This document shows positions 1 through 64,000 of a stretch of 64,000 nt of DNA, in pieces. Both the position numbers and the translations under genes were made by a program. Source of the stretch: Draconibacterium orientale (GTDB taxonomy: Bacteria; Bacteroidota; Bacteroidia; Bacteroidales; Prolixibacteraceae); NCBI RefSeq assembly GCF_000626635.1, contig NZ_CP007451.1, positions 2,985,501 through 3,049,500 of the forward strand, in the 5' to 3' direction. Position 1 is the first letter of the stretch. Each line of letters starts with the position of its first letter. Under the pieces are notes generated by a model. The model was not told where the DNA came from. It saw only the letters and a list, made by a program, of their open reading frames with translations, and searched no databases.

Positions 1-921
1 AAGATTATCGGTTACCGAAAAGCCCTTACCCTCGACAAACAGCCCGAAAGTATGGTAGTTGTTGGATCGGGTGCTATTGGTAGCGAGTTTGCCTATTTTT
101 ACCATACCATCGGAACCAAAGTAACGCTGGTTGAATTTATGCCTACATTGGTGCCGAATGAAGATGAGGAAGTTGCCAAACAGCTGGAACGCAATTTCAA
201 AAAATCGAAAATGAAGGTAATGACCGCTTCGTCGGTTGAAAGCGTGGATACTTCGGGCGATAAGTGCAAAGTAACCATTAAAACCAAAAAAGGCGAAGAA
301 GTGGTTGAGGCCGACATTGTTCTTTCGGCAGTGGGTATTGCTCCGAATACCGAAAATATTGGTTTGGAAGAGCTGGGTGTTGAAACCGACAATGGTCGTG
401 TTAAAGTTGATGAATACTACAAAACCAACGTTGACGGTATTTATGCTATTGGCGATATTGTTGCCGGACCCGCATTGGCTCACGTAGCATCGGCCGAAGG
501 TATTACCTGTGTTGAAAAAATTGCCGGACTGAATCCGGAACCGATCGATTACGGAAATATTCCGGGATGTACGTACACCAGCCCTGAGGTTTCGTCGGTT
601 GGATTAACCGAGGCCAAAGCCAAAGAAGCCGGTTACGAAATTAAAGTAGGAAAATTCCCCTACTCGGCCAGTGGAAAAGCAAGTGCTGCCGGACAAAAAG
701 ATGGTTTTGTTAAATTGATTTTCGATGCGAAGTACGGCGAGTTGCTTGGCGCGCATATGATTGGAGGTAACGTTACCGAAATGATTGCCGAAATGGTAGT
801 GGCCAAGAAACTGGAAATTACCGGACACGAATTGATTAAGACCATTCATCCGCACCCAACAATGAGTGAAGCTGTAATGGAAGCCGCAGCTGCTGCTTAC
901 GACGAGGTGATACATATTTAA
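1..921 (+). CDS. lpdA: Dihydrolipoyl dehydrogenase, 3' part (5' end outside window)
   Basis: Partial gene: the reading frame is open from base 1, so the N-terminal FAD-binding part lies upstream. E3 flavoprotein that reoxidises the lipoyl groups of 2-oxoacid dehydrogenase or glycine cleavage complexes using NAD+. Visible are the NAD-binding Rossmann motif (VVVGSGAIGSEFAYF), the second FAD contact (YAIGDIVAGPALAHVASAEG) and the C-terminal dimerisation domain ending in the His-Pro-His-Pro-Thr-x-x-Glu catalytic dyad region (IHPHPTMSEAV). The redox-active cysteine pair would be upstream and cannot be seen. An intrinsic terminator follows about 25 bases after the stop, so this is the end of its transcript. 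Confidence 0.95.
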   Translation, partial: KIIGYRKALTLDKQPESMVVVGSGAIGSEFAYFYHTIGTKVTLVEFMPTLVPNEDEEVAKQLERNFKKSKMKVMTASSVESVDTSGDKCKVTIKTKKGEEVVEADIVLSAVGIAPNTENIGLEELGVETDNGRVKVDEYYKTNVDGIYAIGDIVAGPALAHVASAEGITCVEKIAGLNPEPIDYGNIPGCTYTSPEVSSVGLTEAKAKEAGYEIKVGKFPYSASGKASAAGQKDGFVKLIFDAKYGELLGAHMIGGNVTEMIAEMVVAKKLEITGHELIKTIHPHPTMSEAVMEAAAAAYDEVIHI

Positions 922-946
922 AAAAGAGAATATCACATAAACAAAA

Positions 947-979
947 GAGCCCGGGGTTTTAACTTCGGGTTTTTTTTTG
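947..979 (+). terminator. Intrinsic terminator of lpdA
   Basis: A 6-bp stem (AGCCCG pairing with CGGGTT, one G-U pair) with a 12-base loop is followed by a run of T. Confidence 0.75.
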
Positions 980-1048
980 TAATTAATTCGAACAAGTGAC
1001 GAAATTGTTCTGAAAAATCATAAAAAGCTGAAAATCAATCAGGAAGTT

Positions 1049-1077
1049 TTTGTATTTAAGAATAAGTTTTAAATTTG
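1049..1077 (+). promoter_or_regulatory. Predicted promoter of the FadL-like gene
   Basis: TTTG at 1049-1052, a 17-bp spacer, and TAAATTTG at 1070-1077 match the Bacteroidota primary-sigma consensus (TTG, then TAnnTTTG). The 5' leader to the gene would be about 160 bases and holds short ORFs. Confidence 0.6.
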
Positions 1078-1241
1078 CCGCTCAGGCATCAACTACAGTA
1101 CCCGTAAATTTTTCGGAATACTATTGTTAAACAAAGGGAAAAATTCTCTAATAAAAACTGATATAAATGGAACGATCATGGCCAAATTAGCCATAAAAGC
1201 ATCTGATAAATCCATGGGAGTTACATCTTATACCATTGAAA

Positions 1242-2900
1242 ATGAATAATTATAATAAGATGAAAAAACTGACATTGATGGTGGCATTTTCTATGCTGCT
1301 TCAACTTGCTTTTGCCGGAGGTTTATTAACTAACTACAACCAAAGTGCACAATACATTCGTATGTTGTCGAGAAATGCAGCGTTAGAAATTGATGCTGTT
1401 TTCTACAACCCCGCAGGACTGGTAAAAATGGAAGATGGCTGGCATTTTGCTTTCTACAGCCAAACTATTTTTCAAACGCGCGATATCGATACTCAGTTTC
1501 CAACATTAAATTCAGGACATTACGAAGGAGAGACCACAATTCCTGTTTTCCCTGATGTGTATGCCGTTTATAAAAAGAATAACTGGGCCTTTTCGTTAGG
1601 AATTGGTCCGGTAGGAGGTGGTGGAACTGCCGAGTTTCCGGCAGGTATTCCAACGCTTGAGGTTCCGTTTTCGCTTATTCCCGGTCAATTGGCTCCGTTG
1701 GGACAAATCGATCCGGCATTGGCAGTAAATAGTTACGATCTTGAAATGGCTTTGGAAGCTTCTTCAACATTTTGGGGAATTCAGTTGGGAGCATCCTATG
1801 CCGTTAACGATAAATTCTCATTCTATGGCGGAATGCGTTTAGTGCCGTCAACCAATACATACGAAGGTGTAATTCGTAATATTCAGCTAAATGGAGTGGA
1901 TGCCGCAACCTGGTTAAACGGAGCATCTTCACAAGTAGCCACTATGGCAGGAAACTTAAACGCTTTAGCCGGTGTACCTGATGTGTTGGCGCCAATTCTT
2001 CCTACAGCCGGCGAATATACGTTGGACCAGTTGGTGGGCGCCGGGCAAATGGATCCAGTACAGCAGGGACAAATTGAGGCAGGTTTGCAATTGATGGGAC
2101 TTTCATCGGAGCAGATCGATGCTATGAACCTGAATCAAATCAATGGTGCGTATGTACAGGCAGCTCCGGGTTTTGCGTCAACCGCCCAAACATTAAGCGG
2201 TACTGCGCAAACACTTACCGGAACAGCTACACAAATGGGTGATAAGGAAGTAAAAACCAAACAAAAAGGAATGGGTTTTACCCCGATTATTGGTTTTAAC
2301 ATTACGCCAAACGATGACTGGACTTTTGCCGTAAAATACGAGTTTAAAACCAAGTTGACTTTGGAAAATGAAACTGATGTTGACGATATGGGGTTATTCC
2401 CTGATGGAGCTGAATCATCGAATGATATTCCTGCAATTTTGGCTGCGGGTGTAGGTTATCGTGGTTTGGATTGGCTGGAAGCACAACTTTCATTCAATAT
2501 GTATTTTGATAGAGGTGTTCATTTCGGTAACAATATTCGTTACTCAACTCTTGGCGCGCAGGTGCACCGCGATATTGAAAGTAACTACACCGAGATAGCT
2601 CTTGGTCTCCAGTTTAATGTAAGCAATAATTTTGCGTTCAGTGTGGGGGGAATGCGTTCGAAAAATGGCGTAACACCCGAGTACCAAAGCGATTTTAGTT
2701 TTAGTAATTCATCGTACACGCTGGCCGGTGGAATTATGTGGAAAATTACCGACAAACTGACTTTTGATGCCGGAGTACTTAATACCTTTTATCAGGATGA
2801 TACCGTAGCTTTTTCGCACGCTGGTGTTGGAACGTACAACGAAACCTACGGAAAAACAACGACAAGTATTGCAGCCGGTATTTCATACAGCATTTTTTAA
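1242..2900 (+). CDS. OmpP1/FadL-family outer membrane transporter
   Basis: Outer membrane beta-barrel of the FadL/OmpP1/TodX family, which passes long-chain fatty acids or other hydrophobic molecules across the outer membrane. The N-terminus is a signal peptide (MKKLTLMVAF then a hydrophobic stretch, cleavage after AFA). The mature protein begins with the family-typical hatch region and the motif NAALEIDAVFYNPAGL. The rest is alternating amphipathic strands, with a last strand ending in Ser-Ile-Phe, a barrel C-terminus. About 552 aa is longer than E. coli FadL, owing to an Ala/Gly-rich insert at about residues 220-340. Start chosen at ATG 1242; ATG 1260 gives a cleaner signal peptide and TTG 1236 is also possible. 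It stands alone, between its own promoter and terminator. The substrate cannot be read from sequence. Confidence 0.85.
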   Translation: MNNYNKMKKLTLMVAFSMLLQLAFAGGLLTNYNQSAQYIRMLSRNAALEIDAVFYNPAGLVKMEDGWHFAFYSQTIFQTRDIDTQFPTLNSGHYEGETTIPVFPDVYAVYKKNNWAFSLGIGPVGGGGTAEFPAGIPTLEVPFSLIPGQLAPLGQIDPALAVNSYDLEMALEASSTFWGIQLGASYAVNDKFSFYGGMRLVPSTNTYEGVIRNIQLNGVDAATWLNGASSQVATMAGNLNALAGVPDVLAPILPTAGEYTLDQLVGAGQMDPVQQGQIEAGLQLMGLSSEQIDAMNLNQINGAYVQAAPGFASTAQTLSGTAQTLTGTATQMGDKEVKTKQKGMGFTPIIGFNITPNDDWTFAVKYEFKTKLTLENETDVDDMGLFPDGAESSNDIPAILAAGVGYRGLDWLEAQLSFNMYFDRGVHFGNNIRYSTLGAQVHRDIESNYTEIALGLQFNVSNNFAFSVGGMRSKNGVTPEYQSDFSFSNSSYTLAGGIMWKITDKLTFDAGVLNTFYQDDTVAFSHAGVGTYNETYGKTTTSIAAGISYSIF

Positions 2901-2920
2901 ACCAATAGCAATATAACGCA

Positions 2921-2953
2921 AAAGCGGGGGACACTTTTTGTTCCCCGTTTTTT
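2921..2953 (+). terminator. Intrinsic terminator of the FadL-like gene
   Basis: GCGGGG pairs with CCCCGT around a loop with several T, followed by TTTTTT, starting 20 bases after the stop codon. Confidence 0.75.
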
Positions 2954-3000
2954 ATGCTATCCCTCATACACAAATACAAATTTTGAAAAACAAGGAAGAT

Positions 3001-3095
3001 GATCAATATTCAATAACGAATATCCAATGTAGAATAACGTAAAATGCATCAATTCGAAGCTGACTTGGATATTGATCTATTCTAAATTGGATATT
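3001..3095. repeat. Interleaved inverted repeats in the intergenic region
   Basis: AATATCCAATGTAGAATA (3019-3036) is repeated inverted at 3078-3095 with 17 of 18 matches. A second pair, GATCAATAT (3001-3009) and its inverse (3069-3077), crosses the first. No gene is apparent in 2901-3278 apart from the preceding terminator; the short ORFs here look like chance. Confidence 0.5.
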
Positions 3096-3278
3096 TTGCA
3101 TTTTGAATAGTGATAAGTGAAAGGTGTAATATGGAGGGAAAAGATGTGTATAAAGGGACGTTTTTGTTGGGCAGATTAGCAGGGAAAGTGGTATAATCCG
3201 AGTCACAAAAAAAATAAAGGGCCGGTCTACTAACCAACCCTTCGGAGAACTAACTAAGCAGCAAAATTAGTGGAATAC

Positions 3279-3932
3279 CTAATCTAGCTGAAAAATTTTG
3301 TTGTACACTTCGTCGCCGATAAGTTTGGCGGTAAGTACAAATTCGGTTTTTCCTTCGGCTTTTAAATCCGACAAATCGAAACGGAACTCGCGGGTAAACC
3401 AGGCTTCGCACAAATCGCCATTGGCATTGTGCCTGATCTCAAAAGCAGGAACCGTTGAGCTGCTGGCCGTCGTCGGATGCATGCGCGCCAAATCGATGGT
3501 GTGATCCTGGCAACCTCCGCTGTACGATAGTTTAAAATACAGGCAGTCGCCGTCCATGTAGGCTTCGTGCAAATGAACGGGGTCACTAGCCAAACTGTCG
3601 TAATTGTCGAAAAAAAGATCAACATACGGCGAGCACGATAATTCTTCGGCATAGGTTACTTCGCAAGGCACGCCCTGATCGCAGCTTATGTAAACATTGT
3701 TCAGCTCGGTGTAAGTAATTAGCACACGCTGTCCCTGCGAAAACGTAAAATCATCGGGGTAGTACAAAGGCTGAACCTTGTTGCCGTTATCCAGCTCAAT
3801 AATGAAACCACAGTCGCCCGTGCCGGCATAATCCATTACGGTACCTTTTGCGTCGAACGATATCAGTTCATCGTCTTGGCAACTGGTAAATACAATAAGA
3901 AATACAGAAAGTATTGCGACTAATTGTTTCAT
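3279..3932 (-). CDS. Uncharacterised lipoprotein
   Basis: 217 aa with a lipoprotein signal peptide: a hydrophobic stretch ends in FTSC, so lipidation at Cys18 is expected, followed by acidic residues. The mature part starts with a small beta-rich segment (FDAKGTVMDYAGTGDCGFII) of the kind seen in many Bacteroidota lipoproteins of the NigD-like type. It continues with a Cys-containing C-terminal half that probably forms a beta sandwich. I do not recognise a function. It lies 50 bases downstream of the serpin gene on the same strand with no promoter or terminator visible between them, so the two are probably co-transcribed as a pair of surface or periplasmic lipoproteins. Confidence 0.7.
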   Translation of the reverse strand: MKQLVAILSVFLIVFTSCQDDELISFDAKGTVMDYAGTGDCGFIIELDNGNKVQPLYYPDDFTFSQGQRVLITYTELNNVYISCDQGVPCEVTYAEELSCSPYVDLFFDNYDSLASDPVHLHEAYMDGDCLYFKLSYSGGCQDHTIDLARMHPTTASSSTVPAFEIRHNANGDLCEAWFTREFRFDLSDLKAEGKTEFVLTAKLIGDEVYNKIFQLD

Positions 3933-3982
3933 GGCTTTTTATAATTTTATGTACAACGCCGGTAATTTGCGTTTATTTCGCT

Positions 3983-5215
3983 CTATTCCTCGCTTTCAGG
4001 ATTTTTAACAGTTCCCATAAAAAGTATTGCATCCGTGTCTTTTTCGGTAATGGCATATAAAAACGGACGATTTACATTAAACTGCATATTCTGTGGTCCT
4101 ACACTCGTATATCCAATGGCAACAACAGTTACAGCAGCAGCTTCAGTTCCTTTTTCATTTACTTCAATAAAGGTTTTATGTTTTACGTAATCAATTTTCA
4201 GGCCACCACCCTTGTTAATTCCTGTAAAATCGGCACCATCACCAAACGCAACTCCCATTCCCATATCGGCGAGTACTTCGTTTAACGTTATTTCGTATTT
4301 GTATTTAAGGCGTGGCAATTTTAAGTCGATGTTTACCGTGTCGGTAAAACTTTCCATCCAGCTTTTCCAAGTGTCAACACTGAGTTCATCAACAATATCT
4401 TCAAGCGAATTTTCTTCTTGTGGAAGGAAAACAAACATGTTGTAGTTGCCGGCACCATAAGCCAGTTTTACCGCCCTGAATACATTGTTTGAATAGTAAG
4501 GCAGCGATTCGGTTTTTTGCATGGTAGGTACTTGTGCCGTCGAGCCGTTTTCCAGGTAAAAAGGTAAGTCTTCGGTGTAGTCCTCGTCAAATTCCGATTG
4601 CCATATTCCTTTAAAGTAAATGGCATTCAGTAAAAACATTACATGATCACCGCTAATGTTATCCAGTATTTTATCGATTTTATCGTGCGTTTTATCGGCC
4701 ACCCAATCATTAATGATATTTACAGCTTGTGGAGAACTAAAATTCAGCGCCTCAACTTCTGCATCGTAATAATTTTGGTTAGTGGAAACAAAATCCTGCT
4801 CAACCGGAAAACCTTCGCGGTAATAAATGGCATTGGCAATTTCGAGTATAACTTTCGGGTCGAGCGATTTTAATGCTGCCACAAGCGATGCATACGATTC
4901 GTTAATTTCGTCGGGCGAAAGGCCATACACTTTCAGCGTTTCTTCCATGGCTTTTTGGGTTTCGCCGTTGGCTCCGTTGTAGGTCATGGCCAGTGCCAGG
5001 CTTACACTCAGTGGCGATACCATAATGTTATCAGCCGCTTCTTCACCGGCATAAATTTTTTGGAAAAGTTCCAACCCAAATTCATTCTCAGCTTCAATTA
5101 ACTCCGTCGATTTCTCATCGAGGGTAATTGTTTTTGGAAGTGTAATATCATCCTGGTTACACGAAACGGCAAACAGCAGAAATAATACTAACAGGATAGA
5201 CAATGAAGATTTCAT
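3983..5215 (-). CDS. Serpin-family protease inhibitor, lipoprotein
   Basis: Serpin fold protein of 410 aa, a suicide inhibitor of serine or cysteine proteases. The N-terminus is a lipoprotein signal (hydrophobic stretch ending AVSC), so the protein should be membrane-anchored outside the cytoplasm. Family marks: NAIYFKGIWQSEF, the reactive-loop hinge EKGTEAAAVT and the C-terminal signature region NVNRPFLYAI...ILFMGTVKNP. Counting 17 residues from the hinge Glu gives Thr-Ser (in GYTSVG) as the P1-P1' bond. The hinge has small residues at P12-P9, as in inhibitory serpins. The start is set at ATG 5215, not further upstream, because the signal peptide begins there and a promoter sits just before it. 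It is transcribed ahead of the lipoprotein gene at 3279-3932. Confidence 0.93.
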   Translation of the reverse strand: MKSSLSILLVLFLLFAVSCNQDDITLPKTITLDEKSTELIEAENEFGLELFQKIYAGEEAADNIMVSPLSVSLALAMTYNGANGETQKAMEETLKVYGLSPDEINESYASLVAALKSLDPKVILEIANAIYYREGFPVEQDFVSTNQNYYDAEVEALNFSSPQAVNIINDWVADKTHDKIDKILDNISGDHVMFLLNAIYFKGIWQSEFDEDYTEDLPFYLENGSTAQVPTMQKTESLPYYSNNVFRAVKLAYGAGNYNMFVFLPQEENSLEDIVDELSVDTWKSWMESFTDTVNIDLKLPRLKYKYEITLNEVLADMGMGVAFGDGADFTGINKGGGLKIDYVKHKTFIEVNEKGTEAAAVTVVAIGYTSVGPQNMQFNVNRPFLYAITEKDTDAILFMGTVKNPESEE

Positions 5216-5229
5216 AACAAAGGTTTTAA

Positions 5230-5261
5230 CAAATTTACAACCGATAGATGCATTTAGGCAA
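5230..5261 (-). promoter_or_regulatory. Predicted promoter of the serpin gene
   Basis: On the minus strand TTG (5261-5259), a 21-bp spacer and TAAATTTG (5237-5230) match the Bacteroidota consensus. The start codon at 5215 would be only about 10 bases from the transcription start, which supports this start over the longer ORF. Confidence 0.6.
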
Positions 5262-5651
5262 GTTAAGGTTGCGTAACAAATGTTAAATACCGTTTTTATC
5301 AATGGATTTTAAGGACAGACGAGAAGTGATGGTTTGATTGTTTTGAAAACTTTTGTCTTCAAGTTGACGGGCTCTTTCTTTTCCAGTCGATGAAAAGAAA
5401 GCAAAAATCTTGTCAAAAAATAACCTTAGCTTCTTGTCGTCAGTCGTAACTTTTTAGAATATTCTTTCAGCGAAAGGAAAAGTATTTCCTGTAATGAAGA
5501 ACTTGGTAAATTTTGCTGAGTGCGCGAAAGAATTTCAAACCAACGCAACCTTTTCAACAAACCACACATCTAACCAGTGATTTTAGCTTGAGAGAACTGA
5601 CTGTTAAAGCAGATGCCAAAAAGAAAGATGAAACCAATTCGTTTTTATCTG
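5262..5651. other. Intergenic region between serpin and sigma factor genes
   Basis: Divergent spacer. I see no gene, RNA or convincing repeat. A short ORF starting at 5613 runs into the sigma gene in another frame and looks like a shadow. Confidence 0.4.
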
Positions 5652-5659
5652 TACTTTTG
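5652..5659 (+). promoter_or_regulatory. Possible -7 element of the sigma factor gene
   Basis: TACTTTTG fits TAnnTTTG. No TTG is present at the usual distance upstream. Its position would give a transcript with almost no leader. Confidence 0.35.
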
Positions 5660-5667
5660 GGTGTTAT

Positions 5668-6255
5668 TTGCCAAAAAATTTGGAAGACCTGAAAAAAATA
5701 ATAAGCGGTTGTGCTTCGGGGAAAAAACGTGCACAGGAGCAATTATACCAACTTTTTGCGCCAAAAATGTTTGGGGTTTGTTTGCGCTATGCCAAAGATA
5801 GTACCGAAGCCGAAGATAACCTGCAGGAAGGGTTTATAAAGGTATTTCAGAATATTGGCAGCTTTAGGCACGAAGGTTCTTTTGAAGGGTGGATAAGGAG
5901 AATAATGGTAAATGTATCGTTGGAGAAATTCAGGAAACAGCATGTTCTGCATCCGGTGGAGGATGTAAGTATTTACGAGGGGCAAAATGTGTCGGACGAT
6001 ATTCTGGCCGGAATTTCAGCAAAAGAATTAATTGCAGAAATACAGCAGCTGCCGCCTCGTTACCGCATGGTTTTTAACCTTTTTGTAATTGAAGGAATGA
6101 ACCACCAGGAAATTAGTGAAGAGATGAAAATTACTGTGGGCACATCAAAATCGAACCTGGCACGCGCCAGAGAAATTTTGAAACGCCGGGTAAAAGAACT
6201 TTATGGAGATATTGAGAAAACAAGTAATTACACAGCCGGATGGGTAAAAAACTAA
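5668..6255 (+). CDS. RNA polymerase sigma factor, ECF (sigma-70) family
   Basis: 195 aa. Region 2 is clear (CLRYAKDSTEAEDNLQEGF, then FEGWIRRIMVN) and region 4 carries the helix-turn-helix (LPPRYRMVFNLFVIEGMNHQ and KITVGTSKSNLARAREIL). It should direct RNA polymerase to a small set of promoters under control of the anti-sigma-like protein encoded next. There is no ATG in frame before the sigma domain, so the start must be TTG at 5668 or TTG at 5680; the second matches the usual N-terminus of relatives (LEDLKKIISGC). The gene overlaps the downstream gene by 16 bases, implying coupled translation. Confidence 0.9.
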   Translation: MPKNLEDLKKIISGCASGKKRAQEQLYQLFAPKMFGVCLRYAKDSTEAEDNLQEGFIKVFQNIGSFRHEGSFEGWIRRIMVNVSLEKFRKQHVLHPVEDVSIYEGQNVSDDILAGISAKELIAEIQQLPPRYRMVFNLFVIEGMNHQEISEEMKITVGTSKSNLARAREILKRRVKELYGDIEKTSNYTAGWVKN

Positions 6256-7667
6256 ATATTGACGATTCGATCCGCGAAAAACTTGATGGTTTTTCGGCTG
6301 CGCCACCGTTGCATGTTTGGGATGGTATTCAATCGCAACTCGACGGGCAGCGGAAAAAGCGCCGCATGGCTTATGTTGGCTGGATATCGGCTGCGGCAGT
6401 AGTTCTGTTGGCGTTTATTGCCGGCTGGTACTTTAGCGGAAAGTCCGTTGTTGAAGAACCGGTGATGGTTCAACAGCAAACTACACCTGAAAGCAATCAG
6501 GAACCTGCCGTTTCGCCACAAGATAAAAACATTGAAATAGCTGTTGACCAATTGGCCGGTACACAGGAAATAAATAGTAACGAAGAAAATAACTACGAAA
6601 CAATAGCTGATAATAAAATACTGGCAGAAGTTGAACTTCCAGCTCAGCAAAACAAGTCTGAATCCCGTCAGGTGATTGCAGCGCGCCCGGAGGAAAACTA
6701 CAGCTTTTTACATCGAATTGAGGCCATATTTACAACAAATCAATCCAATGTTTCATTAGCGAAAAAGAGAAATGAAACTAAAATTCAGGAAAGTTTTACC
6801 GCCGATAAAATGCTTATTGCCGCCAACCTGCAAAATTTAAACGAACAAAAACAGCAGGAGCACGGATGGATTGTTGGAGCTCAGATTTCGCCCGGATATT
6901 CTTCGCACTCGGCCAGCCACAACGAATCGTATGCCCGAAACATGACTTACGAAAGCGATAATGGCGGGAGCAATATTGGCGGAGGAATTTCGGTGCAGTA
7001 CAAAACCGGTAAACGCCTGCGCGTTGAGAGTGGTATTTATTATGCAAAAGATGGGCAAAAAGCTGATAACTCATTTAACCTGTTTGCATCTCGCAACGAT
7101 ATGCTTTATGAGGCAGCTCCTAATGCATCGTACGATGCATCGACTCCCGGCTTTTCAAATGTAGTTCAAACCGGAAGTGGAGGAAGTGGAATTTCGATGA
7201 ATAGCACAGCCGGTGTTATTGAAATGGAATCTACACCTCGTGGTGCAAATATTGCCGCTAAACTTGAAAGCTCGAAAGACGCAACAGCAGATGTATTGTA
7301 CGCCGATGGGGAGTTCTCGCAGGTATTCGAGTTTGTAGAAGTGCCGCTGTATATCCGTTATAGCGTGCTCGACAAGAAAGTGGGCATAGAGCTGCTTGGT
7401 GGAATTAATGCCGGTTTTGTAATTGGAAACAATGCCTACCTTGATAATAATTATGGTGTACAAAACATTGGAAGTACCGCCGATATTTCAACGCTTAATT
7501 TCTCGGGAACACTAGGCATAGGGCTAAATTACGCATTGGGTAAACACTTCGCTGTTGCTTTGGAGCCTCGCCTGAATTACTACCTTAATTCGATAAATTC
7601 GAACCCCGATGTTGATTATCGTCCGTACCGGATAGGTATTTACACCGGAGTTTATTACGAGTTTTAG
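6240..7667 (+). CDS. Anti-sigma-like protein with outer membrane beta-barrel domain
   Basis: 475 aa. Residues 1-42 form a basic, cytoplasmic-looking segment (REKLDGFSAAPPLHVWDGI) shared by partners of Bacteroidota ECF sigma factors. Residues about 45-65 are one transmembrane helix. Residues 70-200 are low-complexity and Gln/Glu-rich. The C-terminal part (about 210-475) is a series of amphipathic beta strands like the PorT/OmpA-like barrel domain, ending in Tyr-Glu-Phe. It overlaps the sigma gene by 16 bases, so it probably binds and restrains that factor. One helix plus one barrel implies either a protein spanning both membranes or a barrel-like periplasmic domain; sequence alone does not decide. 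Confidence 0.75.
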   Translation: MGKKLNIDDSIREKLDGFSAAPPLHVWDGIQSQLDGQRKKRRMAYVGWISAAAVVLLAFIAGWYFSGKSVVEEPVMVQQQTTPESNQEPAVSPQDKNIEIAVDQLAGTQEINSNEENNYETIADNKILAEVELPAQQNKSESRQVIAARPEENYSFLHRIEAIFTTNQSNVSLAKKRNETKIQESFTADKMLIAANLQNLNEQKQQEHGWIVGAQISPGYSSHSASHNESYARNMTYESDNGGSNIGGGISVQYKTGKRLRVESGIYYAKDGQKADNSFNLFASRNDMLYEAAPNASYDASTPGFSNVVQTGSGGSGISMNSTAGVIEMESTPRGANIAAKLESSKDATADVLYADGEFSQVFEFVEVPLYIRYSVLDKKVGIELLGGINAGFVIGNNAYLDNNYGVQNIGSTADISTLNFSGTLGIGLNYALGKHFAVALEPRLNYYLNSINSNPDVDYRPYRIGIYTGVYYEF

Positions 7668-8081
7668 TATCCGAATATTTTTTCATAAAGGTGATATGCC
7701 ACAACGGAATGTTAGCGCATAAAAGCATTATGCCCCTTAACGCTGAAACCGAAAATTCAGGTTTAATGTGATCGATGTTTTTATGAAGATCGTAAATTTC
7801 TACTTGCAGTTTTGTCCGCTTCTTTTTTGGGCATAATTGTGCAAAAACCGAAAAAACGTAAAAGAGAAGAGCGGAGCGTAGCTTCGTGATCGTAAAATAA
7901 TCATTTCGCCGGCGTTTAGAAGACAATCTCTCGGTGATAACTGATTCAGGTCGGATACTGTCCAATTCTCAATTTTTCTCAATATGATGATTGTCAGGTG
8001 TTAATTTCAACGAAATGTGAAATTTTGCGTAGTTAACAGTTAATTAAGATTGTTGCTGAATGACAAGAAGATATCTTTTAT
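7668..8081. other. Intergenic region upstream of pta
   Basis: No gene is supported. ORFs of up to 126 codons on the minus strand here have no recognisable domain and overlap the end of the barrel gene, so I treat them as chance. No clear terminator follows the barrel gene. Confidence 0.4.
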
Positions 8082-8089
8082 ACTTTTGC
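8082..8089 (+). promoter_or_regulatory. -7 element of the pta-ackA promoter
   Basis: TACTTTTG fits TAnnTTTG. The nearest TTG upstream (8054-8056) is 25 bp away, longer than usual, so only the -7 box is well supported. The leader would be about 95 bases. Confidence 0.45.
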
Positions 8090-8185
8090 CAACTATTCAA
8101 CGCAACCTAAACGATTCATCAAATAACCCAATGGTGTTCGTTACACAAGGAAATAATTAATATAGAGAGTTTTTAAAATTTTCGA

Positions 8186-10279
8186 ATGAAAACTGGAATT
8201 TATATCACAAACACCGAAAGCAATACAGGTAGATCGCTTGTTACGCTGGGTGTTTTAAAAGTGTTACTTTCAAAAGTAACTAAGGTCGGTTATTTCCGGC
8301 CAATCATTAACGATTATCCAAAGGGAGTTCACGATAATCATATCGAAACCATGATATCGTATTTCAACCTGGATATGGAGTACAAAGACGCTTATGGTTT
8401 TACCATGTCGCAGGTGGTTAAGTACAAAAACATGGGGCAGGAAGCACGTCTTATCGATCAGATAATCGACCGCTACAAGCAGTTAAAAGAAAAATTTGAT
8501 GTGGTTGTGGTTGAAGGTTCGGATTTCGACAATAAGGGCGCTACCTTTGAGTTGGATCTGAATATTGAGTTTGCCAAAAACCTTTCGATTCCTACCATTT
8601 TGGTAAGCTCGGCGAAAGATAGAAATATGGGTAGTGCCATTGCCAATATCGATCTGGCTATTAACTCATTTGCCGAAAGAGATGTGGTGGTACAATCGGT
8701 TGTAATGAACCGTGTTGAACCCGGAAATTGCGAAATGATGCGCGAAGAACTGAGCAAGGTAGTACCTGCCGAAACTTCGATTGAGATTATTCCGGAAATT
8801 AAAAAATTGGGCAGCCCTACAATAAAAGAAATTAACGACGAATTGGGTGGTACTGTACTGTTTGGCGAAAACCTGTTGTGCAAACAGGCCGATCGCTACG
8901 ATATTGGAGCAATGCAGTTGCGCAACTACCTCGACAGGGTAGAGGAGAATAGCCTGATTATTACTCCGGGCGACCGCTCCGATATTATTCTGGCGGCACT
9001 TCAGGCCAATGCATCGGCAAATTATCCAAGCATTGCCGGTATTGTGGTTACCGGTGGTATTGCTCCCGAGCCACAAATTGTACGACTGATTGAAGGTTTG
9101 CCAAATATTGTTCCTATTATTTTGGTTGACGATGTAACTTTTATTGCAGCCAAAAAAATATCGGATGTAAAACCAAAATTGCACCCGGGCATACCACGTA
9201 AAATCGATTTAAGTATTTCTACCTTCGAAAAATATGTGGATACCGACTTTCTTATCGACAAATTCAGAAGTTTTAAAACCGATGTAGTAACACCACATAT
9301 GTTCCAGTATAACCTGGTTGCAAAAGCTAAATCGAAAAGGCAACATATTGTTTTGCCCGAAGGTACCGACCCTCGTATTTTGCAGGCCGCTTCAAGTTTG
9401 GTTGACCAGGGGGTGGTTGAAATTACTCTTTTAGGAAAACGCGATGAAATTATTGCCAAAGCTACCGAAATAGGTGTGAGAATCAACGGTAATATAAAAA
9501 TCATCGATCCGGTAGAATCGGAGTATTACGAAGACTACTGGAGAACCTACCACGAACTGCGTAAACACAAAAATATACCTGAAGATATGGCCCGCGATGC
9601 TATGGCCGATGTTTCGTATTTCGGAACAATGATGGTTTACAAAGGCCATGCTGACGGCATGGTTTCAGGTGCTGCACATACTACAGCACACACCATTATT
9701 CCGGCACTTCAGTTTGTAAAAACCAAACCGGGCGTTAAAACGGTTTCGTCGGTGTTCTTTATGTGTCTCGACGACCATGTTTCGGTAATGGGCGACTGCG
9801 CGGTAAACGTTAGTCCAACGGCGGAGCAGCTGGCTGAGATTGCTGTTACATCGGCCGATTCGGCAATTGCGTTCGGTATCGATCCGAAAGTGGCATTGTT
9901 GTCGTATTCATCAGGTACATCAGGATCAGGTGTTGAGGTTGATAAAGTTCGCAGTGCTACTGAGATAGCTGTTGCTGCACGTCCTGATCTGAAGATTGAA
10001 GGACCTATACAATACGATGCCGCAGTTGATCCGAGCGTAGGAAAAAGCAAAATGCCCGATTCGCAAGTGGCAGGGAGAGCCAACGTGCTTATTTTCCCCG
10101 ATTTGAACACAGGAAACAATACATACAAAGCCATACAGCGCGAGACCGGAGCTCTGGCAATTGGCCCGATGTTACAAGGCTTAAACAAACCGGTTAACGA
10201 CCTTAGCCGTGGTTGCACAGTCAACGATATTTTTAATACCGTTGTAATTACAGCTATCCAGGCTCAGGAAGGATTTTAA
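8186..10279 (+). CDS. pta: Phosphate acetyltransferase
   Basis: 697-aa long-form enzyme converting acetyl-CoA and phosphate to acetyl phosphate and CoA. The N-terminal third is a dethiobiotin-synthetase-like P-loop domain (GIYITNTESNTGRSLVTLGV). The middle is a DRTGG-type regulatory domain (about 215-330). The C-terminal domain (about 370-697) is the catalytic PTA/PTB fold, with KSKRQHIVLPEGTDPRILQAA at its start and SYSSGTSGSGVEVDKV, NVLIFPDLNTGN near its end. ackA follows after 87 bases on the same strand, the usual acetate-production pair that yields ATP from acetyl-CoA in fermentation or overflow. The start is ATG 8186, at the family N-terminus. Confidence 0.97.
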   Translation: MKTGIYITNTESNTGRSLVTLGVLKVLLSKVTKVGYFRPIINDYPKGVHDNHIETMISYFNLDMEYKDAYGFTMSQVVKYKNMGQEARLIDQIIDRYKQLKEKFDVVVVEGSDFDNKGATFELDLNIEFAKNLSIPTILVSSAKDRNMGSAIANIDLAINSFAERDVVVQSVVMNRVEPGNCEMMREELSKVVPAETSIEIIPEIKKLGSPTIKEINDELGGTVLFGENLLCKQADRYDIGAMQLRNYLDRVEENSLIITPGDRSDIILAALQANASANYPSIAGIVVTGGIAPEPQIVRLIEGLPNIVPIILVDDVTFIAAKKISDVKPKLHPGIPRKIDLSISTFEKYVDTDFLIDKFRSFKTDVVTPHMFQYNLVAKAKSKRQHIVLPEGTDPRILQAASSLVDQGVVEITLLGKRDEIIAKATEIGVRINGNIKIIDPVESEYYEDYWRTYHELRKHKNIPEDMARDAMADVSYFGTMMVYKGHADGMVSGAAHTTAHTIIPALQFVKTKPGVKTVSSVFFMCLDDHVSVMGDCAVNVSPTAEQLAEIAVTSADSAIAFGIDPKVALLSYSSGTSGSGVEVDKVRSATEIAVAARPDLKIEGPIQYDAAVDPSVGKSKMPDSQVAGRANVLIFPDLNTGNNTYKAIQRETGALAIGPMLQGLNKPVNDLSRGCTVNDIFNTVVITAIQAQEGF

Positions 10280-10366
10280 AAGTAAATTCATACTTTTTAC
10301 GATAACAGGCTCACTGTCACGAGAATGGTTGGCCTGTTACCAAAATTATAACAGATATATTTTAAA

Positions 10367-11563
10367 ATGAATATTTTAGTAATTAATGCAGGTAGCTCGT
10401 CAATTAAATATCAGTTGATTGATATGAACACCGAGTTGCCATTGTCGAGTGGTATTGTAGAACGGATCGGTCTGGAAATGGGATTGATTAAACACAAAAC
10501 ATTTGTTAACGGTTCGGAAGAAAAGACCGTTGAGGAATTCCCGATTCCCGATCATGGCGTTGGTTTAAAACGTGTTGCCGAATTGCTTACCGACAAAAAA
10601 GTGGGGGTTATCAGCGAGCCGTCAGAAATTCAGGCTGTTGGTCACCGTTTGGTACATGGTGGCGAAACTTTTACCGAAACAGTAGAGATTACCGATGAGG
10701 TAAAAGCTAAAGTAAAAGAATTGTTTCCATTAGCACCATTGCATAATCCGGCTAACCTGATTGGCGTAGAAGTGGCCGAAAAAGTATTCCCGAATGCCAA
10801 ACAAGTTGGTGTGTTTGATACTGCTTTTCACCAAAGCATTCCTGAAAAAGCATTCCGCTACGCTTTACCTGAGAAATTCTACAGTGAATTGCGTATCCGT
10901 AAATATGGATTTCACGGAACTTCGCACAAATTTATTTCAGAAAAAGCAATTGAGTATTTAGGAAATCCTGATGCAAAAATTGTAACCATTCACCTGGGCA
11001 ACGGGGCATCGATGGCTGCTGTAAAAGGTGGTGTTTGTGTTGATACGACCATGGGAATGGGACCGTTAAGCGGATTGATTATGGGAACCCGTTCGGGCGA
11101 CATCGACCCGGCAATTATTTTCTACCTGGCACAGCAAAAAGGATATTCGATAGATGAAATTTCAGACCTGCTGAATAAAGAAAGCGGAATGAAAGGCCTA
11201 ACCGGTTTAACTGATATGCGCGATGTAGAGAAACTACAGGGCGAAGGAGATCCGGTTGCTGTTCTGGCCCTTGAAATGTATGCTTACCGTGTAAAACAAT
11301 ACATTGGAAGTTATGCCTCGGCCATGAACGGTGTTGATGCCATTGTATTTACTGCCGGTATTGGCGAAAACAAAACTTCGGTTCGCGAGATGGTTTGCGA
11401 GGATATGGATTACCTGGGAATTACCTGGGACGAAGAAAAAGATAAGAACCGCAATGGCGATGTTCACGAAATTAACGTGGATGGCGCAAAAGTTAAAGTG
11501 CTTATTATCCCAACCAACGAAGAGCTGGAGATTGCAAAACAATCGTTGGCACTGATGAAATAG
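10367..11563 (+). CDS. ackA: Acetate kinase
   Basis: 398 aa, the usual length. Converts acetyl phosphate and ADP to acetate and ATP. The ASKHA-family N-terminal signature (ILVINAGSSSIKYQLI) and the second signature (RKYGFHGTSHKFIS) are both present, along with the phosphate loop HLGNGASMAAV, the motif DTTMGMGPLSGLIMGTRSGD and FTAGIGEN near the C-terminus. It lies downstream of pta, most likely on the same transcript, and ends at a strong intrinsic terminator. Confidence 0.98.
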   Translation: MNILVINAGSSSIKYQLIDMNTELPLSSGIVERIGLEMGLIKHKTFVNGSEEKTVEEFPIPDHGVGLKRVAELLTDKKVGVISEPSEIQAVGHRLVHGGETFTETVEITDEVKAKVKELFPLAPLHNPANLIGVEVAEKVFPNAKQVGVFDTAFHQSIPEKAFRYALPEKFYSELRIRKYGFHGTSHKFISEKAIEYLGNPDAKIVTIHLGNGASMAAVKGGVCVDTTMGMGPLSGLIMGTRSGDIDPAIIFYLAQQKGYSIDEISDLLNKESGMKGLTGLTDMRDVEKLQGEGDPVAVLALEMYAYRVKQYIGSYASAMNGVDAIVFTAGIGENKTSVREMVCEDMDYLGITWDEEKDKNRNGDVHEINVDGAKVKVLIIPTNEELEIAKQSLALMK

Positions 11564-11581
11564 AGCGAAAAATATAATAAC

Positions 11582-11617
11582 AAAAAGGCGTATCCGATCA
11601 CGGGTGCGCCTTTTTTA
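11582..11617 (+). terminator. Intrinsic terminator of pta-ackA
   Basis: A 10-bp stem (GGCGTATCCG with CGGGTGCGCC, including G-U pairs) with loop ATCA, followed by TTTTTT. Confidence 0.85.
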
Positions 11618-11777
11618 ATACTCCTTTTTTTGTGTTTTATACCGGTTAGTAATTAAAAGCCTTGCACGCTTTACGCCACTTCAATTGGCTATTGGCATTA
11701 CATTCTGAATACAAACAGATAGAACCTGTTGTTGTTTGGAAAAATCGCTTAAGATTCAAATCGAAAAACAATGGGTG

Positions 11778-14700
11778 TTAATTATTAAAGAGTTGTTTTA
11801 TCGATTCGTACAGTTGTGCTTTTGCAATTGGTTTTAGAATAAAATCGTTGCAGCCGGCATCTTTCGCCCGCCTGATATCTTCGGGCTGTGCAAATGCCGA
11901 TTGGGCAATAATTTTTACCGATTTATTGAATTCCCGGATCTTTGAAGTAGTAGTAAAACCGTCGATTATGGGCATTTTTATGTCCATTAATATCAAATCA
12001 ATATCAGTGTGGGCCTTTACAGTCTGAAGGGCTTCCTGCCCATTATTGGCAACCAGTATTTCTGTGGCAATGTCTTTTAGCAGTAGTTTCAACAATTCAA
12101 CCGATACCGGATCGTCTTCAGCTACCAGTAATTTAAGGTTCTGGTTCAGTAGTTTGTTGTTTGTATTGTGCAGTTCGTATTTAGGTGGCTCATTGTTGCG
12201 TGCTGTCGTTGGGATTGGCAAGCTAACTGTGAAGGATGTTCCTTTTCCAACTTCCGATTGTAAGCTGATGGTTCCGTTTAACATTTCGGTGTACGATTTT
12301 GCGATAGACAGGCCTAATCCTGATCCTTCAAAAACCCTCGAATCGGCCACATCGGCCTGTACAAACCGGTCGAAAATAGCTTTTTGTCTGTCTTGGGGAA
12401 TTCCAACACCGGTGTCGTTTACATAAAAATGAATAAACTCCTTGTTAATGGTATAGCCAAACTCAATAGTGCCCGATGGAGTGAATTTACAGGCATTTTT
12501 GATTAGGTTCGTTAAAATCGAATTTAACTTGTCGGGATCGGAGTGAAGCAGGTTTAACGGATTGCCATTGTTTTCGTTCAGCCTGAAATCGATTGCTTTG
12601 CTTTGCATTGCCGGTTGAAAGAAAACATACATATCATTCATAAACGCCGGAAGATTGATGTCTTGCATAGCGATGTTTACCATTCCCGATTCAATTTTCG
12701 AAATATCGATAATATCGTTGATGGTGTTTAGCATTCTGTCTCCACTGGTTTGAATAACATCAATAAACTCTGTTCGTTGCTCGCTGGATAGGTTCGGCGT
12801 TTTTAATAATTCGGTAAAGCCAAGAATTCCGTTCATTGGAGTACGAATTTCATGGCTCATATTGGCAAGGAAAGCAGATTTTAGTTTATCACTTTGTTCT
12901 GCTTTTTCTTTTGCCTGCACAAGCTCTTTTTCTATTTGTTTTTGTTTCGTTATATCTCTGAATTCAACTACCCGAACATTTTTGTTGTGGTACGGAATCA
13001 TTTTACCCTCTATACGAATTGGGTAAGTTTGCCCGTTTTTACGGATTCCAACGGTTTCATAAGGTTTTGAATATTGTCCCTCAATATGTTTTATTACCAG
13101 GTCGCGTTGATCTTCTGTAATTAAAAGCAACCCATCCATACCTATTAGCTCTTCGTGCGAATAGCCGGTAATTATAGATAAGCCGTGGTTACAATCCAAA
13201 ATTTTCCCATTATCGTGTATGGCTATTCCTCCAAACGAGGCATTGTGCAAGGCTTTATAGCGTGCTTCGTTGTGCTCGGCTATTTCTTTGGATTGTTGCA
13301 GTTCTTTTAATGTTTGTTTCTTTTCGGTAATGTCTTCGCGAACAGCTACAAACTGAACAATTTCGCCATGGTTGTTAAAAATGGGGGAAATTATGGCTTG
13401 CTCCCAGTACAGTTCGTGGTTCTTTTTTTTGTTTAGGATTTCGCCTTGCCATATTTTACCTGATTTTATGGTTTGCCAAAGACCCTTATAGAATGATTTG
13501 CTGTGGCTCCCGGAACTGAGAATATTGGGATTTTTTCCAATAACTTCTTTTTTAAAGTATCCTGTTTTTGCTTCGAAAAACGGATTTACGTATTCAATAT
13601 TTCCATTGATGTCGGTAATTAAAATGCTTGCTGAACTTGATTCAACGGCTTTCGATAGCATTTCGTTGGTTTGCTCCAGAGTTTTCCTTCGGGTTATTTC
13701 GCTAATAAATCCTTCAAGTAGTATTTTGTTGTTGTTGTAAAAAGCCTTACCGCGTTCCCAAACCCACTTTTGTTGGTTCTCCTTACTGGTAATGCGGTAT
13801 TCCAACTCGTACGATTGTTTTTGTTTTATTGCGTTCTGTATGGTTTGGCGAACGAAGTTTCTGTCGTCGGGGTGAACTATTGAACTGAAGCTTATGCTAT
13901 CGCCAATTAGTTCTTCCGGTTTGTATCCAAAAAGTGCATAACATCCTTCGCTCAAAAAGTTCAGGCTCCACTTTTCGGCGTTTTCAAGGCTTATACAATT
14001 GAAAGCAACTCCCGGAAGATTATCGAGCAGGCGATTTAATTTTTCTTTGTTTCTTTTAATTTCGTCCTGAAGTTGAAAACGTTCCGAGACATCGCGCAAT
14101 GCCGCTATTCGCACAATTTCTCCTTTGTATGAAATACTGCGCGATTCAATTTCAACATAACCAATGGTGTGGTCTTTTTTTCTAATACCAACAATAAAAG
14201 GTGTGGAACACTCGTGTTGCATGCTTGCAAGCACTTGCGGGATATTTTCCTCAAGAACAAAGTTTAATAAAATATTTTTACCAATTAATTCTTCTCTTGA
14301 AAAGCCGGAGATGTTGAGCAATGTTTGATTTACATCGCGTATAATACCATTTTGGTGAATAATTATACCTTCGAATGATGCTTCGGAAAGAAACCGGTAA
14401 TGTTCTTCATTTTCTTTTAATTGTTCGAGTAATTTTTTAGACCCTGAGTTATCGTGCAGAATCATCATAATTGCAGGGCGATTCTCAAAGTCGGTTTTAA
14501 CTGCTGTTATTCCAAGCGGAAAAGTTTCTCCCGATTTTGTAATGGCCGTGGCTTCCTGATTTTTTGGGGTGATGTTTCCCGATAAGATATCGTTATAGAG
14601 CTGTTTCGCGCGGTTTAATTCTTTAGGGGCTACCAGTATTGTGAACTGTTTGCCATGTAACTCGCCTTCGGAATACCTTGTTAGTTGGCACAAGGCCTGG

Positions 14701-15311
14701 TTAACGAATTTAATTACACCATCCTGTATAATAATTACGCCATCGTTTAAGGAGTTTATCAGGTTTTTATAACAGCGTTCGTTTGTTTTTAACTCTTTGG
14801 TTTGTTTAAGTTTTAATAAGGCATTGGCAATATTGTTAGCCAGGTCGGTAAGGCAAAGTTCTTCTTTTGGGTGCCTGGCATCTTTGGCAGGAACTGCCAC
14901 GCACATTACGCCTAAAGCTTGTTTGTCTTCATGTACAGGAACAAGAAGCAGAGTCCATTCTTTCGTGTCTAGCTGGTGTTGCCAATGGGCGGGCAGATTG
15001 CTAGTTATGGAATAATCGCCATTTAAGATGTCCTTCCTGATATCATCAGAAATACCGTTTGTAAGCAGTTGATGTTTTACACTGTTAATGCTACGCTGGT
15101 CGCCTGACCCGGTAAAATAGTTAATGTCTCCATTATCATTAAACAGCGTTGCACATGCAAAAAAATAACCGCGGGTAGCAACTAATACATCACAGGTTTT
15201 ACCTAATAATGATTCAGGTGTTTTCTCTGAAATTATTAATCGTTCAATTTTTCGTGTGGTATCAATTATTTTATGGAGGTGTGCAATTTTTTGATCGGCC
15301 CGCTTATTCAT
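11778..15311 (-). CDS. Soluble hybrid histidine kinase (GAF, five PAS, kinase, receiver)
   Basis: 1177 aa with no transmembrane segment, so a cytoplasmic sensor. Order: a GAF-like domain (about 15-170); PAS domains at about 180-300, 305-420, 425-550, 555-680 and 690-810, several followed by a PAC segment such as REDITEKK or FRDITKQKQ; the HisKA H-box ([15 protein letters not shown]); the ATPase domain with N-box [13 protein letters not shown] and G-boxes DTGVGIP and [11 protein letters not shown]; and a C-terminal receiver with its phospho-acceptor Asp in LILMDIKMP and Lys in FILKPI. There is no HPt domain and no response regulator beside it, so its output is unknown. The many PAS domains suggest several internal signals such as redox state, gas or small ligands. 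It has its own -7 element and stands as a single gene. Confidence 0.93.
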
Positions 15312-15367
15312 CCCCGGCTTGTTCTGATTTTATATAAGGTGCACAAGGTACTATACCTTAGGCGGCG

Positions 15368-15375
15368 CAAATATA
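15368..15375 (-). promoter_or_regulatory. -7 element upstream of the hybrid kinase
   Basis: Minus-strand TATATTTG, about 57 bases before the start codon. No clear TTG partner upstream. Confidence 0.4.
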
Positions 15376-15418
15376 GCAATTTTAAAGAAGTTTTTATCCT
15401 GAAAAAGAGGGCTGGAGA

Positions 15419-15456
15419 CAAAAAAAGGTACCTCAAAAATGAAGCACCTTTTTATA
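15419..15456 (-). terminator. Intrinsic terminator of tkt
   Basis: AAAAAGGT pairs with ACCTTTTT; the hairpin has A and T flanks on either side and could work in both directions. It sits 20 bases past the tkt stop. Confidence 0.75.
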
Positions 15457-15475
15457 TCTGATTATTGCTTTTTTC

Positions 15476-17491
15476 TTATGCCAATAATTCTTTCACCTGG
15501 TTATATACATTTTCGCCTGTATAGCCCAGTTTTACGTCTAATACTCCGGCAGGAGCAGAGAATCCGAATGATCCGAGACCAAACACTTTCCCGTCCATTC
15601 CAACCAATCCTTCAAGTGTTACAGGCAATCCGGCAGTTAAACCAAATTTAGCAACTCCTGCAGGAAGAACTTCTTTTTGGTACTCGGCACTTTGTGTGCG
15701 GAATAAACCTTCGGAAGGAACAGAAACGATACGGCTTTTCACACCATCTTTGGCCAATAATTCGGCACCGTCAACCAAGGTACTTACTTCCGAACCGCTT
15801 GCCAAAAGAATTACATCTGGTGTACCTTCGCAATCCTGAAGAATGTAGGCTCCTTTTGTAGCTCCCTGTGCTGTTTCGTAGGTAGTAACATCTTTAATTC
15901 CTTGGCGCGACAGAATAAGCGCTGTTGGCGTATCGGTATTTTCCATTGCCATTTTCCATGCAACGGTAGTTTCGTTGCCATCGGCCGGACGCAATACCAA
16001 CATTGAGTTTTTGTGGTTGTGGTTTTGCAATTTCTCCATCAGGCGAATTTGCGCTTCCTGCTCAACCGGTTGGTGAGTAGGACCATCTTCTCCAACGCGG
16101 AATGCATCGTGTGTCCAGATGTATTTAACCGGCAACTCCTGCAAGGCTGCAATACGTGCGGCCGGTTTCATATAATCGCTGAATACGAAGAACGTACCAC
16201 ATGCCGGAATAACTCCGCCGTGCAGTGCCATACCGTTCATAATGGCAGCCATTGTTAGCTCGCAAACACCTGCCTGCAGGAATTGTCCGCTAAAATCGCC
16301 TTTTTTAAATGCTATTGTATTTTTTAGGAAACCGTCGGTTTTATCCGAGTTTGAAAGGTCGGCAGACGACACGATCATATTCTCAACCTCTTTGGCAAAT
16401 ACCGAAAGAACAGCGGCAGACGCACCACGTGTTGCGATACCTGCTTTTTGTTCGATTTTGCTGTAATCGATTTCCGGAACTTCGTTCGAGAAGAATGCTT
16501 TTAGTTTTGCTGCCAATTCAGGATTTGTAGCTTCCCATTTTGCCTGTACAGCTTTTTTCGCTGCCGCAGCTTCAATAAGCGCAGCTTTGCGTTTTTCGTA
16601 GTATTCTTTTACGTCGTCGAAAATTACGAATGGGTTTTCAGGATCGCCACCCAGATTCTCGATTGTTTTTGCAAAAGATGCTCCGGCGCCCGATAATGGC
16701 TGACCGTGTGTTGAACACTGACGCTCGAAGTTTGCACCATCTTCGGTAATAGCGCCTTTACCCATAATTGTTTTACCAATTATCAGGGTTGGTTTTTCAG
16801 TTTCTTCCTGTGCATTTTTTAAAGCTTTACGAATGGCATCAGCGTCGTTACCGGCAATGGTTACCACGTTCCAGCCCCAGGCTTTATATTTCATTTCAGT
16901 GTCTTCAGTAGTCACCTCGTCGGTTTCTGTTGACAACTGAATGTCGTTTGAATCGTAGAACATAATCAGGTTGCTCAATCCCAGGTGACCGGCAATTCTC
17001 CCAGCACCCTGTGAAATCTCTTCCTGAATACCACCATCAGAGATGAAAGCGTATGTTTTGTGCGCCATCCATTCGCCAAAACGAGCTACTAAAAAGCGCT
17101 CGGCAATAGCTGCACCAACTGCCATAACATGGCCTTGTCCGAGTGGGCCGGATGTGTTTTCAACACCACGCTCAACGTCAACTTCGGGGTGTCCCGGAGT
17201 TACGCTTCCCCACTGACGGAAATTGGCAACATCTTCCATGCTGTAAAAACCTGCCAAAGATAGAATTCCGTAAAGCATTGGAGACATATGGCCCGGATCG
17301 AGGAAAAAACGGTCGCGGTTTGCCCATGTCATGTCCGATGGGTCGTAATTAAGGAATTCAGAATAAAGGATGTTTACAAAATCTGCTCCGCCCATTGCTC
17401 CGCCAGGGTGGCCCGAATTTGCTTTTTCAACCATTGCGGCAGCGAGAATACGAACGTTATCAGCTGCTTTAACTTCAATACTTTTACTCAT
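15476..17491 (-). CDS. tkt: Transketolase
   Basis: 671 aa, full length. Thiamine diphosphate enzyme of the non-oxidative pentose phosphate pathway, moving two-carbon units between sugar phosphates. The N-terminal domain has GHPGGAMGGADF, the GPLGQGHVMAVGAAIAERF segment and the diphosphate-binding FISDGGIQEEISQGA. The middle pyrimidine-binding domain includes HDAFRVGEDGPTHQPVE, typical of transketolases. The C-terminal domain is complete. It is monocistronic: a terminator follows, and a possible TATTTTTG element lies about 45 bases upstream (17543-17536). The neighbouring minus-strand serA is separated by its own terminator. Confidence 0.96.
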   Translation of the reverse strand: MSKSIEVKAADNVRILAAAMVEKANSGHPGGAMGGADFVNILYSEFLNYDPSDMTWANRDRFFLDPGHMSPMLYGILSLAGFYSMEDVANFRQWGSVTPGHPEVDVERGVENTSGPLGQGHVMAVGAAIAERFLVARFGEWMAHKTYAFISDGGIQEEISQGAGRIAGHLGLSNLIMFYDSNDIQLSTETDEVTTEDTEMKYKAWGWNVVTIAGNDADAIRKALKNAQEETEKPTLIIGKTIMGKGAITEDGANFERQCSTHGQPLSGAGASFAKTIENLGGDPENPFVIFDDVKEYYEKRKAALIEAAAAKKAVQAKWEATNPELAAKLKAFFSNEVPEIDYSKIEQKAGIATRGASAAVLSVFAKEVENMIVSSADLSNSDKTDGFLKNTIAFKKGDFSGQFLQAGVCELTMAAIMNGMALHGGVIPACGTFFVFSDYMKPAARIAALQELPVKYIWTHDAFRVGEDGPTHQPVEQEAQIRLMEKLQNHNHKNSMLVLRPADGNETTVAWKMAMENTDTPTALILSRQGIKDVTTYETAQGATKGAYILQDCEGTPDVILLASGSEVSTLVDGAELLAKDGVKSRIVSVPSEGLFRTQSAEYQKEVLPAGVAKFGLTAGLPVTLEGLVGMDGKVFGLGSFGFSAPAGVLDVKLGYTGENVYNQVKELLA

Positions 17492-17807
17492 TTTTTTGTA
17501 CTTTTTTCAATTTACTTTAGGCAGGACAGGAACGCCAAAAATAGTAAAAAAGAGGGACTTGGAAAGCGGGCCGGCTTGTTGTTAATAATAATTTAGCAAA
17601 GAGGACTAAGTGTTTAAAAGTTTGAAACACAATTCTTTTCCTACGCCTTATAGCCGGAATGAAAATTATGGTTTCCACCTAACCTTTCTGATAGGGTGGA
17701 ATTGTAGTCGTTTGAGGGATTTCGGAGGTGGTTAAATTGAATAAAAAAAGAGAACCAGATGCGAACCTGATTCTCCTTTAGTTGAAATATATTTTATTGT
17801 TGTTGCC
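17492..17807. other. Intergenic region between tkt and serA
   Basis: It holds a possible tkt -7 element (minus-strand TATTTTTG, 17543-17536), a 7-bp hairpin without a T-run (TTCCACC at 17673 with GGTGGAA at 17695), and the serA terminator. No gene seen. Confidence 0.4.
17743..17780 (-). terminator. Intrinsic terminator of serA
   Basis: On the minus strand GAGAATCAG pairs with CTGGTTCTC (one G-U pair), followed by a long T-run. Confidence 0.8.
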
Positions 17808-18980
17808 TTATGCATTTATCAGACGAACCATAAAAATGCCATCGATAGCTAACAGTTTTTCTTTTACGCTGTCGTTAATTTTTTCGGCATCAACATCGAT
17901 AATGTTATAGGCAATATTGTCGCGTTTTTTGTTCAGCATATTATCAATGTTCAGTCCTTCGGCAGCCAATACAGTCGAAATCTGACTAACCATATTCGGA
18001 ACATTGCGGTTGGCAATCAGAATACGGCTTCCGCCGTTGCGCTCCAGTTCGGCAGCCGGGAAATTCACCGAGTTTTTAATGTTACCGTTCTCGAGGTAGT
18101 CGCGCATTTGCTCAACAGCCATAATCGCACAGTTGGTTTCCGACTCTTTTGTTGAAGCACCCAGGTGAGGAATTGAAATTACATTATCCAGTTTCAGGCA
18201 TTCTTCATCCGGGAAATCGGTAATGTATTTGGCTACTTTACCCGATTCGATAGCCACTTTTAAATCGGCATGATCTACCAGGCCTCCACGTGCAAAGTTC
18301 AGAATTTTAACGCCATCTTTCATCATGGCAAATTTGTCTTTGTTAATGTATCCTTTGGTATCGGGTAACAACGGAATGTTGATGGTTACAAAATCGGCTT
18401 GTTGCAACAACACCTGAATACCTTCAACCACTTTTACCTCGCGGCTCAGTTTCAGTGCGTGTTTTACCGACATATATGGATCGTAACCAATAACGTTCAT
18501 ACGAAGTGCCGACGCAGCATTTGCTGCCAGAACACCAATAGCTCCCAAACCAATTACGGCCAGTGTTTTTCCTTTAATTTCTTCTCCGGCAAAGTTCTTT
18601 TTTCCTTGTTCAACCAACGACGGAACGGCATCGCCCTGTCCGATTAAGGTTTTTGCCCAGTTTGCTGCTCCGATATAATCGCGCGAGGCCATTAACATTC
18701 CGGCAATTACAGCCTCTTTAACTCCGTTGGCGTTTGCACCCGGTGTATTAAAAACTACGATTCCTCGCTCGGTGCATTTCTCAATTGGAATATTATTTAC
18801 ACCCGCTCCGGCTCTTGCAACAGCTTTTACCGAGGAGGGAATTTCAACATCGTGCATTTTAAAACTGCGCAAAACAATCGCATCCGGATTTGGAAGCTCG
18901 CTTGCAATCTCATAATTGTCGAGAGGGAAAAGTTTAAGACCATCGGGGTCAATCTTATTCAGAGTTTGAATTTTAAACAT
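17808..18980 (-). CDS. serA: D-3-phosphoglycerate dehydrogenase, ACT-domain form
   Basis: 390 aa. Oxidises 3-phosphoglycerate to 3-phosphohydroxypyruvate, the first step of serine synthesis. The NAD-binding motif GLGAIGVLAANAA, the catalytic Arg in NFARGGLVD, Glu in the DFPDEE region and His in IPHLGAST are all present. A C-terminal ACT domain (about 315-390) suggests feedback control by serine or a related amino acid. The extra allosteric substrate-binding domain of long SerA proteins is absent. serC is not adjacent, so the gene appears to be a single unit. Other 2-hydroxyacid dehydrogenases share the fold, but the ACT domain and N-terminus favour SerA. Confidence 0.92.
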   Translation of the reverse strand: MFKIQTLNKIDPDGLKLFPLDNYEIASELPNPDAIVLRSFKMHDVEIPSSVKAVARAGAGVNNIPIEKCTERGIVVFNTPGANANGVKEAVIAGMLMASRDYIGAANWAKTLIGQGDAVPSLVEQGKKNFAGEEIKGKTLAVIGLGAIGVLAANAASALRMNVIGYDPYMSVKHALKLSREVKVVEGIQVLLQQADFVTINIPLLPDTKGYINKDKFAMMKDGVKILNFARGGLVDHADLKVAIESGKVAKYITDFPDEECLKLDNVISIPHLGASTKESETNCAIMAVEQMRDYLENGNIKNSVNFPAAELERNGGSRILIANRNVPNMVSQISTVLAAEGLNIDNMLNKKRDNIAYNIIDVDAEKINDSVKEKLLAIDGIFMVRLINA

Positions 18981-19275
18981 GTAGCTTGTTTTTTAATTGA
19001 TATTCTCTGTAGCTGATAACGCTATCCAAAACTGCAAAATAGTGGGTAGCATAAGTTTTAATGACAAATATCAGCATTATATCTATAAATTATAAGCGAT
19101 GGGGGGGATTAATTTTCAATATGAAATTAACATTAATGAACGAAGCCCGATAATACACCCGATTTTTTGATGTGCCGGAGCCTTGCTTTTGAAAACGAAT
19201 TGATGCTAAACGTTGGAGGTGAGTGGATAAGGAATTTCAAATCGCTATCTTATCAGGAAGCTGATTCAGTTAAGA
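18981..19275. other. Intergenic region upstream of serA
   Basis: Probably carries the serA promoter, but no box matches the consensus with proper spacing. A 64-codon plus-strand ORF at 19167-19361 runs across the crp terminator and has no recognisable domain, so it is not called. Confidence 0.4.
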
Positions 19276-19306
19276 GCAAAAAAAAGCCAGACTCTCCAGC
19301 CTGGCT
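19276..19306 (-). terminator. Intrinsic terminator of the Crp-family gene
   Basis: On the minus strand AGCCAG and CTGGCT form a stem around a 10-base loop, followed by eight T. Confidence 0.8.
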
Positions 19307-19370
19307 CATCAACCTTCAACTACTAACCGATTTTATAACCCAAAAAATTATGAAACAATAGTTTGAACTA

Positions 19371-20063
19371 TTATGTCTTTAGATTTAATACATGCAAATA
19401 AAAGAATAGAATACTAATGGGTATGTAATATAGGTCACAAAAGGCCGGAAAAATCAATAAAATTTCGAGAAAGTGAAACTTTTCCGTTTTTTCCAGCTTT
19501 TTTAGCAGGCGTGAGATCACTTCGCGCGACGAATTAAGTTGAAGAGCCAGATCCTGATGTGTGCCGGAATAGGTATGAACGCCCGATTTTTTATGTCGGT
19601 CGATAAAAAATTTGACTAAACGTTCATCGAGTTTTAAAAAGGCAACTGCATCGAGTGTATTTATTAATTCGCGAAATCTGTTTTGAAAGGTTTGCATTAC
19701 GTATTGTTTCCACAGCGGATATTTGCTGGTCCAGGTATCCAGCATTTCAACCGGAATTAACAGCACCTCGGTATCTACTTCGGCAATGGCATTTACTTCG
19801 CTAATTTGGCGGGCCATGCAGCAGGTTAACGACATGGCACAAACTTCGTTGGCTTGCAGATAATAAAGCAGCAATTCGTTTCCGGCTTCGCTGGTGCGCG
19901 AAACCCGTATCAGCCCTTTCAGTACCATCGGGAAGCTAGAGATAAACTGACCTTCGCGAATTAAAGTTTCGTGCTGTGAAAACTGTTTTCGAATGCCAAC
20001 CTTCAGTATTTCTTCCTGTAGTTCGGGTTCAAGAAAATTGTATTGGTTGTAAAAGTCTTCCAT
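19371..20063 (-). pseudogene. Crp/Fnr-family transcription regulator, frameshifted near the C-terminus
   Basis: As read, 230 aa: a cyclic-nucleotide-binding-type sensor domain (about 20-120, with ETLIREGQFISSFPMVLKGL) and a winged helix-turn-helix (GTHQDLALQLNSSREVISRLLKKLEK). After KKLEKT the frame leaves the family pattern and continues as a hydrophobic tail of about 40 residues. Inserting one base at about 19486 restores GKVSLSRNFIDF, the usual C-terminus, followed by a TGA at 19437-19435, for 209 aa in all. So one base has been lost, either in the genome or in sequencing. The DNA-recognition helix is upstream of the shift, so the protein may still bind DNA. It has its own promoter and terminator. 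The ligand is unknown; no Fnr-type cysteine cluster is evident at the N-terminus. Confidence 0.85.
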
Positions 20064-20082
20064 GTTAGTCGTTCAATTTTAG

Positions 20083-20112
20083 CAAATTTAATGTTGTGCC
20101 GCATTTCTGCAA
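20083..20112 (-). promoter_or_regulatory. Predicted promoter of the Crp-family gene
   Basis: Minus-strand TTG (20112-20110, within a T-run), a 19-bp spacer and TAAATTTG (20090-20083). The start codon follows 20 bases after the -7 box. Confidence 0.7.
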
Positions 20113-20201
20113 AAAAAATCAACGAAATACGCTACTTGTGTAATTTTTTCTAATTGAAATGGTTATCCATACTCGTTGAATTGGATCAGCTATCCGGAAA
20201 C

Positions 20202-20238
20202 AAAAAAAGATTCCCAATCAATCAGGAATCTTTTTTTT
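20202..20238 (-). terminator. Intrinsic terminator of grpE-dnaJ
   Basis: AAAAAAAGATTCC pairs with GGAATCTTTTTTT around a 10-base loop. With T and A runs on both sides it may act in both directions. Confidence 0.85.
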
Positions 20239-20260
20239 GTTTTATGGTTTTCAAATGTTA

Positions 20261-21427
20261 CTATTCAAACATATCTTTCATTTTCTGAAAGAATGATCTT
20301 TCCTGTGCTGAAGGTCCGCCCTGAAACCCGGGCGAGTCCTGTAATTTTTCCAGCGCCCGTTTTTCGTCGTTGCTTAGTTTTTTCGGAATCCAAACATGCA
20401 CACGAACCAATAAATCGCCGCGGCCGTAGCCGTTTACATCGGGAATACCTTTTCCGCGTAAACGAAGTATTTTTTCGGGTTGCGTACCGGGTTCTATTTT
20501 TACTTTCACTTTGCCATCAACCGTAGGAATTTCGGATGTGGTACCCAGCGTAATTTCCGGAAACGACAAGAACAGGTTGTAGATCAGGTTGTTTCCATCG
20601 CGAACCAATTCGTCTTCGTCGGCTTCGGTAATAACCACCAGCAAGTCGCCGTTAATTCCGCCGCGTCGTCCGGTGTTTCCTTTTCCCGAAACATTAAGCT
20701 GCATGCCTTCGCCAACACCAGCCGGAATTTTAATGTTGATCACTTCTTCCTCGCGAACCACACCTTCGCCGGCACAGTGATTACATTTGTCGGTAATCAT
20801 TCTCCCTTCGCCACCGCAGGTAGGGCAGGCCGAAGTGGTTTGCATTTGCCCCAGCAAAGTATTCTGAACACGTGTTACCTGGCCGGCACCACCGCAAGTT
20901 CCGCAAGTGGAGTACGATGAGCCGTTTTTAGCTCCGGTTCCGCTACAATGCTGGCAGGCAACGTATTTTTTTACTTTTATTTTTTTCTCAACACCGTTAA
21001 CAATTTCCTGGAGGTTCAGCTTTACTTTAACGCGCAAATCGGAACCACGGCTCACTCTTCGGCCACCTCTGCTACGGCCACCGCCGCCGCTAAATCCACC
21101 GAATCCGCCAAAATGTCCGCCAAAAATGTCGCCAAAAGCCGAGAAGATATCTTCAATGTCGGAGAATCCGCCTCCGCTAAAACCGCCACCACCGGCAGCG
21201 CCGCTCATTCCGGCATGGCCGAACTGATCGTAACGTTGTTTTTTCTCCGGATTGCTAAGTACCTCGTAGGCTTCGGCGGCTTCTTTAAACTTCTCTTCAG
21301 CTTCCTTGTCATCCGGGTTTTTATCCGGGTGATATTGGATCGCCTTTTTACGGTAAGCTTTTTTTATCTCCTCAGCAGAAGCACTTTTGCCAACTCCCAA
21401 TACCTCGTAATAATCTCTTTTTGCCAT
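20261..21427 (-). CDS. dnaJ: Chaperone protein DnaJ
   Basis: 388 aa, type I DnaJ: J-domain (residues 3-70) with the HPD motif (YHPDKNPDD), a Gly/Phe-rich linker (about 75-125), a zinc-finger domain with four CxxCxGxG repeats ([32 protein letters not shown]) and the C-terminal substrate-binding domains. It stimulates the ATPase of DnaK and delivers unfolded proteins to it. grpE lies 18 bases upstream on the same strand, so the two are co-transcribed; dnaK is not in the window. The transcript ends at a strong terminator. Confidence 0.98.
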
Positions 21428-21445
21428 TCTTCCTCCTCTGAATAA

Positions 21446-22036
21446 TTATTCTCCGATTACAACTTTGGCAAACCGGATTACCTTTTCGTTTAAGCAATAA
21501 CCTTTTTGAATTACATCAACGACTTTGCCTTTTAATTCCTCGCTTGGCGCCGGAATTTTTGTAATGGCTTCGTGCAGGTCAACATCAAAATCAGTGTGTT
21601 GAGCTTCAATTTCTTTTACGTTGTTTTGTTTCAGGAATTCCTGAAATTTCTTGTAAATCAGTGCTGTTCCGTGTTTGCCAGCATCTTCATCCTCAAGGTG
21701 TTTCATCGAATCAAGCGCACGCTCAAAATCGTCGATAACAGGAAGTATATTCACGATAACCGATTCGCCACCCGTTTTAATCAAGTCGGCTTTTTCTTTC
21801 ATCGTTCTTCTTCTGAAGTTGTCAAACTCAGCTTGCAAACGCAGGTGTTTATCCTGAAGTTCCTGAAGCTTTTCGCCCAATTCTTCCAATTGTTCTTCCT
21901 TTTTATCCTTTTTCGATTTTTTCTTCTTGTCTTTTTTCTCGTCCGCTTTTTCTTCCTTTTCGGTAGCAACATCTTCAACCTGTGCTGCTTTATCTTTTTC
22001 TTCTTCCGTTTCCTTGTTTACTTTTTCTTCTGCCAT
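21446..22036 (-). CDS. grpE: Nucleotide exchange factor GrpE
   Basis: 196 aa. Releases ADP from DnaK to reset the chaperone cycle. The first 50 residues are almost entirely Lys/Glu/Asp and likely disordered. A long coiled-coil helix (about 50-95) follows, then the family core (RLQAEFDNFRRRTMKEKADL) and the C-terminal beta wing ending in GYCLNEKVIRFAKVVIGE. First gene of a grpE-dnaJ operon. A -7 element (TATATTTG, 22122-22115) lies about 80 bases upstream, beside a long inverted repeat. Confidence 0.97.
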   Translation of the reverse strand: MAEEKVNKETEEEKDKAAQVEDVATEKEEKADEKKDKKKKSKKDKKEEQLEELGEKLQELQDKHLRLQAEFDNFRRRTMKEKADLIKTGGESVIVNILPVIDDFERALDSMKHLEDEDAGKHGTALIYKKFQEFLKQNNVKEIEAQHTDFDVDLHEAITKIPAPSEELKGKVVDVIQKGYCLNEKVIRFAKVVIGE

Positions 22037-22114
22037 TTTACCTAAATTTTCAGTATAAATAATTAACTGTAAGCCTTTTTTATGCTACGCTGACATAGCA
22101 AAAATTTTGCCATG

Positions 22115-22122
22115 CAAATATA
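22115..22122 (-). promoter_or_regulatory. -7 element of the grpE-dnaJ promoter
   Basis: Minus-strand TATATTTG. No TTG at the right distance; that position is occupied by the inverted repeat at 22129-22164. Confidence 0.5.
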
Positions 22123-22128
22123 AACGAC

Positions 22129-22164
22129 AAATTGGCACCCGAAACGGAATTCGAGTGCCAATTT
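22129..22164 (-). terminator. Long hairpin: terminator of the TlpA-like gene or operator of grpE
   Basis: Two 15-base arms (AAATTGGCACTCGAA and TTCGGGTGCCAATTT, one G-U pair) enclose a 6-base loop, 31 bases past the stop of the thioredoxin gene. The T-run is weak. The repeat lies immediately upstream of the grpE -7 box, where a repressor could act. Both roles are possible. Confidence 0.5.
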
Positions 22165-22195
22165 GAACGATTTATACTATTTTTAAAGTAGTGTC

Positions 22196-22720
22196 TTACA
22201 GCTCTTCTCTAAGAATTTTGTGGAGAGCAGCATCAAGTGCCGGGCCACGCAGCTTTTTGGCAATTATTACTCCGTTTTCATCAATTAAGTAGTTATCGGG
22301 AATACCGCGAACCTGGTAAATCATCCGGTATTTTGAGTTCCACTTTTTGAAATCACAAATATGATTCGGCCATTCCAGGCCATCTTGTTCAATGGCTGCT
22401 TTCCATCTTTCGGGCGAATCATCGAGCGATACGCCAAAAACGGTAAAACCTTTGCCATTGGTAAATTTGGCGTCTTTGTATTTTTGGTAGTTGGCAACAA
22501 CAGTTGGATTTTCACGGCGACACGGACCACACCACGATGCCCAAAAATCAATCAAAACAACTTTGCCTTGTAAGTCGGATAATTTAATGGTTTCGCCATT
22601 GGGGCCTTTGCCAATCAGTTCGGGTGCTTTGTTGCCAATGTTTAAACCAAGTTCCTGCGCATTAACAAAAGGAGTGCACATAAAAATGATCGCTGCCAGT
22701 AAAATAAATCTTTTCATCAT
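22196..22720 (-). CDS. TlpA/ResA-like periplasmic thioredoxin
   Basis: 174 aa with a signal peptide (cleavage after VNA), so exported. The thioredoxin-fold domain carries the active site FWASWCGPCRREN and the cis-Pro loop VRGIPDNYLIDENG, with the AhpC/TSA-type start (IGNKAPELIGKGPNGETIKL). It probably reduces disulfides of periplasmic or cytochrome-maturation proteins; the specific partner cannot be read. Single gene, with its own promoter 27 bases upstream and a hairpin downstream. Confidence 0.88.
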   Translation of the reverse strand: MMKRFILLAAIIFMCTPFVNAQELGLNIGNKAPELIGKGPNGETIKLSDLQGKVVLIDFWASWCGPCRRENPTVVANYQKYKDAKFTNGKGFTVFGVSLDDSPERWKAAIEQDGLEWPNHICDFKKWNSKYRMIYQVRGIPDNYLIDENGVIIAKKLRGPALDAALHKILREEL

Positions 22721-22746
22721 TTGCGTATTGTTATTTCTAAAAAGTT

Positions 22747-22776
22747 CAAATATAGAATTTTATGTAGTAACACAAA
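22747..22776 (-). promoter_or_regulatory. Predicted promoter of the TlpA-like gene
   Basis: Minus-strand TTTG (22776-22773), an 18-bp spacer and TATATTTG (22754-22747). Confidence 0.7.
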
Positions 22777-22803
22777 GCTCCAATTAATGTTTTAACAACG
22801 CGT

Positions 22804-24108
22804 TTATATTCTTGAAATACGGGCGCCGAGGGCATTTAAACGGCCATCGATATTTTCGTAACCGCGGTCGATTTGTTCGATATTATCGATGGTGCTGGTT
22901 CCTTTTGCCGACATGGCTGCGATTAACAATGCGATTCCAGCACGAATATCGGGCGATACCATTTTGGTGGCACGCAAAGTATTTTTTCGGTCGAGGCCAA
23001 TTACGGTGGCGCGGTGCGGATCGCAAAGAATGATTTGGGCTCCCATATCAATCAGTTTATCGACAAAGAATAAACGGCTTTCGAACATTTTCTGATGAAT
23101 GAGAACACTACCTTTTGCTTGTGTGGCCACCACAAGGAAAACACTTAGCAAGTCGGGTGTTAGTCCCGGCCACGGTGCATCCGAGATGGTCATTATTGAT
23201 CCGTCGATGTAGGAATCGATTTCGTAATTTTCGGTGTCTTTAATCAGCAGATCGTCGCCATTTTGTTCCACGTTAATTCCCAACCGGCGAAATGATTCGG
23301 GGATAATTCCCAGGTGCTCAATACCCACATTTTTTATGTTGATTTCGGAAGCTGTCATGGCAGCGAGGCCAATAAAACTTCCCACTTCAATCATATCGGG
23401 AAGTGTGCGGTGTGTGCATCCTGTTAACGACGAAACTCCTGCGATGGTAAGCAGGTTGGAACCAATTCCTTCAATTTTCGCCCCCATGGAAACCAGCATT
23501 TTGCAAAGTTGCTGCAGGTAAGGTTCGCAGGCTGCGTTATAAATTGTGGTGGTTCCTTCGGCCAAAACGGCTGCCATTACTATGTTTGCTGTTCCGGTAA
23601 CCGAAGCTTCGTCGAGCAACATATACGCTCCGGTAAGTTTTTCTGATGAAACGGAGTACCATTTGTTTTCGGGATCGAAATCAAAACGGGCTCCCAGTTT
23701 TTGCAGGCCAATAAAGTGGGTGTCAACCCTGCGGCGGCCAATTTTATCGCCACCGGGTTGCGGAATAAAACCTTGTCCGAAACGAGCCAACAGCGGACCG
23801 ATAATCATTATCGAGCCTCGAAGTACAGCCGCTTGCTGAGCGTATTCCGGACTTTTTAAAAAGTTGATGTTTACTTCGGAGGCGTCGAAACTATATTTGC
23901 CTTTTGACAGGCGCGTTACCTGAACCCCCAATCCTTTCAGAATTTCGATTAATTTCAGCACATCCCGAATTTCAGGAATGTTTTCAATGATTGTTTGTTC
24001 GGCTGTTAGCAGCGTGGCACAAATTATTTGAAGCGCCTCGTTTTTTGCTCCTTGCGGCTCAAGGTCTCCTTTTAATTTAAAACCACCTTCAATTTTGAAA
24101 GTTGACAT
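22804..24108 (-). CDS. murA: UDP-N-acetylglucosamine 1-carboxyvinyltransferase
   Basis: 434 aa EPSP-synthase-fold enzyme that transfers enolpyruvate from PEP to UDP-GlcNAc, the first committed step of peptidoglycan synthesis. Conserved parts: GAKNEALQIICATLL at the N-terminus, RGSIMIIGPLLARFG and the active loop QPGGDKIGRRRVDTHF. The loop position that is Cys in E. coli MurA (Cys115, the target of fosfomycin) is Asp121 here, a substitution known to leave the enzyme active but insensitive to the drug. It sits 25 bases downstream of the DUF4290 gene, a conserved pairing in Bacteroidota, so probably one transcript. Confidence 0.97.
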   Translation of the reverse strand: MSTFKIEGGFKLKGDLEPQGAKNEALQIICATLLTAEQTIIENIPEIRDVLKLIEILKGLGVQVTRLSKGKYSFDASEVNINFLKSPEYAQQAAVLRGSIMIIGPLLARFGQGFIPQPGGDKIGRRRVDTHFIGLQKLGARFDFDPENKWYSVSSEKLTGAYMLLDEASVTGTANIVMAAVLAEGTTTIYNAACEPYLQQLCKMLVSMGAKIEGIGSNLLTIAGVSSLTGCTHRTLPDMIEVGSFIGLAAMTASEINIKNVGIEHLGIIPESFRRLGINVEQNGDDLLIKDTENYEIDSYIDGSIMTISDAPWPGLTPDLLSVFLVVATQAKGSVLIHQKMFESRLFFVDKLIDMGAQIILCDPHRATVIGLDRKNTLRATKMVSPDIRAGIALLIAAMSAKGTSTIDNIEQIDRGYENIDGRLNALGARISRI

Positions 24109-24133
24109 GGGGTGTGATATTATAGCGTATTAT

Positions 24134-24718
24134 CTATTTTTTCTTTTTGACTTTTTTCTTCTTTGGAGCACTAACCAGTGTTTTGGAGTCGGCCAGTTGA
24201 GTTCCCTCAGGTACTTTTAATTTTCCACGCGACATTTCTTCCAGATCGTTAAAAATCATATGGTCCTCAACAGCATCTTTATTCCATGCGAGGTACGATT
24301 TTTTCATGTGGTTGGCCAGTTGTTCGATAATGATGTCACGCTCTTCACCTTCAAAGTTATCGGCTTCCTGGATTAAAAGTTCCATTGTGCGGCCGTAGTG
24401 TTTGTGCTTAATGCGGTGTTTGGTGTATGGTACCGTATTGGGGCGTTCTTTTAATGATTCCGGCGTTGGCGGATCGTAAGGGTAATCGATGTCAAGTTGA
24501 AAATCAGACATAATGGCCAGGTGATCCCAAAGTTTGTGTCGGAATTCCTGAACATCGCGTAAATGAGGGAAAAGGTTGCCCATTACATCGATAACCGTTT
24601 GTGCCGATCTGTTTCGTTTTTCGCGGTCTTCGATGGTCATCAGGTAGTCAACCATGTTTTGTATATTCCTTCCATATTCAGGAAGAGCCATTTTTTTTCT
24701 CTTGGTATTATAATCCAT
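24134..24718 (-). CDS. DUF4290-family protein
   Basis: 194 aa, matching what I know of DUF4290 proteins: Bacteroidota-specific, helical, soluble. It starts with MDYNTKRKKMALPEYGRNIQ and ends in a Lys-rich tail (KKKKVKKKK) that may bind nucleic acid or be disordered. No catalytic motif is visible. Consistently found beside murA in this phylum, so a role linked to cell-wall synthesis has been suspected, but none can be shown from the sequence. Confidence 0.85.
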   Translation of the reverse strand: MDYNTKRKKMALPEYGRNIQNMVDYLMTIEDREKRNRSAQTVIDVMGNLFPHLRDVQEFRHKLWDHLAIMSDFQLDIDYPYDPPTPESLKERPNTVPYTKHRIKHKHYGRTMELLIQEADNFEGEERDIIIEQLANHMKKSYLAWNKDAVEDHMIFNDLEEMSRGKLKVPEGTQLADSKTLVSAPKKKKVKKKK

Positions 24719-24784
24719 CTGTAAATGTTTAATGCTAAAAATCTAACTTTCAAGTAAATTGGATTTATTTGCGAAATGATGTTG

Positions 24785-24792
24785 CAAAACTA
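24785..24792 (-). promoter_or_regulatory. -7 element upstream of the DUF4290-murA pair
   Basis: Minus-strand TAGTTTTG. The nearest TTG is too close (12 bp), so this is a weak call. Confidence 0.35.
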
Positions 24793-24842
24793 ATCATTTC
24801 CCGACAAATCCCGAAGTTTTATTTTTTAGTTCGTTTTTATTC

Positions 24843-24884
24843 GATTCTGGATACTTGATCTTTGATTCTGGATGCTCGATCCTT
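24843..24884. repeat. Tandem 21-bp repeat, two copies
   Basis: GATTCTGGATACTTGATCTTT (first copy, 21 bp) is followed directly by a copy with three changes. Intergenic, between murA-side genes and the helicase. Confidence 0.6.
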
Positions 24885-24906
24885 GCAGTTTGTCTCAATA
24901 ATCCGT

Positions 24907-27237
24907 TTATCCTTTAATTTTCAACTTGGCGAATTTTAGCAGCAACTGTTTCTGTGTACCCGATTTAAAAAATACAGTAGCTTTTATGTTTGGTGAAACT
25001 CCTTCAATATTAATTACTTTTCCTTCGCCAAAACGTTGATGTTCAACCACCATTCCGGTTTGTATTTTTTCCGGTGCATCGCCCTGAAAAGTGTTTTGCG
25101 CTCTGCTGCTTTCCTTTAACGAAACGAGTTTTTTATTAAAAAAGTTTTGCGACTCGGGAGTTTTAAATGCTCCGGGAGGCTGGCGGCGAACCGGATTTTT
25201 GTGATAACGTTCGGGCTGAATGTCGTCGTTACTTTGTGCCCGGCGTGTTGGAGAAGACGATGCTGCTATTCCTGAAGTATCAAGAAACTGCTCATCAATT
25301 TCTTCCAGAAAACGACTTGGTGTACAAAAATCGAGATTTCCCCAACGGTAGCGCTGGTTGGCATACGAGAACCATGCATTTTCTTCGGCGCGGGTGAGTG
25401 CAACGTAAAACAGGCGGCGCTCTTCTTCCAGCGTTTCGGGTTTGTTATCGCCATTTTGGTTCGATGGGAAAAGGTTCTCTTCCATTCCCACAACAAACAC
25501 ATTTTTAAATTCCAGTCCTTTCGATGAGTGCACCGTCATTAGTGTCACTTTATTGCGGTCTTCTTCTTTTTCGTTGTCTTGATCGGTAAGCAGTGCCACA
25601 TCTTCCAGGTAGTTTTCCAGTTTTTCGGGTTCGCCGGTTTCTTTGGCGTTAATGCTAAATTCCTGGATACCGTTCAATAATTCCTGTATGTTTTCGTGGC
25701 GGCTCAATCCTTCGGGCGACTTGTCGTTATACAATTCTTTCAGAATACCGGTTTGTTCGGCAATGGTTTTTGCCGTGTCAAAAGCATCGCAGTCTTCCGA
25801 CAGTTGCATAAACTTCTGAATTAAACCTACAAAGTGCAGAATTTTACCGGCAGTTCCTTTATTTAAATTGGCGTGATTAATGGTTGGCAAATCGCTAATA
25901 ATCTTCCAAATCGATGTTTCGTTATTAATTGCCGCTGCCTCCAGTTTCGCAAGGGTGGTGGCCCCGATTCCGCGCGCCGGATAATTAATAATACGTTTTA
26001 GCGCTTCGTTATCGGCCGGGTTAATGGTCATTCGGAAATAGGAGATGAGGTCTTTAATTTCCTTGCGTTGGTAGAAACTCAGGCCGCCATAAATTTTGTA
26101 CGGAATATTTCTTTTTCGCAACGACTCCTCAAAAATCCTCGACTGCATGTTAGTACGGTACAGAATTGCAAAGTCTTCGTATTTGTAATGATCGCGCAAT
26201 TGCGATTGGGCAATTTCCTGTGCTACCAAAAATCCTTCTTCGTTGTCGGTAAGTGCCGAAATCAATTTGATGGGTTTACCAGTTGCATTCTCGGAAAAAA
26301 CCTTTTTCGGAATTTGCCGTTTGTTTTTGGCAATTATACTGTTGGCCGCGTTTACAATGGTTTGCGTTGAGCGGTAATTTTGCTCCAGCTTAAACACTTT
26401 ATGCTCGGGGTAGTCCGATTTAAAATTCAGAATATTTTCGATACGCGCACCACGAAACGAGTAAATACTTTGCGCATCGTCGCCCACCACGCAAATGTTT
26501 TTATGCCCTGCAGCCAGTTTTTTAACAATCAGGTATTGCGAGTAGTTGGTATCCTGGTACTCGTCAACCATCACGTAGCCAAAGCGCTCCTGGTATTTTT
26601 TCAGTACCTCGGGATGATCGCGAAACAGCACATTTGTTTTCAGCAGCAGATCGTCGAAATCCATGGCACCTGAAAGTAAACAGCGTTTGGCATATTCTTT
26701 ATAAATCTGGGCAATTTGCGGCATACGCATGCTTTTATCAGCCTTGCGAATTTCGGCCGAATTTTCATAGGCATTGGGCGTAATCAGGTTGTTTTTTGCC
26801 ATTGAAATACGGCTGGCAACCACTCCCGGTTTATAAATTTTATCGTCGAGCTGAAAGCTTTTGATGATCGTTTTTATCAAACTTTTACTGTCGGCACTGT
26901 CGTAAATCGTAAAGTTCGACGGGTAGCCGATAATTTCGTGTTCAAAGCGCAGAATACGCGCAAAAATACTGTGGAAAGTACCCATCCATAGGTAGCGGGC
27001 AGTGTTTTCGCCTACTACGCTGGCAATACGTTCTTTCATTTCGCGGGCTGCCTTATTGGTAAAAGTCAGCGATAAAATGCTTGACGGTTTGGCGCCTTGT
27101 TTTAGCAAATTGGCAATACGGAACGTTAACACACGCGTTTTTCCCGATCCAGCTCCTGCAATAACCAGTGCAGGTCCTTCGGTACGGAGAACAGCCTCTC
27201 GTTGGGCCTCATTTAAATTTTGAAGATAATCGAACAC
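24907..27237 (-). CDS. pcrA: ATP-dependent DNA helicase, UvrD/PcrA family
   Basis: 776 aa superfamily 1A 3'-5' helicase acting in nucleotide excision repair, mismatch repair and clearing proteins from DNA. Motifs in order: Q-motif region LNEAQREAVL, Walker A (AGAGSGKTRVL), Walker B (VDEYQDTN), QNYRST, TVHSSKGLEFKNV and EERRLFYVALTRA. The C-terminal 45 residues (EHQRFGEGKVINIEG) form the Tudor-like domain that contacts RNA polymerase in PcrA/UvrD. Start taken as GTG 27237: a -7 element (27268-27261) lies inside the longer open frame, and relatives begin at FDYLQNLNEAQ. Confidence 0.95.
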   Translation of the reverse strand: MFDYLQNLNEAQREAVLRTEGPALVIAGAGSGKTRVLTFRIANLLKQGAKPSSILSLTFTNKAAREMKERIASVVGENTARYLWMGTFHSIFARILRFEHEIIGYPSNFTIYDSADSKSLIKTIIKSFQLDDKIYKPGVVASRISMAKNNLITPNAYENSAEIRKADKSMRMPQIAQIYKEYAKRCLLSGAMDFDDLLLKTNVLFRDHPEVLKKYQERFGYVMVDEYQDTNYSQYLIVKKLAAGHKNICVVGDDAQSIYSFRGARIENILNFKSDYPEHKVFKLEQNYRSTQTIVNAANSIIAKNKRQIPKKVFSENATGKPIKLISALTDNEEGFLVAQEIAQSQLRDHYKYEDFAILYRTNMQSRIFEESLRKRNIPYKIYGGLSFYQRKEIKDLISYFRMTINPADNEALKRIINYPARGIGATTLAKLEAAAINNETSIWKIISDLPTINHANLNKGTAGKILHFVGLIQKFMQLSEDCDAFDTAKTIAEQTGILKELYNDKSPEGLSRHENIQELLNGIQEFSINAKETGEPEKLENYLEDVALLTDQDNEKEEDRNKVTLMTVHSSKGLEFKNVFVVGMEENLFPSNQNGDNKPETLEEERRLFYVALTRAEENAWFSYANQRYRWGNLDFCTPSRFLEEIDEQFLDTSGIAASSSPTRRAQSNDDIQPERYHKNPVRRQPPGAFKTPESQNFFNKKLVSLKESSRAQNTFQGDAPEKIQTGMVVEHQRFGEGKVINIEGVSPNIKATVFFKSGTQKQLLLKFAKLKIKG

Positions 27238-27260
27238 TATAGATTTCTTTTTTCTGCTTA

Positions 27261-27268
27261 CAAATATA
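27261..27268 (-). promoter_or_regulatory. -7 element of the helicase gene
   Basis: Minus-strand TATATTTG, 23 bases before the GTG start. It lies inside the longest possible ORF and so decides for the shorter protein. No TTG partner found. The rest of 27238-27552 shows nothing clear. Confidence 0.5.
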
Positions 27269-27552
27269 AAATATTGATTGTATTGAATGATTTCCCGGTT
27301 TGGTTTGGGGCGAGGTTGGTAATACATTCAGCATTCAATCGTAGTAAAACAACAACCGTTACGCCAGGTTGTTCTGCGTGCAAAATTAATGATGTCAGGT
27401 GGAATCTTTCTCTTATTGCCGGTGTTTTATTAACAAATTATACCAATTGTATTTCAAAGTAAAGCTTAAGCGAAACGTTGAAAAACAATTAGTATAACAC
27501 GCAATTAAATGAAATTTATACGTTAATATTGTATCTTAAAGAGCAATAATTT

Positions 27553-28845
27553 ATGAAGCGAAGTCTTTTTATTGTAACTATTCTGGTATTTTCCTTTTAT
27601 GCGCTACAGGCACAAATAACCTCGCCCGGAGCCAACGCCACCGATGTAACACAATACCCGGTATTTCCGGAAACTGATGACATTTTTATTTTTTGTAGCA
27701 ATGATTCCTCGGCTGAAGTTGGTGCTTTAACTGCCACTACCGCGCTGTCGGGAACAAAAAACTGGTTGTGGGAGAAATACGATGAAACAGCCGGAGCATT
27801 TGATTTGCAATACCAGGAAACTACCGACGCCGCTTCGTCGCAAATAAGTGCCTTGGCCGATGGTTGTTACCGAATTACCATTACGCAGGGAGCCACTACA
27901 GAGGTGGACCGTGCATGGGTTTTTAATAACTGGATGTATGCCGGAGGGGAAGTTGCTGTTTCAGACTGCGAACATTTCGTAATGAATGGAGAAATGAAGT
28001 CGGCCGTGCTGACGTATTACGATTTAAGTAGCAACGCACCGCTTTTTGTGAATAAAGATGTGCAGGTGGAATGGCTGGAAAATGGTGACCGCATTGCATC
28101 GGTAATCAACTTGACGGTTTATGATCCGCCGGCAGAGAATACAAACTACACTTTGCGTGTTTACGATAAATTCGACTGTGATGCACAGGCAACTGTTTTG
28201 TACGAGTCGATTGTTGCCAAAGCCAGTTTTACCGCTAATCCGATGAGTGGCGAAGCACCGCTTGAAGTTACTTTTACAAACAATTCGGAGAATGCAACAG
28301 CGGGTTACTATGAATGGTTTTTTTACCGCGATTTAGATGCGATTAAATTAGATGCGGAAGGAACTGAAAATCCGGTTGACAGTATCGATTTTGTAGCCTA
28401 CGACGATGCGCCTGTTTATACTTACGAAAACTCCGGAACGTACATGGTTCGGCTGGTTTCAAAGCACCTTTCTGATACGCTGACCTGTGCCGATACTGCT
28501 TATATGGAAGATTATATTGTAGTTGATACGTCGTTTATTGCCGTGCCGAATGTATTTACGCCAAACGGCGACGGAGTAAACGATGAGTTTGTAGTGCAAT
28601 TCTGGTCGATGCAAAGTATTGAAATCAGTATTTTTAACCGCTGGGGAAAACGCGTGCATTATTGGAAAAGTGGCGATGTGCGTGGTTTTGATGATGCTTA
28701 CATCGAAACCGTTTGGGATGGCCGTATTATGGGAGGCCGTTACGCCAGCCCGGGTGTGTATTACTACGATGTTGTGGGGCATGGCCGCGATGGAGAAAAG
28801 CGCAAAAAACATGGGTTTGTGCATCTGTTCCGCAATAAGGACTAG
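27553..28845 (+). CDS. Secreted protein with PKD-like and gliding-motility C-terminal (CHU_C) domains
   Basis: 430 aa with a signal peptide (MKRSLFIVTILVF, cleavage near LQA). The middle holds one PKD/Ig-like domain (about 230-320; EAPLEVTFTNNSENATAGYY). The last 95 residues are the CHU_C/type B sorting domain: VPNVFTPNGDGVNDEF, IFNRWGKRV, then GGRYASPGVYYYDV. Such domains direct export through the type IX secretion system and attachment to the cell surface. The N-terminal 200 residues are beta-rich with no identified domain. Single gene, divergent from the helicase. Likely a surface adhesin-like or structural protein; the ligand is unknown. Confidence 0.88.
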   Translation: MKRSLFIVTILVFSFYALQAQITSPGANATDVTQYPVFPETDDIFIFCSNDSSAEVGALTATTALSGTKNWLWEKYDETAGAFDLQYQETTDAASSQISALADGCYRITITQGATTEVDRAWVFNNWMYAGGEVAVSDCEHFVMNGEMKSAVLTYYDLSSNAPLFVNKDVQVEWLENGDRIASVINLTVYDPPAENTNYTLRVYDKFDCDAQATVLYESIVAKASFTANPMSGEAPLEVTFTNNSENATAGYYEWFFYRDLDAIKLDAEGTENPVDSIDFVAYDDAPVYTYENSGTYMVRLVSKHLSDTLTCADTAYMEDYIVVDTSFIAVPNVFTPNGDGVNDEFVVQFWSMQSIEISIFNRWGKRVHYWKSGDVRGFDDAYIETVWDGRIMGGRYASPGVYYYDVVGHGRDGEKRKKHGFVHLFRNKD

Positions 28846-28879
28846 GAGCTTTTTTTTAAGTCCCCATCATTCTTATCTG

Positions 28880-29190
28880 TATTGTCTTTTGAGTTTCGTC
28901 CGGGAGAACCATCTGGCTTCGATCTGCTTTCTTCGCCGGACGATTTCGCTTTGGTCATTTCATCCCGGCGCTACGCATCGGGTTATCGACATTAGACGCT
29001 TCCAGCGTCATGAATAATTTGCAATTCCGACATAGTTGGTCAATAAAGTCGTTTTAACTTTGTAATCAATTCAATATCCCGAAAGGATAAAATGTGACTA
29101 ACCCGAGGTGAAACCCGGGGGTGATGAGGGAGCAAATCAAAGGCGCAAATAATTAGTTATTCAACGCACAATCGCTGTATGCGCCTCGTA
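28880..29190. repeat. Hairpin-rich non-coding region (REP-like)
   Basis: Several inverted repeats in 300 bases: CGTCCGG (28897) with CCGGACG (28936); GACGCT-TCC-AGCGTC (28995-29009); AACCCGAGGTGAAACCCGGG; GGCGCA with TGCGCC further on. The GC content is higher than in other gaps. No ORF is convincing in 28846-29287. This resembles dispersed non-coding repeats of Bacteroidota, but copies elsewhere cannot be checked here. Confidence 0.45.
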
Positions 29191-29287
29191 ATCTGATTAT
29201 TTTTGTGAATTGCAGTCGTTAGACCACACTTTTATTCCTGTTGGTGATTCCCGGGAATCATGAATGTTTTTCTGAATTAATTATCAT

Positions 29288-30235
29288 TTATTCCTTAGCA
29301 ATTTCGTTCCTGTCGTCAGTTAATTCAGCTACCGGCGGAAATACATTGTATTTGTCGCCAAACTGTGCCAGAAATTCAATACTAAAAGCTCTGAAAGTGT
29401 AACTTATTGGCAATAAAATTACCGCTCCAATATAGGGGATGGCAATAAGCAGTAAGCCAATGCAGCAGGTAATCAGCGCAAAGAAGATAATGGTAATGCC
29501 AACTGCAATTCCCAGAACAAAAATAAACAGCCCGTAAAGGATAAACGGTAACGCCCGTTTCCCGAAGAGCAATAGAAATTTACCCCAGCCTTTTATTACG
29601 CCTACACGATGTTTGTACATTATGGGTACCACAAAGTCCTTCAGAAACAGTGATATATATCCAAATACAATCAGATACCCGATAAACAGCAAAACCATTT
29701 GTGTGATTCCGGCAAAAATAACTGCCTTTGGTGCATGTGTAAGGTATAAATCTTTACCGGTAATAAAGCTGTAGGCGGCAATTAATGCAAACACGGCAAA
29801 AGCGAACCAGCTCCAAAAGAATTGAAAAATAAAAAGTGAGTTTCCCTGTTTTCGGAAGTCGTGCCAGGGTTTGCTGATCTCGGCTTTGTCGTGCGCCACA
29901 TTATGCAAAAACATAAATCGTCCGCGCGAACTTACCCAAATAACCACCGAGATTATTATAAACAATATAACCAGACCCACAAGAATAAGGTTGGCCCAAA
30001 CCGGGTTGTCGAGCAGCCAGTCCCATGCCGTTTGCGGGAAATTGAAAAACTCGTCCCAGTTGGCATTGTTTCCGGTGCTGTTTCCCGATCCGCTGCCACC
30101 GCCACAATCGGTTAGCCCGGCCAGCCAGGCTGTAAATCCAACTTTTACCCATTTGTTAATATCGAAGGGTTGGAATAGGGCCTTTTTCATGCGGTTCCAA
30201 CCTGCAGAAAGTGGTCGGCTGTAGCTGATTTGCAT
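29288..30235 (-). CDS. Uncharacterised polytopic membrane protein
   Basis: 315 aa with about six transmembrane helices (roughly residues 83-103, 135-155, 175-205, 225-250, 250-275, 275-290). A Gly/Ser/Asn-rich loop after the first 40 residues includes CGGGSGSGNSTGNN. The N-terminal motif SAGWNRMKKALFQPFDINKWVKVGF is amphipathic and looks membrane-associated. I know similar proteins only as conserved hypothetical membrane proteins. Stands alone; no promoter box fits well upstream. Convergent with the CHU_C gene across the hairpin-rich gap. No function assigned. Confidence 0.7.
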   Translation of the reverse strand: MQISYSRPLSAGWNRMKKALFQPFDINKWVKVGFTAWLAGLTDCGGGSGSGNSTGNNANWDEFFNFPQTAWDWLLDNPVWANLILVGLVILFIIISVVIWVSSRGRFMFLHNVAHDKAEISKPWHDFRKQGNSLFIFQFFWSWFAFAVFALIAAYSFITGKDLYLTHAPKAVIFAGITQMVLLFIGYLIVFGYISLFLKDFVVPIMYKHRVGVIKGWGKFLLLFGKRALPFILYGLFIFVLGIAVGITIIFFALITCCIGLLLIAIPYIGAVILLPISYTFRAFSIEFLAQFGDKYNVFPPVAELTDDRNEIAKE

Positions 30236-30398
30236 GGCAGTAGTTTTTTGGTTTTATGCAAGTTATAGCATTCGTTAAAAATTACCAAACCAATTGCCCA
30301 CAAATAGCTACTCAGTTAAATTCGTTATGCTGTCGGCTATCGTGCGTCGTTTTGGCGGGCATTTTTAATTCGTTAAAATTTTAAACTACAAGTTCGCA
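30236..30398. other. Intergenic region between divergent genes
   Basis: No gene or repeat recognised. It should hold the promoter of the minus-strand membrane protein, but no box fits the consensus. Confidence 0.35.
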
Positions 30399-30425
30399 TT
30401 TGTTTATTTCTATTCCTTATATTTG
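30399..30425 (+). promoter_or_regulatory. Possible promoter of the coiled-coil gene
   Basis: TTTG (30399-30402) and TATATTTG (30418-30425) with a 15-bp spacer, shorter than usual. The leader would be about 190 bases. Confidence 0.4.
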
Positions 30426-30619
30426 TTTGCTCAGGCAAACCTTAATTATATTGTGCGTATATTCACGGAGTGTATATGTTTAAATGTACAAGCCGTATTC
30501 ATCTTTACTGTTGAATAACAAGTGTAGAGATTGTGCGTTACTTGGATAGTTTATTGATTTTTTACAGATATTCGGCCACAGGTAAAGGCCCGGCCATTAA
30601 ATCGAAAATTGTTTGTTAT

Positions 30620-31222
30620 ATGAAAAGGATATTTGCTGCAGTTGTATTGGTTTTTGTCGTTTTTAATTCCTTCGCCAAAAAGGACATAAATGCCTGGAAA
30701 CAGGAACAATCATTGCCCCGCTAATACGAAGTTTTTAAAGAGAACCTTAATTTTTGGAATGGATCTTATTTTTTGAAAGAAGATCAGTTGGATGATTTTT
30801 ACGAGGCACTTACCGATACCATTGGTGTGTTAGAGAAAAGTGCAGAGCAGAAAAACGCACAGATAAGAGACTTGAATAGCCAAATAAGCTCGAAAGATGC
30901 ACAGATGAATACGCTGCAGGAGCAACTCGACGAGAGTTTGAAATTGCAGAATTCAATTGTGGTTTTAGGCATGAAACTAGATAAGAATGTTTATTCGGTT
31001 ACGATGTATTTGCTTATTGCCGGAGTTTTGGTGTTGGCCGGTTTTGTATTTCTTTTATACAAACGAAGTCTTTCTGTTACGCATCGCACCAAAAAAGATT
31101 ACGAAGAGTTAAAAGCGGAATACGAAACGCACAAAAAGAATGCACTGGAGCGTTACACCAAAATGAATATGGAGTTGCATCAAACGCGTTTGGAGCTGAA
31201 AAAGGGCTCGATAAAATCGTAG
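30620..31222 (+). pseudogene. Coiled-coil membrane protein gene interrupted by an in-frame TAA
   Basis: From ATG 30620 the frame encodes a signal peptide (MKRIFAAVVLVFVVFNSFA) and 14 more residues, then TAA at 30722-30724. The same frame continues at once for 165 codons to 31222: YEVFKENLNFWNG, a coiled coil (about 60-105 of the joined product), a transmembrane helix (about 125-147) and a second Lys/Glu-rich helical tail. The joined product would be 200 codons, so a substitution rather than an indel broke it. A downstream TTG at 30773 could start a 149-aa product lacking the signal peptide. I do not recognise the family; an envelope protein with helices on both sides of the membrane is the plainest reading. 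Confidence 0.7.
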
Positions 31223-31249
31223 AAAAGTTAAATTATCAGATATTGTTAG

Positions 31250-31281
31250 AACAGCCGAACTTTTAAGTTTGGCTGTTTTTG
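31250..31281 (+). terminator. Intrinsic terminator of the coiled-coil gene
   Basis: 13-bp stem (AACAGCCGAACTT with AAGTTTGGCTGTT, one G-U pair), loop TT, then TTT. Confidence 0.85.
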
Positions 31282-31292
31282 TATTTAGTGCT

Positions 31293-31342
31293 AAAGGATC
31301 CGATCCGTATAAGTTGCGTAAATACGGATCAGATCCTTTTTT
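31293..31342. terminator. Second long hairpin with T-run
   Basis: AAAGGATCCGATCCGTAT (31293-31310) pairs with ATACGGATCAGATCCTTT (31322-31339) with one mismatch, followed by TTT. It could act as a back-up terminator or be part of a repeat. Confidence 0.6.
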
Positions 31343-31356
31343 ATTGTACTTAAGGC

Positions 31357-31439
31357 CTAAAGCCCATTTTTGGTAGTGGAATCACTAACCCCGGCATTAA
31401 TGCCGGGGCTAAGCTTAGCCCATCGAAAACGGGCTTTAG
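31357..31439. repeat. MITE/REP-like palindromic element
   Basis: Ends are inverted repeats CTAAAGCCC and GGGCTTTAG. In the centre is a perfect 20-bp palindrome, CCCCGGCATTAATGCCGGGG (31389-31408). The style is that of small palindromic elements scattered in Bacteroidota genomes; no transposase is nearby. Confidence 0.65.
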
Positions 31440-31510
31440 TCGTTTAACCTTATTATAGGTGTTTTTATGGAGGTTTGTAATCTTGTTGTCTCTGTAACTC
31501 GCCGATATTA

Positions 31511-31877
31511 GGTTTTCTGCGGTCGTGTAATTGCCCGGCAAACTTTGTGGCTGGCTTGTTGCAGCGCTGCGGCAAACAAAAAAACTTATTGGCTCGGCTG
31601 TTGCACGGCTGCAACAAGCAAGAAATTTTTGTGGCGAGCTTGTTGCACGGCTGCGGCGTGCAAGAAAATGTTTTTGGAGGCCTGTTGCAGCGCTGTAATT
31701 AGGAAAAAGTTTTGTGGCTCGCCTGTCGCAGTGTTGCAACACGCAAAAAAATGTTGTGGAAGGCTTGCCGCAGAATTGTAATTAGGAGGAAATTTAGTGG
31801 AAGGCTTGTCGCGCAACTGCAGGAGGCGGGAAAAAAGTGTGGCTCGCCTGTTGCAAGGCTGCGGCAAGGTGATTCGG
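31511..31877. repeat. Degenerate tandem array, about seven 41-43 bp units plus partial ends
   Basis: Units begin at 31556, 31599, 31640, 31683, 31724, 31765 and 31806, with partial copies before and after. Each starts with (T)TGTTGCA or a variant, then about four bases, then TGCAACA/TGCGGC, an A-rich stretch, and ends in GTGG-n(2-3)-GC. The first 18 bases of most units can fold into a hairpin (perfect in the second unit, 31599-31616). Unit lengths of 41 and 43 do not keep a reading frame, so the long ORFs across the array on both strands are by-products of few stop codons. Confidence 0.75.
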
Positions 31878-31889
31878 TCTTGTTGTGCC

Positions 31890-31930
31890 ATAAAAACAAA
31901 ACCCCGATCCGTTAAAAACGAACCGGGATT
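31890..31930 (-). terminator. Intrinsic terminator of the EF-G paralogue
   Basis: On the minus strand AATCCCGGTTCG pairs along 12 positions with CGGATCGGGGTT (with G-U pairs), loop of seven bases, then TTTTGTTTTT. Confidence 0.8.
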
Positions 31931-31963
31931 TATTAGTTATAGTAAAATGGATTAGAAAATGGT

Positions 31964-34120
31964 CTATTCTTCTTCCTGCTCGGCTTCGTAAGCTTTCAGC
32001 AGTTCTTCCTGTACATCGGCAGGAACTTTTTCGTATCCGTCGAAACTTATGCTAAATACGCCTCTTCCACCGGTAATCGAACTCAGCGAAGTAGTGTATT
32101 TAAACATTTCTTTCTGTGGAACTTTGGCTGTAATTTTTTCCAGGCCTTTTTCCGAGCCCATGCCCATAATCATGGCACGACGTCCCTGCAGGTCGCTCAT
32201 GGCATCACCCATGCGGTCTGATGGTACCCAAACTTCAAGATTTAAGATTGGCTCAAGAATTTTAGGACTGGCATTTTTAAAGGCCATGCTGAAGGCATTA
32301 CGTCCGGCCAGTTTAAACGAAATTTCGTTCGAGTCAACCGGGTGCATTTTCCCGTCGTAAACATAAACGATAATATCACGGGCATACGAACCGGTAAGCG
32401 GGCCTTCCTCAATCTTTTCCATTATTCCTTTCAGAATAGCCGGTAAAAAACGGGCGTCGATCGATCCACCAACAATACTGTTAACAAATACCAGTTTTCC
32501 GCCCCAGTCCAATTTGTGCTCTTCAACGGCGCGAACCGAAATCTTCTGTTCCTTATCGCCAAATTTAAACATGGTTTTAGGTGCAGCACCTTCTTCGTAA
32601 GGTTCAATAATCATGTGTACCTCGCCAAACTGTCCGGCGCCACCCGATTGTTTTTTGTGGCGGTAATCGGCCTGGGCAGGTTTGGTAATGGTTTCACGAT
32701 ACGGAATTTTTGGCTTCAGGTATTCCACATCTACTTTGTGAACATGATCGAAATACCATTTTAATACGTTAAGGTGGTATTCGCCCTGTGCGTGTATCAG
32801 TTGTTGTTTTAATTCTTTCGAGTACTCAATTACGTAGGTTGGATCTTCGTATTTGATCTTGCTTAAAATTTCGCCTACTTTCTCGTCGTCGGAATCGTTA
32901 ACAGCCTTGGCTGCTACCGTATGGCGCGGCGTAGGGAACTCTATCGGAGCAAAAGCCGTTCCAATTTCTTTGGCTGCCAGGGTTTGGTTAAACCGTGTTT
33001 CTTTCAGTTTAACGGTGCAGCCCAGGTCGCCTGCATGAAGCTCGTCCACTTTCTCGCGGCTTTTACCATCGGGTACAAACACCTGCGATAAACGCTCTTT
33101 GTTGCCTGTTTTCGAGTTGATGAGGTCTAAACCCTCTTTTACAACCCCCGACATTACTTTGAAATAGGTGATCTCGCCAACGTGTGGTTCAACAGCAGTT
33201 TTAAAAACAAAAAGGCTTGGCGGTTGCGAAGCATCCATTGTTACCTCTTTACCGGCAACAATTTTACCCATTTTCTTCTCTTTAGGTGTCGGAGCAATGT
33301 TGGTAATAAATTCCATCAATCGGCCAACGCCAATACTTTTTCTGGCGCAGGTACAGAATACCGGGAACAAGGTAAGGTCGAGCATTCCCAATTTAATACC
33401 TTTGCGCATTTCGTCTTCGGTAAGTGTTCCTTTATCGAAATAAAGCTCCATTAAAGCTTCTTCGTTTTCAGCTGCTTTTTCAACCAGTTCGTTGTGCAGT
33501 TCTTCTGCTTTTTCCAATTCCGATTCAGGAATATCTGAAATCTCAGGTTTTCCGCTATCGTCTTTGTAGGTGTACATTTTCATTTTAAGTACATCGATGA
33601 TAGCCGAAAAGCCTGTTCCTGGATCAACGGGGTACTGTACTACAGTGGTTTTATTGCCAAAAGCAGTTTTGCACTGGTCGAGGGTGCTGTCGAAATTTGA
33701 GTTTTCGTGATCGAGCTGGTTAAAAACCACAACAAGTGGCGTATGTGCATTGTCGGCATGGCGGGCTGCGGCTTCGGTACCGGCCTCAATACCGTTTGAT
33801 GCGTTAACCGTTAGCAAGCCAAGTGCTGTAACACTTAACGACGAAACAACACCTCCGCAAAGATCGTCCATCCCCGGGGTGTCCATTATATTTATTTTCT
33901 TTCCGTTGTATTCGGTATGCATCAGGGTTGAAAAAACAGAATTGCCATAATCCTGCTCAATCGGGTTGTAGTCGGATACGGTATTCTTCGAACCCACATC
34001 ACCTTTACGATTTATGATTCCACCCTCGAACAGCATAGCTTCTGCAAGGGTGGTTTTCCCACTGCCGGCATTACCAATTAGAGCAATATTCCGAACTTCA
34101 TCGGTTTTGTAAACTTTCAT
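31964..34120 (-). CDS. Elongation factor G-like GTPase (paralogue)
   Basis: 718 aa with the full EF-G domain order. G-domain motifs: P-loop IGNAGSGKTTLAEA and DTPGMDDLC; the base-recognition motif reads NQLD where canonical EF-G has NKxD. Domain II follows (about 300-380), then domains III-V, with YRETITKPAQADYRHKKQSGGAGQF and GRRAMIMGMGSEKG. A canonical fusA lies at 55808, so this is the divergent second copy common in Bacteroidota (EF-G2-like). It may be a slower or condition-specific translocase, a recycling factor or a GTP-independent form; the sequence does not say which. Single gene with its own promoter and terminator. Confidence 0.88.
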   Translation of the reverse strand: MKVYKTDEVRNIALIGNAGSGKTTLAEAMLFEGGIINRKGDVGSKNTVSDYNPIEQDYGNSVFSTLMHTEYNGKKINIMDTPGMDDLCGGVVSSLSVTALGLLTVNASNGIEAGTEAAARHADNAHTPLVVVFNQLDHENSNFDSTLDQCKTAFGNKTTVVQYPVDPGTGFSAIIDVLKMKMYTYKDDSGKPEISDIPESELEKAEELHNELVEKAAENEEALMELYFDKGTLTEDEMRKGIKLGMLDLTLFPVFCTCARKSIGVGRLMEFITNIAPTPKEKKMGKIVAGKEVTMDASQPPSLFVFKTAVEPHVGEITYFKVMSGVVKEGLDLINSKTGNKERLSQVFVPDGKSREKVDELHAGDLGCTVKLKETRFNQTLAAKEIGTAFAPIEFPTPRHTVAAKAVNDSDDEKVGEILSKIKYEDPTYVIEYSKELKQQLIHAQGEYHLNVLKWYFDHVHKVDVEYLKPKIPYRETITKPAQADYRHKKQSGGAGQFGEVHMIIEPYEEGAAPKTMFKFGDKEQKISVRAVEEHKLDWGGKLVFVNSIVGGSIDARFLPAILKGIMEKIEEGPLTGSYARDIIVYVYDGKMHPVDSNEISFKLAGRNAFSMAFKNASPKILEPILNLEVWVPSDRMGDAMSDLQGRRAMIMGMGSEKGLEKITAKVPQKEMFKYTTSLSSITGGRGVFSISFDGYEKVPADVQEELLKAYEAEQEEE

Positions 34121-34476
34121 AGTATATAAGTTTTATTGATTTGTTTATACTCGTTTTCTTCATCGTTTTGAAGCGAGGTTCTCAAAAATAGTAATAATTA
34201 ATTAACAATCAAGAGGTAAAAATCAGGAGGAAATAATATATAATCCGGCCCTTGTTTTGTGCTGTGGTTAATGTGCATCAATACAGCTTTTTAAGCACTT
34301 TTGTTAATAAATGTTATAGTCTGAAATCATTATAAATAAGGGGGTGGCGCGAATTATCAGAATAGCATAACAATTATGTCGGCTAAAAAACATATGTGCT
34401 GATTTGGGGTGTTTCAGCATCCTTTTGTTTTGTTAATTAATTTAGAACAAATAAAAATAGGTAGATAAAATACTTT
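34121..34476. other. Divergent spacer between the EF-G paralogue and the sulfite operon
   Basis: Apart from the EF-G paralogue promoter (34183-34212) I see only AT-rich sequence and no gene. Confidence 0.4.
34183..34212 (-). promoter_or_regulatory. Predicted promoter of the EF-G paralogue
   Basis: Minus-strand TTG (34212-34210), a 19-bp spacer and TATTTTTG (34190-34183). Confidence 0.65.
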
Positions 34477-34503
34477 TTTGTCTTAAAAAATCGTTTACAT
34501 TTG
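34477..34503 (+). promoter_or_regulatory. Predicted promoter of the sulfite-reduction operon
   Basis: TTTG (34477-34480) and TACATTTG (34496-34503), spacer 15 bp, a little short. The transcript would start near 34508-34512, inside the palindrome at 34509-34524, and include the leader ORF. Confidence 0.55.
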
Positions 34504-34508
34504 CAGTG

Positions 34509-34524
34509 TGTGATATTAGTCACA
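34509..34524. promoter_or_regulatory. Crp-like palindrome TGTGA-N6-TCACA at the operon start
   Basis: Exact TGTGA and TCACA half sites separated by six bases, just downstream of the -7 box. Here a bound protein would block transcription. A Crp/Fnr-family regulator of unknown target is encoded at 19371-20063, but nothing ties the two directly. Confidence 0.5.
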
Positions 34525-34545
34525 TAGAAATAATTTTAAAGCGCG

Positions 34546-34644
34546 ATGGTTAATAGTTTTTCGAAAATAACAATGATGGAAATGACATGTATGACATGTA
34601 TGATGTGTATGTGTTGTAACGGTATTGTTGTGCAGAGGAACTGA
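34546..34644 (+). CDS. Cys/Met-rich leader peptide of the sulfite-reduction operon
   Basis: 32 codons from ATG 34546 (or 23 from ATG 34573 in the same frame). The core reads MTCMTCMMCMCC, with five Cys codons, all TGT, and seven Met codons in 15 from 34573. It ends VVQRN and TGA at 34642-34644. Too short and too biased to be an enzyme. It precedes an intrinsic terminator by about 28 bases, and the genes after it make siroheme and sulfite reductase, that is the sulfide used for cysteine and methionine. The plain reading is a leader peptide whose translation senses charged tRNA-Cys (and perhaps tRNA-Met). Alternatively it could be a small metal-binding peptide, given the CxxCxxCxCC pattern. Confidence 0.7.
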   Translation: MVNSFSKITMMEMTCMTCMMCMCCNGIVVQRN

Positions 34645-34672
34645 CCATAGATTGAAAATATTACTCGATTTT

Positions 34673-34709
34673 AAAGGCTCTTCTGTATTTGCAGAAGAGC
34701 TTTTTTTTT
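34673..34709 (+). terminator. Attenuator terminator upstream of the DUF2061 gene
   Basis: GCTCTTCTG (34677-34685) and CAGAAGAGC (34692-34700) form a perfect 9-bp stem, extended by AAAG/TTTT pairs, then nine T. It lies between the leader ORF and the first structural gene. Segment 34630-34639, in the last codons of the leader, can pair with 34679-34688 and would prevent this hairpin. Confidence 0.85.
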
Positions 34710-34756
34710 GAGAATAATTCAGATGACGATTGATATTTTAAACCGTAATATGGCCA

Positions 34757-34996
34757 ATGGGAAAAGAAAATGGAAATACAGTTGAGCGAAAACGAAGGAG
34801 TATCGTAAAAACGATTTCGTGGCGTACCATCGGAACGATTGATACAATTCTGATTTCGTGGATGGTGGTGGGCGATATAAATTTTGCGGTAACCATTGGC
34901 GGTGTCGAGCTGTTTACTAAAATGGCTTTGTACTTTTTTTCACGAGCGGGCATGGAACAAAATCAGCTTCGGAAGGGTTACACATACACCAATTGA
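34757..34996 (+). CDS. DUF2061-family small membrane protein
   Basis: 79 aa: a basic N-terminus, then the family motif KTISWRTIGTIDTILISWM and two hydrophobic helices, ending GVELFTKMALYFFSRAG. DUF2061 proteins occur in sulfate or sulfite assimilation clusters in several phyla; their role is unknown, perhaps membrane association or transport. It is the first gene after the attenuator and lies 18 bases before the siroheme gene, so it is under the same control. Confidence 0.85.
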   Translation: MGKENGNTVERKRRSIVKTISWRTIGTIDTILISWMVVGDINFAVTIGGVELFTKMALYFFSRAGMEQNQLRKGYTYTN

Positions 34997-35014
34997 ATAC
35001 GAAATTTAAACAGT

Positions 35015-35467
35015 ATGGCAAACCAAAATTTTTTACCCATTGCAATTGATATTGCCAACCAGAAAATACTGATTGTTGGAGGCGGACAAAGTGCTTACAG
35101 CAAGCTAAAGATTTTGCAGCGACACAATGCCGAGGTAGAAATACTGGCCATTGATGTATGCGACGAAATAAAAAACAGCGGAGTGAAATACATGCAAGCA
35201 CCGTATCACAAAAGCTATTTAAAAGACTATTTAATGCTTTATTCCTGCTCGAATAACGCCGAGCTGGACAGGCAGATAGAAAAAGACTGCCGCGAAGAAA
35301 AGGTATTAGTTAATATTCATGATAAACCATCTCGCTGTCAGTTTGTTTCTCCTGCTATCTACCGGCATGGAAATATTTCGGTGGCGGTGAGCTCGAATGG
35401 CGAGAATGTTTATGAATCGATAAGAATAAGAAATTTAATAAAAGATAAGTTGCAACTTGAAGATTGA
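35015..35467 (+). CDS. Precorrin-2 dehydrogenase, short form (siroheme synthesis)
   Basis: 150 aa, like the N-terminal Rossmann part of CysG/Met8. It starts with IAIDIANQKILIVGGGQSAY and has Asp in VNIHDKPSRCQF, at the place of the catalytic Asp of CysG, then SPAIYRHGNISVAVSSNG. It oxidises precorrin-2 to sirohydrochlorin with NAD+. The C-terminal helical part of CysG/Met8 is missing, so whether it also inserts iron is open; no separate chelatase is in the window. It acts after cobA (40208) and before cysI, which needs siroheme. The name used varies (cysG N-terminal module, sirC). Confidence 0.85.
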   Translation: MANQNFLPIAIDIANQKILIVGGGQSAYSKLKILQRHNAEVEILAIDVCDEIKNSGVKYMQAPYHKSYLKDYLMLYSCSNNAELDRQIEKDCREEKVLVNIHDKPSRCQFVSPAIYRHGNISVAVSSNGENVYESIRIRNLIKDKLQLED

Positions 35468-35508
35468 GTTGGGTGATTTCAATTCAGTCTCGTAATTAAA
35501 AATCAAAA

Positions 35509-37332
35509 ATGAGTTTAAAAACAAATCCATTAAATGATGCACAGTTAAGTGCTTTAAGCCAGTTGGTTGAAGGCTTGAATAAAGAGCAGACTGTATGGTT
35601 AAATGGTTATTTTGAAGGGCGATTGGCAGCCCTCGGAGGAGTTGACGTGCCAGCTGTTACAGGAACAACTGTTAGCACCGCAGCAGCAGCTCCGCCACCG
35701 CAAAGTTCGATTAAGCTTACCATTTTGTATGGTACCGAAACCGGACATTCGCAGGGACTGGCCGAAAAATTGGGTGAGAAGGCTTCGTTTAAAGGAATTG
35801 ATGCCCGGGTTTTGAGTTTGTACGATTACAATTACAAAAAGCTGAATGAAGAAGACAATGTGGCGATAATTGTTAGTACACATGGCGAGGGCGATCCGCC
35901 TGATATGGCCGAAGATTTTTACAAATATGTAACCGGGCCGCGTGCTCCTCAACTTAATGGCGTAAACTATTCGGTGCTGGCCTTGGGCGATAAAACCTAC
36001 AAGCATTTTTGTAAAACCGGCGAAGAAATTGATGTGGCCTTAAAAAGCTGCGGTGCATACCGTGTTACGCCGGCCGTAAAATGCGATGTGGATTACGAAC
36101 AACCTTCGGAAACATGGATGAACCTCTTTTTACTGAACCTCTCACCGGCTGAAACTCCGGAACCTGTGGTTACAAGTGCGCCAACAGCACCAGCATCATC
36201 TTCAGCAGGAGGTTTTGGCGAGGAGTTCTCAAAATCAAATCCGTACATGGCCACTGTGCTCGAGAAAGTTAGGATTACCGGAGACGATTCGGATAAGGAA
36301 GTGTATCATGTTGAACTTTCGCTTGAAGGATCGGGCCTGGAATATGAACCTGGCGATTCGCTGGGGATTTTTACCAAAAACCCGGAAGCTCTGGTCGGGG
36401 ATATTCTGGCTTTTACAGGATTCGATGCGGAGCAGAAAGTTGATGTTGGTGAAGAAGAAATGAGCATAAAAGAGGCTTTGTCGCACCATCTTGAAATTAC
36501 AATGCTGACCTTCGATCTGCTGAAAAAATACCAGGAGAAAACAAAGAATGCCGAACTCGCAAAACTACTTGTCGACGATGAGGCGCTCGACGAATATTTG
36601 TATGGTCACGATGTGCTCGATTTATTGGAAGACTTTCCTTACGATTGGAACGCTCACAAATTAGTAGAAGTTTTACGCCCGATTCCGCCACGTTTGTATT
36701 CTATCTCATCAAGCATGGAAAGTGTGGGTGAAGAAGTTCATGTAACGGTTTCAGTTGTTCGTTACGAGCGTAAAAACCGCAAACGCAACGGCGCATGTTC
36801 GTCGCACCTGGCCGACAGCATTGAGATTGATGAGCAGATTCCGGTTTATATCGACAAAAATCCGTCGTTTAAGTTGCCGGCCAATGGTTCAAAAATTATC
36901 ATGGTTGGTGCCGGAACAGGTGTAGCTCCATATCGTGCATTTATGCAGCATCGCGAAAGTTTAGGCATTAAAGGCGAGTCGTGGTTGTTTTTTGGCGACC
37001 GTCGTTTTAACTCCGATTTTCTGTACCAAACCGAGTGGCAAAAGCTGTTAAAGAACGAAATACTAACCAAAATTGATGTAGCTTTTAGTCGCGATCAGGA
37101 AGAAAAAGTTTATGTGCAGCACAAGCTGAAAGAGCAGCAAAAGGAGGTGTTCGATTGGCTGGAAAACGGTGCGCACTTTTATTTGTGCGGCGACATGAAA
37201 TACATGGCCAAAGATGTAAACAAGGCTTTGCTTGATATCATTCAGACTCAGGGTGGTGTTCGCGAGGAACAAGCCGAAAAATATGTGAAAAACTTGAAAC
37301 GTGAGAAGCGTTTCCAAATCGATGTATATTAG
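35509..37332 (+). CDS. cysJ: Sulfite reductase flavoprotein subunit
   Basis: 607 aa diflavin reductase passing electrons from NADPH through FAD and FMN to CysI. Residues 1-60 form an N-terminal extension with an Ala/Pro-rich linker. The flavodoxin domain is at about 65-210 (TILYGTETGHSQGLAEKL, STHGEGDPPDMAEDFYKY). After a second linker the FAD-binding domain has RLYSISSS and the NADPH domain GAGTGVAPYRAFMQHR, ending in FQIDVY. The C-terminus ends in Tyr, as in other diflavin reductases. cysI follows after 149 bases containing three hairpins. Confidence 0.95.
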   Translation: MSLKTNPLNDAQLSALSQLVEGLNKEQTVWLNGYFEGRLAALGGVDVPAVTGTTVSTAAAAPPPQSSIKLTILYGTETGHSQGLAEKLGEKASFKGIDARVLSLYDYNYKKLNEEDNVAIIVSTHGEGDPPDMAEDFYKYVTGPRAPQLNGVNYSVLALGDKTYKHFCKTGEEIDVALKSCGAYRVTPAVKCDVDYEQPSETWMNLFLLNLSPAETPEPVVTSAPTAPASSSAGGFGEEFSKSNPYMATVLEKVRITGDDSDKEVYHVELSLEGSGLEYEPGDSLGIFTKNPEALVGDILAFTGFDAEQKVDVGEEEMSIKEALSHHLEITMLTFDLLKKYQEKTKNAELAKLLVDDEALDEYLYGHDVLDLLEDFPYDWNAHKLVEVLRPIPPRLYSISSSMESVGEEVHVTVSVVRYERKNRKRNGACSSHLADSIEIDEQIPVYIDKNPSFKLPANGSKIIMVGAGTGVAPYRAFMQHRESLGIKGESWLFFGDRRFNSDFLYQTEWQKLLKNEILTKIDVAFSRDQEEKVYVQHKLKEQQKEVFDWLENGAHFYLCGDMKYMAKDVNKALLDIIQTQGGVREEQAEKYVKNLKREKRFQIDVY

Positions 37333-37335
37333 TGA

Positions 37336-37460
37336 GACTAAACTTTTAAAAGAGAGAGAAACGCATTAAAAGTTTTTAGTCGAACCGATCCCGATAATAA
37401 AGTTCGTCGGGATAAATTAAATAAAAGGAGCGATTACAACTACCTTCATGTAGTCGCTCC
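37336..37460 (+). promoter_or_regulatory. Three consecutive hairpins between cysJ and cysI
   Basis: First: GACTAAACTTTTAA with TTAAAAGTTTTTAGTC. Second: ATCCCGA (37388-37394) with TCGGGAT (37407-37413). Third: GGAGCGATTACA (37427-37438) with TGTAGTCGCTCC (37449-37460), one G-U pair. None has a T-run, so they are not ordinary terminators; they may set mRNA processing or stability so that cysI is expressed differently from cysJ. Confidence 0.6.
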
Positions 37461-37481
37461 TGAAACTATAACCCAAAAATT

Positions 37482-39182
37482 ATGAGTGAAAGTATTAACT
37501 GGCTTGAGCTTTCAGAAGTTGAAAAGCTCAAGTACGATAGTAATTACCTACGCGGAACTTTGCCCGAAAGTCTGGCCGACCCGATCACCGGGGCCATTTC
37601 GGATGGGGACACGCAAATTTCAAAATTCCACGGAATTTACCAGCAGTGGAACCGCGATGTTGATAAAGAGAGAAAGCGTCAAAAGCTGGAACCGGCTTTT
37701 TCATTTCTGATACGACTGCGCATGCCCGGCGGCAAGTTTACGCCAAAGCAGTGGCTGGCAATGGACGAACTGTCGGATAAATATGCCAACGGTACCCTAA
37801 AACTAACTACGCGGCAAACGTTTCAGTTACATGGTGTGCTGAAACGGAACCTGAAGGCTACCATTAAGGAGATGAACGACCAGTTGATGGACACCATAGC
37901 GGCTTGTGGCGACGTAAACCGTAATGTGATGAGCCACGCCAATCCGGCACAGTCGCCGTTTCATGCTGAAGTAATTGAAACAGCTAAAAAGATCAGTGCG
38001 CATCTTTTGCCAAAAACAAGTGCCTACCACGAAATCTGGCTGGAAAAAAAACTGGTGGCCGACAGTAAAGAGGAAGTGGAGCCGTTGTACGGAAATCGTT
38101 ACCTGCCACGTAAATTTAAAATTGGCATTGTAATTCCGCCGCATAACGATTGCGATGTTTTTTCGCAGGATTTGGGTTTTATAGCTATTATTGAAAACGA
38201 AAAAATTGTTGGCTACAATGTAGCTGTTGGCGGTGGCTTGGGTACTACGTTTGGCAAACCTGAAACCTACCCGAGAACCGGAACTGTGATTGGCTTTTGT
38301 ACGCCCGATCAGATTGTTGACGTGGCTGAAAAAGTAGTTGCGGTACAACGCGACAACGGCAACCGCAAAGACCGGAAACAAGCCCGATTGAAATACACCA
38401 TCGACAGAATGGGCGTAGAGGAATTTGTGGCAGAACTGACCAAATATTTGGGTTATGAACTGGAGCCGGAACGCGCATACACTTTAGAGCGAAACGGTGA
38501 TGATTTTGGCTGGATAAAAGGCAGCGACAAAAAGTGGCACCTCACTTATTTTGTTGAAGGTGGCCGCGTGCTCGACCGGGGTGAATTCAAACTGAAAACG
38601 GCTCTTCGGGAAATTGCAAAAGTGATCGACGGTGATATTATCCTTACCGGGAACCAAAACCTGATCATCTCGGGAGTGAGCACCAAAGTGAAAACCCAGG
38701 TTGACGCTTTGCTAAAAACTTACGGGGTATCTCCTGAAGACATTTCGGGCTTGCGTAAGAATTCGATTGCCTGTGTGGCTTTGCCGACTTGTCCGCTGGC
38801 TTTTGCTGAGGCCGAACGTTACCTGCCTGATTTGGTGTCGAAAATTGAAACGATTCTGAATGAATACCAGTTGGGTAAAGAAGAAATTGTAATTCGTATG
38901 ACCGGCTGTCCGAATGGTTGCGGACGCCCTTACCTGGCCGAAATTGGCCTGATCGGTAAATCGCCGGGCTACTACAATTTATACCTTGGTGGAAGTTTTA
39001 ACGGATCAAGATTGAACACGTTGTACAAACAAACCATCAACGAGGAAGAGATACTGAACGAGCTGTGTCCGATAATTGCTGATTTTGCAGCAAACCGCAA
39101 GGACGGTGAGCGTTTTGGCGACTTTGTCATCCGCAAAAACTATGTGGAGGAAATTAAAGAAGGCAAGAATTTTAAACACTAA
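37482..39182 (+). CDS. cysI: Sulfite reductase hemoprotein subunit
   Basis: 566 aa, siroheme and [4Fe-4S] enzyme reducing sulfite to sulfide with six electrons. The cluster and siroheme ligands are the four cysteines Cys431, Cys437 (CVALPTC) and Cys476, Cys480 (CPNGC). The two ferredoxin-like repeats carry KLTTRQTFQLHG and GDVNRNVM, which line the active site. The length matches the CysI family rather than plant-type ferredoxin enzymes, in agreement with cysJ upstream. Followed by a repeat-bearing gap of 183 bases. Confidence 0.96.
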   Translation: MSESINWLELSEVEKLKYDSNYLRGTLPESLADPITGAISDGDTQISKFHGIYQQWNRDVDKERKRQKLEPAFSFLIRLRMPGGKFTPKQWLAMDELSDKYANGTLKLTTRQTFQLHGVLKRNLKATIKEMNDQLMDTIAACGDVNRNVMSHANPAQSPFHAEVIETAKKISAHLLPKTSAYHEIWLEKKLVADSKEEVEPLYGNRYLPRKFKIGIVIPPHNDCDVFSQDLGFIAIIENEKIVGYNVAVGGGLGTTFGKPETYPRTGTVIGFCTPDQIVDVAEKVVAVQRDNGNRKDRKQARLKYTIDRMGVEEFVAELTKYLGYELEPERAYTLERNGDDFGWIKGSDKKWHLTYFVEGGRVLDRGEFKLKTALREIAKVIDGDIILTGNQNLIISGVSTKVKTQVDALLKTYGVSPEDISGLRKNSIACVALPTCPLAFAEAERYLPDLVSKIETILNEYQLGKEEIVIRMTGCPNGCGRPYLAEIGLIGKSPGYYNLYLGGSFNGSRLNTLYKQTINEEEILNELCPIIADFAANRKDGERFGDFVIRKNYVEEIKEGKNFKH

Positions 39183-39217
39183 TTTGATTGATATTGGATC
39201 TTTGGAGCTTTTCTTTC

Positions 39218-39280
39218 CGTCATTCCGAATTTATTTCGGAATCTAAAAGGTGAAGATGCTGAAACAAGTTCAGCATGACG
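39218..39280. repeat. Palindromic MITE-like element
   Basis: Ends CGTCAT and ATGACG are inverted repeats. Inside are two hairpins: TTCCGAA-TTTAT-TTCGGAA and ATGCTGAA-ACAAG-TTCAGCAT. I recall near-identical elements in many Bacteroidota genomes. It lies between cysI and the SDR gene, inside the presumed operon. Confidence 0.65.
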
Positions 39281-39365
39281 AGATATCAGAGATAGAGTGA
39301 TGTTATTAGTATTCGTCCGGAAATGTCGGGCAAGGCAGAAATTATAACTTAAAAAGCAAGAGAAC

Positions 39366-40205
39366 ATGAGAAGAACAGTATCGATATTAGGTTGCGGATG
39401 GCTGGGAACGGCGTTGGGACGATCACTGCTCCGAAAAGGCTGGAAAGTAAAAGGCTCGGTGGCATCAACGCAAAGTTACAACCGGCTTGAGGTAAGTGGG
39501 ATTAGTGCATTTTATGTAAAAGCAAAAGCCCAGTCGCTTACCGTGGATTACAATAGTTTTTTTAATACCGATGTGCTTATTATCAGCATTCCGCCAACGC
39601 GAACCGATTGTGTGGAGGATTCATTTCCGAAGAAAATTGAGCAGGTAATTGAGAAAGTGCAGGAGCTCAGCATTAAAAAAGTTCTTTTCATTTCTTCAAC
39701 GTCGGTGTACGAATCGAAAAACACGGAAGTGAAAGAAGGCGATGAGGGAACACCTGAGAAAGCAAGCGGCAGGGCTTTGCTGAAAGCTGAGAAACTGTTG
39801 CTGGAGAATCCGGCCTTTCAAACTACCGTAATTCGTTTTGGCGGATTAATTGGTTACGACCGCAATCCGGCACGTTTTGTTCAGCACCGAAATGCCCCGG
39901 TTTTTGATTCGCCTGTGAATTTGATTCACCGCGACGATTGTGTAAATATCATCTCGCAAATTATTGAAAAGGATATTTGGGGCGAGGTGTTCAATGCATC
40001 GAGTCCGGAGCATCCCGGGCGAAATGAGTTTTATGCGAAGGCGGCAAAGATCAGTGATCTGCCAATTCCGGTGTTTTCAAAAGATAAAGGAAGTTTCAAG
40101 GTGATTAACAGCGATAAACTTATTGGGGCATTGGAGTATAAGTTCGTTTATCAAAGTCCGATGGACTATTTAAAAGAAGTGGAAGAGTGGGCCTACAGAA
40201 TTTAG
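39366..40205 (+). CDS. NAD(P)-dependent epimerase/SDR-family protein
   Basis: 279 aa, Rossmann fold with an N-terminal glycine motif (SILGCGWLGTALGRSLL), as in the YeeZ-like atypical SDR group. ISSTSVYE stands where SDR enzymes have their active-site Ser and Tyr region. The substrate is unknown. Its stop is two bases before the start of cobA, so the pair is translationally linked, and it belongs to the sulfite/siroheme operon; a role there is inferred from position only. Confidence 0.75.
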   Translation: MRRTVSILGCGWLGTALGRSLLRKGWKVKGSVASTQSYNRLEVSGISAFYVKAKAQSLTVDYNSFFNTDVLIISIPPTRTDCVEDSFPKKIEQVIEKVQELSIKKVLFISSTSVYESKNTEVKEGDEGTPEKASGRALLKAEKLLLENPAFQTTVIRFGGLIGYDRNPARFVQHRNAPVFDSPVNLIHRDDCVNIISQIIEKDIWGEVFNASSPEHPGRNEFYAKAAKISDLPIPVFSKDKGSFKVINSDKLIGALEYKFVYQSPMDYLKEVEEWAYRI

Positions 40206-40207
40206 CG

Positions 40208-40933
40208 ATGGAAAAGTTGGGGAAAGTATATATTGTAGGAGCAGGACCCGGACCGGCAGATTTGCTTACCGTAAAGGCGCATAGTTGTATTAAAAATGCA
40301 GATGTGATTTTATACGATGCGTTGATATCGAAGGATGTTCGGGCGCTTTTCCCTGAAAATGCAGAACTTATTTTTGTGGGTAAACGTGCCGGCGATGGCG
40401 TTGATGTAACCGAGCGGCAAAGCTCCATCCACCAAAAAATTGAAAAGCACGCCAAACAGGGAAAAGTGGTGGTGCGCGTGAAATCGGGCGATCCGATGAT
40501 TTTTAGCCGGGGAGCGGAAGAAACCTCATTTCTGCTGGAGAAGAATATCCCTTTTGAAGTGGTGCCCGGCATTTCGGCGTTTAATGCGGCATCGGCTGAA
40601 TTTGGCGTTCCGTTAACCGACCGGCGTGGAAGTAACTCGCTGCACCTGCTTTCGGGGCGCGATGTGGCCCGAAAACTACTCAGCGTAAAACAATTGGTAA
40701 GTATTGTTGAGAACCGGGGAACAGCTGTAATTTACATGGGTACGAAAGTACTGGAAGAAATCTACGAAGCGCTGGATACTGTTCACCGCGAGTGTATTCA
40801 GACTACGATTGTGTCGCGCTCCGGCCGGTGGGACGCGCAAAAGTTTAAAGGAACATTGGAAGAAATGGTTTCATTAAATAGTGAAACGCCTGTAAAAACC
40901 CCGGCTTTGATTTATCTCCGGATGGAATGTTAA
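40208..40933 (+). CDS. cobA: Uroporphyrinogen-III C-methyltransferase
   Basis: 241 aa SAM-dependent enzyme that methylates uroporphyrinogen III twice to precorrin-2, the branch from haem to siroheme. Family motifs: VYIVGAGPGPADLLTVKA, VGKRAGDG, RVKSGDPMIFSRGAEE and VVPGISAFNAASAEFGVPLTDR. Start set at ATG 40208, two bases after the SDR stop; a longer frame from 40187 would overlap that gene. The last four bases overlap the stop of the convergent minus-strand membrane protein. Confidence 0.94.
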   Translation: MEKLGKVYIVGAGPGPADLLTVKAHSCIKNADVILYDALISKDVRALFPENAELIFVGKRAGDGVDVTERQSSIHQKIEKHAKQGKVVVRVKSGDPMIFSRGAEETSFLLEKNIPFEVVPGISAFNAASAEFGVPLTDRRGSNSLHLLSGRDVARKLLSVKQLVSIVENRGTAVIYMGTKVLEEIYEALDTVHRECIQTTIVSRSGRWDAQKFKGTLEEMVSLNSETPVKTPALIYLRMEC

Positions 40934-41385
40934 GCGTAAATCGATAACAGCGAAATAGCAATTAGAACAACCGCTATAGAATAGTAGATTAAAACCTTCT
41001 TAAACCGACTCTGGCTTTTTTCTGTGAGGAATGAAGATATCAATCCGAGGTTGGCAATAAAAAGGGCAAACAACATAAGAACAATGTGTTCCACGGGCCA
41101 TAATCTTTTTGCAACCATATTATTGCTTTCATCGGGGATGTACTGAAAATCGAAACCTGATCCCAGGTTGGTAAACATGATCAGCCCTAAAATAAGTTGC
41201 AGGTACAACGCCACAATAAAAGCAATGGCCACATACTTATCGGTTTTGGCGTAGGGGAGGTGGTTTTTTATACCTCGAACCGAGCGGTAAATCAAGGTTA
41301 CCGCCAAAAGTAAAAATGATACACTGACAATGTCGTGTATAATCTTTACAAAGTCGGATGTGATTATGGCACTCAGATTCGTCAT
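40930..41385 (-). CDS. Uncharacterised four-helix membrane protein
   Basis: 151 aa with four hydrophobic helices (about 13-35, 48-70, 100-120, 130-150). Conserved-looking histidines sit in the first and third helices (KIIHDIVS, WPVEHIVLM), as in small haem-binding or cytochrome-like membrane proteins, but that is a guess. It converges on cobA with a four-base overlap of the two genes' ends. No operon partner: hemE lies 118 bases further on with the same orientation but starts upstream of it. Confidence 0.7.
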   Translation of the reverse strand: MTNLSAIITSDFVKIIHDIVSVSFLLLAVTLIYRSVRGIKNHLPYAKTDKYVAIAFIVALYLQLILGLIMFTNLGSGFDFQYIPDESNNMVAKRLWPVEHIVLMLFALFIANLGLISSFLTEKSQSRFKKVLIYYSIAVVLIAISLLSIYA

Positions 41386-41503
41386 TTTTTTAGATTGGAG
41401 TAGTTAGTAATGAGTATTTAGATCTGGCGTACTGAATACTTTTCAGTCATTTACCATAATTTCTCACTACTCACTACTATATACTTATTACTAATTGCTC
41501 ATC

Positions 41504-42535
41504 TTATCTGTTCCAGTTTGCACTTTTTATCCAATCGACAACGAATTTAGCATTTTCAACCGGAATGCCGGGAACAAATCCATGCCCCACGTTAAAAATC
41601 CATTTGTCATGTTCGGCTCCAAACGAAAGGTATTCCTGCAACTTTGCTTCAATTACTTCCTGATTGGCAAACAAAATCCGCGGATCAAGATTTCCCTGAA
41701 CCCCCATGTCTGCCGGAATCATTTCGCGTGCTTCTTTAATTGGTACCTGCCAATCGACACTGATAAAGTCGGCATCACCGGGTTGCAACTGTTTTAATCC
41801 GGTTCCCAATCCTTTTGGTAAGAAAATAGTTGGAGTGCCGGTTTTCATTACTGCCGTTGATATTTTCCGCACAAACGGCATAATCAATTCCATATATAAA
41901 TCAGCAGGAATAAGTCCGGCGTGCGTTTCAAAAATCTGAAAAGCTGCCACGCCATGTTTTACCTGGTTCAGCGCATATTCGATCGAGAGTTCGGTAATGG
42001 CACCTAGCAGTTGTTTTGCCAGTTTCTTGTCTTTATACAGCAGCGAAACTGCATCCGGGAAAGTGTGGTTTGTTCCCAAACCCTGTACCATGTAACAAAG
42101 TGTAGTAAATGGCGCTCCGCAGAAACCGATCAATGGAAAATCTGCAGGTTTGGTTTCCTGTATTTTGTCGATTACATCGTAAATGTATTCCAGTTTTGTG
42201 GCGTCTGGGTTGATAAGCGTCATCGGATCATCAAGGTCTTTCAACGCCGTGGCAAACCGTGGCCCTGAATCGGTGAAGGTCAACTCCATGCCCATTGCCT
42301 CGGGAATTACAAGGATATCGGAAAAAAGAATAGCTGCGTCAACGCCCAAATCGTAAACCGGTAGCAGTGTAACTTTAGCTGCCAGCTCCGGATCACGCAT
42401 CAGTTCTTTAAAGCTGTATTGCTTTCTCATTTCAAGGTACGAGGGCAAAACTCTTCCCGCCTGACGCATAAACCACACCGGTGGCCGTTCTGTTTTCTCG
42501 CCTTTCAGTGTTTTTATAAAGATTCCTTTTTCCAT
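41504..42535 (-). CDS. hemE: Uroporphyrinogen decarboxylase
   Basis: 343 aa. Decarboxylates the four acetate side chains of uroporphyrinogen III to give coproporphyrinogen III, the haem branch. The first signature PVWFMRQAGRVLPSYLEMRK and the second, GFCGAPFTTLCYMVQG, are present, with the C-terminal HGFVPGIPVENA. Last gene of the hem cluster, 150 bases after hemL, so perhaps with its own promoter. It competes with cobA for the same substrate. Confidence 0.96.
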   Translation of the reverse strand: MEKGIFIKTLKGEKTERPPVWFMRQAGRVLPSYLEMRKQYSFKELMRDPELAAKVTLLPVYDLGVDAAILFSDILVIPEAMGMELTFTDSGPRFATALKDLDDPMTLINPDATKLEYIYDVIDKIQETKPADFPLIGFCGAPFTTLCYMVQGLGTNHTFPDAVSLLYKDKKLAKQLLGAITELSIEYALNQVKHGVAAFQIFETHAGLIPADLYMELIMPFVRKISTAVMKTGTPTIFLPKGLGTGLKQLQPGDADFISVDWQVPIKEAREMIPADMGVQGNLDPRILFANQEVIEAKLQEYLSFGAEHDKWIFNVGHGFVPGIPVENAKFVVDWIKSANWNR

Positions 42536-42605
42536 CTATTTTTTGTATTTCTTTCTTATCAACAATGTTTGTGAAACTGTCTGCAAAATATTTTCAACTG
42601 GTTTT

Positions 42606-42693
42606 AAATTGAAAGGATTGAAGGGATTGAAGAGAGATTGAGCCAATCTCCATCAATCTTGAATCAATCTGTTTTCAATCTCGTATCAATCTT
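42606..42693. repeat. Short ATTGA/ATCAATCT repeats between hemL and hemE
   Basis: ATTGAA recurs in the first half and AATCT with ATCAATCT in the second (at least five copies), making an imperfect inverted arrangement across 42606-42693. Intergenic. Confidence 0.45.
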
Positions 42694-43981
42694 TTAGTTC
42701 CTTTAACGCGTTTAAATTAGCGTTGATGATGTTGTCGATGTCTTCGTCGGTGTGTGCATACGAAACAAACAAACACTCAAACTGCGACGGCGCGATGTAC
42801 ATACCGCTCTCCAGCGACAGTTTAAAATATTCGGCATAACGTTTAGTGTCTGCACTCATTGCTTCTTCGTATGAGCTCACTTTGTCTTCGTCGGTAAAAA
42901 ATAAGGTCATCATCGAGCCAACACGGTTCAACACCGCTTTAATGCCTGTTTCTTTCAGGTTGTTGCGAATTCCTTCTTCCAGCTTTTTGGCTTTTCTTTC
43001 CAGTTCCGGGTAGAAGTCGGCAGTATTCAGAATCAATTTCAGCATGGTACTTCCGGCAGCCATCGCCAGCGGATTTCCCGACAGGGTTCCTGCCTGGTAA
43101 ATCGGCCCGTTCGGTGCCAGATGATCCATAATTTCTTTTTGTCCACCGTAAGCGCCAACCGGCAATCCTCCACCGATAATTTTACCCAGCGTGGTAATAT
43201 CGGGCATTACATTAAAGTACTCCTGCGCACCACCTTTTGCCAAACGGAAACCGGTGATCACCTCGTCAAAAATTAGGAGTGCGCCATTTTTTGTAGCGAT
43301 TTCGCGCAAGCCTTCCAAAAAGCCTTTTTCAGGAAGAACAACCCCCATGTTTCCGGCAACCGGCTCAACAATTATTGCGGCTATATTTTCTGCGTCTTCA
43401 CTGAAAAGTTGTTCAACTGAAGCCAGATCGTTGTAGTTGGCCAGCAAAGTATCTTTTGCGTTTCCGGCAGTTACTCCCGGACTGTCAGGCAAACCTAAAG
43501 TTATAGCTCCTGAACCGGCTTTGATGAGGAAACTGTCGCCGTGACCGTGGTAATTCCCCACAAACTTTACAATTTTCTCGCGGCCTGTATAACCACGTGC
43601 CAAACGAATGGCGCTCATTGTGGCCTCCGTTCCCGAGTTTACCATGCGCACTTTTTCTATCGATGGCACCATCTCAACGATCAGTTCCGCCATTTCGGTT
43701 TCGTACAAAGTAGGAGCGCCGTAGCTGGTTCCTTTTTGTGCGGCTTCGTTAATGGCCGAAACAATTTCAGGGTGTGCGTGACCAAAGATCAGTGGCCCCC
43801 ACGACGACACAAAATCAGTATATTGATTTCCGTCGAGATCAACGACTTTTGATCCTTTGGCACAGTCGATAAATACCGGGTTTAAGTTCACACTTTTAAA
43901 AGCCCGAACCGGAGAGTTTACGCCTCCCGGAATACTTTGCTGAGCTTGCTGAAATGCTTCTATACTTCTTAAAAACTGCAT
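42686..43981 (-). CDS. hemL: Glutamate-1-semialdehyde 2,1-aminomutase
   Basis: 431 aa PLP enzyme converting glutamate-1-semialdehyde to 5-aminolevulinate, completing the C5 route begun by hemA. Motifs: [16 protein letters not shown] at the N-terminus, [32 protein letters not shown], and the PLP-binding Lys in [18 protein letters not shown]. Three bases separate it from hemB upstream, so both are on one transcript. Confidence 0.97.
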
Positions 43982-43984
43982 GTT

Positions 43985-44968
43985 CTATCCTTTTATTCCA
44001 TTCAAAATTTTCGCTGCGTCAACAGCTGAATACGTAATAATAATATCGGCGCCGGCTCTTTTTATCGAGGTGAGAATTTCCATCATAACGCGCGGTCCGT
44101 CGATCCAGTCTTTCTCTTCAGCAGCTTTTAGCATCGAGAATTCGCCACTTACATTGTAAGCTGCTGTTGGCATTTTAAATTCTGTTTTTACGCGGTAAAT
44201 AATATCGAGGAATGATAGCGCCGGTTTTACCATAACAATATCGGCACCTTCGGCAATGTCGAGTTCTACCTCGCGCATGGCTTCGTCTGAATTGGCCGGA
44301 TTCATTTGGTAAGTAGCACGGTTGCCAAATTTTGGAGCACTTTCGGCAGCTTCGCGGAAAGGCCCGTAAAAACCCGATGCATATTTAGCTGAATAAGCCA
44401 TGATCGGAATTTTCTCGAATTTGTTGTCGTCCAATGCTTCACGGATTCGTCCAACGCGTCCGTCCATCATATCGCTTGGTGCAATCATGTCGGCACCGGC
44501 TTCTGCCAGTGAAACGGATTGAGCAGCCAGCGTTTCAAGCGTAGTGTCGTTATCTACATCGCCATCGATAATTGTTCCACAGTGTCCGTGCGTGGTGTAC
44601 TCGCAGTTGCACACATCGGCAATAATATATAATTCCGGAAGCTCTGATTTTATGGCGCGAATGGCTTGCTGAACAATGCCGTTGTGTTGACAGGCAACAG
44701 TTCCGTCTTCGTCTTTTTCGGCAGGAATACCAAACAAAAGAACGGCTTTCACACCTGCTGCCGCAACATTTTTACATTCTTCAACCAGGTTCTCTACCGA
44801 AAATTGAAAGTTGCCCGGCATTGAGCTGATTGGATTGCGAACGTTGGTGCCGGCACAAACAAAAAGTGGCATCACCAAATCGTCAACCGATAGCTTTGTT
44901 TCGGTTACCATGTCGCGTAAAACCGAATTATATCTTAATCTTCTTAATCTCGTTTCAGGAAACATCAT
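43985..44968 (-). CDS. hemB: Delta-aminolevulinic acid dehydratase
   Basis: 327 aa. Condenses two aminolevulinate molecules to porphobilinogen. A cysteine-type zinc site is visible (ADVCNCEYTTHGHCG), as are the Schiff-base lysine motifs (MAYSAKYASGFYGPFREA and DIVMVKPALSFLD). 12 bases after hemCD and three before hemL. Confidence 0.97.
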   Translation of the reverse strand: MMFPETRLRRLRYNSVLRDMVTETKLSVDDLVMPLFVCAGTNVRNPISSMPGNFQFSVENLVEECKNVAAAGVKAVLLFGIPAEKDEDGTVACQHNGIVQQAIRAIKSELPELYIIADVCNCEYTTHGHCGTIIDGDVDNDTTLETLAAQSVSLAEAGADMIAPSDMMDGRVGRIREALDDNKFEKIPIMAYSAKYASGFYGPFREAAESAPKFGNRATYQMNPANSDEAMREVELDIAEGADIVMVKPALSFLDIIYRVKTEFKMPTAAYNVSGEFSMLKAAEEKDWIDGPRVMMEILTSIKRAGADIIITYSAVDAAKILNGIKG

Positions 44969-44980
44969 ATAGCGTAGTTT

Positions 44981-46693
44981 TTATTTTGTTTGATAATAGT
45001 CGATTATAGCTTTGTAAAGTCCTTCTGCATTTGAACTTTCTGCCGTAAGCAGTGGCTCGGCACCACCTTGTCGGATAGCTTCAGAAGTTACTTCACCAAT
45101 GCTGGCCATCTTCACTTTTGAAATGTTTTCGGTGCCATAAAAGTGGCAGAAATTATGAAACGTAGATGGACTTGTAAATACGATCAGATCGTAGTTGTCA
45201 TTCGAAATCGCATCCAATATCTTTGGGTCAGCCCCCGACGGTTTTACCGTTTGATAAGTATTTATGCGGGTAACTGAATTGGCTTGTGATAATTCTGTTT
45301 CCAGTTTATCACCGGCCAGGTTTCCGAGTGCCAGCAAAATATTCTGGTCTTGCAGATGGTGTTTCTCCTGTAATTCTTTCAACAGGCCGTCGGAAGTATT
45401 TTCATTGGCTGTAAAATACGGAGCATAACCGTAATAATCCAGTTCTGCCGCCGTGTTTTTACCAATTACGGCAATCTTTAAATCAGTTGGCAAAGTAGTG
45501 TTGCCTAAGATTTCTATCATTTGTTTGAAGAAACTAACAACGCCATTTTTGCTGGTGAAAATTACCCACTGGAATTGGTCGAGATTTTGTAATGATTTTT
45601 CTTCCGCAGCAGTAAGTTGTGTCTGCTCAATCCGGATCATGGGCAACGAAACAACTGAAGCACCTGCTTTTTTTAGGAGATCGGGAAGATCATCGTGAAT
45701 ATCGGCCGGACGTGTAGAAATAATCACCTTGTCTTTTAACGGAAGCGCAGTGTTTGCAACAGGCAAATTCTCGGTGCGGATGGCATCAAGAATTTCTTTT
45801 CCACCGGCATTGAATAATTTATTGGCCAGGTTTCTCGCCATTTCATTGGCCTCTTCAACCGGTCCGCTAACTGTTTCTTTCAGAAACTGACTTCCGTCGA
45901 TGCTGGCAACAAATCCCGTGATTGTTACCTGGTCGCCTTCAACTTTACAGGTACTTCCCACCGGAATCTGGCAACCGCCTTCCAGTGTATTCAGAAATAC
46001 ACGTTCGGCAGAACTTGTTATCATTGTTTCGCGGTGATTGATCTGTGCAATAATCGCTTCAATCTCCGGATTATTGTCTTTTATCTCGATGGCAATGGCA
46101 CCTTGTCCGCAGGCGGGAATCATGGTTTCCGGATCCAGTATTTCGGTGATCGCTTCATCCATTTCCAGGCGTTGTAATCCTGCTCCTGCCATGATCATGG
46201 CGTCGCAGTAACCTTCATTCATTTTGCGGATGCGCGTGTTTACGTTACCTCGGATTTCAACGATATTAAAGTCGGGATTCAAGCGCAGTAATTGCGCTTT
46301 GCGGCGTAAACTTGACGTTGCGATGGTATGCTCCGAAGTGAGTTCCGAAAGTTTTAAATGATCTTTGCTTACCAATGCATCGTTAACGGTGCCTCTTTCC
46401 AGTACGGCACCCAATTTTGTTCCTTCAGGAAAAATAGTGGGAAGGTCTTTTAAACTGTGCACGGCCATGTCGATTTCATCGTTGAACATGGCTACTTCCA
46501 GCTCTTTCGTAAAAAGGCCTTTATCGCCGATTTTTGATAGTGGAACATCCAGAATTTTGTCGCCTTTTGTTTTAATAACGACAATCTCAAATTGCTTTTC
46601 AGGGAATTTTGGTACCAGTTCGTCTTTTACCCGATAAGCCTGATATAAGGCCAGTTTACTGCCTCGTGTACCAATGCGAATTATATTTCTCAT
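44981..46693 (-). CDS. hemC-hemD: Hydroxymethylbilane synthase / uroporphyrinogen-III synthase fusion
   Basis: 570 aa bifunctional protein. Residues 1-310 are HemC: RIGTRGSKLALYQA, AVHSLKDLP, and the dipyrromethane-cofactor Cys in LEGGCQIPVGS. Residues about 320-570 are HemD, with IISTRP at its start, VIFTSKNGV in the middle and LIVFTSPSTFHNF. The fusion couples making the linear tetrapyrrole to closing the ring, which limits non-enzymatic closure to isomer I. Its start overlaps the end of hemA by four bases (ATGA). Confidence 0.94.
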   Translation of the reverse strand: MRNIIRIGTRGSKLALYQAYRVKDELVPKFPEKQFEIVVIKTKGDKILDVPLSKIGDKGLFTKELEVAMFNDEIDMAVHSLKDLPTIFPEGTKLGAVLERGTVNDALVSKDHLKLSELTSEHTIATSSLRRKAQLLRLNPDFNIVEIRGNVNTRIRKMNEGYCDAMIMAGAGLQRLEMDEAITEILDPETMIPACGQGAIAIEIKDNNPEIEAIIAQINHRETMITSSAERVFLNTLEGGCQIPVGSTCKVEGDQVTITGFVASIDGSQFLKETVSGPVEEANEMARNLANKLFNAGGKEILDAIRTENLPVANTALPLKDKVIISTRPADIHDDLPDLLKKAGASVVSLPMIRIEQTQLTAAEEKSLQNLDQFQWVIFTSKNGVVSFFKQMIEILGNTTLPTDLKIAVIGKNTAAELDYYGYAPYFTANENTSDGLLKELQEKHHLQDQNILLALGNLAGDKLETELSQANSVTRINTYQTVKPSGADPKILDAISNDNYDLIVFTSPSTFHNFCHFYGTENISKVKMASIGEVTSEAIRQGGAEPLLTAESSNAEGLYKAIIDYYQTK

Positions 46694-47943
46694 GGGGCTA
46701 TTTTGAACAGATCGTTAACCAATTCGATGTATTCTTTTTTACGTCCGTTATCGGTAATCGATTTTACGTTTTTTATCATCAGACGAATAAATTTATTGGT
46801 AATATGATCGGCATACATCGAGGCTTCTTCGGTATTATCTTTCGCCTGACGTTTGATAAAACCTTCGAGTTCGGCTTCATTTATTTTCTTGAAATTATCG
46901 CTTATGCTTTGGAAAGTCGGAGTCAGGTTACGGGTGTGTTGCCAGTCGCTAAAGTCAGCAACAAATTCGGCAATAATTTTTTCGGCTTTTTCAATTTCAC
47001 CACGGCGTTTTCCGAAAGTGCGTTCAACAACGGCTTGCAAATCGTCAACATCGATAACAAAAACATTTTCAATTTCTGTCACTTCAGGAGCTACATTGTG
47101 AGGTACGGAAAGATCAACAAAAAACATTGGTTTATTTTGTCTTTCAATCATTACCTGTTCCACCATTTTTTTTGTAATAAGTGGCTTTTTCGATGCGGTT
47201 GATGTAATTACAATGTCGTTGGTCACCAGTTCGTTTTGCAGTTCCGAGAATTCTTTTGCTACGCCATTGTAGCGTTTCGCCAGTTCCTGAGCTTTTTCGG
47301 CTGTGCGGTTAATGATGGTGAACTTATCACAACCTTTTTTCAACAGGTTTTGCAGTGTAAGTTCGCCGGTTTGACCCGCTCCAAGCAACAATGTTGGATG
47401 AGAAGTCAGGTTGTGCAATTTTTCATTGGCCAGTTCAACTGCCGCGTAACTAACTGAAACCGCTCCTTTTGAAAGTGCAGTTTCTGTTCTTACCTTTTTG
47501 CCTGCCTCGAAAGCTTTGTTAAACAGGCGAATTAAAGTTGGAGTATGCAACTCGTATTTGTCGGCAATGGCAAAAGCATCTTTTAACTGACCAACAATCT
47601 GGTATTCGCCCAACGCCATGGAGTCGAGCCCCGATGCCACACGGAACAAATGTTGCGAAGCTTCGTCCTGGAATTTGTGGTAAAAATGTGCCCCCACACT
47701 TTTATCCGCTTTTCTCCAATCAAAAAGCATTTTGGCTAATGTTGATGTGCAATCAAAAATGTCTTTTTCCGTGTAGTCGAAATATATTTCGGTACGGTTG
47801 CATGTTGAAACAACGATTGCACCGTTTATTCCTGCGTCGATTAATTGCGGCACAAAACGCTTCACATCCTCTTCGCAAAAAACAAATTTTTCGCGAACTT
47901 TTATCGGAGCAGTTTTGTGGTTTAATCCAAGTAATCCTATCAT
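46690..47943 (-). CDS. hemA: Glutamyl-tRNA reductase
   Basis: 417 aa NADPH enzyme reducing glutamyl-tRNA to glutamate-1-semialdehyde, the first and usually controlling step of the pathway. Catalytic domain: IGLLGLNHKTAPIKVREKF and the nucleophile Cys in VVSTCNRTEIYF; NADPH domain: LLLGAGQTGELTLQNL; C-terminal dimerisation helix. Start set at ATG 47943, where family homology begins, although the frame stays open to 48117. First gene of hemA-hemCD-hemB-hemL-hemE. Upstream is a duplicated ATCTGTAGAAA (about 47990-48011); no good promoter box seen. Confidence 0.96.
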   Translation of the reverse strand: MIGLLGLNHKTAPIKVREKFVFCEEDVKRFVPQLIDAGINGAIVVSTCNRTEIYFDYTEKDIFDCTSTLAKMLFDWRKADKSVGAHFYHKFQDEASQHLFRVASGLDSMALGEYQIVGQLKDAFAIADKYELHTPTLIRLFNKAFEAGKKVRTETALSKGAVSVSYAAVELANEKLHNLTSHPTLLLGAGQTGELTLQNLLKKGCDKFTIINRTAEKAQELAKRYNGVAKEFSELQNELVTNDIVITSTASKKPLITKKMVEQVMIERQNKPMFFVDLSVPHNVAPEVTEIENVFVIDVDDLQAVVERTFGKRRGEIEKAEKIIAEFVADFSDWQHTRNLTPTFQSISDNFKKINEAELEGFIKRQAKDNTEEASMYADHITNKFIRLMIKNVKSITDNGRKKEYIELVNDLFKIAP

Positions 47944-48106
47944 GAATGAATCGATTAAGTCTTGATTTTGAAACAATACTATTAAAACAATCTGTAGAAA
48001 ATCTGTAGAAAAAAACAGATTTGCATGTGTATTGAACAAAGGATTGTAAGCATAGTGTTTAATGCATTGGAAAACAGCTGGGTAGGTGTTTTCCTGACTG
48101 GGGGAT

Positions 48107-49391
48107 TCAGGCTTCAAAATTGTTTGTATCCGGGGTGAAAATTATGCTAAAATTGTGCCGGTTATTTTCATAAGAATAAAGGGCCTTAAAACCCGAAACT
48201 TCGCATATTTTCTGAACAATGGCAAGGCCTAATCCAACCGAACTGTCGGACGATGATGATTTGTAAAAACGTTTAAAAATATCGTCGGCGGTTCCCTGAA
48301 TTTTTTCTCCGCTGTTGGCAATCGTGAGTTGTTTTTCGTTTGTAATTATTGCAATTGTTCCGTTTTTATGATTGTGACGGATAGCATTTTTTTAACAAGT
48401 TGGAAATCAATATGTCAGCCAGGTAAGGATTCATTTCAACAAAATAAGATTTGTCCGGGGTTTCCACTGAAATTTTTTTGCTCGCAATAACATCTTCAAG
48501 GAAAGATAGTTGTGTGTTTATGATTTGTGTTAAATTGATCTTTTTTACTTCCGGAAATTGCCGGTTGCCAATCTTTGAAAGAAGCAGTAAGGTATTTGTT
48601 AAGCGAGATAGTTTGGTGGATGCTTCATGGGCATCACTAATCGTTTTTAGTTCTTTTTCCTGCATACAATCCGACTGCAGCAAAAGTTCCATTTTCGAAA
48701 TAATTACAGCAATGGGAGTCTGCAGCTCGTGCGAGGCATTTTCGGTATATTCTTTCAGGTTGAGGTAGTCGTCTTTTATGCGTTCTGTCATCGAAGTCAG
48801 AACCTTGTTCAGGTCGTTGAATTCCTTAACGTCGGTTTCTTTCAATTGAAAATCTTCGTGCGCATTCAGGTCGTATTTTTTGATTTTGTTTATAGTGTCG
48901 TAAAACGATTTTAGTGTTTTTTGCGAAATATGCCGGTTTAGCACCAGCAATCCTAAAATAAGTGCCACCACCAGGAATGTCATCAATAAAATGATGCGGA
49001 CAATAAGGTTGTCGGTTTCGGCATGCGATTTAAAAATTTTTACCAGGAATTTTTGCCCGTTAATCTCTGAAACAAACTGCAGCTGCCGATAAGCTGTGTA
49101 AGTGCCTGTTTTTTTGTCAACGATAAGTGTATCGGAATAGCCTTCAGTTGGAAATCGGTTTGCTGGAATTGGTGTTATTTCAACTTTTTTATCAAAGTCG
49201 GTTGGTGCGGTGGCAGCCGAGTGTGCCGATTTTAATTCGTTCTGAATGCTGGTTTGCCGTTTTTGCAACTCAACATTAATATTTTGGTTTACCTGCTGGC
49301 GAAGTACAAAATAAAAAACCACTAAGCCAGTAAGGAAAATGAAAAGCGAAATGGAGAGGAAATTGAGACTTATTTTGGTAAGTAGTTTCAT
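48107..49391 (-). pseudogene. Sensor histidine kinase, frameshifted before the ATPase domain
   Basis: As read from 49391 the protein has two transmembrane helices (about 10-30 and 132-152) around a periplasmic sensor, a HAMP-like linker, and the H-box ENASHELQTPIAVI. It then runs to ISNLLK and ends after eight out-of-family residues at 48366. Removing one A from the run of seven (plus-strand T 48387-48393) restores NLLKNAIRHNH (N-box), ANSGEKIQGTADDIFKRFY, and SSVGLGLAIVQKICEVSG (G-box), ending in TGA at 48107. The restored protein is 427 aa. As it stands it lacks the ATP-binding domain. It pairs with the response regulator upstream. Confidence 0.85.
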
Positions 49392-49516
49392 ACTTTTTGC
49401 ATGTCTGATCTATATTTTTCAAATAGAACACAAAGTCACTAAGCCATAAGGCTAAATGAAAAAAAACACACTGTTTTGTGTCTTTGAGTCTTTGTGTTTA
49501 ATCTTCACAATAATCA

Positions 49517-50194
49517 TTATTCTGTATCGAATTTATAGCCAACGCCGTAAATGGTTTTTATATAATCGGTGCACCCTTTTTTTATTAGTTTTTTACGCAG
49601 GTTTTTAATGTGTCCGTAAATAAAATCGTACGAATCGGCAATGTCCATATAGTCGCCCCAAAGGTGCTGTGCTAAACCTGTTTTGGTAATTACCTTGTTT
49701 TTGTTGGCCACAAAAAACTGAAGCAGCTCGTACTCTTTTTTAGTGAGTTGCAGTTCGTTGTCGTTTACGAAAACCTGGTGCGAATCGGGAAGGATTTTTA
49801 TTTCGTTAACGAGAATATGATTGTCGCCATCGAAATTTATACGCCGGTTTATCGATTTCAGGTGGGCGTTTAACTCGGCCAGGTGAAAAGGTTTGGTGAG
49901 GTAATTGTCGGCACCAATTTCAAGTCCTTCAATTCTGTTTTCCACCGAATCGCGTGCCGAAATAATAATGATCCCCATTTTTTTATTGTCTTTTTTTACC
50001 TGCCGGATAAGATCGAGCCCGCTGCCGCCCGGTAAATTAATATCCACCAGAATACAATCGTACGAATGCAACTCGATGTTTTCTGCTGCCGTGTTGTAAT
50101 CGTAGGCAGTTTCGCATACGTAACCTTCTTCGGTCAGGTACTGAAAAATGGCGTCGGATAAGGCTATTTCGTCTTCAATGATAAGAATTTTCAT
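49517..50194 (-). CDS. Response regulator, OmpR/PhoB family
   Basis: 225 aa. Receiver domain (1-115) with acidic pocket IIEDE, phospho-acceptor Asp in CILVDINLPG, Thr/Ser in IIISARD and Lys in YLTKPF. Winged-helix DNA-binding domain (about 130-225) with LTKKEYELLQFF and YGVGYKFD at its end. Transcribed ahead of the frameshifted kinase, separated by 125 bases with CACAAAG-type repeats. If the kinase is truly broken, phosphorylation would need another kinase or acetyl phosphate. The target genes are unknown. Confidence 0.94.
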   Translation of the reverse strand: MKILIIEDEIALSDAIFQYLTEEGYVCETAYDYNTAAENIELHSYDCILVDINLPGGSGLDLIRQVKKDNKKMGIIIISARDSVENRIEGLEIGADNYLTKPFHLAELNAHLKSINRRINFDGDNHILVNEIKILPDSHQVFVNDNELQLTKKEYELLQFFVANKNKVITKTGLAQHLWGDYMDIADSYDFIYGHIKNLRKKLIKKGCTDYIKTIYGVGYKFDTE

Positions 50195-50286
50195 CTATGC
50201 TTGTTTTCAATTTGCAATATAATAACTTTTAATGCTTGTGGTGTTATTTATTCCCGATGAGTTGGTTTTTATGGTTATCTTGCGCT

Positions 50287-50577
50287 ATGCTAAAAAATAA
50301 ACTTTGTTGCCGTATTTATCCGGTAGTAATTATTTTGGTTTCAGCCTTTATTTCTGCTGCCATCTTTTATTTCAGGGATGAAGTGGGCCAATTTCGTTTT
50401 CTGACTGAAAAGGGAGCATTTTTCGATTTTTTGGGAATAAGTATGGTGATTGCTGTGCTTCCGGTTGCGCTGTTTTATTATTTAACCGAGAAAGAACGGT
50501 TTCAGGATTCTACACGGCCATTATCGTTGCTTGGTTTTGTACCCGCTTTGGTTTATCTGGCCTTCTTCTTATTCTAA
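50287..50577 (+). CDS. Small three-helix membrane protein
   Basis: 96 aa from ATG 50287 (113 from ATG 50236) with three hydrophobic helices: PVVIILVSAFISAAIFYF, FLGISMVIAVLPVALFYYL and LLGFVPALVYLAFFLF. No motif recognised. It lies 65 bases before the C39 exporter and may be part of that locus, for instance as an immunity-like protein; this is inference from position. Confidence 0.55.
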   Translation: MLKNKLCCRIYPVVIILVSAFISAAIFYFRDEVGQFRFLTEKGAFFDFLGISMVIAVLPVALFYYLTEKERFQDSTRPLSLLGFVPALVYLAFFLF

Positions 50578-50642
50578 ATTGAACCTGAAAGTCTATATCT
50601 AAACATAAATTTTTTTCTATCTTTCCGCAACAAAATTAAGTT

Positions 50643-52832
50643 ATGTCGAAGTTCCCGTTTTATCAGCAGTTTGATGCAATGGATTGCGGCCCTACCTGTT
50701 TGCGTATGGTGGCTAAATACTACGGGAAGCATTATACCACCGAGTTTCTTCGCGAGAATTCCTATATCACCCGCGAAGGTGTGTCGTTGTTGGGAATCAG
50801 TGATGCTGCCGAAGCAATCGGAATGCGCTCGATGGGCGTGAAAATTACTTTTCAGCAATTAAAAAACGAAGCACCACTACCGTGTATTGTGCATTGGGGG
50901 CAGGAGCATTTTGTTGTTGTACATCAGTTTAAAAAAGGGAAAGTTTGTGTGGCGGATCCGGCTTTTGGGCGGATTGAATACTCCGAAAAAGAGTTTTGCG
51001 AAAAATGGATTTCGACCGTTTCGGGTGGTGAGGAAAAAGGCATTTGCCTGCTTTTGCAACCTACACCCGATTTTTATCAAAGCGAAGACGACAAAGTTAA
51101 ACGTACCGGTTTTCAGTTTGTATTTAATTACCTGAAACCCTATAAAAAACTGGTTATTCAGTTAATTCTTGGTTTCCTTCTCGGAAGTTGTATTCAGCTG
51201 GTATTGCCGTTTTTAACGCAAAGTGTTGTTGATATCGGTATTAATAATCAAGACATTGGTTTTATTTATCTGGTATTAATCGCACAATTGGTGTTATTTA
51301 TAAGCCGAATGTCGGTAGAGTTTATTCGCTCGTGGATTTTGTTACACATTAGTACGCGCATTAATATTTCTATTATCTCCGATTTCCTCATTAAATTGAT
51401 GAAATTGCCATTGGGCTTTTTCGATTCAAAAATGATTGGTGATATTTTGCAGCGCATTGAAGATCACGATCGGATTGAGCGCTTTCTTACGGCGCAGTCC
51501 ATTGGCGTGTTGTTCTCGGTTTTTAGTTTGGTGATTTTTGCCATTGTGCTGGCCATTTACAGCTGGACGATATTCTTGATTTTCATTATTGGTTCGGCTC
51601 TGTATTTCGTGTGGATTTACATTTTTATGAAACGCCGCCGAGAACTCGATTTTAAACGTTTCAGCAAGCTGTCGGAAAATCAGAGTAAGCTTATTCAGAT
51701 TATTAACGGAATGCAGGAGATTAAACTGAACAACTACGAAAAGCAAAAGCGCTGGGAGTGGGAGCGTGTTCAGGCCGGGCTGTTTAAAGTAAGTGTAAAA
51801 AGTCTTTCGCTGCAGCAGTATCAGGATGCCGGTTCGGTATTTATTAATGAAACAAAAAATATTCTCATCATAATCATTTCTGCCACGGCAGTGGTTAATG
51901 GCGAATTAACCCTTGGTATGATGCTGGCTATACAATATATAATAGGGCAGTTAAATACACCTTTGCGCCAGTTGATTAATTTTATGCACACCGCACAGGA
52001 TGCCAAGATTAGTTTGGAGCGCCTGGCCGAAATTCACGAGAAAAAGGATGAAAGTGAAGCCGGTAAGTCGTATGTGAGAAATCTGCCTGAAAATAAAGGA
52101 ATAACGATTAGCGATTTGGTTTTTCAATATGAAGGGCCACGTTCGCCAAAGGTTTTAAATAATATCAATCTCGAAATTCCGGAAAAGAAAACAACTGCAA
52201 TTGTGGGAACCAGCGGCAGCGGGAAAACCACATTAATAAAATTGTTGCTTGGCTTTTACCCACCGGTTGCCGGCGATATTAAAATAGGTGGAACACGCCT
52301 GGCAAATTATTCACCGCAAATGTGGCGCGACAACTGCGGCGTGGTAATGCAAGACGGTTTTATATTTTCCGACAGTATTGCAAAAAATATTGTGGTGAAT
52401 GATGAATTGGTTGATCAGGAGCGCTTGCTGAATGCCGTCAAAATGGCGAATATTCAGGATTATATTGAAGCTTTACCGTTAAGCTACAATACAAAAATAG
52501 GACAAGAGGGAGTTGGGTTAAGCCAGGGCCAGAAGCAACGAATACTGATTGCCCGCGCAATATATAAATCGCCTGAATACCTGTTTTTCGACGAGGCAAC
52601 CAATGCGTTGGATGCCAATAATGAGAAAATGATCATGGAAAACATGGACAAATTTTCGGCAGGAAAAACTGTTGTTGTGGTGGCGCACCGTTTAAGTACG
52701 GTAAAAAATGCCGATCAGATTGTGGTGCTCGATACAGGGGAAATTGTAGAGCGCGGAACCCACGAAGAACTGATTGCAAAACAAGGAAAATATTATCAAC
52801 TGGTAAAAAATCAGTTGGAGTTGGGGAATTAA
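50643..52832 (+). CDS. Peptidase-containing ABC exporter (C39 family)
   Basis: 729 aa, three parts. The C39 cysteine peptidase (1-140) has catalytic Cys in DAMDCGPTCLRMVAKYYG, His in HWGQEHFVVVH and Asp in ADPAFG; such domains cut leader peptides after a Gly-Gly motif. Then six transmembrane helices (about 165-440), then the ATPase with Walker A GTSGSGKTTLIKLLLG, signature LSQGQKQRI and Walker B YLFFDEATNALD. It exports bacteriocin- or RiPP-like peptides while processing them. The adaptor follows at once. No precursor with a Gly-Gly leader was found in the window and no TolC-like gene is adjacent. Confidence 0.93.
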   Translation: MSKFPFYQQFDAMDCGPTCLRMVAKYYGKHYTTEFLRENSYITREGVSLLGISDAAEAIGMRSMGVKITFQQLKNEAPLPCIVHWGQEHFVVVHQFKKGKVCVADPAFGRIEYSEKEFCEKWISTVSGGEEKGICLLLQPTPDFYQSEDDKVKRTGFQFVFNYLKPYKKLVIQLILGFLLGSCIQLVLPFLTQSVVDIGINNQDIGFIYLVLIAQLVLFISRMSVEFIRSWILLHISTRINISIISDFLIKLMKLPLGFFDSKMIGDILQRIEDHDRIERFLTAQSIGVLFSVFSLVIFAIVLAIYSWTIFLIFIIGSALYFVWIYIFMKRRRELDFKRFSKLSENQSKLIQIINGMQEIKLNNYEKQKRWEWERVQAGLFKVSVKSLSLQQYQDAGSVFINETKNILIIIISATAVVNGELTLGMMLAIQYIIGQLNTPLRQLINFMHTAQDAKISLERLAEIHEKKDESEAGKSYVRNLPENKGITISDLVFQYEGPRSPKVLNNINLEIPEKKTTAIVGTSGSGKTTLIKLLLGFYPPVAGDIKIGGTRLANYSPQMWRDNCGVVMQDGFIFSDSIAKNIVVNDELVDQERLLNAVKMANIQDYIEALPLSYNTKIGQEGVGLSQGQKQRILIARAIYKSPEYLFFDEATNALDANNEKMIMENMDKFSAGKTVVVVAHRLSTVKNADQIVVLDTGEIVERGTHEELIAKQGKYYQLVKNQLELGN

Positions 52833-52873
52833 TGGCTAATGACAAGTGACCAATGGCTGATGACAAAAAAATA
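52832..52873 (+). repeat. Duplicated start region before the HlyD-type gene
   Basis: ATGGCTAATGACAA (52832) recurs 21 bases later as ATGGCTGATGACAA (52853). The first ATG overlaps the exporter stop (TAATG) but meets TGA after five codons; the second opens the adaptor gene. Confidence 0.6.
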
Positions 52874-54154
52874 GAGATCCGTTCCGGCGAAGTGCAGGAG
52901 ATACTTGGCGGAGTTCCGTCGCGCATTGTGCGATACGGAATTCTTGTGTTTGTGGCTATTTTTTCGCTGATCATTATTTTTAGCTTTATTTTTTATTATC
53001 CCGATATTTTGCGCTCCAATATTGTGGTTACCACCGAAAATCCACCGGCTACACTGGTTGCCCGTGCAACAGGTAAAATCGAGAAGTTATTTGTGGAGGA
53101 TAAAGATCGGGTGGCAGCCGGACAGACAATAGCTTTAATCGAAAACCCGGCAGATTATAACGATGTGCTGGAATTGGAGCAAATGATAGACAAAGTTCAG
53201 CCGGCTTTTGATACGCTTAATTTCACCGTTTCGCAACGTTTTAATAAAAGCCTGCAGTTGGGAACTGTGCAGGAGTATTATTCGCAGTTTTTAACCCGCT
53301 ACGAGGAGCTGAATGAATTCTACCAACGTAACTATTATATTTTAAAAGAGGAATCGTATAAAGAGCAGTTAAAAAATGCCCGGATTTTGTACGACCGCCT
53401 TTGGGAGCAAAAAGTGGCTATTGATAAAGAATACCAGATTAAACAACGGAATTATGAACGCCAGAAAAAGCTCTTGGCCGGCGAAGTGGTTTCGTCAACG
53501 GTTTTGGAGCAGGCCGAATCGGAAATGTTGAGTAAAAAATCGGAGCTTGATGGAATTCGCTCAACTTTGGCCGAAAAGCAAATCGATATCAGCGAGCTGG
53601 ATCAGAAAATTATTGAAAACGAAAAAGAATACCACGATTTTAAAATCCAATACGAATCGGCGCTGATTGAGGCTTTTAATAACCTGAATAGCCAGGCCAG
53701 CGATTGGTTTCTGACTTATGTATTGCGATCGCCAATTGATGGGGTAGTTACCTTTAATAAATTTTATGCCGAAAACCAGAATATTACTGAGGGCGACCGT
53801 GTTTTAACCATTGTGCCCGAAGATGTGGGCGAGGTAATCGGGAAAGTGGAGTTGCCTGTTCGTGGATCGGGGAAAGTAAAAGAGGGGCTGGATGTAAATG
53901 TAAAATTCGACAATTACCCGTACATGGAATACGGTTTGGTCCGGGGTAAAGTTAAAAGCGTTTCGCTGGTGCCCGAAGACAGTTTTTATATGGTTGAGAT
54001 TACTTTTCCCAATGGTTTGGTTACCAACTACGATAACAAACTGCAAATGCAAAGCCAATTAATGGGGCAGGCCGAAATAATTACCGAAGATTTGCGTTTG
54101 ATTCAGCGAATTTTTAATCCTTTAAAAGCACTTTGGAAAGAGCGGGTGAAGTAA
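52853..54154 (+). CDS. HlyD-family secretion adaptor
   Basis: 433 aa membrane-fusion protein: short cytoplasmic N-terminus, one transmembrane helix (about 28-50), a lipoyl-like half (LVARATGKIEKLFVEDKDRVAAGQ), a long alpha-helical hairpin (about 95-265), the second lipoyl half (LRSPIDGVVTFNKFY) and a beta-barrel domain. It should link the C39 exporter in the inner membrane to an outer membrane channel. It sits 20 bases after the exporter, so co-transcribed. Confidence 0.9.
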   Translation: MADDKKIEIRSGEVQEILGGVPSRIVRYGILVFVAIFSLIIIFSFIFYYPDILRSNIVVTTENPPATLVARATGKIEKLFVEDKDRVAAGQTIALIENPADYNDVLELEQMIDKVQPAFDTLNFTVSQRFNKSLQLGTVQEYYSQFLTRYEELNEFYQRNYYILKEESYKEQLKNARILYDRLWEQKVAIDKEYQIKQRNYERQKKLLAGEVVSSTVLEQAESEMLSKKSELDGIRSTLAEKQIDISELDQKIIENEKEYHDFKIQYESALIEAFNNLNSQASDWFLTYVLRSPIDGVVTFNKFYAENQNITEGDRVLTIVPEDVGEVIGKVELPVRGSGKVKEGLDVNVKFDNYPYMEYGLVRGKVKSVSLVPEDSFYMVEITFPNGLVTNYDNKLQMQSQLMGQAEIITEDLRLIQRIFNPLKALWKERVK

Positions 54155-54628
54155 GTGCGGAGTTCAGAGTTCAGAGTAGTCTCGTTAGTGCTGTTTTGTA
54201 ATCTGCTGAAATGGCCTTGGAAAGAGCAGGTGAACTGGAAAATTGAACGGATTGGTTTAATCCCAAAAATTTCATGCTTACAAAATCGAAATTCCATAAC
54301 TACGTTTTTCCAATTTCATGCTTACGATTTTTTTTCATAGGCATGAAATTTATGCCTCTTGCAAGGCAGTGGTGATAAGGGGTGCAGAAATGCCAGTTAA
54401 ACCTGCGAAAATACATCGTATCAGTGCAAAAGGATCTCAACTGAGAGCTATTAAAATAGAACGGTATTGCCTCTTCAATTAAATAAATTACAAATCTGCG
54501 CCAGCGAGAGAATATGCTTACTGTATTTTGTTTATTGCCTATTTTCTTTGAGTCGCTTCAGTCTTCTAACTTCCCTCTGCTTCAATTCATTCCAATCTTA
54601 ATTTTTTCAAAAAAAAGGTAGAAACCTA
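54155..54628. other. Gap downstream of the exporter locus
   Basis: No supported gene. It has a tandem TTCAGAG (about 54166-54177), two copies of TTTCATGCTTAC and a palindrome GGCATGAAATTTATGCC. A 30-codon ORF (54390-54482) has no leader-like Gly-Gly motif and is not called. Confidence 0.4.
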
Positions 54629-54657
54629 TTGTTCTTAAATAATAATTCGTACTTTTG
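54629..54657 (+). promoter_or_regulatory. Promoter 1 of the ribosomal protein cluster
   Basis: TTG (54629-54631), 18-bp spacer, TACTTTTG (54650-54657). The transcript would include a hairpin GGAAAAG-TGTG-CTTTTCC (54673-54690). Confidence 0.7.
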
Positions 54658-54702
54658 CGAGCCGTTTTTAGGGGAAAAGTGTGCTTTTCCGTCTCGAAAC
54701 GA

Positions 54703-54732
54703 TTGATAATTAAGGATTTTTGCATAATTTTG
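54703..54732 (+). promoter_or_regulatory. Promoter 2 of the ribosomal protein cluster
   Basis: TTG (54703-54705), 19-bp spacer, TAATTTTG (54725-54732). It starts about 40 bases before rpsL and downstream of the hairpin. Confidence 0.65.
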
Positions 54733-54780
54733 CAGTCCATTTTGGATAATGATTATTAACTATATAAAAAACAGGTAGTT

Positions 54781-55155
54781 ATGCCAACTATTCAACAGTT
54801 AGTTAGAAAAGGAAGACAGACTAAAGTTGAGAAAAGTAAATCTCCGGCTTTAGATTCATGCCCACAACGTCGTGGAGTATGTGTTCGTGTTTATACCACT
54901 ACACCAAAGAAACCAAACTCGGCAATGCGTAAAGTTGCAAGGGTAAGGTTAACCAATGGTAAAGAGGTGAATGCTTACATTCCTGGTGAAGGCCACAACC
55001 TTCAGGAGCACTCAATTGTGCTTGTACGTGGAGGTAGGGTAAAAGACCTTCCGGGTGTACGTTATCACTTAATTCGCGGTGCGCTGGATACTGCGGGTGT
55101 TGAAGGACGTTTACAACGTCGTTCGAAATATGGTGCAAAAAGACCGAAAAAATAA
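54781..55155 (+). CDS. rpsL: 30S ribosomal protein S12
   Basis: 124 aa, full length. Decoding-centre protein. [18 protein letters not shown] and [12 protein letters not shown] carry the lysines whose change gives streptomycin resistance in E. coli; both are the wild-type Lys here. First gene of the str-S10-spc cluster, with two promoters upstream. Confidence 0.99.
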
Positions 55156-55291
55156 GAAAAGTAAAAAAGAGTAATTAACTACGTTATTTTCAGTGGTTTG
55201 GTTGAGTAAGGGATTCTCTCTATTGTCTTCCGGAGATGAACTGAAGACCGCCTTAGGGCAGCCGATTTAGATAACACTAAAAAGTTTTAAA
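55156..55291 (+). promoter_or_regulatory. rpsL-rpsG spacer, possible S7 control site
   Basis: The gap of 136 bases is unusually long for this tight cluster and has a hairpin GTCTTC (55225) with GAAGAC (55243). In E. coli the same spacer binds S7 to repress translation; by analogy it may do so here, but structure was not computed. Confidence 0.35.
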
Positions 55292-55768
55292 ATGAGAAAG
55301 TCGAAACCAAAGAAGAGGATCCTTTTACCGGATCCAAAATTCAACGACACTTTAGTAACCAGGTTTGTAAACGACCTTATGGTTGATGGTAAAAAATCAA
55401 CAGCATATGCTGTGTTTTATGAAGCCATGGATATGGTAGAGAAACGCATGAAAGATGCTGAACAATCACCTCTTGAAGTTTGGAAAAAAGCATTGGAGAA
55501 CATTACTCCAAATGTTGAGGTTAAGAGTCGCCGTGTAGGTGGTGCTACTTTCCAGGTGCCGATGGAAGTTCGTCCGGAAAGAAAAAACGCCATCAGTATC
55601 AAAAACATGATTTTGTTTGCCCGTAAACGTTCGGGAAGATCTATGGCTGATAAATTGTCTGCTGAGATCATTGCTGCTTTCAACGAAGAAGGTGGAGCAT
55701 ACAAAAGAAAAGAAGATACACACAGAATGGCCGAAGCTAACCGTGCATTCGCACACTTCAGATTCTAG
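55292..55768 (+). CDS. rpsG: 30S ribosomal protein S7
   Basis: 158 aa. Nucleates the 30S head domain assembly by binding the 3' domain of 16S rRNA. Typical N-terminus ([17 protein letters not shown]), [13 protein letters not shown] and the C-terminal [10 protein letters not shown]. Follows rpsL after a 136-base spacer and precedes fusA. Confidence 0.99.
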
Positions 55769-55807
55769 GATAGTTTAGTAAAATTGGTAATAGAAAATAG
55801 GTTAAAA

Positions 55808-57922
55808 ATGGCTAAACAAGATCTGAAATATACCAGAAATATTGGTATTATGGCGCACATCGACGCCGGTAAAACCACTGTATCAGAACGTATTCTGTTT
55901 TATACGGGTTTGACTCACCGAATTGGTGAGGTGCACGATGGTGCCGCTACCATGGACTGGATGGAGCAGGAGCAGGAAAGAGGTATTACTATTACTTCGG
56001 CTGCAACGACTACATTCTGGAAGCACAATGATATTGAGCATAAAATTAACATTATTGATACTCCGGGACACGTTGACTTCACTGTTGAGGTTGAGCGTTC
56101 GCTGAGGATTTTGGATGGTACTGTTGCTTTGTTCTGCGCTGTTGGTGGTGTAGAAGCTCAGTCTGAAACGGTATGGCGTCAGGCTGAAAAGTACGGCGTT
56201 CCTCGTATTGCTTTCGTAAACAAAATGGACCGTCAGGGTGCCGATTTCTTTAACGTTTACAACGAGATTAAAGAAAAGTTAGGCGCTAACCCGGTTCCTA
56301 TGCAAATTCCTATTGGTGCTGAAGAAACTTTCGAAGGGGTAATCGACCTTGTAGAAATGAAGGCTATCCGCTGGGAAGACGACGGAGCAAACGGAACCAA
56401 ATATGTTCTGGATGAAATTCCTGCTGATTTAGTTGAACAAGCTGAAGAGTGGAAAGAAAAGTTAGTTGAATCGGTAGCAGAAGTTGATGACGCAATTTTA
56501 GAGCGTTACTTCGAAGACCCGGATTCAATTACCAAAGAAGAGATGTTGGCTGTTATCCGTAAAGCAACGCTGGAAGGAGTAATCATTCCAATGATGTGTG
56601 GATCGGCCTTTAAAAATAAAGGTGTTCAGCGTTTGCTGGATGCTGTTTGTGAGTTCTTACCATCGCCGCTTGACAAAGAGGAAATTGTTGGTATAAACCC
56701 ATTAACAGACAAAGAAGTTGTACGTCATCCGGATGCAGATGAGCCTTTGGCTGCATTGGCATTTAAAATTGCTACCGACCCATTCGTAGGTCGTTTGGCA
56801 TTTATTCGTGTGTACTCAGGTACATTACATGCCGGCGATACGGTTTACAACTCGCGTACAGGTAAAAAAGAGCGTATCTCGCGTTTGTTCCAGATGCACT
56901 CGAACAAGCAAAATCCAAAAGACTCTATTTCTGCCGGTGATATTTGTGCCGCAGTAGGTTTCAAAGATATTCGTACAGGTGACACACTTGGCGATCTTAA
57001 AAACCCTGTTGTTCTGGAAAGTATGGACTTCCCTGAACCGGTAATTGGTATCGCTATTGAGCCTAAGTCGCAAAAAGACGTTGACAAACTGGGTAACGGT
57101 TTGGCAAAACTGGCTGAAGAAGATCCTACATTCGTTGTAAATACCGACGAAGATTCAGGTCAGACTGTAATCCGTGGTATGGGTGAACTTCACCTCGAAA
57201 TTTTGGTTGACCGTTTGAAACGTGAGTTCAAAGTTGAATGTAACCAGGGAGCACCTCAGGTTGCCTACAAAGAAGCAATTACCGAATCTGTTGAATTACG
57301 CGAGGTATTCAAGAAACAGACTGGTGGTCGTGGTAAATTTGCCGATGTTATTGTAAAAGTAGAACCTGCTGAAGAAGGAAAAGACGGTTTGGAATTTATC
57401 GATGCTGTAAAAGGTGGACGTATTCCTCGTGAATTTATCCCTTCAGTTGAAAAAGGTTTTAAAGATGCATTGTCAAATGGTCCGTTGGCAGGTTTCCCTG
57501 TTGACAGCTTGAAAGTAACACTGCTCGACGGTTCGTTCCACCCTGTGGATTCAGACCAGTTATCGTTCGAGATTTGTGCGCGTCAGGCATTTAAAAGTGC
57601 TGCATCGAAAGCTAAACCAGCGCTTCTTGAGCCAATTATGAACGTTGAGGTTGTAACTCCAGAGGAGTACATGGGTGATATTATTGCCGACCTTAACCGT
57701 CGTCGTGGCGAAATTGCAAGCATGGATAGCAAGGGTAACGCAAAAGTAATCGAAGCTAAAGTTCCACTGTCAGAACAATTTGGTTACGTAACAGTATTGC
57801 GTACACTTTCTTCGGGGCGTGCTACTTCATCAATGGAATTTAGCCATTATGCAGAAGTTCCACGTAGCCTTGCTGAGAAAGTATTGGCAGATTGTAATGG
57901 AAAAGTTGATTTATTAAAATAA
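55808..57922 (+). CDS. fusA: Elongation factor G
   Basis: 704 aa. Canonical translocase GTPase: P-loop AHIDAGKTT, switch region with [18 protein letters not shown], and NKMD for guanine recognition. Domains II-V complete, including [14 protein letters not shown]. Start set at ATG 55808 ([13 protein letters not shown]); the frame is open from 55784, but the family begins at 55808. This is the housekeeping copy; a divergent one lies at 31964-34120. Confidence 0.98.
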
Positions 57923-57941
57923 TTTATAACAATTTTCTCTT

Positions 57942-58247
57942 ATGAGTCAAAAGATCAGGATTAAGCTTAAATCGTACGATCACAACTTGGTAGACAAGTC
58001 GGCTGAGAAAATCGTTAAAACAGTAAAAACTACTGGTGCTGTAGTAAGTGGTCCTATTCCACTTCCTACTCACCGTCGAGTTTTCACCGTTTTACGTTCG
58101 ACCTTCGTAAATAAAAAATCGAGGGAGCAATTTCAGTTGTCATCTTACAAACGTTTGATCGACATTTACAGCTCAACCGCTAAAACAATCGACGCACTAA
58201 TGAAGCTGGAGCTTCCAAGTGGCGTTGAAGTAGAAATTAAAGTTTGA
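57942..58247 (+). CDS. rpsJ: 30S ribosomal protein S10
   Basis: 101 aa. Motifs [20 protein letters not shown] and [17 protein letters not shown]. Part of the 30S head, and in other bacteria also the NusE antitermination factor. It follows fusA by 19 bases; tuf, which often lies between, is absent here. Confidence 0.99.
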
Positions 58248-58269
58248 TAATTTAAAGTAGTCGAAAAAA

Positions 58270-58899
58270 ATGGCTGGTATTATTGGAAAAAAAATCGGAA
58301 TGACATCCGTATTCAGTGTTGAGGGGAAAAACATCCCATGCACTGTGATTGAGGCCGGACCTTGTGTAGTTACACAAGTGAAAACGGCAGAGACCGACGG
58401 CTACGAAGCGCTTCAGTTAGCTTATGGCGAGAAAAAAGACAAGCACGCCACTAAAGCTGAAGTTGGCCACTTTAAAAGGGCTGGTGTTTCACCAAAGCGC
58501 AAAGTAGTAGAGTTTCATAACACCTATCAGGAAGAGTTTGAACTCGGACAAGAAATTGACGTAAGCATTTTCAATGAAAAAGATTACGTTGATATTGTTG
58601 GAGTTTCAAAAGGTAAAGGTTTTCAGGGGGTAGTAAAACGTCACAATTTCCGTGGTGTTAACGATGCTACACACGGTCAGCACAACAGGCTGAGAGCTCC
58701 TGGTTCTATCGGTGCATCTTCATGGCCTTCACGCGTATTTAAAGGTATGCGTATGGCTGGTAGAGACGGTGGAAAAACAGTTACTATCGAAAACCTCGAA
58801 GTAGTAAAAATTATTCCTGAGAAGAATGTATTAGTGGTAAAAGGTTCGGTACCTGGAGCCAAAGGTTCATACTTAATTATTAGAAAACAATGGAACTAA
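58270..58899 (+). CDS. rplC: 50S ribosomal protein L3
   Basis: 209 aa. Starts [15 protein letters not shown]; the loop reaching the peptidyl transferase centre is visible ([30 protein letters not shown]). Overlaps the next gene by ten bases. Confidence 0.98.
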
Positions 58900-59519
58900 G
58901 TGTACTGAATAAAGAAGGAAAAGAAACCGGAAAAAAAGTCACTTTAAACGACCAGATTTTCGGTATTGAGCCCAGCGACCACGCCATTTATTTGGACGTA
59001 AAGCAATATATGGCGAACCAACGCCAGGGTACGAGCAAGAGTAAAGAACGTGGTGAGATTGCAGGTAGCACCAAGAAGATTAAAAGACAAAAAGGTACAG
59101 GTACAGCACGTGCAGGTAGCATTAAGTCGCCAATCTTCCGTGGTGGTGGTACTATTTTTGGCCCACGTCCGCGTAACTACGGTTTCAAGCTGAACAAAAA
59201 AGTGAAGCAATTGGCCCGTAAATCAGCTTTAACTTACAAAGCAAACGAAAAGAGCATCGTTGTTATTGAAGACTTCAATTTCGAAGCTCCAAAAACAAAA
59301 GAGATGGTAGCATTGCAGAACAATCTGCAAATTGCTGAAAAAAAGGCACTTTTCGTTTTACCAACTGAAAATAATAATATATATTTGTCGTCGCGAAATT
59401 TGCAAGACGTATCGGTTGTAATTGCTTCAGAGTTAAGTACTTATCAGATTTTGAACGCAAAAGCCATTGTGCTTTGTGAAGGATCTGTTGCGAAAATTGA
59501 AGAAGCATTTAAACTTTAA
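58890..59519 (+). CDS. rplD: 50S ribosomal protein L4
   Basis: 209 aa. The extended loop that lines the exit tunnel is present ([20 protein letters not shown]). Its start lies ten bases inside the end of rplC, so translation is coupled. In E. coli L4 also represses its own operon; no such site was identified here. Confidence 0.98.
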
Positions 59520-59532
59520 CGGATAAAAAAAG

Positions 59533-59823
59533 ATGGAAATTTTAGTAAAACCATTAGTTACAGAAAAAATGACCGACCAGTCGGAACGTTTTAACCGTTA
59601 CGGTTTTGTGGTAGCTCGCAATGCAAGTAAACCTGAGATTAAAAAAGCGGTTGAGAATCTTTATAACGTTTCGGTTGAAAGCGTTAACACCATGGTTTAT
59701 GGTGGTAAAGTAAAATCGAGATATACCAAAGGTGGTATTATTACCGGTAAAACAGCAGCCTACAAAAAGGCTATTGTTACTTTGGTTGAAGGAGATAGTA
59801 TTGACTTTTATAGTAATATATAA
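59533..59823 (+). CDS. rplW: 50S ribosomal protein L23
   Basis: 96 aa. Exit-tunnel protein that serves as docking site for trigger factor and SRP. Begins MEILVKPLVTEKMTDQSE; ends in the family beta-sheet segment. Confidence 0.97.
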   Translation: MEILVKPLVTEKMTDQSERFNRYGFVVARNASKPEIKKAVENLYNVSVESVNTMVYGGKVKSRYTKGGIITGKTAAYKKAIVTLVEGDSIDFYSNI

Positions 59824-59845
59824 TAGTATATAATTAATTAGTATT

Positions 59846-60670
59846 ATGGCAGTAAGAAAACTGAAACCAGTAACTCCGGGTCAAAGGCACAAAGTAATCG
59901 GTGCTTTTGATACCATTACTGCATCTACACCTGAGAAATCATTGTTGGAGCCCATTAAAAAGTCCGGTGGTCGTAATAACCAGGGACGCATGACAATGAG
60001 GTATATAGGTGGGGGACATAAACGCAAATACCGTATTATCGACTTTATGCGCGAGAAAGACGGTGTTGCAGCTGTTGTCGATTCAATTCAGTACGATCCA
60101 AACCGTACTGCTCGTATCGCCCTTCTGAAATACGAAGATGGCGAAAAACGTTACATGATTGCGCCTAACGGGTTGCAAGTTGGCCAAACTGTAAAGAGCG
60201 GTACCGGAATCGAACCTGAAATCGGGAATTGTCTTCCCCTTGCTGAAATACCTCTGGGTACTTTGGTTCACAACATTGAACTTCACCCTGGACAGGGTGG
60301 GGTGATGGCACGTAGTGCAGGTGCTTATGCACAATTGACCTCACGTGATGGCAAATATGCAATTTTAAAATTGCCATCAGGCGAATCTCGTATGGTACTT
60401 ACGTCCTGCAGGGCTACAGTAGGTACGGTTGGAAATACAGAACATAACATCGAGAAATCGGGTAAAGCCGGTCGCTCTCGTTGGTTAGGAAGAAGACCTC
60501 GTGTTCGTGGTGTTGTAATGAACCCTGTCGATCACCCAATGGGTGGTGGTGAAGGCCGAAACTCAGGAGGACACCCAAGATCTCGTAAAGGTTTGCTTGC
60601 GAAAGGTTATAAAACCCGTTCGAAGAAAAAAGCTTCCAACAAGTATATTGTAGAACGTAGGAAAAAATAG
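59846..60670 (+). CDS. rplB: 50S ribosomal protein L2
   Basis: 274 aa, usual length. Needed for subunit joining and peptidyl transfer. The conserved [19 protein letters not shown] region with the functional His is complete, and the basic tail ends in [14 protein letters not shown]. Confidence 0.99.
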
Positions 60671-60686
60671 TAAAGAGGAATAAATT

Positions 60687-60956
60687 ATGAGTCGTTCATT
60701 AAAAAAAGGCCCATTTATCGATTTCAAGTTAGAACGCAAAGTTTTAGCTATGAATGAATCGAACAAAAAATCGGTTGTGAAAACCTGGGCCAGAGCATCA
60801 GTAATTTCTCCTGATTTTGTAGGACACACTATTGCAGTACATAATGGAAACAAATTCATCCCGGTATATGTCACCGAAAACATGGTGGGACACCGTTTGG
60901 GCGAATTTGCTCCAACCCGTACATTCAGGGGGCATGCTGGTAATAAGAAAAGATAG
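60687..60956 (+). CDS. rpsS: 30S ribosomal protein S19
   Basis: 89 aa. Begins [46 protein letters not shown] is the family signature. Binds the 30S head next to S13. Confidence 0.99.
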
Positions 60957-60982
60957 GCATTAATATTTAAAAAGTAAGTACA

Positions 60983-61402
60983 ATGGGTGCCAGAAAAAGA
61001 CTAGCAGCTGAGAAAAGAAAAGAAGAGAAAAAACAACAATATTTTGCTGTTTTACGCAACTGCCCTACATCACCGAGGAAAATGAGGCTTGTAGCCGATA
61101 TGATCCGCGGAATGGAGGTTAATAAAGCCTTAGATGTATTGAAGTATTCTTCAAAAGAAGCATCACGCAGGGTAGAGAAACTTCTGCTTTCAGCCATTGC
61201 CAATTGGCAGGCTAAAAACGAAGGAGTTCGTTTAGAAGAAAGTGAACTTTACGTATCACAAATCATGGTAGATTCAGGTCGTATTTTGAAACGTTTGCGC
61301 CCGGCTCCCCAGGGTCGTGCACACCGCATCAGAAAACGCTCGAATCACGTGACTATTTACGTAGATAGTAAAGAAAGTGTTGTTGAAGAAAACCTTAATT
61401 AA
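60983..61402 (+). CDS. rplV: 50S ribosomal protein L22
   Basis: 139 aa, with a basic N-terminal extension of about 25 residues ([17 protein letters not shown]) compared with E. coli L22. Core [18 protein letters not shown]; the tunnel hairpin [17 protein letters not shown], where macrolide-resistance changes occur, looks ordinary. Confidence 0.97.
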
Positions 61403-61407
61403 TATTC

Positions 61408-62124
61408 ATGGGACAAAAAGTAAATCCGATAGCAAATCGTTTGGGATTCATCAAAGGATGGGATTCAAACTGGTTCGGTGGTGATAATTACGGCGACAAA
61501 CTGGTTGAAGACCAAAAGATCAGGAAATACCTGAACGCTCGTTTGGCCAAAGCCAGCATTTCAAGAATCGTTATTGAACGTACCTTGAAGCTGATCACCA
61601 TCACCGTTCATACTTCTCGCCCTGGTATTATTATTGGTAAAGGCGGTCAGGAAGTTGACAAACTGAAAGAAGAATTAAAAAAGATTACCAAAAAAGAGGT
61701 TCAAATCAACATTTTCGAGATCAAACGTCCTGAACTTGATGCTAAGATCGTTGCAAATAACATTGCACGTCAGCTAGAGGGTAAGATTGCTTACCGCAGG
61801 GCAGTTAAGATGGCCATCGCTTCAACCATGAGAATGGGAGCCGAAGGAATCAAAGTATTGGTTTCAGGTAGGTTAAACGGAGCAGAAATGGCTCGTTCTG
61901 AAATGTATAAAGACGGCCGTACTCCGCTTCATACTTTGCGTGCAGATATTGACTACGCATTGGCAGAAGCATTAACAAAAACCGGACTTATTGGAATTAA
62001 AGTTTGGATTTGTAAAGGTATGGTATACGGAAATCGCGACCTTTCACCTAACGTTGGACAAAAGTCTGGACGTCCGGGTGGAAACAGAGGTGGTGGTGCA
62101 AACCGTAACCGTCGTAGAAAATAG
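61408..62124 (+). CDS. rpsC: 30S ribosomal protein S3
   Basis: 238 aa with the KH domain ([20 protein letters not shown]) and the C-terminal mRNA-entry domain. The tail is Gly/Arg/Asn-rich ([13 protein letters not shown]). Confidence 0.98.
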
Positions 62125-62152
62125 TGGTTTAACACTCACAATCTAAAAAAGG

Positions 62153-62575
62153 ATGTTACAGCCAAGAAAAGTAAAATTTAGAAGAGTACAGAAGGGTCGA
62201 ATGAAAGGTAACGCTCAACGCGGAAACCAATTAGCATTCGGTTCATTTGGAATAAAGTCGTTGGAAGAATCGTGGCTTACCGGTAGGCAGATTGAAGCTG
62301 CCAGGGTTGCGGTAACACGTTATATGCAACGTCGAGGACAAATTTGGATACGCGTATTCCCCGATAAACCGATTACCAAAAAGCCAGCCGAAGTAAGGAT
62401 GGGTAAAGGTAAAGGTGCTCCTGAAGGATTTGTTGCTCCGATAGCTCCGGGTCGTATTATTATTGAAGCAGAAGGCGTTCCTATGGAAACAGCAAAAGAA
62501 GCTTTAAGACTTGCCGCTCAGAAACTACCGGTAAAAACAAAGTTTATGGTTAGACGTGATTATGTTGAAGAATAA
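62153..62575 (+). CDS. rplP: 50S ribosomal protein L16
   Basis: 140 aa. [19 protein letters not shown] start and the conserved [20 protein letters not shown] segment near the A-site tRNA; the Arg that some relatives hydroxylate lies in this region. Confidence 0.98.
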
Positions 62576-62588
62576 AATTAGGTGAATC

Positions 62589-62792
62589 ATGAAAGTAAGT
62601 GAAATCAAAGAAATGGCGAGCAACGAAATCGTTGAACGTCTGCAGATTGAAAAAGAAAATCTTGTTCGCCTAAGATTGAATCATGCCGTGTCGCCGCTTG
62701 AAAATCCTAACAAGTTAAAGGAAACGAAAGCAACGATCGCACGTTTGAATACAATTCTTCGCGAAAGAGAATTAAACGAAAATCAGAAGTAA
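62589..62792 (+). CDS. rpmC: 50S ribosomal protein L29
   Basis: 67 aa, two long helices. Starts [33 protein letters not shown] is the family signature. Sits at the exit tunnel with L23. Confidence 0.97.
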
Positions 62793-62799
62793 TTCAACG

Positions 62800-63063
62800 A
62801 TGGAAAATAAAGTAAGAAATCTCAGAAAAGAGAGAATCGGGGTCGTTGTTAGTGATAAAATGGATAAATCGATTGTGGTTGCCGAGAAACGTAAAGAGAA
62901 GCACCCAATCTATGGTAAGTTCGTTAACAAAACTACCAAATTCCATGCGCACGATGAGAAAAATGAATGCAACGTTGGCGATACAGTAAGGATTATGGAA
63001 ACTCGTCCTTTAAGTAAAACCAAATGTTGGAGAGTAGTTGAAATAATTGAAAGAGCTAAGTAA
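62800..63063 (+). CDS. rpsQ: 30S ribosomal protein S17
   Basis: 87 aa OB-fold protein binding 16S rRNA early in assembly. [19 protein letters not shown] and [16 protein letters not shown] are characteristic. Follows rpmC by seven bases. Confidence 0.98.
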
Positions 63064-63065
63064 TC

Positions 63066-63431
63066 ATGATACAACAAGAATCAAGATGTTCGGTAGCCGA
63101 TAACAGTGGAGCAAAAGAAGTTTTAGTGATCCGTGTATTAGGCGGAACACGTAAACGATATGCTACATTGGGCGACACTGTAGTGGTTACTGTAAAAAGT
63201 GCACTTGCCGGTGGCGAGATGAAAAAAGGTACTGTATCACGCGCTATTGTTGTTCGTACGAAAAAAGAAAACCGTCGTCAGGACGGTTCTTATATTCGTT
63301 TCGACGATAACGCAGTAGTACTTCTCAACAACGCCGGAGAAATGCGTGGAACACGTATTTTCGGGCCTGTAGCACGTGAATTACGCGAGAAGAATATGAA
63401 AATTATCTCACTCGCACCAGAAGTATTGTAA
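63066..63431 (+). CDS. rplN: 50S ribosomal protein L14
   Basis: 121 aa, full length. [19 protein letters not shown] start and the signature [20 protein letters not shown]. Follows rpsQ after two bases; starts the part called spc operon in E. coli. Confidence 0.99.
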
Positions 63432-63448
63432 TAAGAAAAGAGCTCAAA

Positions 63449-63772
63449 ATGCAGAAAAAGTTACACATAAAAAAAGGTGACACTGTGGTTGTGATCGCTG
63501 GAAACAGTAAAGGCCAAAAAGGGCGTGTACTGGAAGTGATCAGAAAAACCGACAGAGCAATAGTTGAAGGTGTTAACATGATGAAAAAGCATACCAAACC
63601 TAACGCGGAAGCGCCACAGGGAGGTATCATTGAACGAGAAGCACCGGTGCATATTTCTAACCTTATGTTGGTTGATCCTAAAACAGGTGAAGCTACACGT
63701 GTAGGAAAGAAATTGAATGATGATGGTAAATTAGTTCGTATTTCGAAAAAAACAGGAGAGGAGATTAAGTAA
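63449..63772 (+). CDS. rplX: 50S ribosomal protein L24
   Basis: 107 aa. KOW motif near the N-terminus ([20 protein letters not shown]). Assembly initiator for the 50S subunit. Its stop overlaps the start of rplE by one base (TAATG). Confidence 0.98.
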
Positions 63773-64000
63773 TGGCTTACGTACCAACTCTTAAGAAGAA
63801 ATATCAGGAAGAAATAATCCCTGCTTTAAAGAAAGAGTATGATTACTCTTCTGTAATGCAGGTTCCGAAATTAGAAAAGATCATCCTTAACCAGGGTGTT
63901 GGAGCAGCAATCGCCGACAAAAAACTGATCGACGTAGCCCAAACCGAAATGACAATGATCGCCGGCCAGAAAGCCGTACAAACTTTGTCAAAAAAGGATA
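63772..64000 (+). CDS. rplE: 50S ribosomal protein L5, N-terminal part (cut by window end)
   Basis: 76 codons seen of a gene that normally encodes about 180 aa. The N-terminus [19 protein letters not shown] and the motif [20 protein letters not shown] fit L5, which binds 5S rRNA. Translationally coupled to rplX through TAATG. Confidence 0.96.

Follow-up and report, generated by a model that had tools for sequence, protein, structure and literature searches.

Introduction

The trp, his and thr attenuators of Enterobacteria combine a leader ORF carrying codons for the end product, segments that pair as helices 1:2, 2:3 and 3:4, and an intrinsic terminator. A study by Canestrari from 2020 is said, to judge by its title, to describe mycobacterial leaders as leaderless ORFs that act as cysteine-responsive attenuators. 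Runs of cysteine codons are reported before the cys operons of Mycobacterium and P. acnes and before cbs of B. longum, and for Mycobacterium the available part of that paper gives no conserved terminator hairpins, suggests Rho and places the Cys codons near the stop codon (PMC1262725). In Rhodobacterales, the short ORF uORFC-8-2 located before cysS contains tandem Cys codons and comes with a U run, and attenuation was proposed for it in the accessible text (PMC8632094). The metL leader of Streptomyces lividans, located before metNIQ, ends in RCMCRRMCAF and is called methionine-dependent by its authors in the excerpt available (PMC8079986).

For the Bacteroidota, partial texts mention 'strong clues' of leader-peptide attenuation upstream of amino-acid operons in Flavobacterium psychrophilum (PMC9723704) and, in a map of B. 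thetaiotaomicron, sORFs reminiscent of leader peptides (PMC7366714). The main text of a survey of premature terminators contains no word beginning with 'Bacteroid' (PMC2965389). Supplements and subscription papers aside, neither an attenuator of a Bacteroidota sulfur gene nor an account of attenuation switching on sulfite assimilation in this phylum was seen among the literature matches listed, and the string MMCMCC occurred in a single paper of the literature searched, an unrelated psychology trial. A sequence-only reading of the locus studied here had stated that Cys-codon leaders are known from mycobacteria, with which the available part of PMC1262725 agrees, and that it knew of no Bacteroidota case in print, which holds for sulfur genes among the matches listed.

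A Cys/Met leader ORF precedes the sulfite-reduction operon

The window, by which we mean the whole 64-kb stretch of Draconibacterium orientale DNA that was analysed and whose numbering is used throughout, contains a gene for a DUF2061 protein starting at 34757. It is separated by a 636-nt gap from a divergent EF-G-like gene (34120 downwards; partly profile-tested), and the promoter box, palindrome, leader ORF and terminator listed below are all included in this gap.

34496..34503, + strand: −7 promoter box TACATTTG, of the Bacteroidota type TAnnTTTG (from the sequence; motif found upstream of most leaders)
34509..34524, + strand: perfect palindrome TGTGATATTAGTCACA where transcription probably starts
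34546..34644, + strand: leader ORF of 32 codons, peptide MVNSFSKITMMEMTCMTCMMCMCCNGIVVQRN (read directly)
34546..34575, + strand: segment 1, the putative protector (MFE fold; duplex −19.5 versus a shuffle mean of −9.0, 0/200)
34588..34617, + strand: putative regulatory core CMTCMMCMCC, five TGT interleaved with ATG (from the sequence)
34630..34642, + strand: segment 2, the last leader codons and the first base of the stop codon, a near copy of the terminator 3' arm
34649..34671, + strand: small hairpin in the predicted antiterminator loop (folds; the closest relatives have one by eye)
34673..34704, + strand: intrinsic terminator stem-loop, segments 3:4, with the T run at 34701-34709 (scan, pair counts)
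34676..34688, + strand: segment 3, the terminator 5' arm (folds, pair counts)
34757..34996, + strand: DUF2061 small membrane protein, first structural gene (PF09834, 56.7 bits)
35015..35467, + strand: protein with a siroheme synthase N-terminal (CysG-type) domain (PF13241, NAD_binding_7; TIGR01470, 89.9 bits)
35509..37332, + strand: cysJ, sulfite reductase flavoprotein (TIGR01931, 721.5 bits)
37482..39182, + strand: cysI, sulfite reductase hemoprotein (TIGR02041, 804.7 bits)
39366..40205, + strand: NAD(P)-binding protein, under Pfam's threshold (PF13460, 22.3 bits, cut-off 27.2)
40187..40933, + strand: uroporphyrinogen-III C-methyltransferase of the cobA/cysG C-terminal type (TIGR01469, 213.8 bits)

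The operon order is therefore DUF2061-cysG(N)-cysJ-cysI-NAD(P)-binding protein-cobA, and the domain and family profiles agree with the DUF2061, siroheme and cysJI genes that had been named from the letters alone. Such an operon serves the six-electron reduction of sulfite and supplies the siroheme required for it, and the sulfide produced is a source for cysteine and methionine alike, so that codons for both amino acids in one core would be accounted for.

The leader ORF runs from the ATG at 34546 to the TGA at 34642-34644. Direct reading confirmed a Met-rich frame of 32 codons with five Cys codons, all TGT (34588, 34597, 34606, 34612 and 34615), and counted eight Met codons (ATG). Upstream of it, TACATTTG was assigned to TAnnTTTG, which we take to be the Bacteroidota −7 box consensus. 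Of 53 leaders, 51 have the motif in the 170 nt preceding the core, a few of these at a position well away from the usual one, compared with 14% of 1080 random 170-nt windows from the same loci. The promoter proposed from sequence was thus retained as a Bacteroidota-type −7 box, while a sigma-70 scan gave no match at its position. The palindrome TGTGATATTAGTCACA was present with at most two mismatches in 25 of 25 rows (L002-L026) and not at the corresponding place in the other 28 rows, and is kept within the genus of the window. Located at the likely transcription start, it is a candidate either for an RNA hairpin at the 5' end or for an operator of the Crp/Fnr type.

Compared with the trp, his and thr attenuators, the locus has in common the end-product codons in the leader ORF, the predicted helices 1:2, 2:3 and 3:4 and the intrinsic terminator, but Cys and Met codons are interleaved here in one core, these codons are located between segments 1 and 2, and the promoter is of the Bacteroidota type. 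A short ORF with Cys codons in tandem and a U run fitting an intrinsic terminator are shared with uORFC-8-2, whose described features differ: two mainly UGC codons inside the first stem, cysS downstream and an alphaproteobacterial host, with Met codons unmentioned in the accessible text (PMC8632094). Membership in uORFC-8-2 was rejected, as the downstream genes are DUF2061-cysG-cysJI and not cysS; the two may well work alike. In the actinobacterial leaders, too, cysteine genes are preceded by runs of cysteine codons, to go by the available part of their description (PMC1262725). A leader of the mycobacterial type was rejected, since here the −7 box lies 42 nt before the ATG, eight codons separate the last Cys codon from the stop and a terminator is present. 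The metL leader of S. lividans also joins Cys and Met ahead of an operon for sulfur amino acids; it differs in being called methionine-dependent, in belonging to the Actinobacteria and in preceding a transporter operon, as far as the excerpt goes (PMC8079986). The hints from F. psychrophilum come from the same phylum, and the accessible part of that work neither specifies the operons nor names a sulfur case (PMC9723704). Ribosome-mediated attenuation as such is classic; what is fresh is that one core carries codons for two amino acids and that such cores are spread over sulfur genes unrelated to each other.

Predicted mutually exclusive helices in the leader RNA

The terminator scan returned a stem of 14 pairs at 34673-34704 with a 4-nt loop, followed by nine T. 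The GC-rich hairpin and T run of the sequence-only reading were thereby recovered, with a stem longer than the 9 bp it had given. Across the 701-nt region, two terminator-like sites were found on both strands together, versus a shuffle mean of 0.2. Folding of 34530-34709 with RNAfold gave −54.7 kcal/mol, with shuffles averaging −32.7 (z −6.7, 0/200), and a structure in which 1:2 and 3:4 are formed together. In this minimum free energy structure, segment 1 is paired at 34546-34551 with 34643-34648, at 34555-34562 with 34635-34642 and at 34567-34575 with 34623-34631.

Folding of 34629-34690 resulted in helix 2:3 (−16.2 kcal/mol, z −3.1, matched by one of 200 shuffles), with 34679-34688 paired to 34630-34639 and 34676-34677 to 34641-34642; the first of these pairings is identical to the one that had been proposed from the letters. 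The 2:3 duplex of the window alone was not extreme against shuffles (p=0.10). The hairpin at 34649-34671 is predicted to bring segments 2 and 3 close. Folding of both states, which the sequence-only reading had suggested, yielded 1:2 with 3:4 when no ribosome was present, and 2:3 (−16.2 kcal/mol) when the RNA covered by a ribosome stalled on the core was removed and the polymerase was placed just past segment 3. Once the terminator was complete in the stalled molecule, 3:4 (−26.8 kcal/mol) was stronger than 2:3 (−16.2 kcal/mol), so that antitermination must be kinetic, with 2:3 winning by forming first. Together with the protector helix 1:2, which is added here to the earlier model, the leader would have the full four-segment design of the trp type.

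The leader is conserved upstream of DUF2061 genes

Loci were picked by their downstream gene, independently of the leader. A search for DUF2061 in 140 genomes of the family gave matches in 62 (75 rows in total); 60 distinct loci including the window were examined, and 15 mostly weaker or fragment rows were left out. A cysG or cysJ match was located nearby in 60 of 60. A strict definition, requiring a peptide with three or more Cys and a nine-residue stretch with five or more Cys plus Met, identified a Cys/Met leader in 53 of the 60 loci, the window among them, and a terminator was found behind every leader (54/54 in the leader set). Four of the remaining loci (L223, L233, L239 and L243) have by eye a weaker Met/Cys leader and a terminator-like hairpin, with one core Cys codon among several Met codons in L239 and L243. 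In the last three (L237, L238 and L247), the open frame extends to DUF2061 with another gene directly upstream; DUF2061 is not first in the transcript there, and no leader is expected. Relatives keeping the operon with no Cys-rich ORF had been named as evidence against the sequence-only reading, and what was found instead was 53 strict leaders, four more by eye and three loci in which DUF2061 is not first. In L012, L013, L015 and L224, the leader is found some 1 kb ahead of DUF2061, and a glutamyl-tRNA reductase-like gene (GlutR_N) intervenes in L012 and, by eye, in L013 and L015. Leaders of same-genus loci were also seen to be identical to the Draconibacterium and Maribellus leaders (both Prolixibacteraceae, Marinilabiliales, Bacteroidota).

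The cores contained on average 3.7 Met and 3.6 Cys per nine residues, means biased upwards by a strict scan that selects leaders for richness. As Met codons match Cys codons in frequency, the leader is probably a sensor for both amino acids. The order of the residues drifts: MTCMMCMCC was found in 13 loci and MACMMCMCC in six, and MCMCMCMCC, NNMCCCMCC, VNIMCCMCC, MCASMCMCM and others occurred as well. Sensing of hungry codons predicts such a drift with richness kept, while an arrest peptide should keep its order; the drift thus points to the codons rather than to a fixed peptide.

An arrest-peptide sensor, in which a fixed nascent motif such as MMCMCC stalls the ribosome on a small molecule and not through codon hunger, could appeal to the recurrence of one order. 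The 18-base codon pattern for Met-Met-Cys-Met-Cys-Cys was found in 34 of the 140 family genomes, whereas the same codons in reversed order were found in 0 of 140 and the pattern read backwards gave 0 matches; the MMCMCC order also recurs before other gene classes, in a search that selected for it. With the reversed controls at zero, chance is ruled out, and kinship contributes to the frequency of 34 in 140. In the sets chosen by gene, however, the motif drifts (MCMCMCMCC, NNMCCCMCC, MTCTMMCMC, NMTTMCCCM, SMCMCSCM, MMCCKMMQMCIPxCCC) while the Cys/Met content persists, and the frequent order within the family is explained by common descent. We regard an arrest peptide as very unlikely.

Relatives also resemble each other beyond the core, in SSE (SSEI) close to the start of the peptide and QK towards its end, as would fit a functional thiol-rich micropeptide next to a terminator that only sets a fixed level of the operon. 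But the QK codons, CAGAAG, copy part of the terminator 3' arm, and the SSE codons, TTCTTCTGA, are its complement, so that the conserved ends follow from the RNA pairing segments that encode them and RNA pairing explains both. The core, moreover, has no fixed order or length, and leaders of the OsmC class described below mostly end in HVEG, which again coincides with segment 2. These observations make a micropeptide scarcely conceivable.

Within the D. orientale genome (5.13 Mb, single contig), a 21-mer with up to three mismatches matched this leader only, and a 15-mer with up to two mismatches matched 73 places versus 40 for the reversed control. Three places had one mismatch to the 15-mer: L411 is located within a longer frame, and L410 (MCICCR) and L412 (MCMCFIRKEK) are short frames. 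A loose pattern of seven W-K-B codons, with 1040 places, was rejected as uninformative. One such attenuator is thus known from this genome, and differently ordered cores could escape these searches.

Pairing and compensating changes among relatives

A MAFFT alignment of 53 rows placed segment 2 wrongly between genera. Pairs across all genera were therefore counted from sequence anchors in 52 rows, leaving out L245, whose leader has no SSE/QK ends; anchoring on consensus motifs favours pairing at the motif, and the informative positions are the flanking and variable ones. A closer set of 24 rows comprised L002-L025, that is, the window, 22 others of its genus and one sequence from another genus, with L026 and later excluded.

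Helix 2:3 was paired in 192 of 192 cells of the 24 rows, versus 48-76% (maximum 75.8%) in versions slid by one to three columns. Its pairing, double-changed cells and covariation score were above all 500 shuffles; its double-changed pairs and pair types were not (451 and 491 of 500 as high). One pair was changed on both sides, from A-U to G-C, in seven rows. In helix 3:4, 98.1% of 264 cells were paired (slid versions 46-63%, maximum 62.9%), with one double-changed cell, and its covariation and nearly all measures were not clearly above shuffles. The 13 pairs of helix 1:2 were formed in 69.6% of 312 cells, versus 66.0% in the best slid version. Double changes occurred in 14 cells, and none of 500 shuffles equalled the helix in pairing or covariation score; its centre is firm and its flank varies.

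The 52 leaders of all genera were compared with permutations of rows, in none of which kinship is corrected, and the paired cells numbered 457 of 468 for 2:3 (maximum 438 in 1000 permutations), 286 of 312 for 1:2 (maximum 285) and 454 of 468 for 3:4 (maximum 446). The two most variable pairs of 2:3 were each kept in 50 of 52 leaders, versus permutation maxima of 47 and 40, again uncorrected for kinship. The edge pair of 2:3 was C-G in 26 rows, T-A in 16, T-G in eight and unpaired in two; T-A occurs in both genus g1 and genus g2, so that this change probably arose repeatedly (by eye, no tree). In single-sequence shuffles, p<=0.05 was reached by 2:3 in 38 of 53 leaders and by 1:2 in 43 of 53. 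These comparisons show that all three mutually exclusive helices are kept among relatives, with compensating changes clearest in 2:3. The compensating changes predicted by the sequence-only reading were thus borne out for the antiterminator; for the terminator, covariation was not clearly above shuffles in the 24 rows.

All 52 leaders have segment 2 in frame; it starts 14 nt past the last core Cys codon in 33 and 11 nt past it in 12, and this spacing of 14 or 11 nt (45/52) is what a stalled ribosome would require to free segment 2. The conserved frame, stop and core codons likewise weigh against direct sensing by the RNA of a metabolite, a protein or uncharged tRNA (a riboswitch, T-box or protein-binding leader) in which the ORF is incidental. 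The strong structure of the leader (z −6.7) and the palindrome or 5' hairpin conserved in the window's genus would suit such a sensor. However, the 64-kb window contains no Rfam family at gathering score, and T-box and SAM riboswitches were rejected as no covariance model matched at that score; at a relaxed threshold the leader had 13 hits, all below gathering, none T-box or SAM, and judged chance. The hairpins are, in addition, wholly different between gene classes while the Cys/Met ORF is constant. Direct sensing by the RNA is hardly plausible on this evidence.

Proposed mechanism

We consider this leader to be, very probably, a trp/his-type transcription attenuator that works through the ribosome and would couple the supply of charged tRNA-Cys, and probably of tRNA-Met, to the sulfite-reduction and siroheme operon. 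In leader RNA that is not translated, 1:2 and 3:4 would fold and transcription would stop. A ribosome that is not delayed would pass the core, arrive at the stop codon and mask segment 2, and the terminator would form. When Cys- or Met-tRNA is short, a ribosome stalled on the core would hold segment 1 off segment 2; the freed segment 2 would bind segment 3 once this is made, no terminator would form and the operon would be transcribed. The edge of a ribosome lies about 15 nt beyond the first base of the P site. If a ribosome stalled with TGT 34615, the last of the five, in its A site, the RNA would be free from 34628, just before segment 2. The model requires ribosome-polymerase coupling in Bacteroidota, and the response to cysteine or methionine is one that we infer from the codons and helices. 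The attenuation proposed by the sequence-only reading is supported by the comparative tests, with the 1:2 helix, Met sensing and other sulfur genes as refinements.

The same design before other sulfur genes

The Met-Met-Cys-Met-Cys-Cys pattern was found in nine of 395 genomes of the phylum, with no reversed-pattern matches among the matches listed. A scan of named genomes gave at least 118 pattern stretches, of which 114 were outside long frames and 48 had a terminator. Many stretches with no terminator, including most of those outside Bacteroidota, look like chance. Look-alikes were also seen in Lachnospiraceae, one of them before a gene for an amino-acid-type binding protein.

Pfam searches of one example each identified downstream genes for OsmC, a PLP enzyme of the cysteine-synthase type, PAPS reductase (Flavobacterium) and GlutR. 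A PLP enzyme of Cys/Met metabolism, of the metY type, was identified in one example (Saprospiraceae by eye; Balneola by an identical leader). Among 36 chosen loci of these other classes, a set that includes near-duplicates and some Bacillota, 31 had a terminator; p<=0.05 was reached by 2:3 in 25 of the 31 and by 1:2 in eight, six of which were OsmC/cysK. The hairpins of these classes are unrelated to those of the DUF2061 class (TGTGGAGGGTG with AGCCCTTCACA, CTGAGGGGTTA with AAACTCCTCAA, ATGCAAGGCCTT with TAAGGCCTTTGCA), so that unrelated hairpins precede DUF2061/hemA-cysG-cysJI, OsmC-cysK, cysH and metY. As the hairpin sequences differ between gene classes, complementarity is kept and sequence is not.

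The frequency of the leader varied with the gene. With an OsmC query, it was present in 16 of 21 scanned family loci and absent in five, and nine further loci did not contain the search motif. Upstream of metY, it was found in 16 of the 30 best-matching loci (antisense control 0). A sample of 60 regions spanning many families gave eight (antisense control 1), with L351 and L373 resembling chance matches. In family f7 (Flavobacteriaceae-like), the metY leaders are very different, reading MKTIAxxxMMCCKMMQMCIPxCCCQK. A terminator was present in all 17 metY leaders examined and in both cysH leaders examined, and 2:3 beat shuffles in three of the 17 and in both cysH leaders. We rejected cysH as a general site of the leader: 22 of 30 loci had the motif, and a leader was found only in L289 and perhaps in L307, where a second scan gave none in the stretch it covered. 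The cysH of the window itself (L300) is among the eight loci with no searched motif. By eye, the gene upstream of cysH in L304 and L306 resembles an Rrf2-type regulator. Tandem leaders, each with its own terminator, were observed: two before cysH in L289, and L331 has two leaders before metY. The device is therefore patchy, not universal, in Bacteroidota.

Implications

With slightly more doubt than belief, we put forward that attenuators with dual Cys and Met codons may form a family that is a main control of sulfur assimilation in Bacteroidota, having repeatedly arisen or moved, with a dual core that would read both amino acids and that would imply close coupling of ribosome and polymerase. 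The leader spans 200 nt, and its codons, its stop and each of its pairing segments can be altered singly, which makes it a test system of reporter size. If the mechanism is true, Bacteroidota have a working attenuator built like that of the E. coli trp operon, which needs ribosome and polymerase to move in step there, and one leader core can read two amino acids.

Sequence elements around the leader

The Cys/Met-rich leader (34546-34644) in the window is accompanied by the following features.

31544-31877, between two genes: degenerate 42/84-nt direct repeats
31964-34120, minus strand: EF-G-like GTPase gene (Pfam EF-G domains in 32000-34117)
34509-34524, 5 nt 3' of the -7 box: palindrome TGTGAYNNNNRTCACA, from the sequence and row comparison

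The repeats comprise five copies of 84 nt, four of which are 61-71% like the reference copy, and yield spurious Cys-rich frames. The GTPase gene is divergent from the leader. The palindrome was found with at most two mismatches in all 25 of the leader rows L002-L026 (window included), 24 of them from the window's genus and one from another genus, and was not found at the corresponding place in the other 28 leader rows. Read as RNA, the palindrome gives a hairpin at the 5' end, with G-U pairs taking the place of some changes. Across all genera, 26 of 45 distinct leader 5' ends folded better than shuffled sequences (p<=0.05). The palindrome may be an operator at the DNA level or a 5' stabiliser at the RNA level.

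Leaders upstream of other genes

A second leader class in Prolixibacteraceae was observed before OsmC or cysteine-synthase-type genes (L259-L277, L077, L089, L128, L138 and L202), and was present in 16 of the 21 scanned loci. Its peptide usually ends in HVEG, because segment 2 of this class, the strand that would pair in the antiterminator, is GTGGAGGG. The metY leaders of the type MKTIAxxxMMCCKMMQMCIPxCCCQK (L319-L329 and L334) also carried terminators, and their last Cys codons, QK and stop were overlapped by segment 2. Tandem pairs of differing Cys/Met leaders, with a separate terminator for each leader, were located upstream of metY at L331 and upstream of cysH at L289 (genome G196); at L289 both leaders had a matching segment 2.

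Searches with the MMCMCC codon pattern (Met-Met-Cys-Met-Cys-Cys) also identified leaders with terminators in Bacillota, namely L149 and, in Lachnospiraceae, L123 and L164. The two Lachnospiraceae leaders differ in step in segment 2 and in the terminator strand that matches it (CCCGGGC/GCCCGGG and CCCAGGC/GCCTGGG). The gene behind L164 encodes an SBP_bac_3 binding protein, and that behind L149 an ABC ATPase with a NIL domain (MetN type); in the L149 leader, complementarity between segments 2 and 3 was not significant.

Short ORFs containing MMCMCC were located about 210 nt upstream of an AhpC/TSA-family protein at L113 (Mucilaginibacter) and L205, the family being assigned by Pfam at L113 only; a terminator was looked for at both loci and not found. 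At L141 (Flavobacterium), L189 and L206, MMCMCC-stop formed the exact end of a short ORF lacking a terminator, about 50 nt upstream of a TonB-dependent-receptor-type gene, for which Pfam confirmed a Plug domain at L141 only. These three ORFs perhaps represent a different device, acting at the level of translation.
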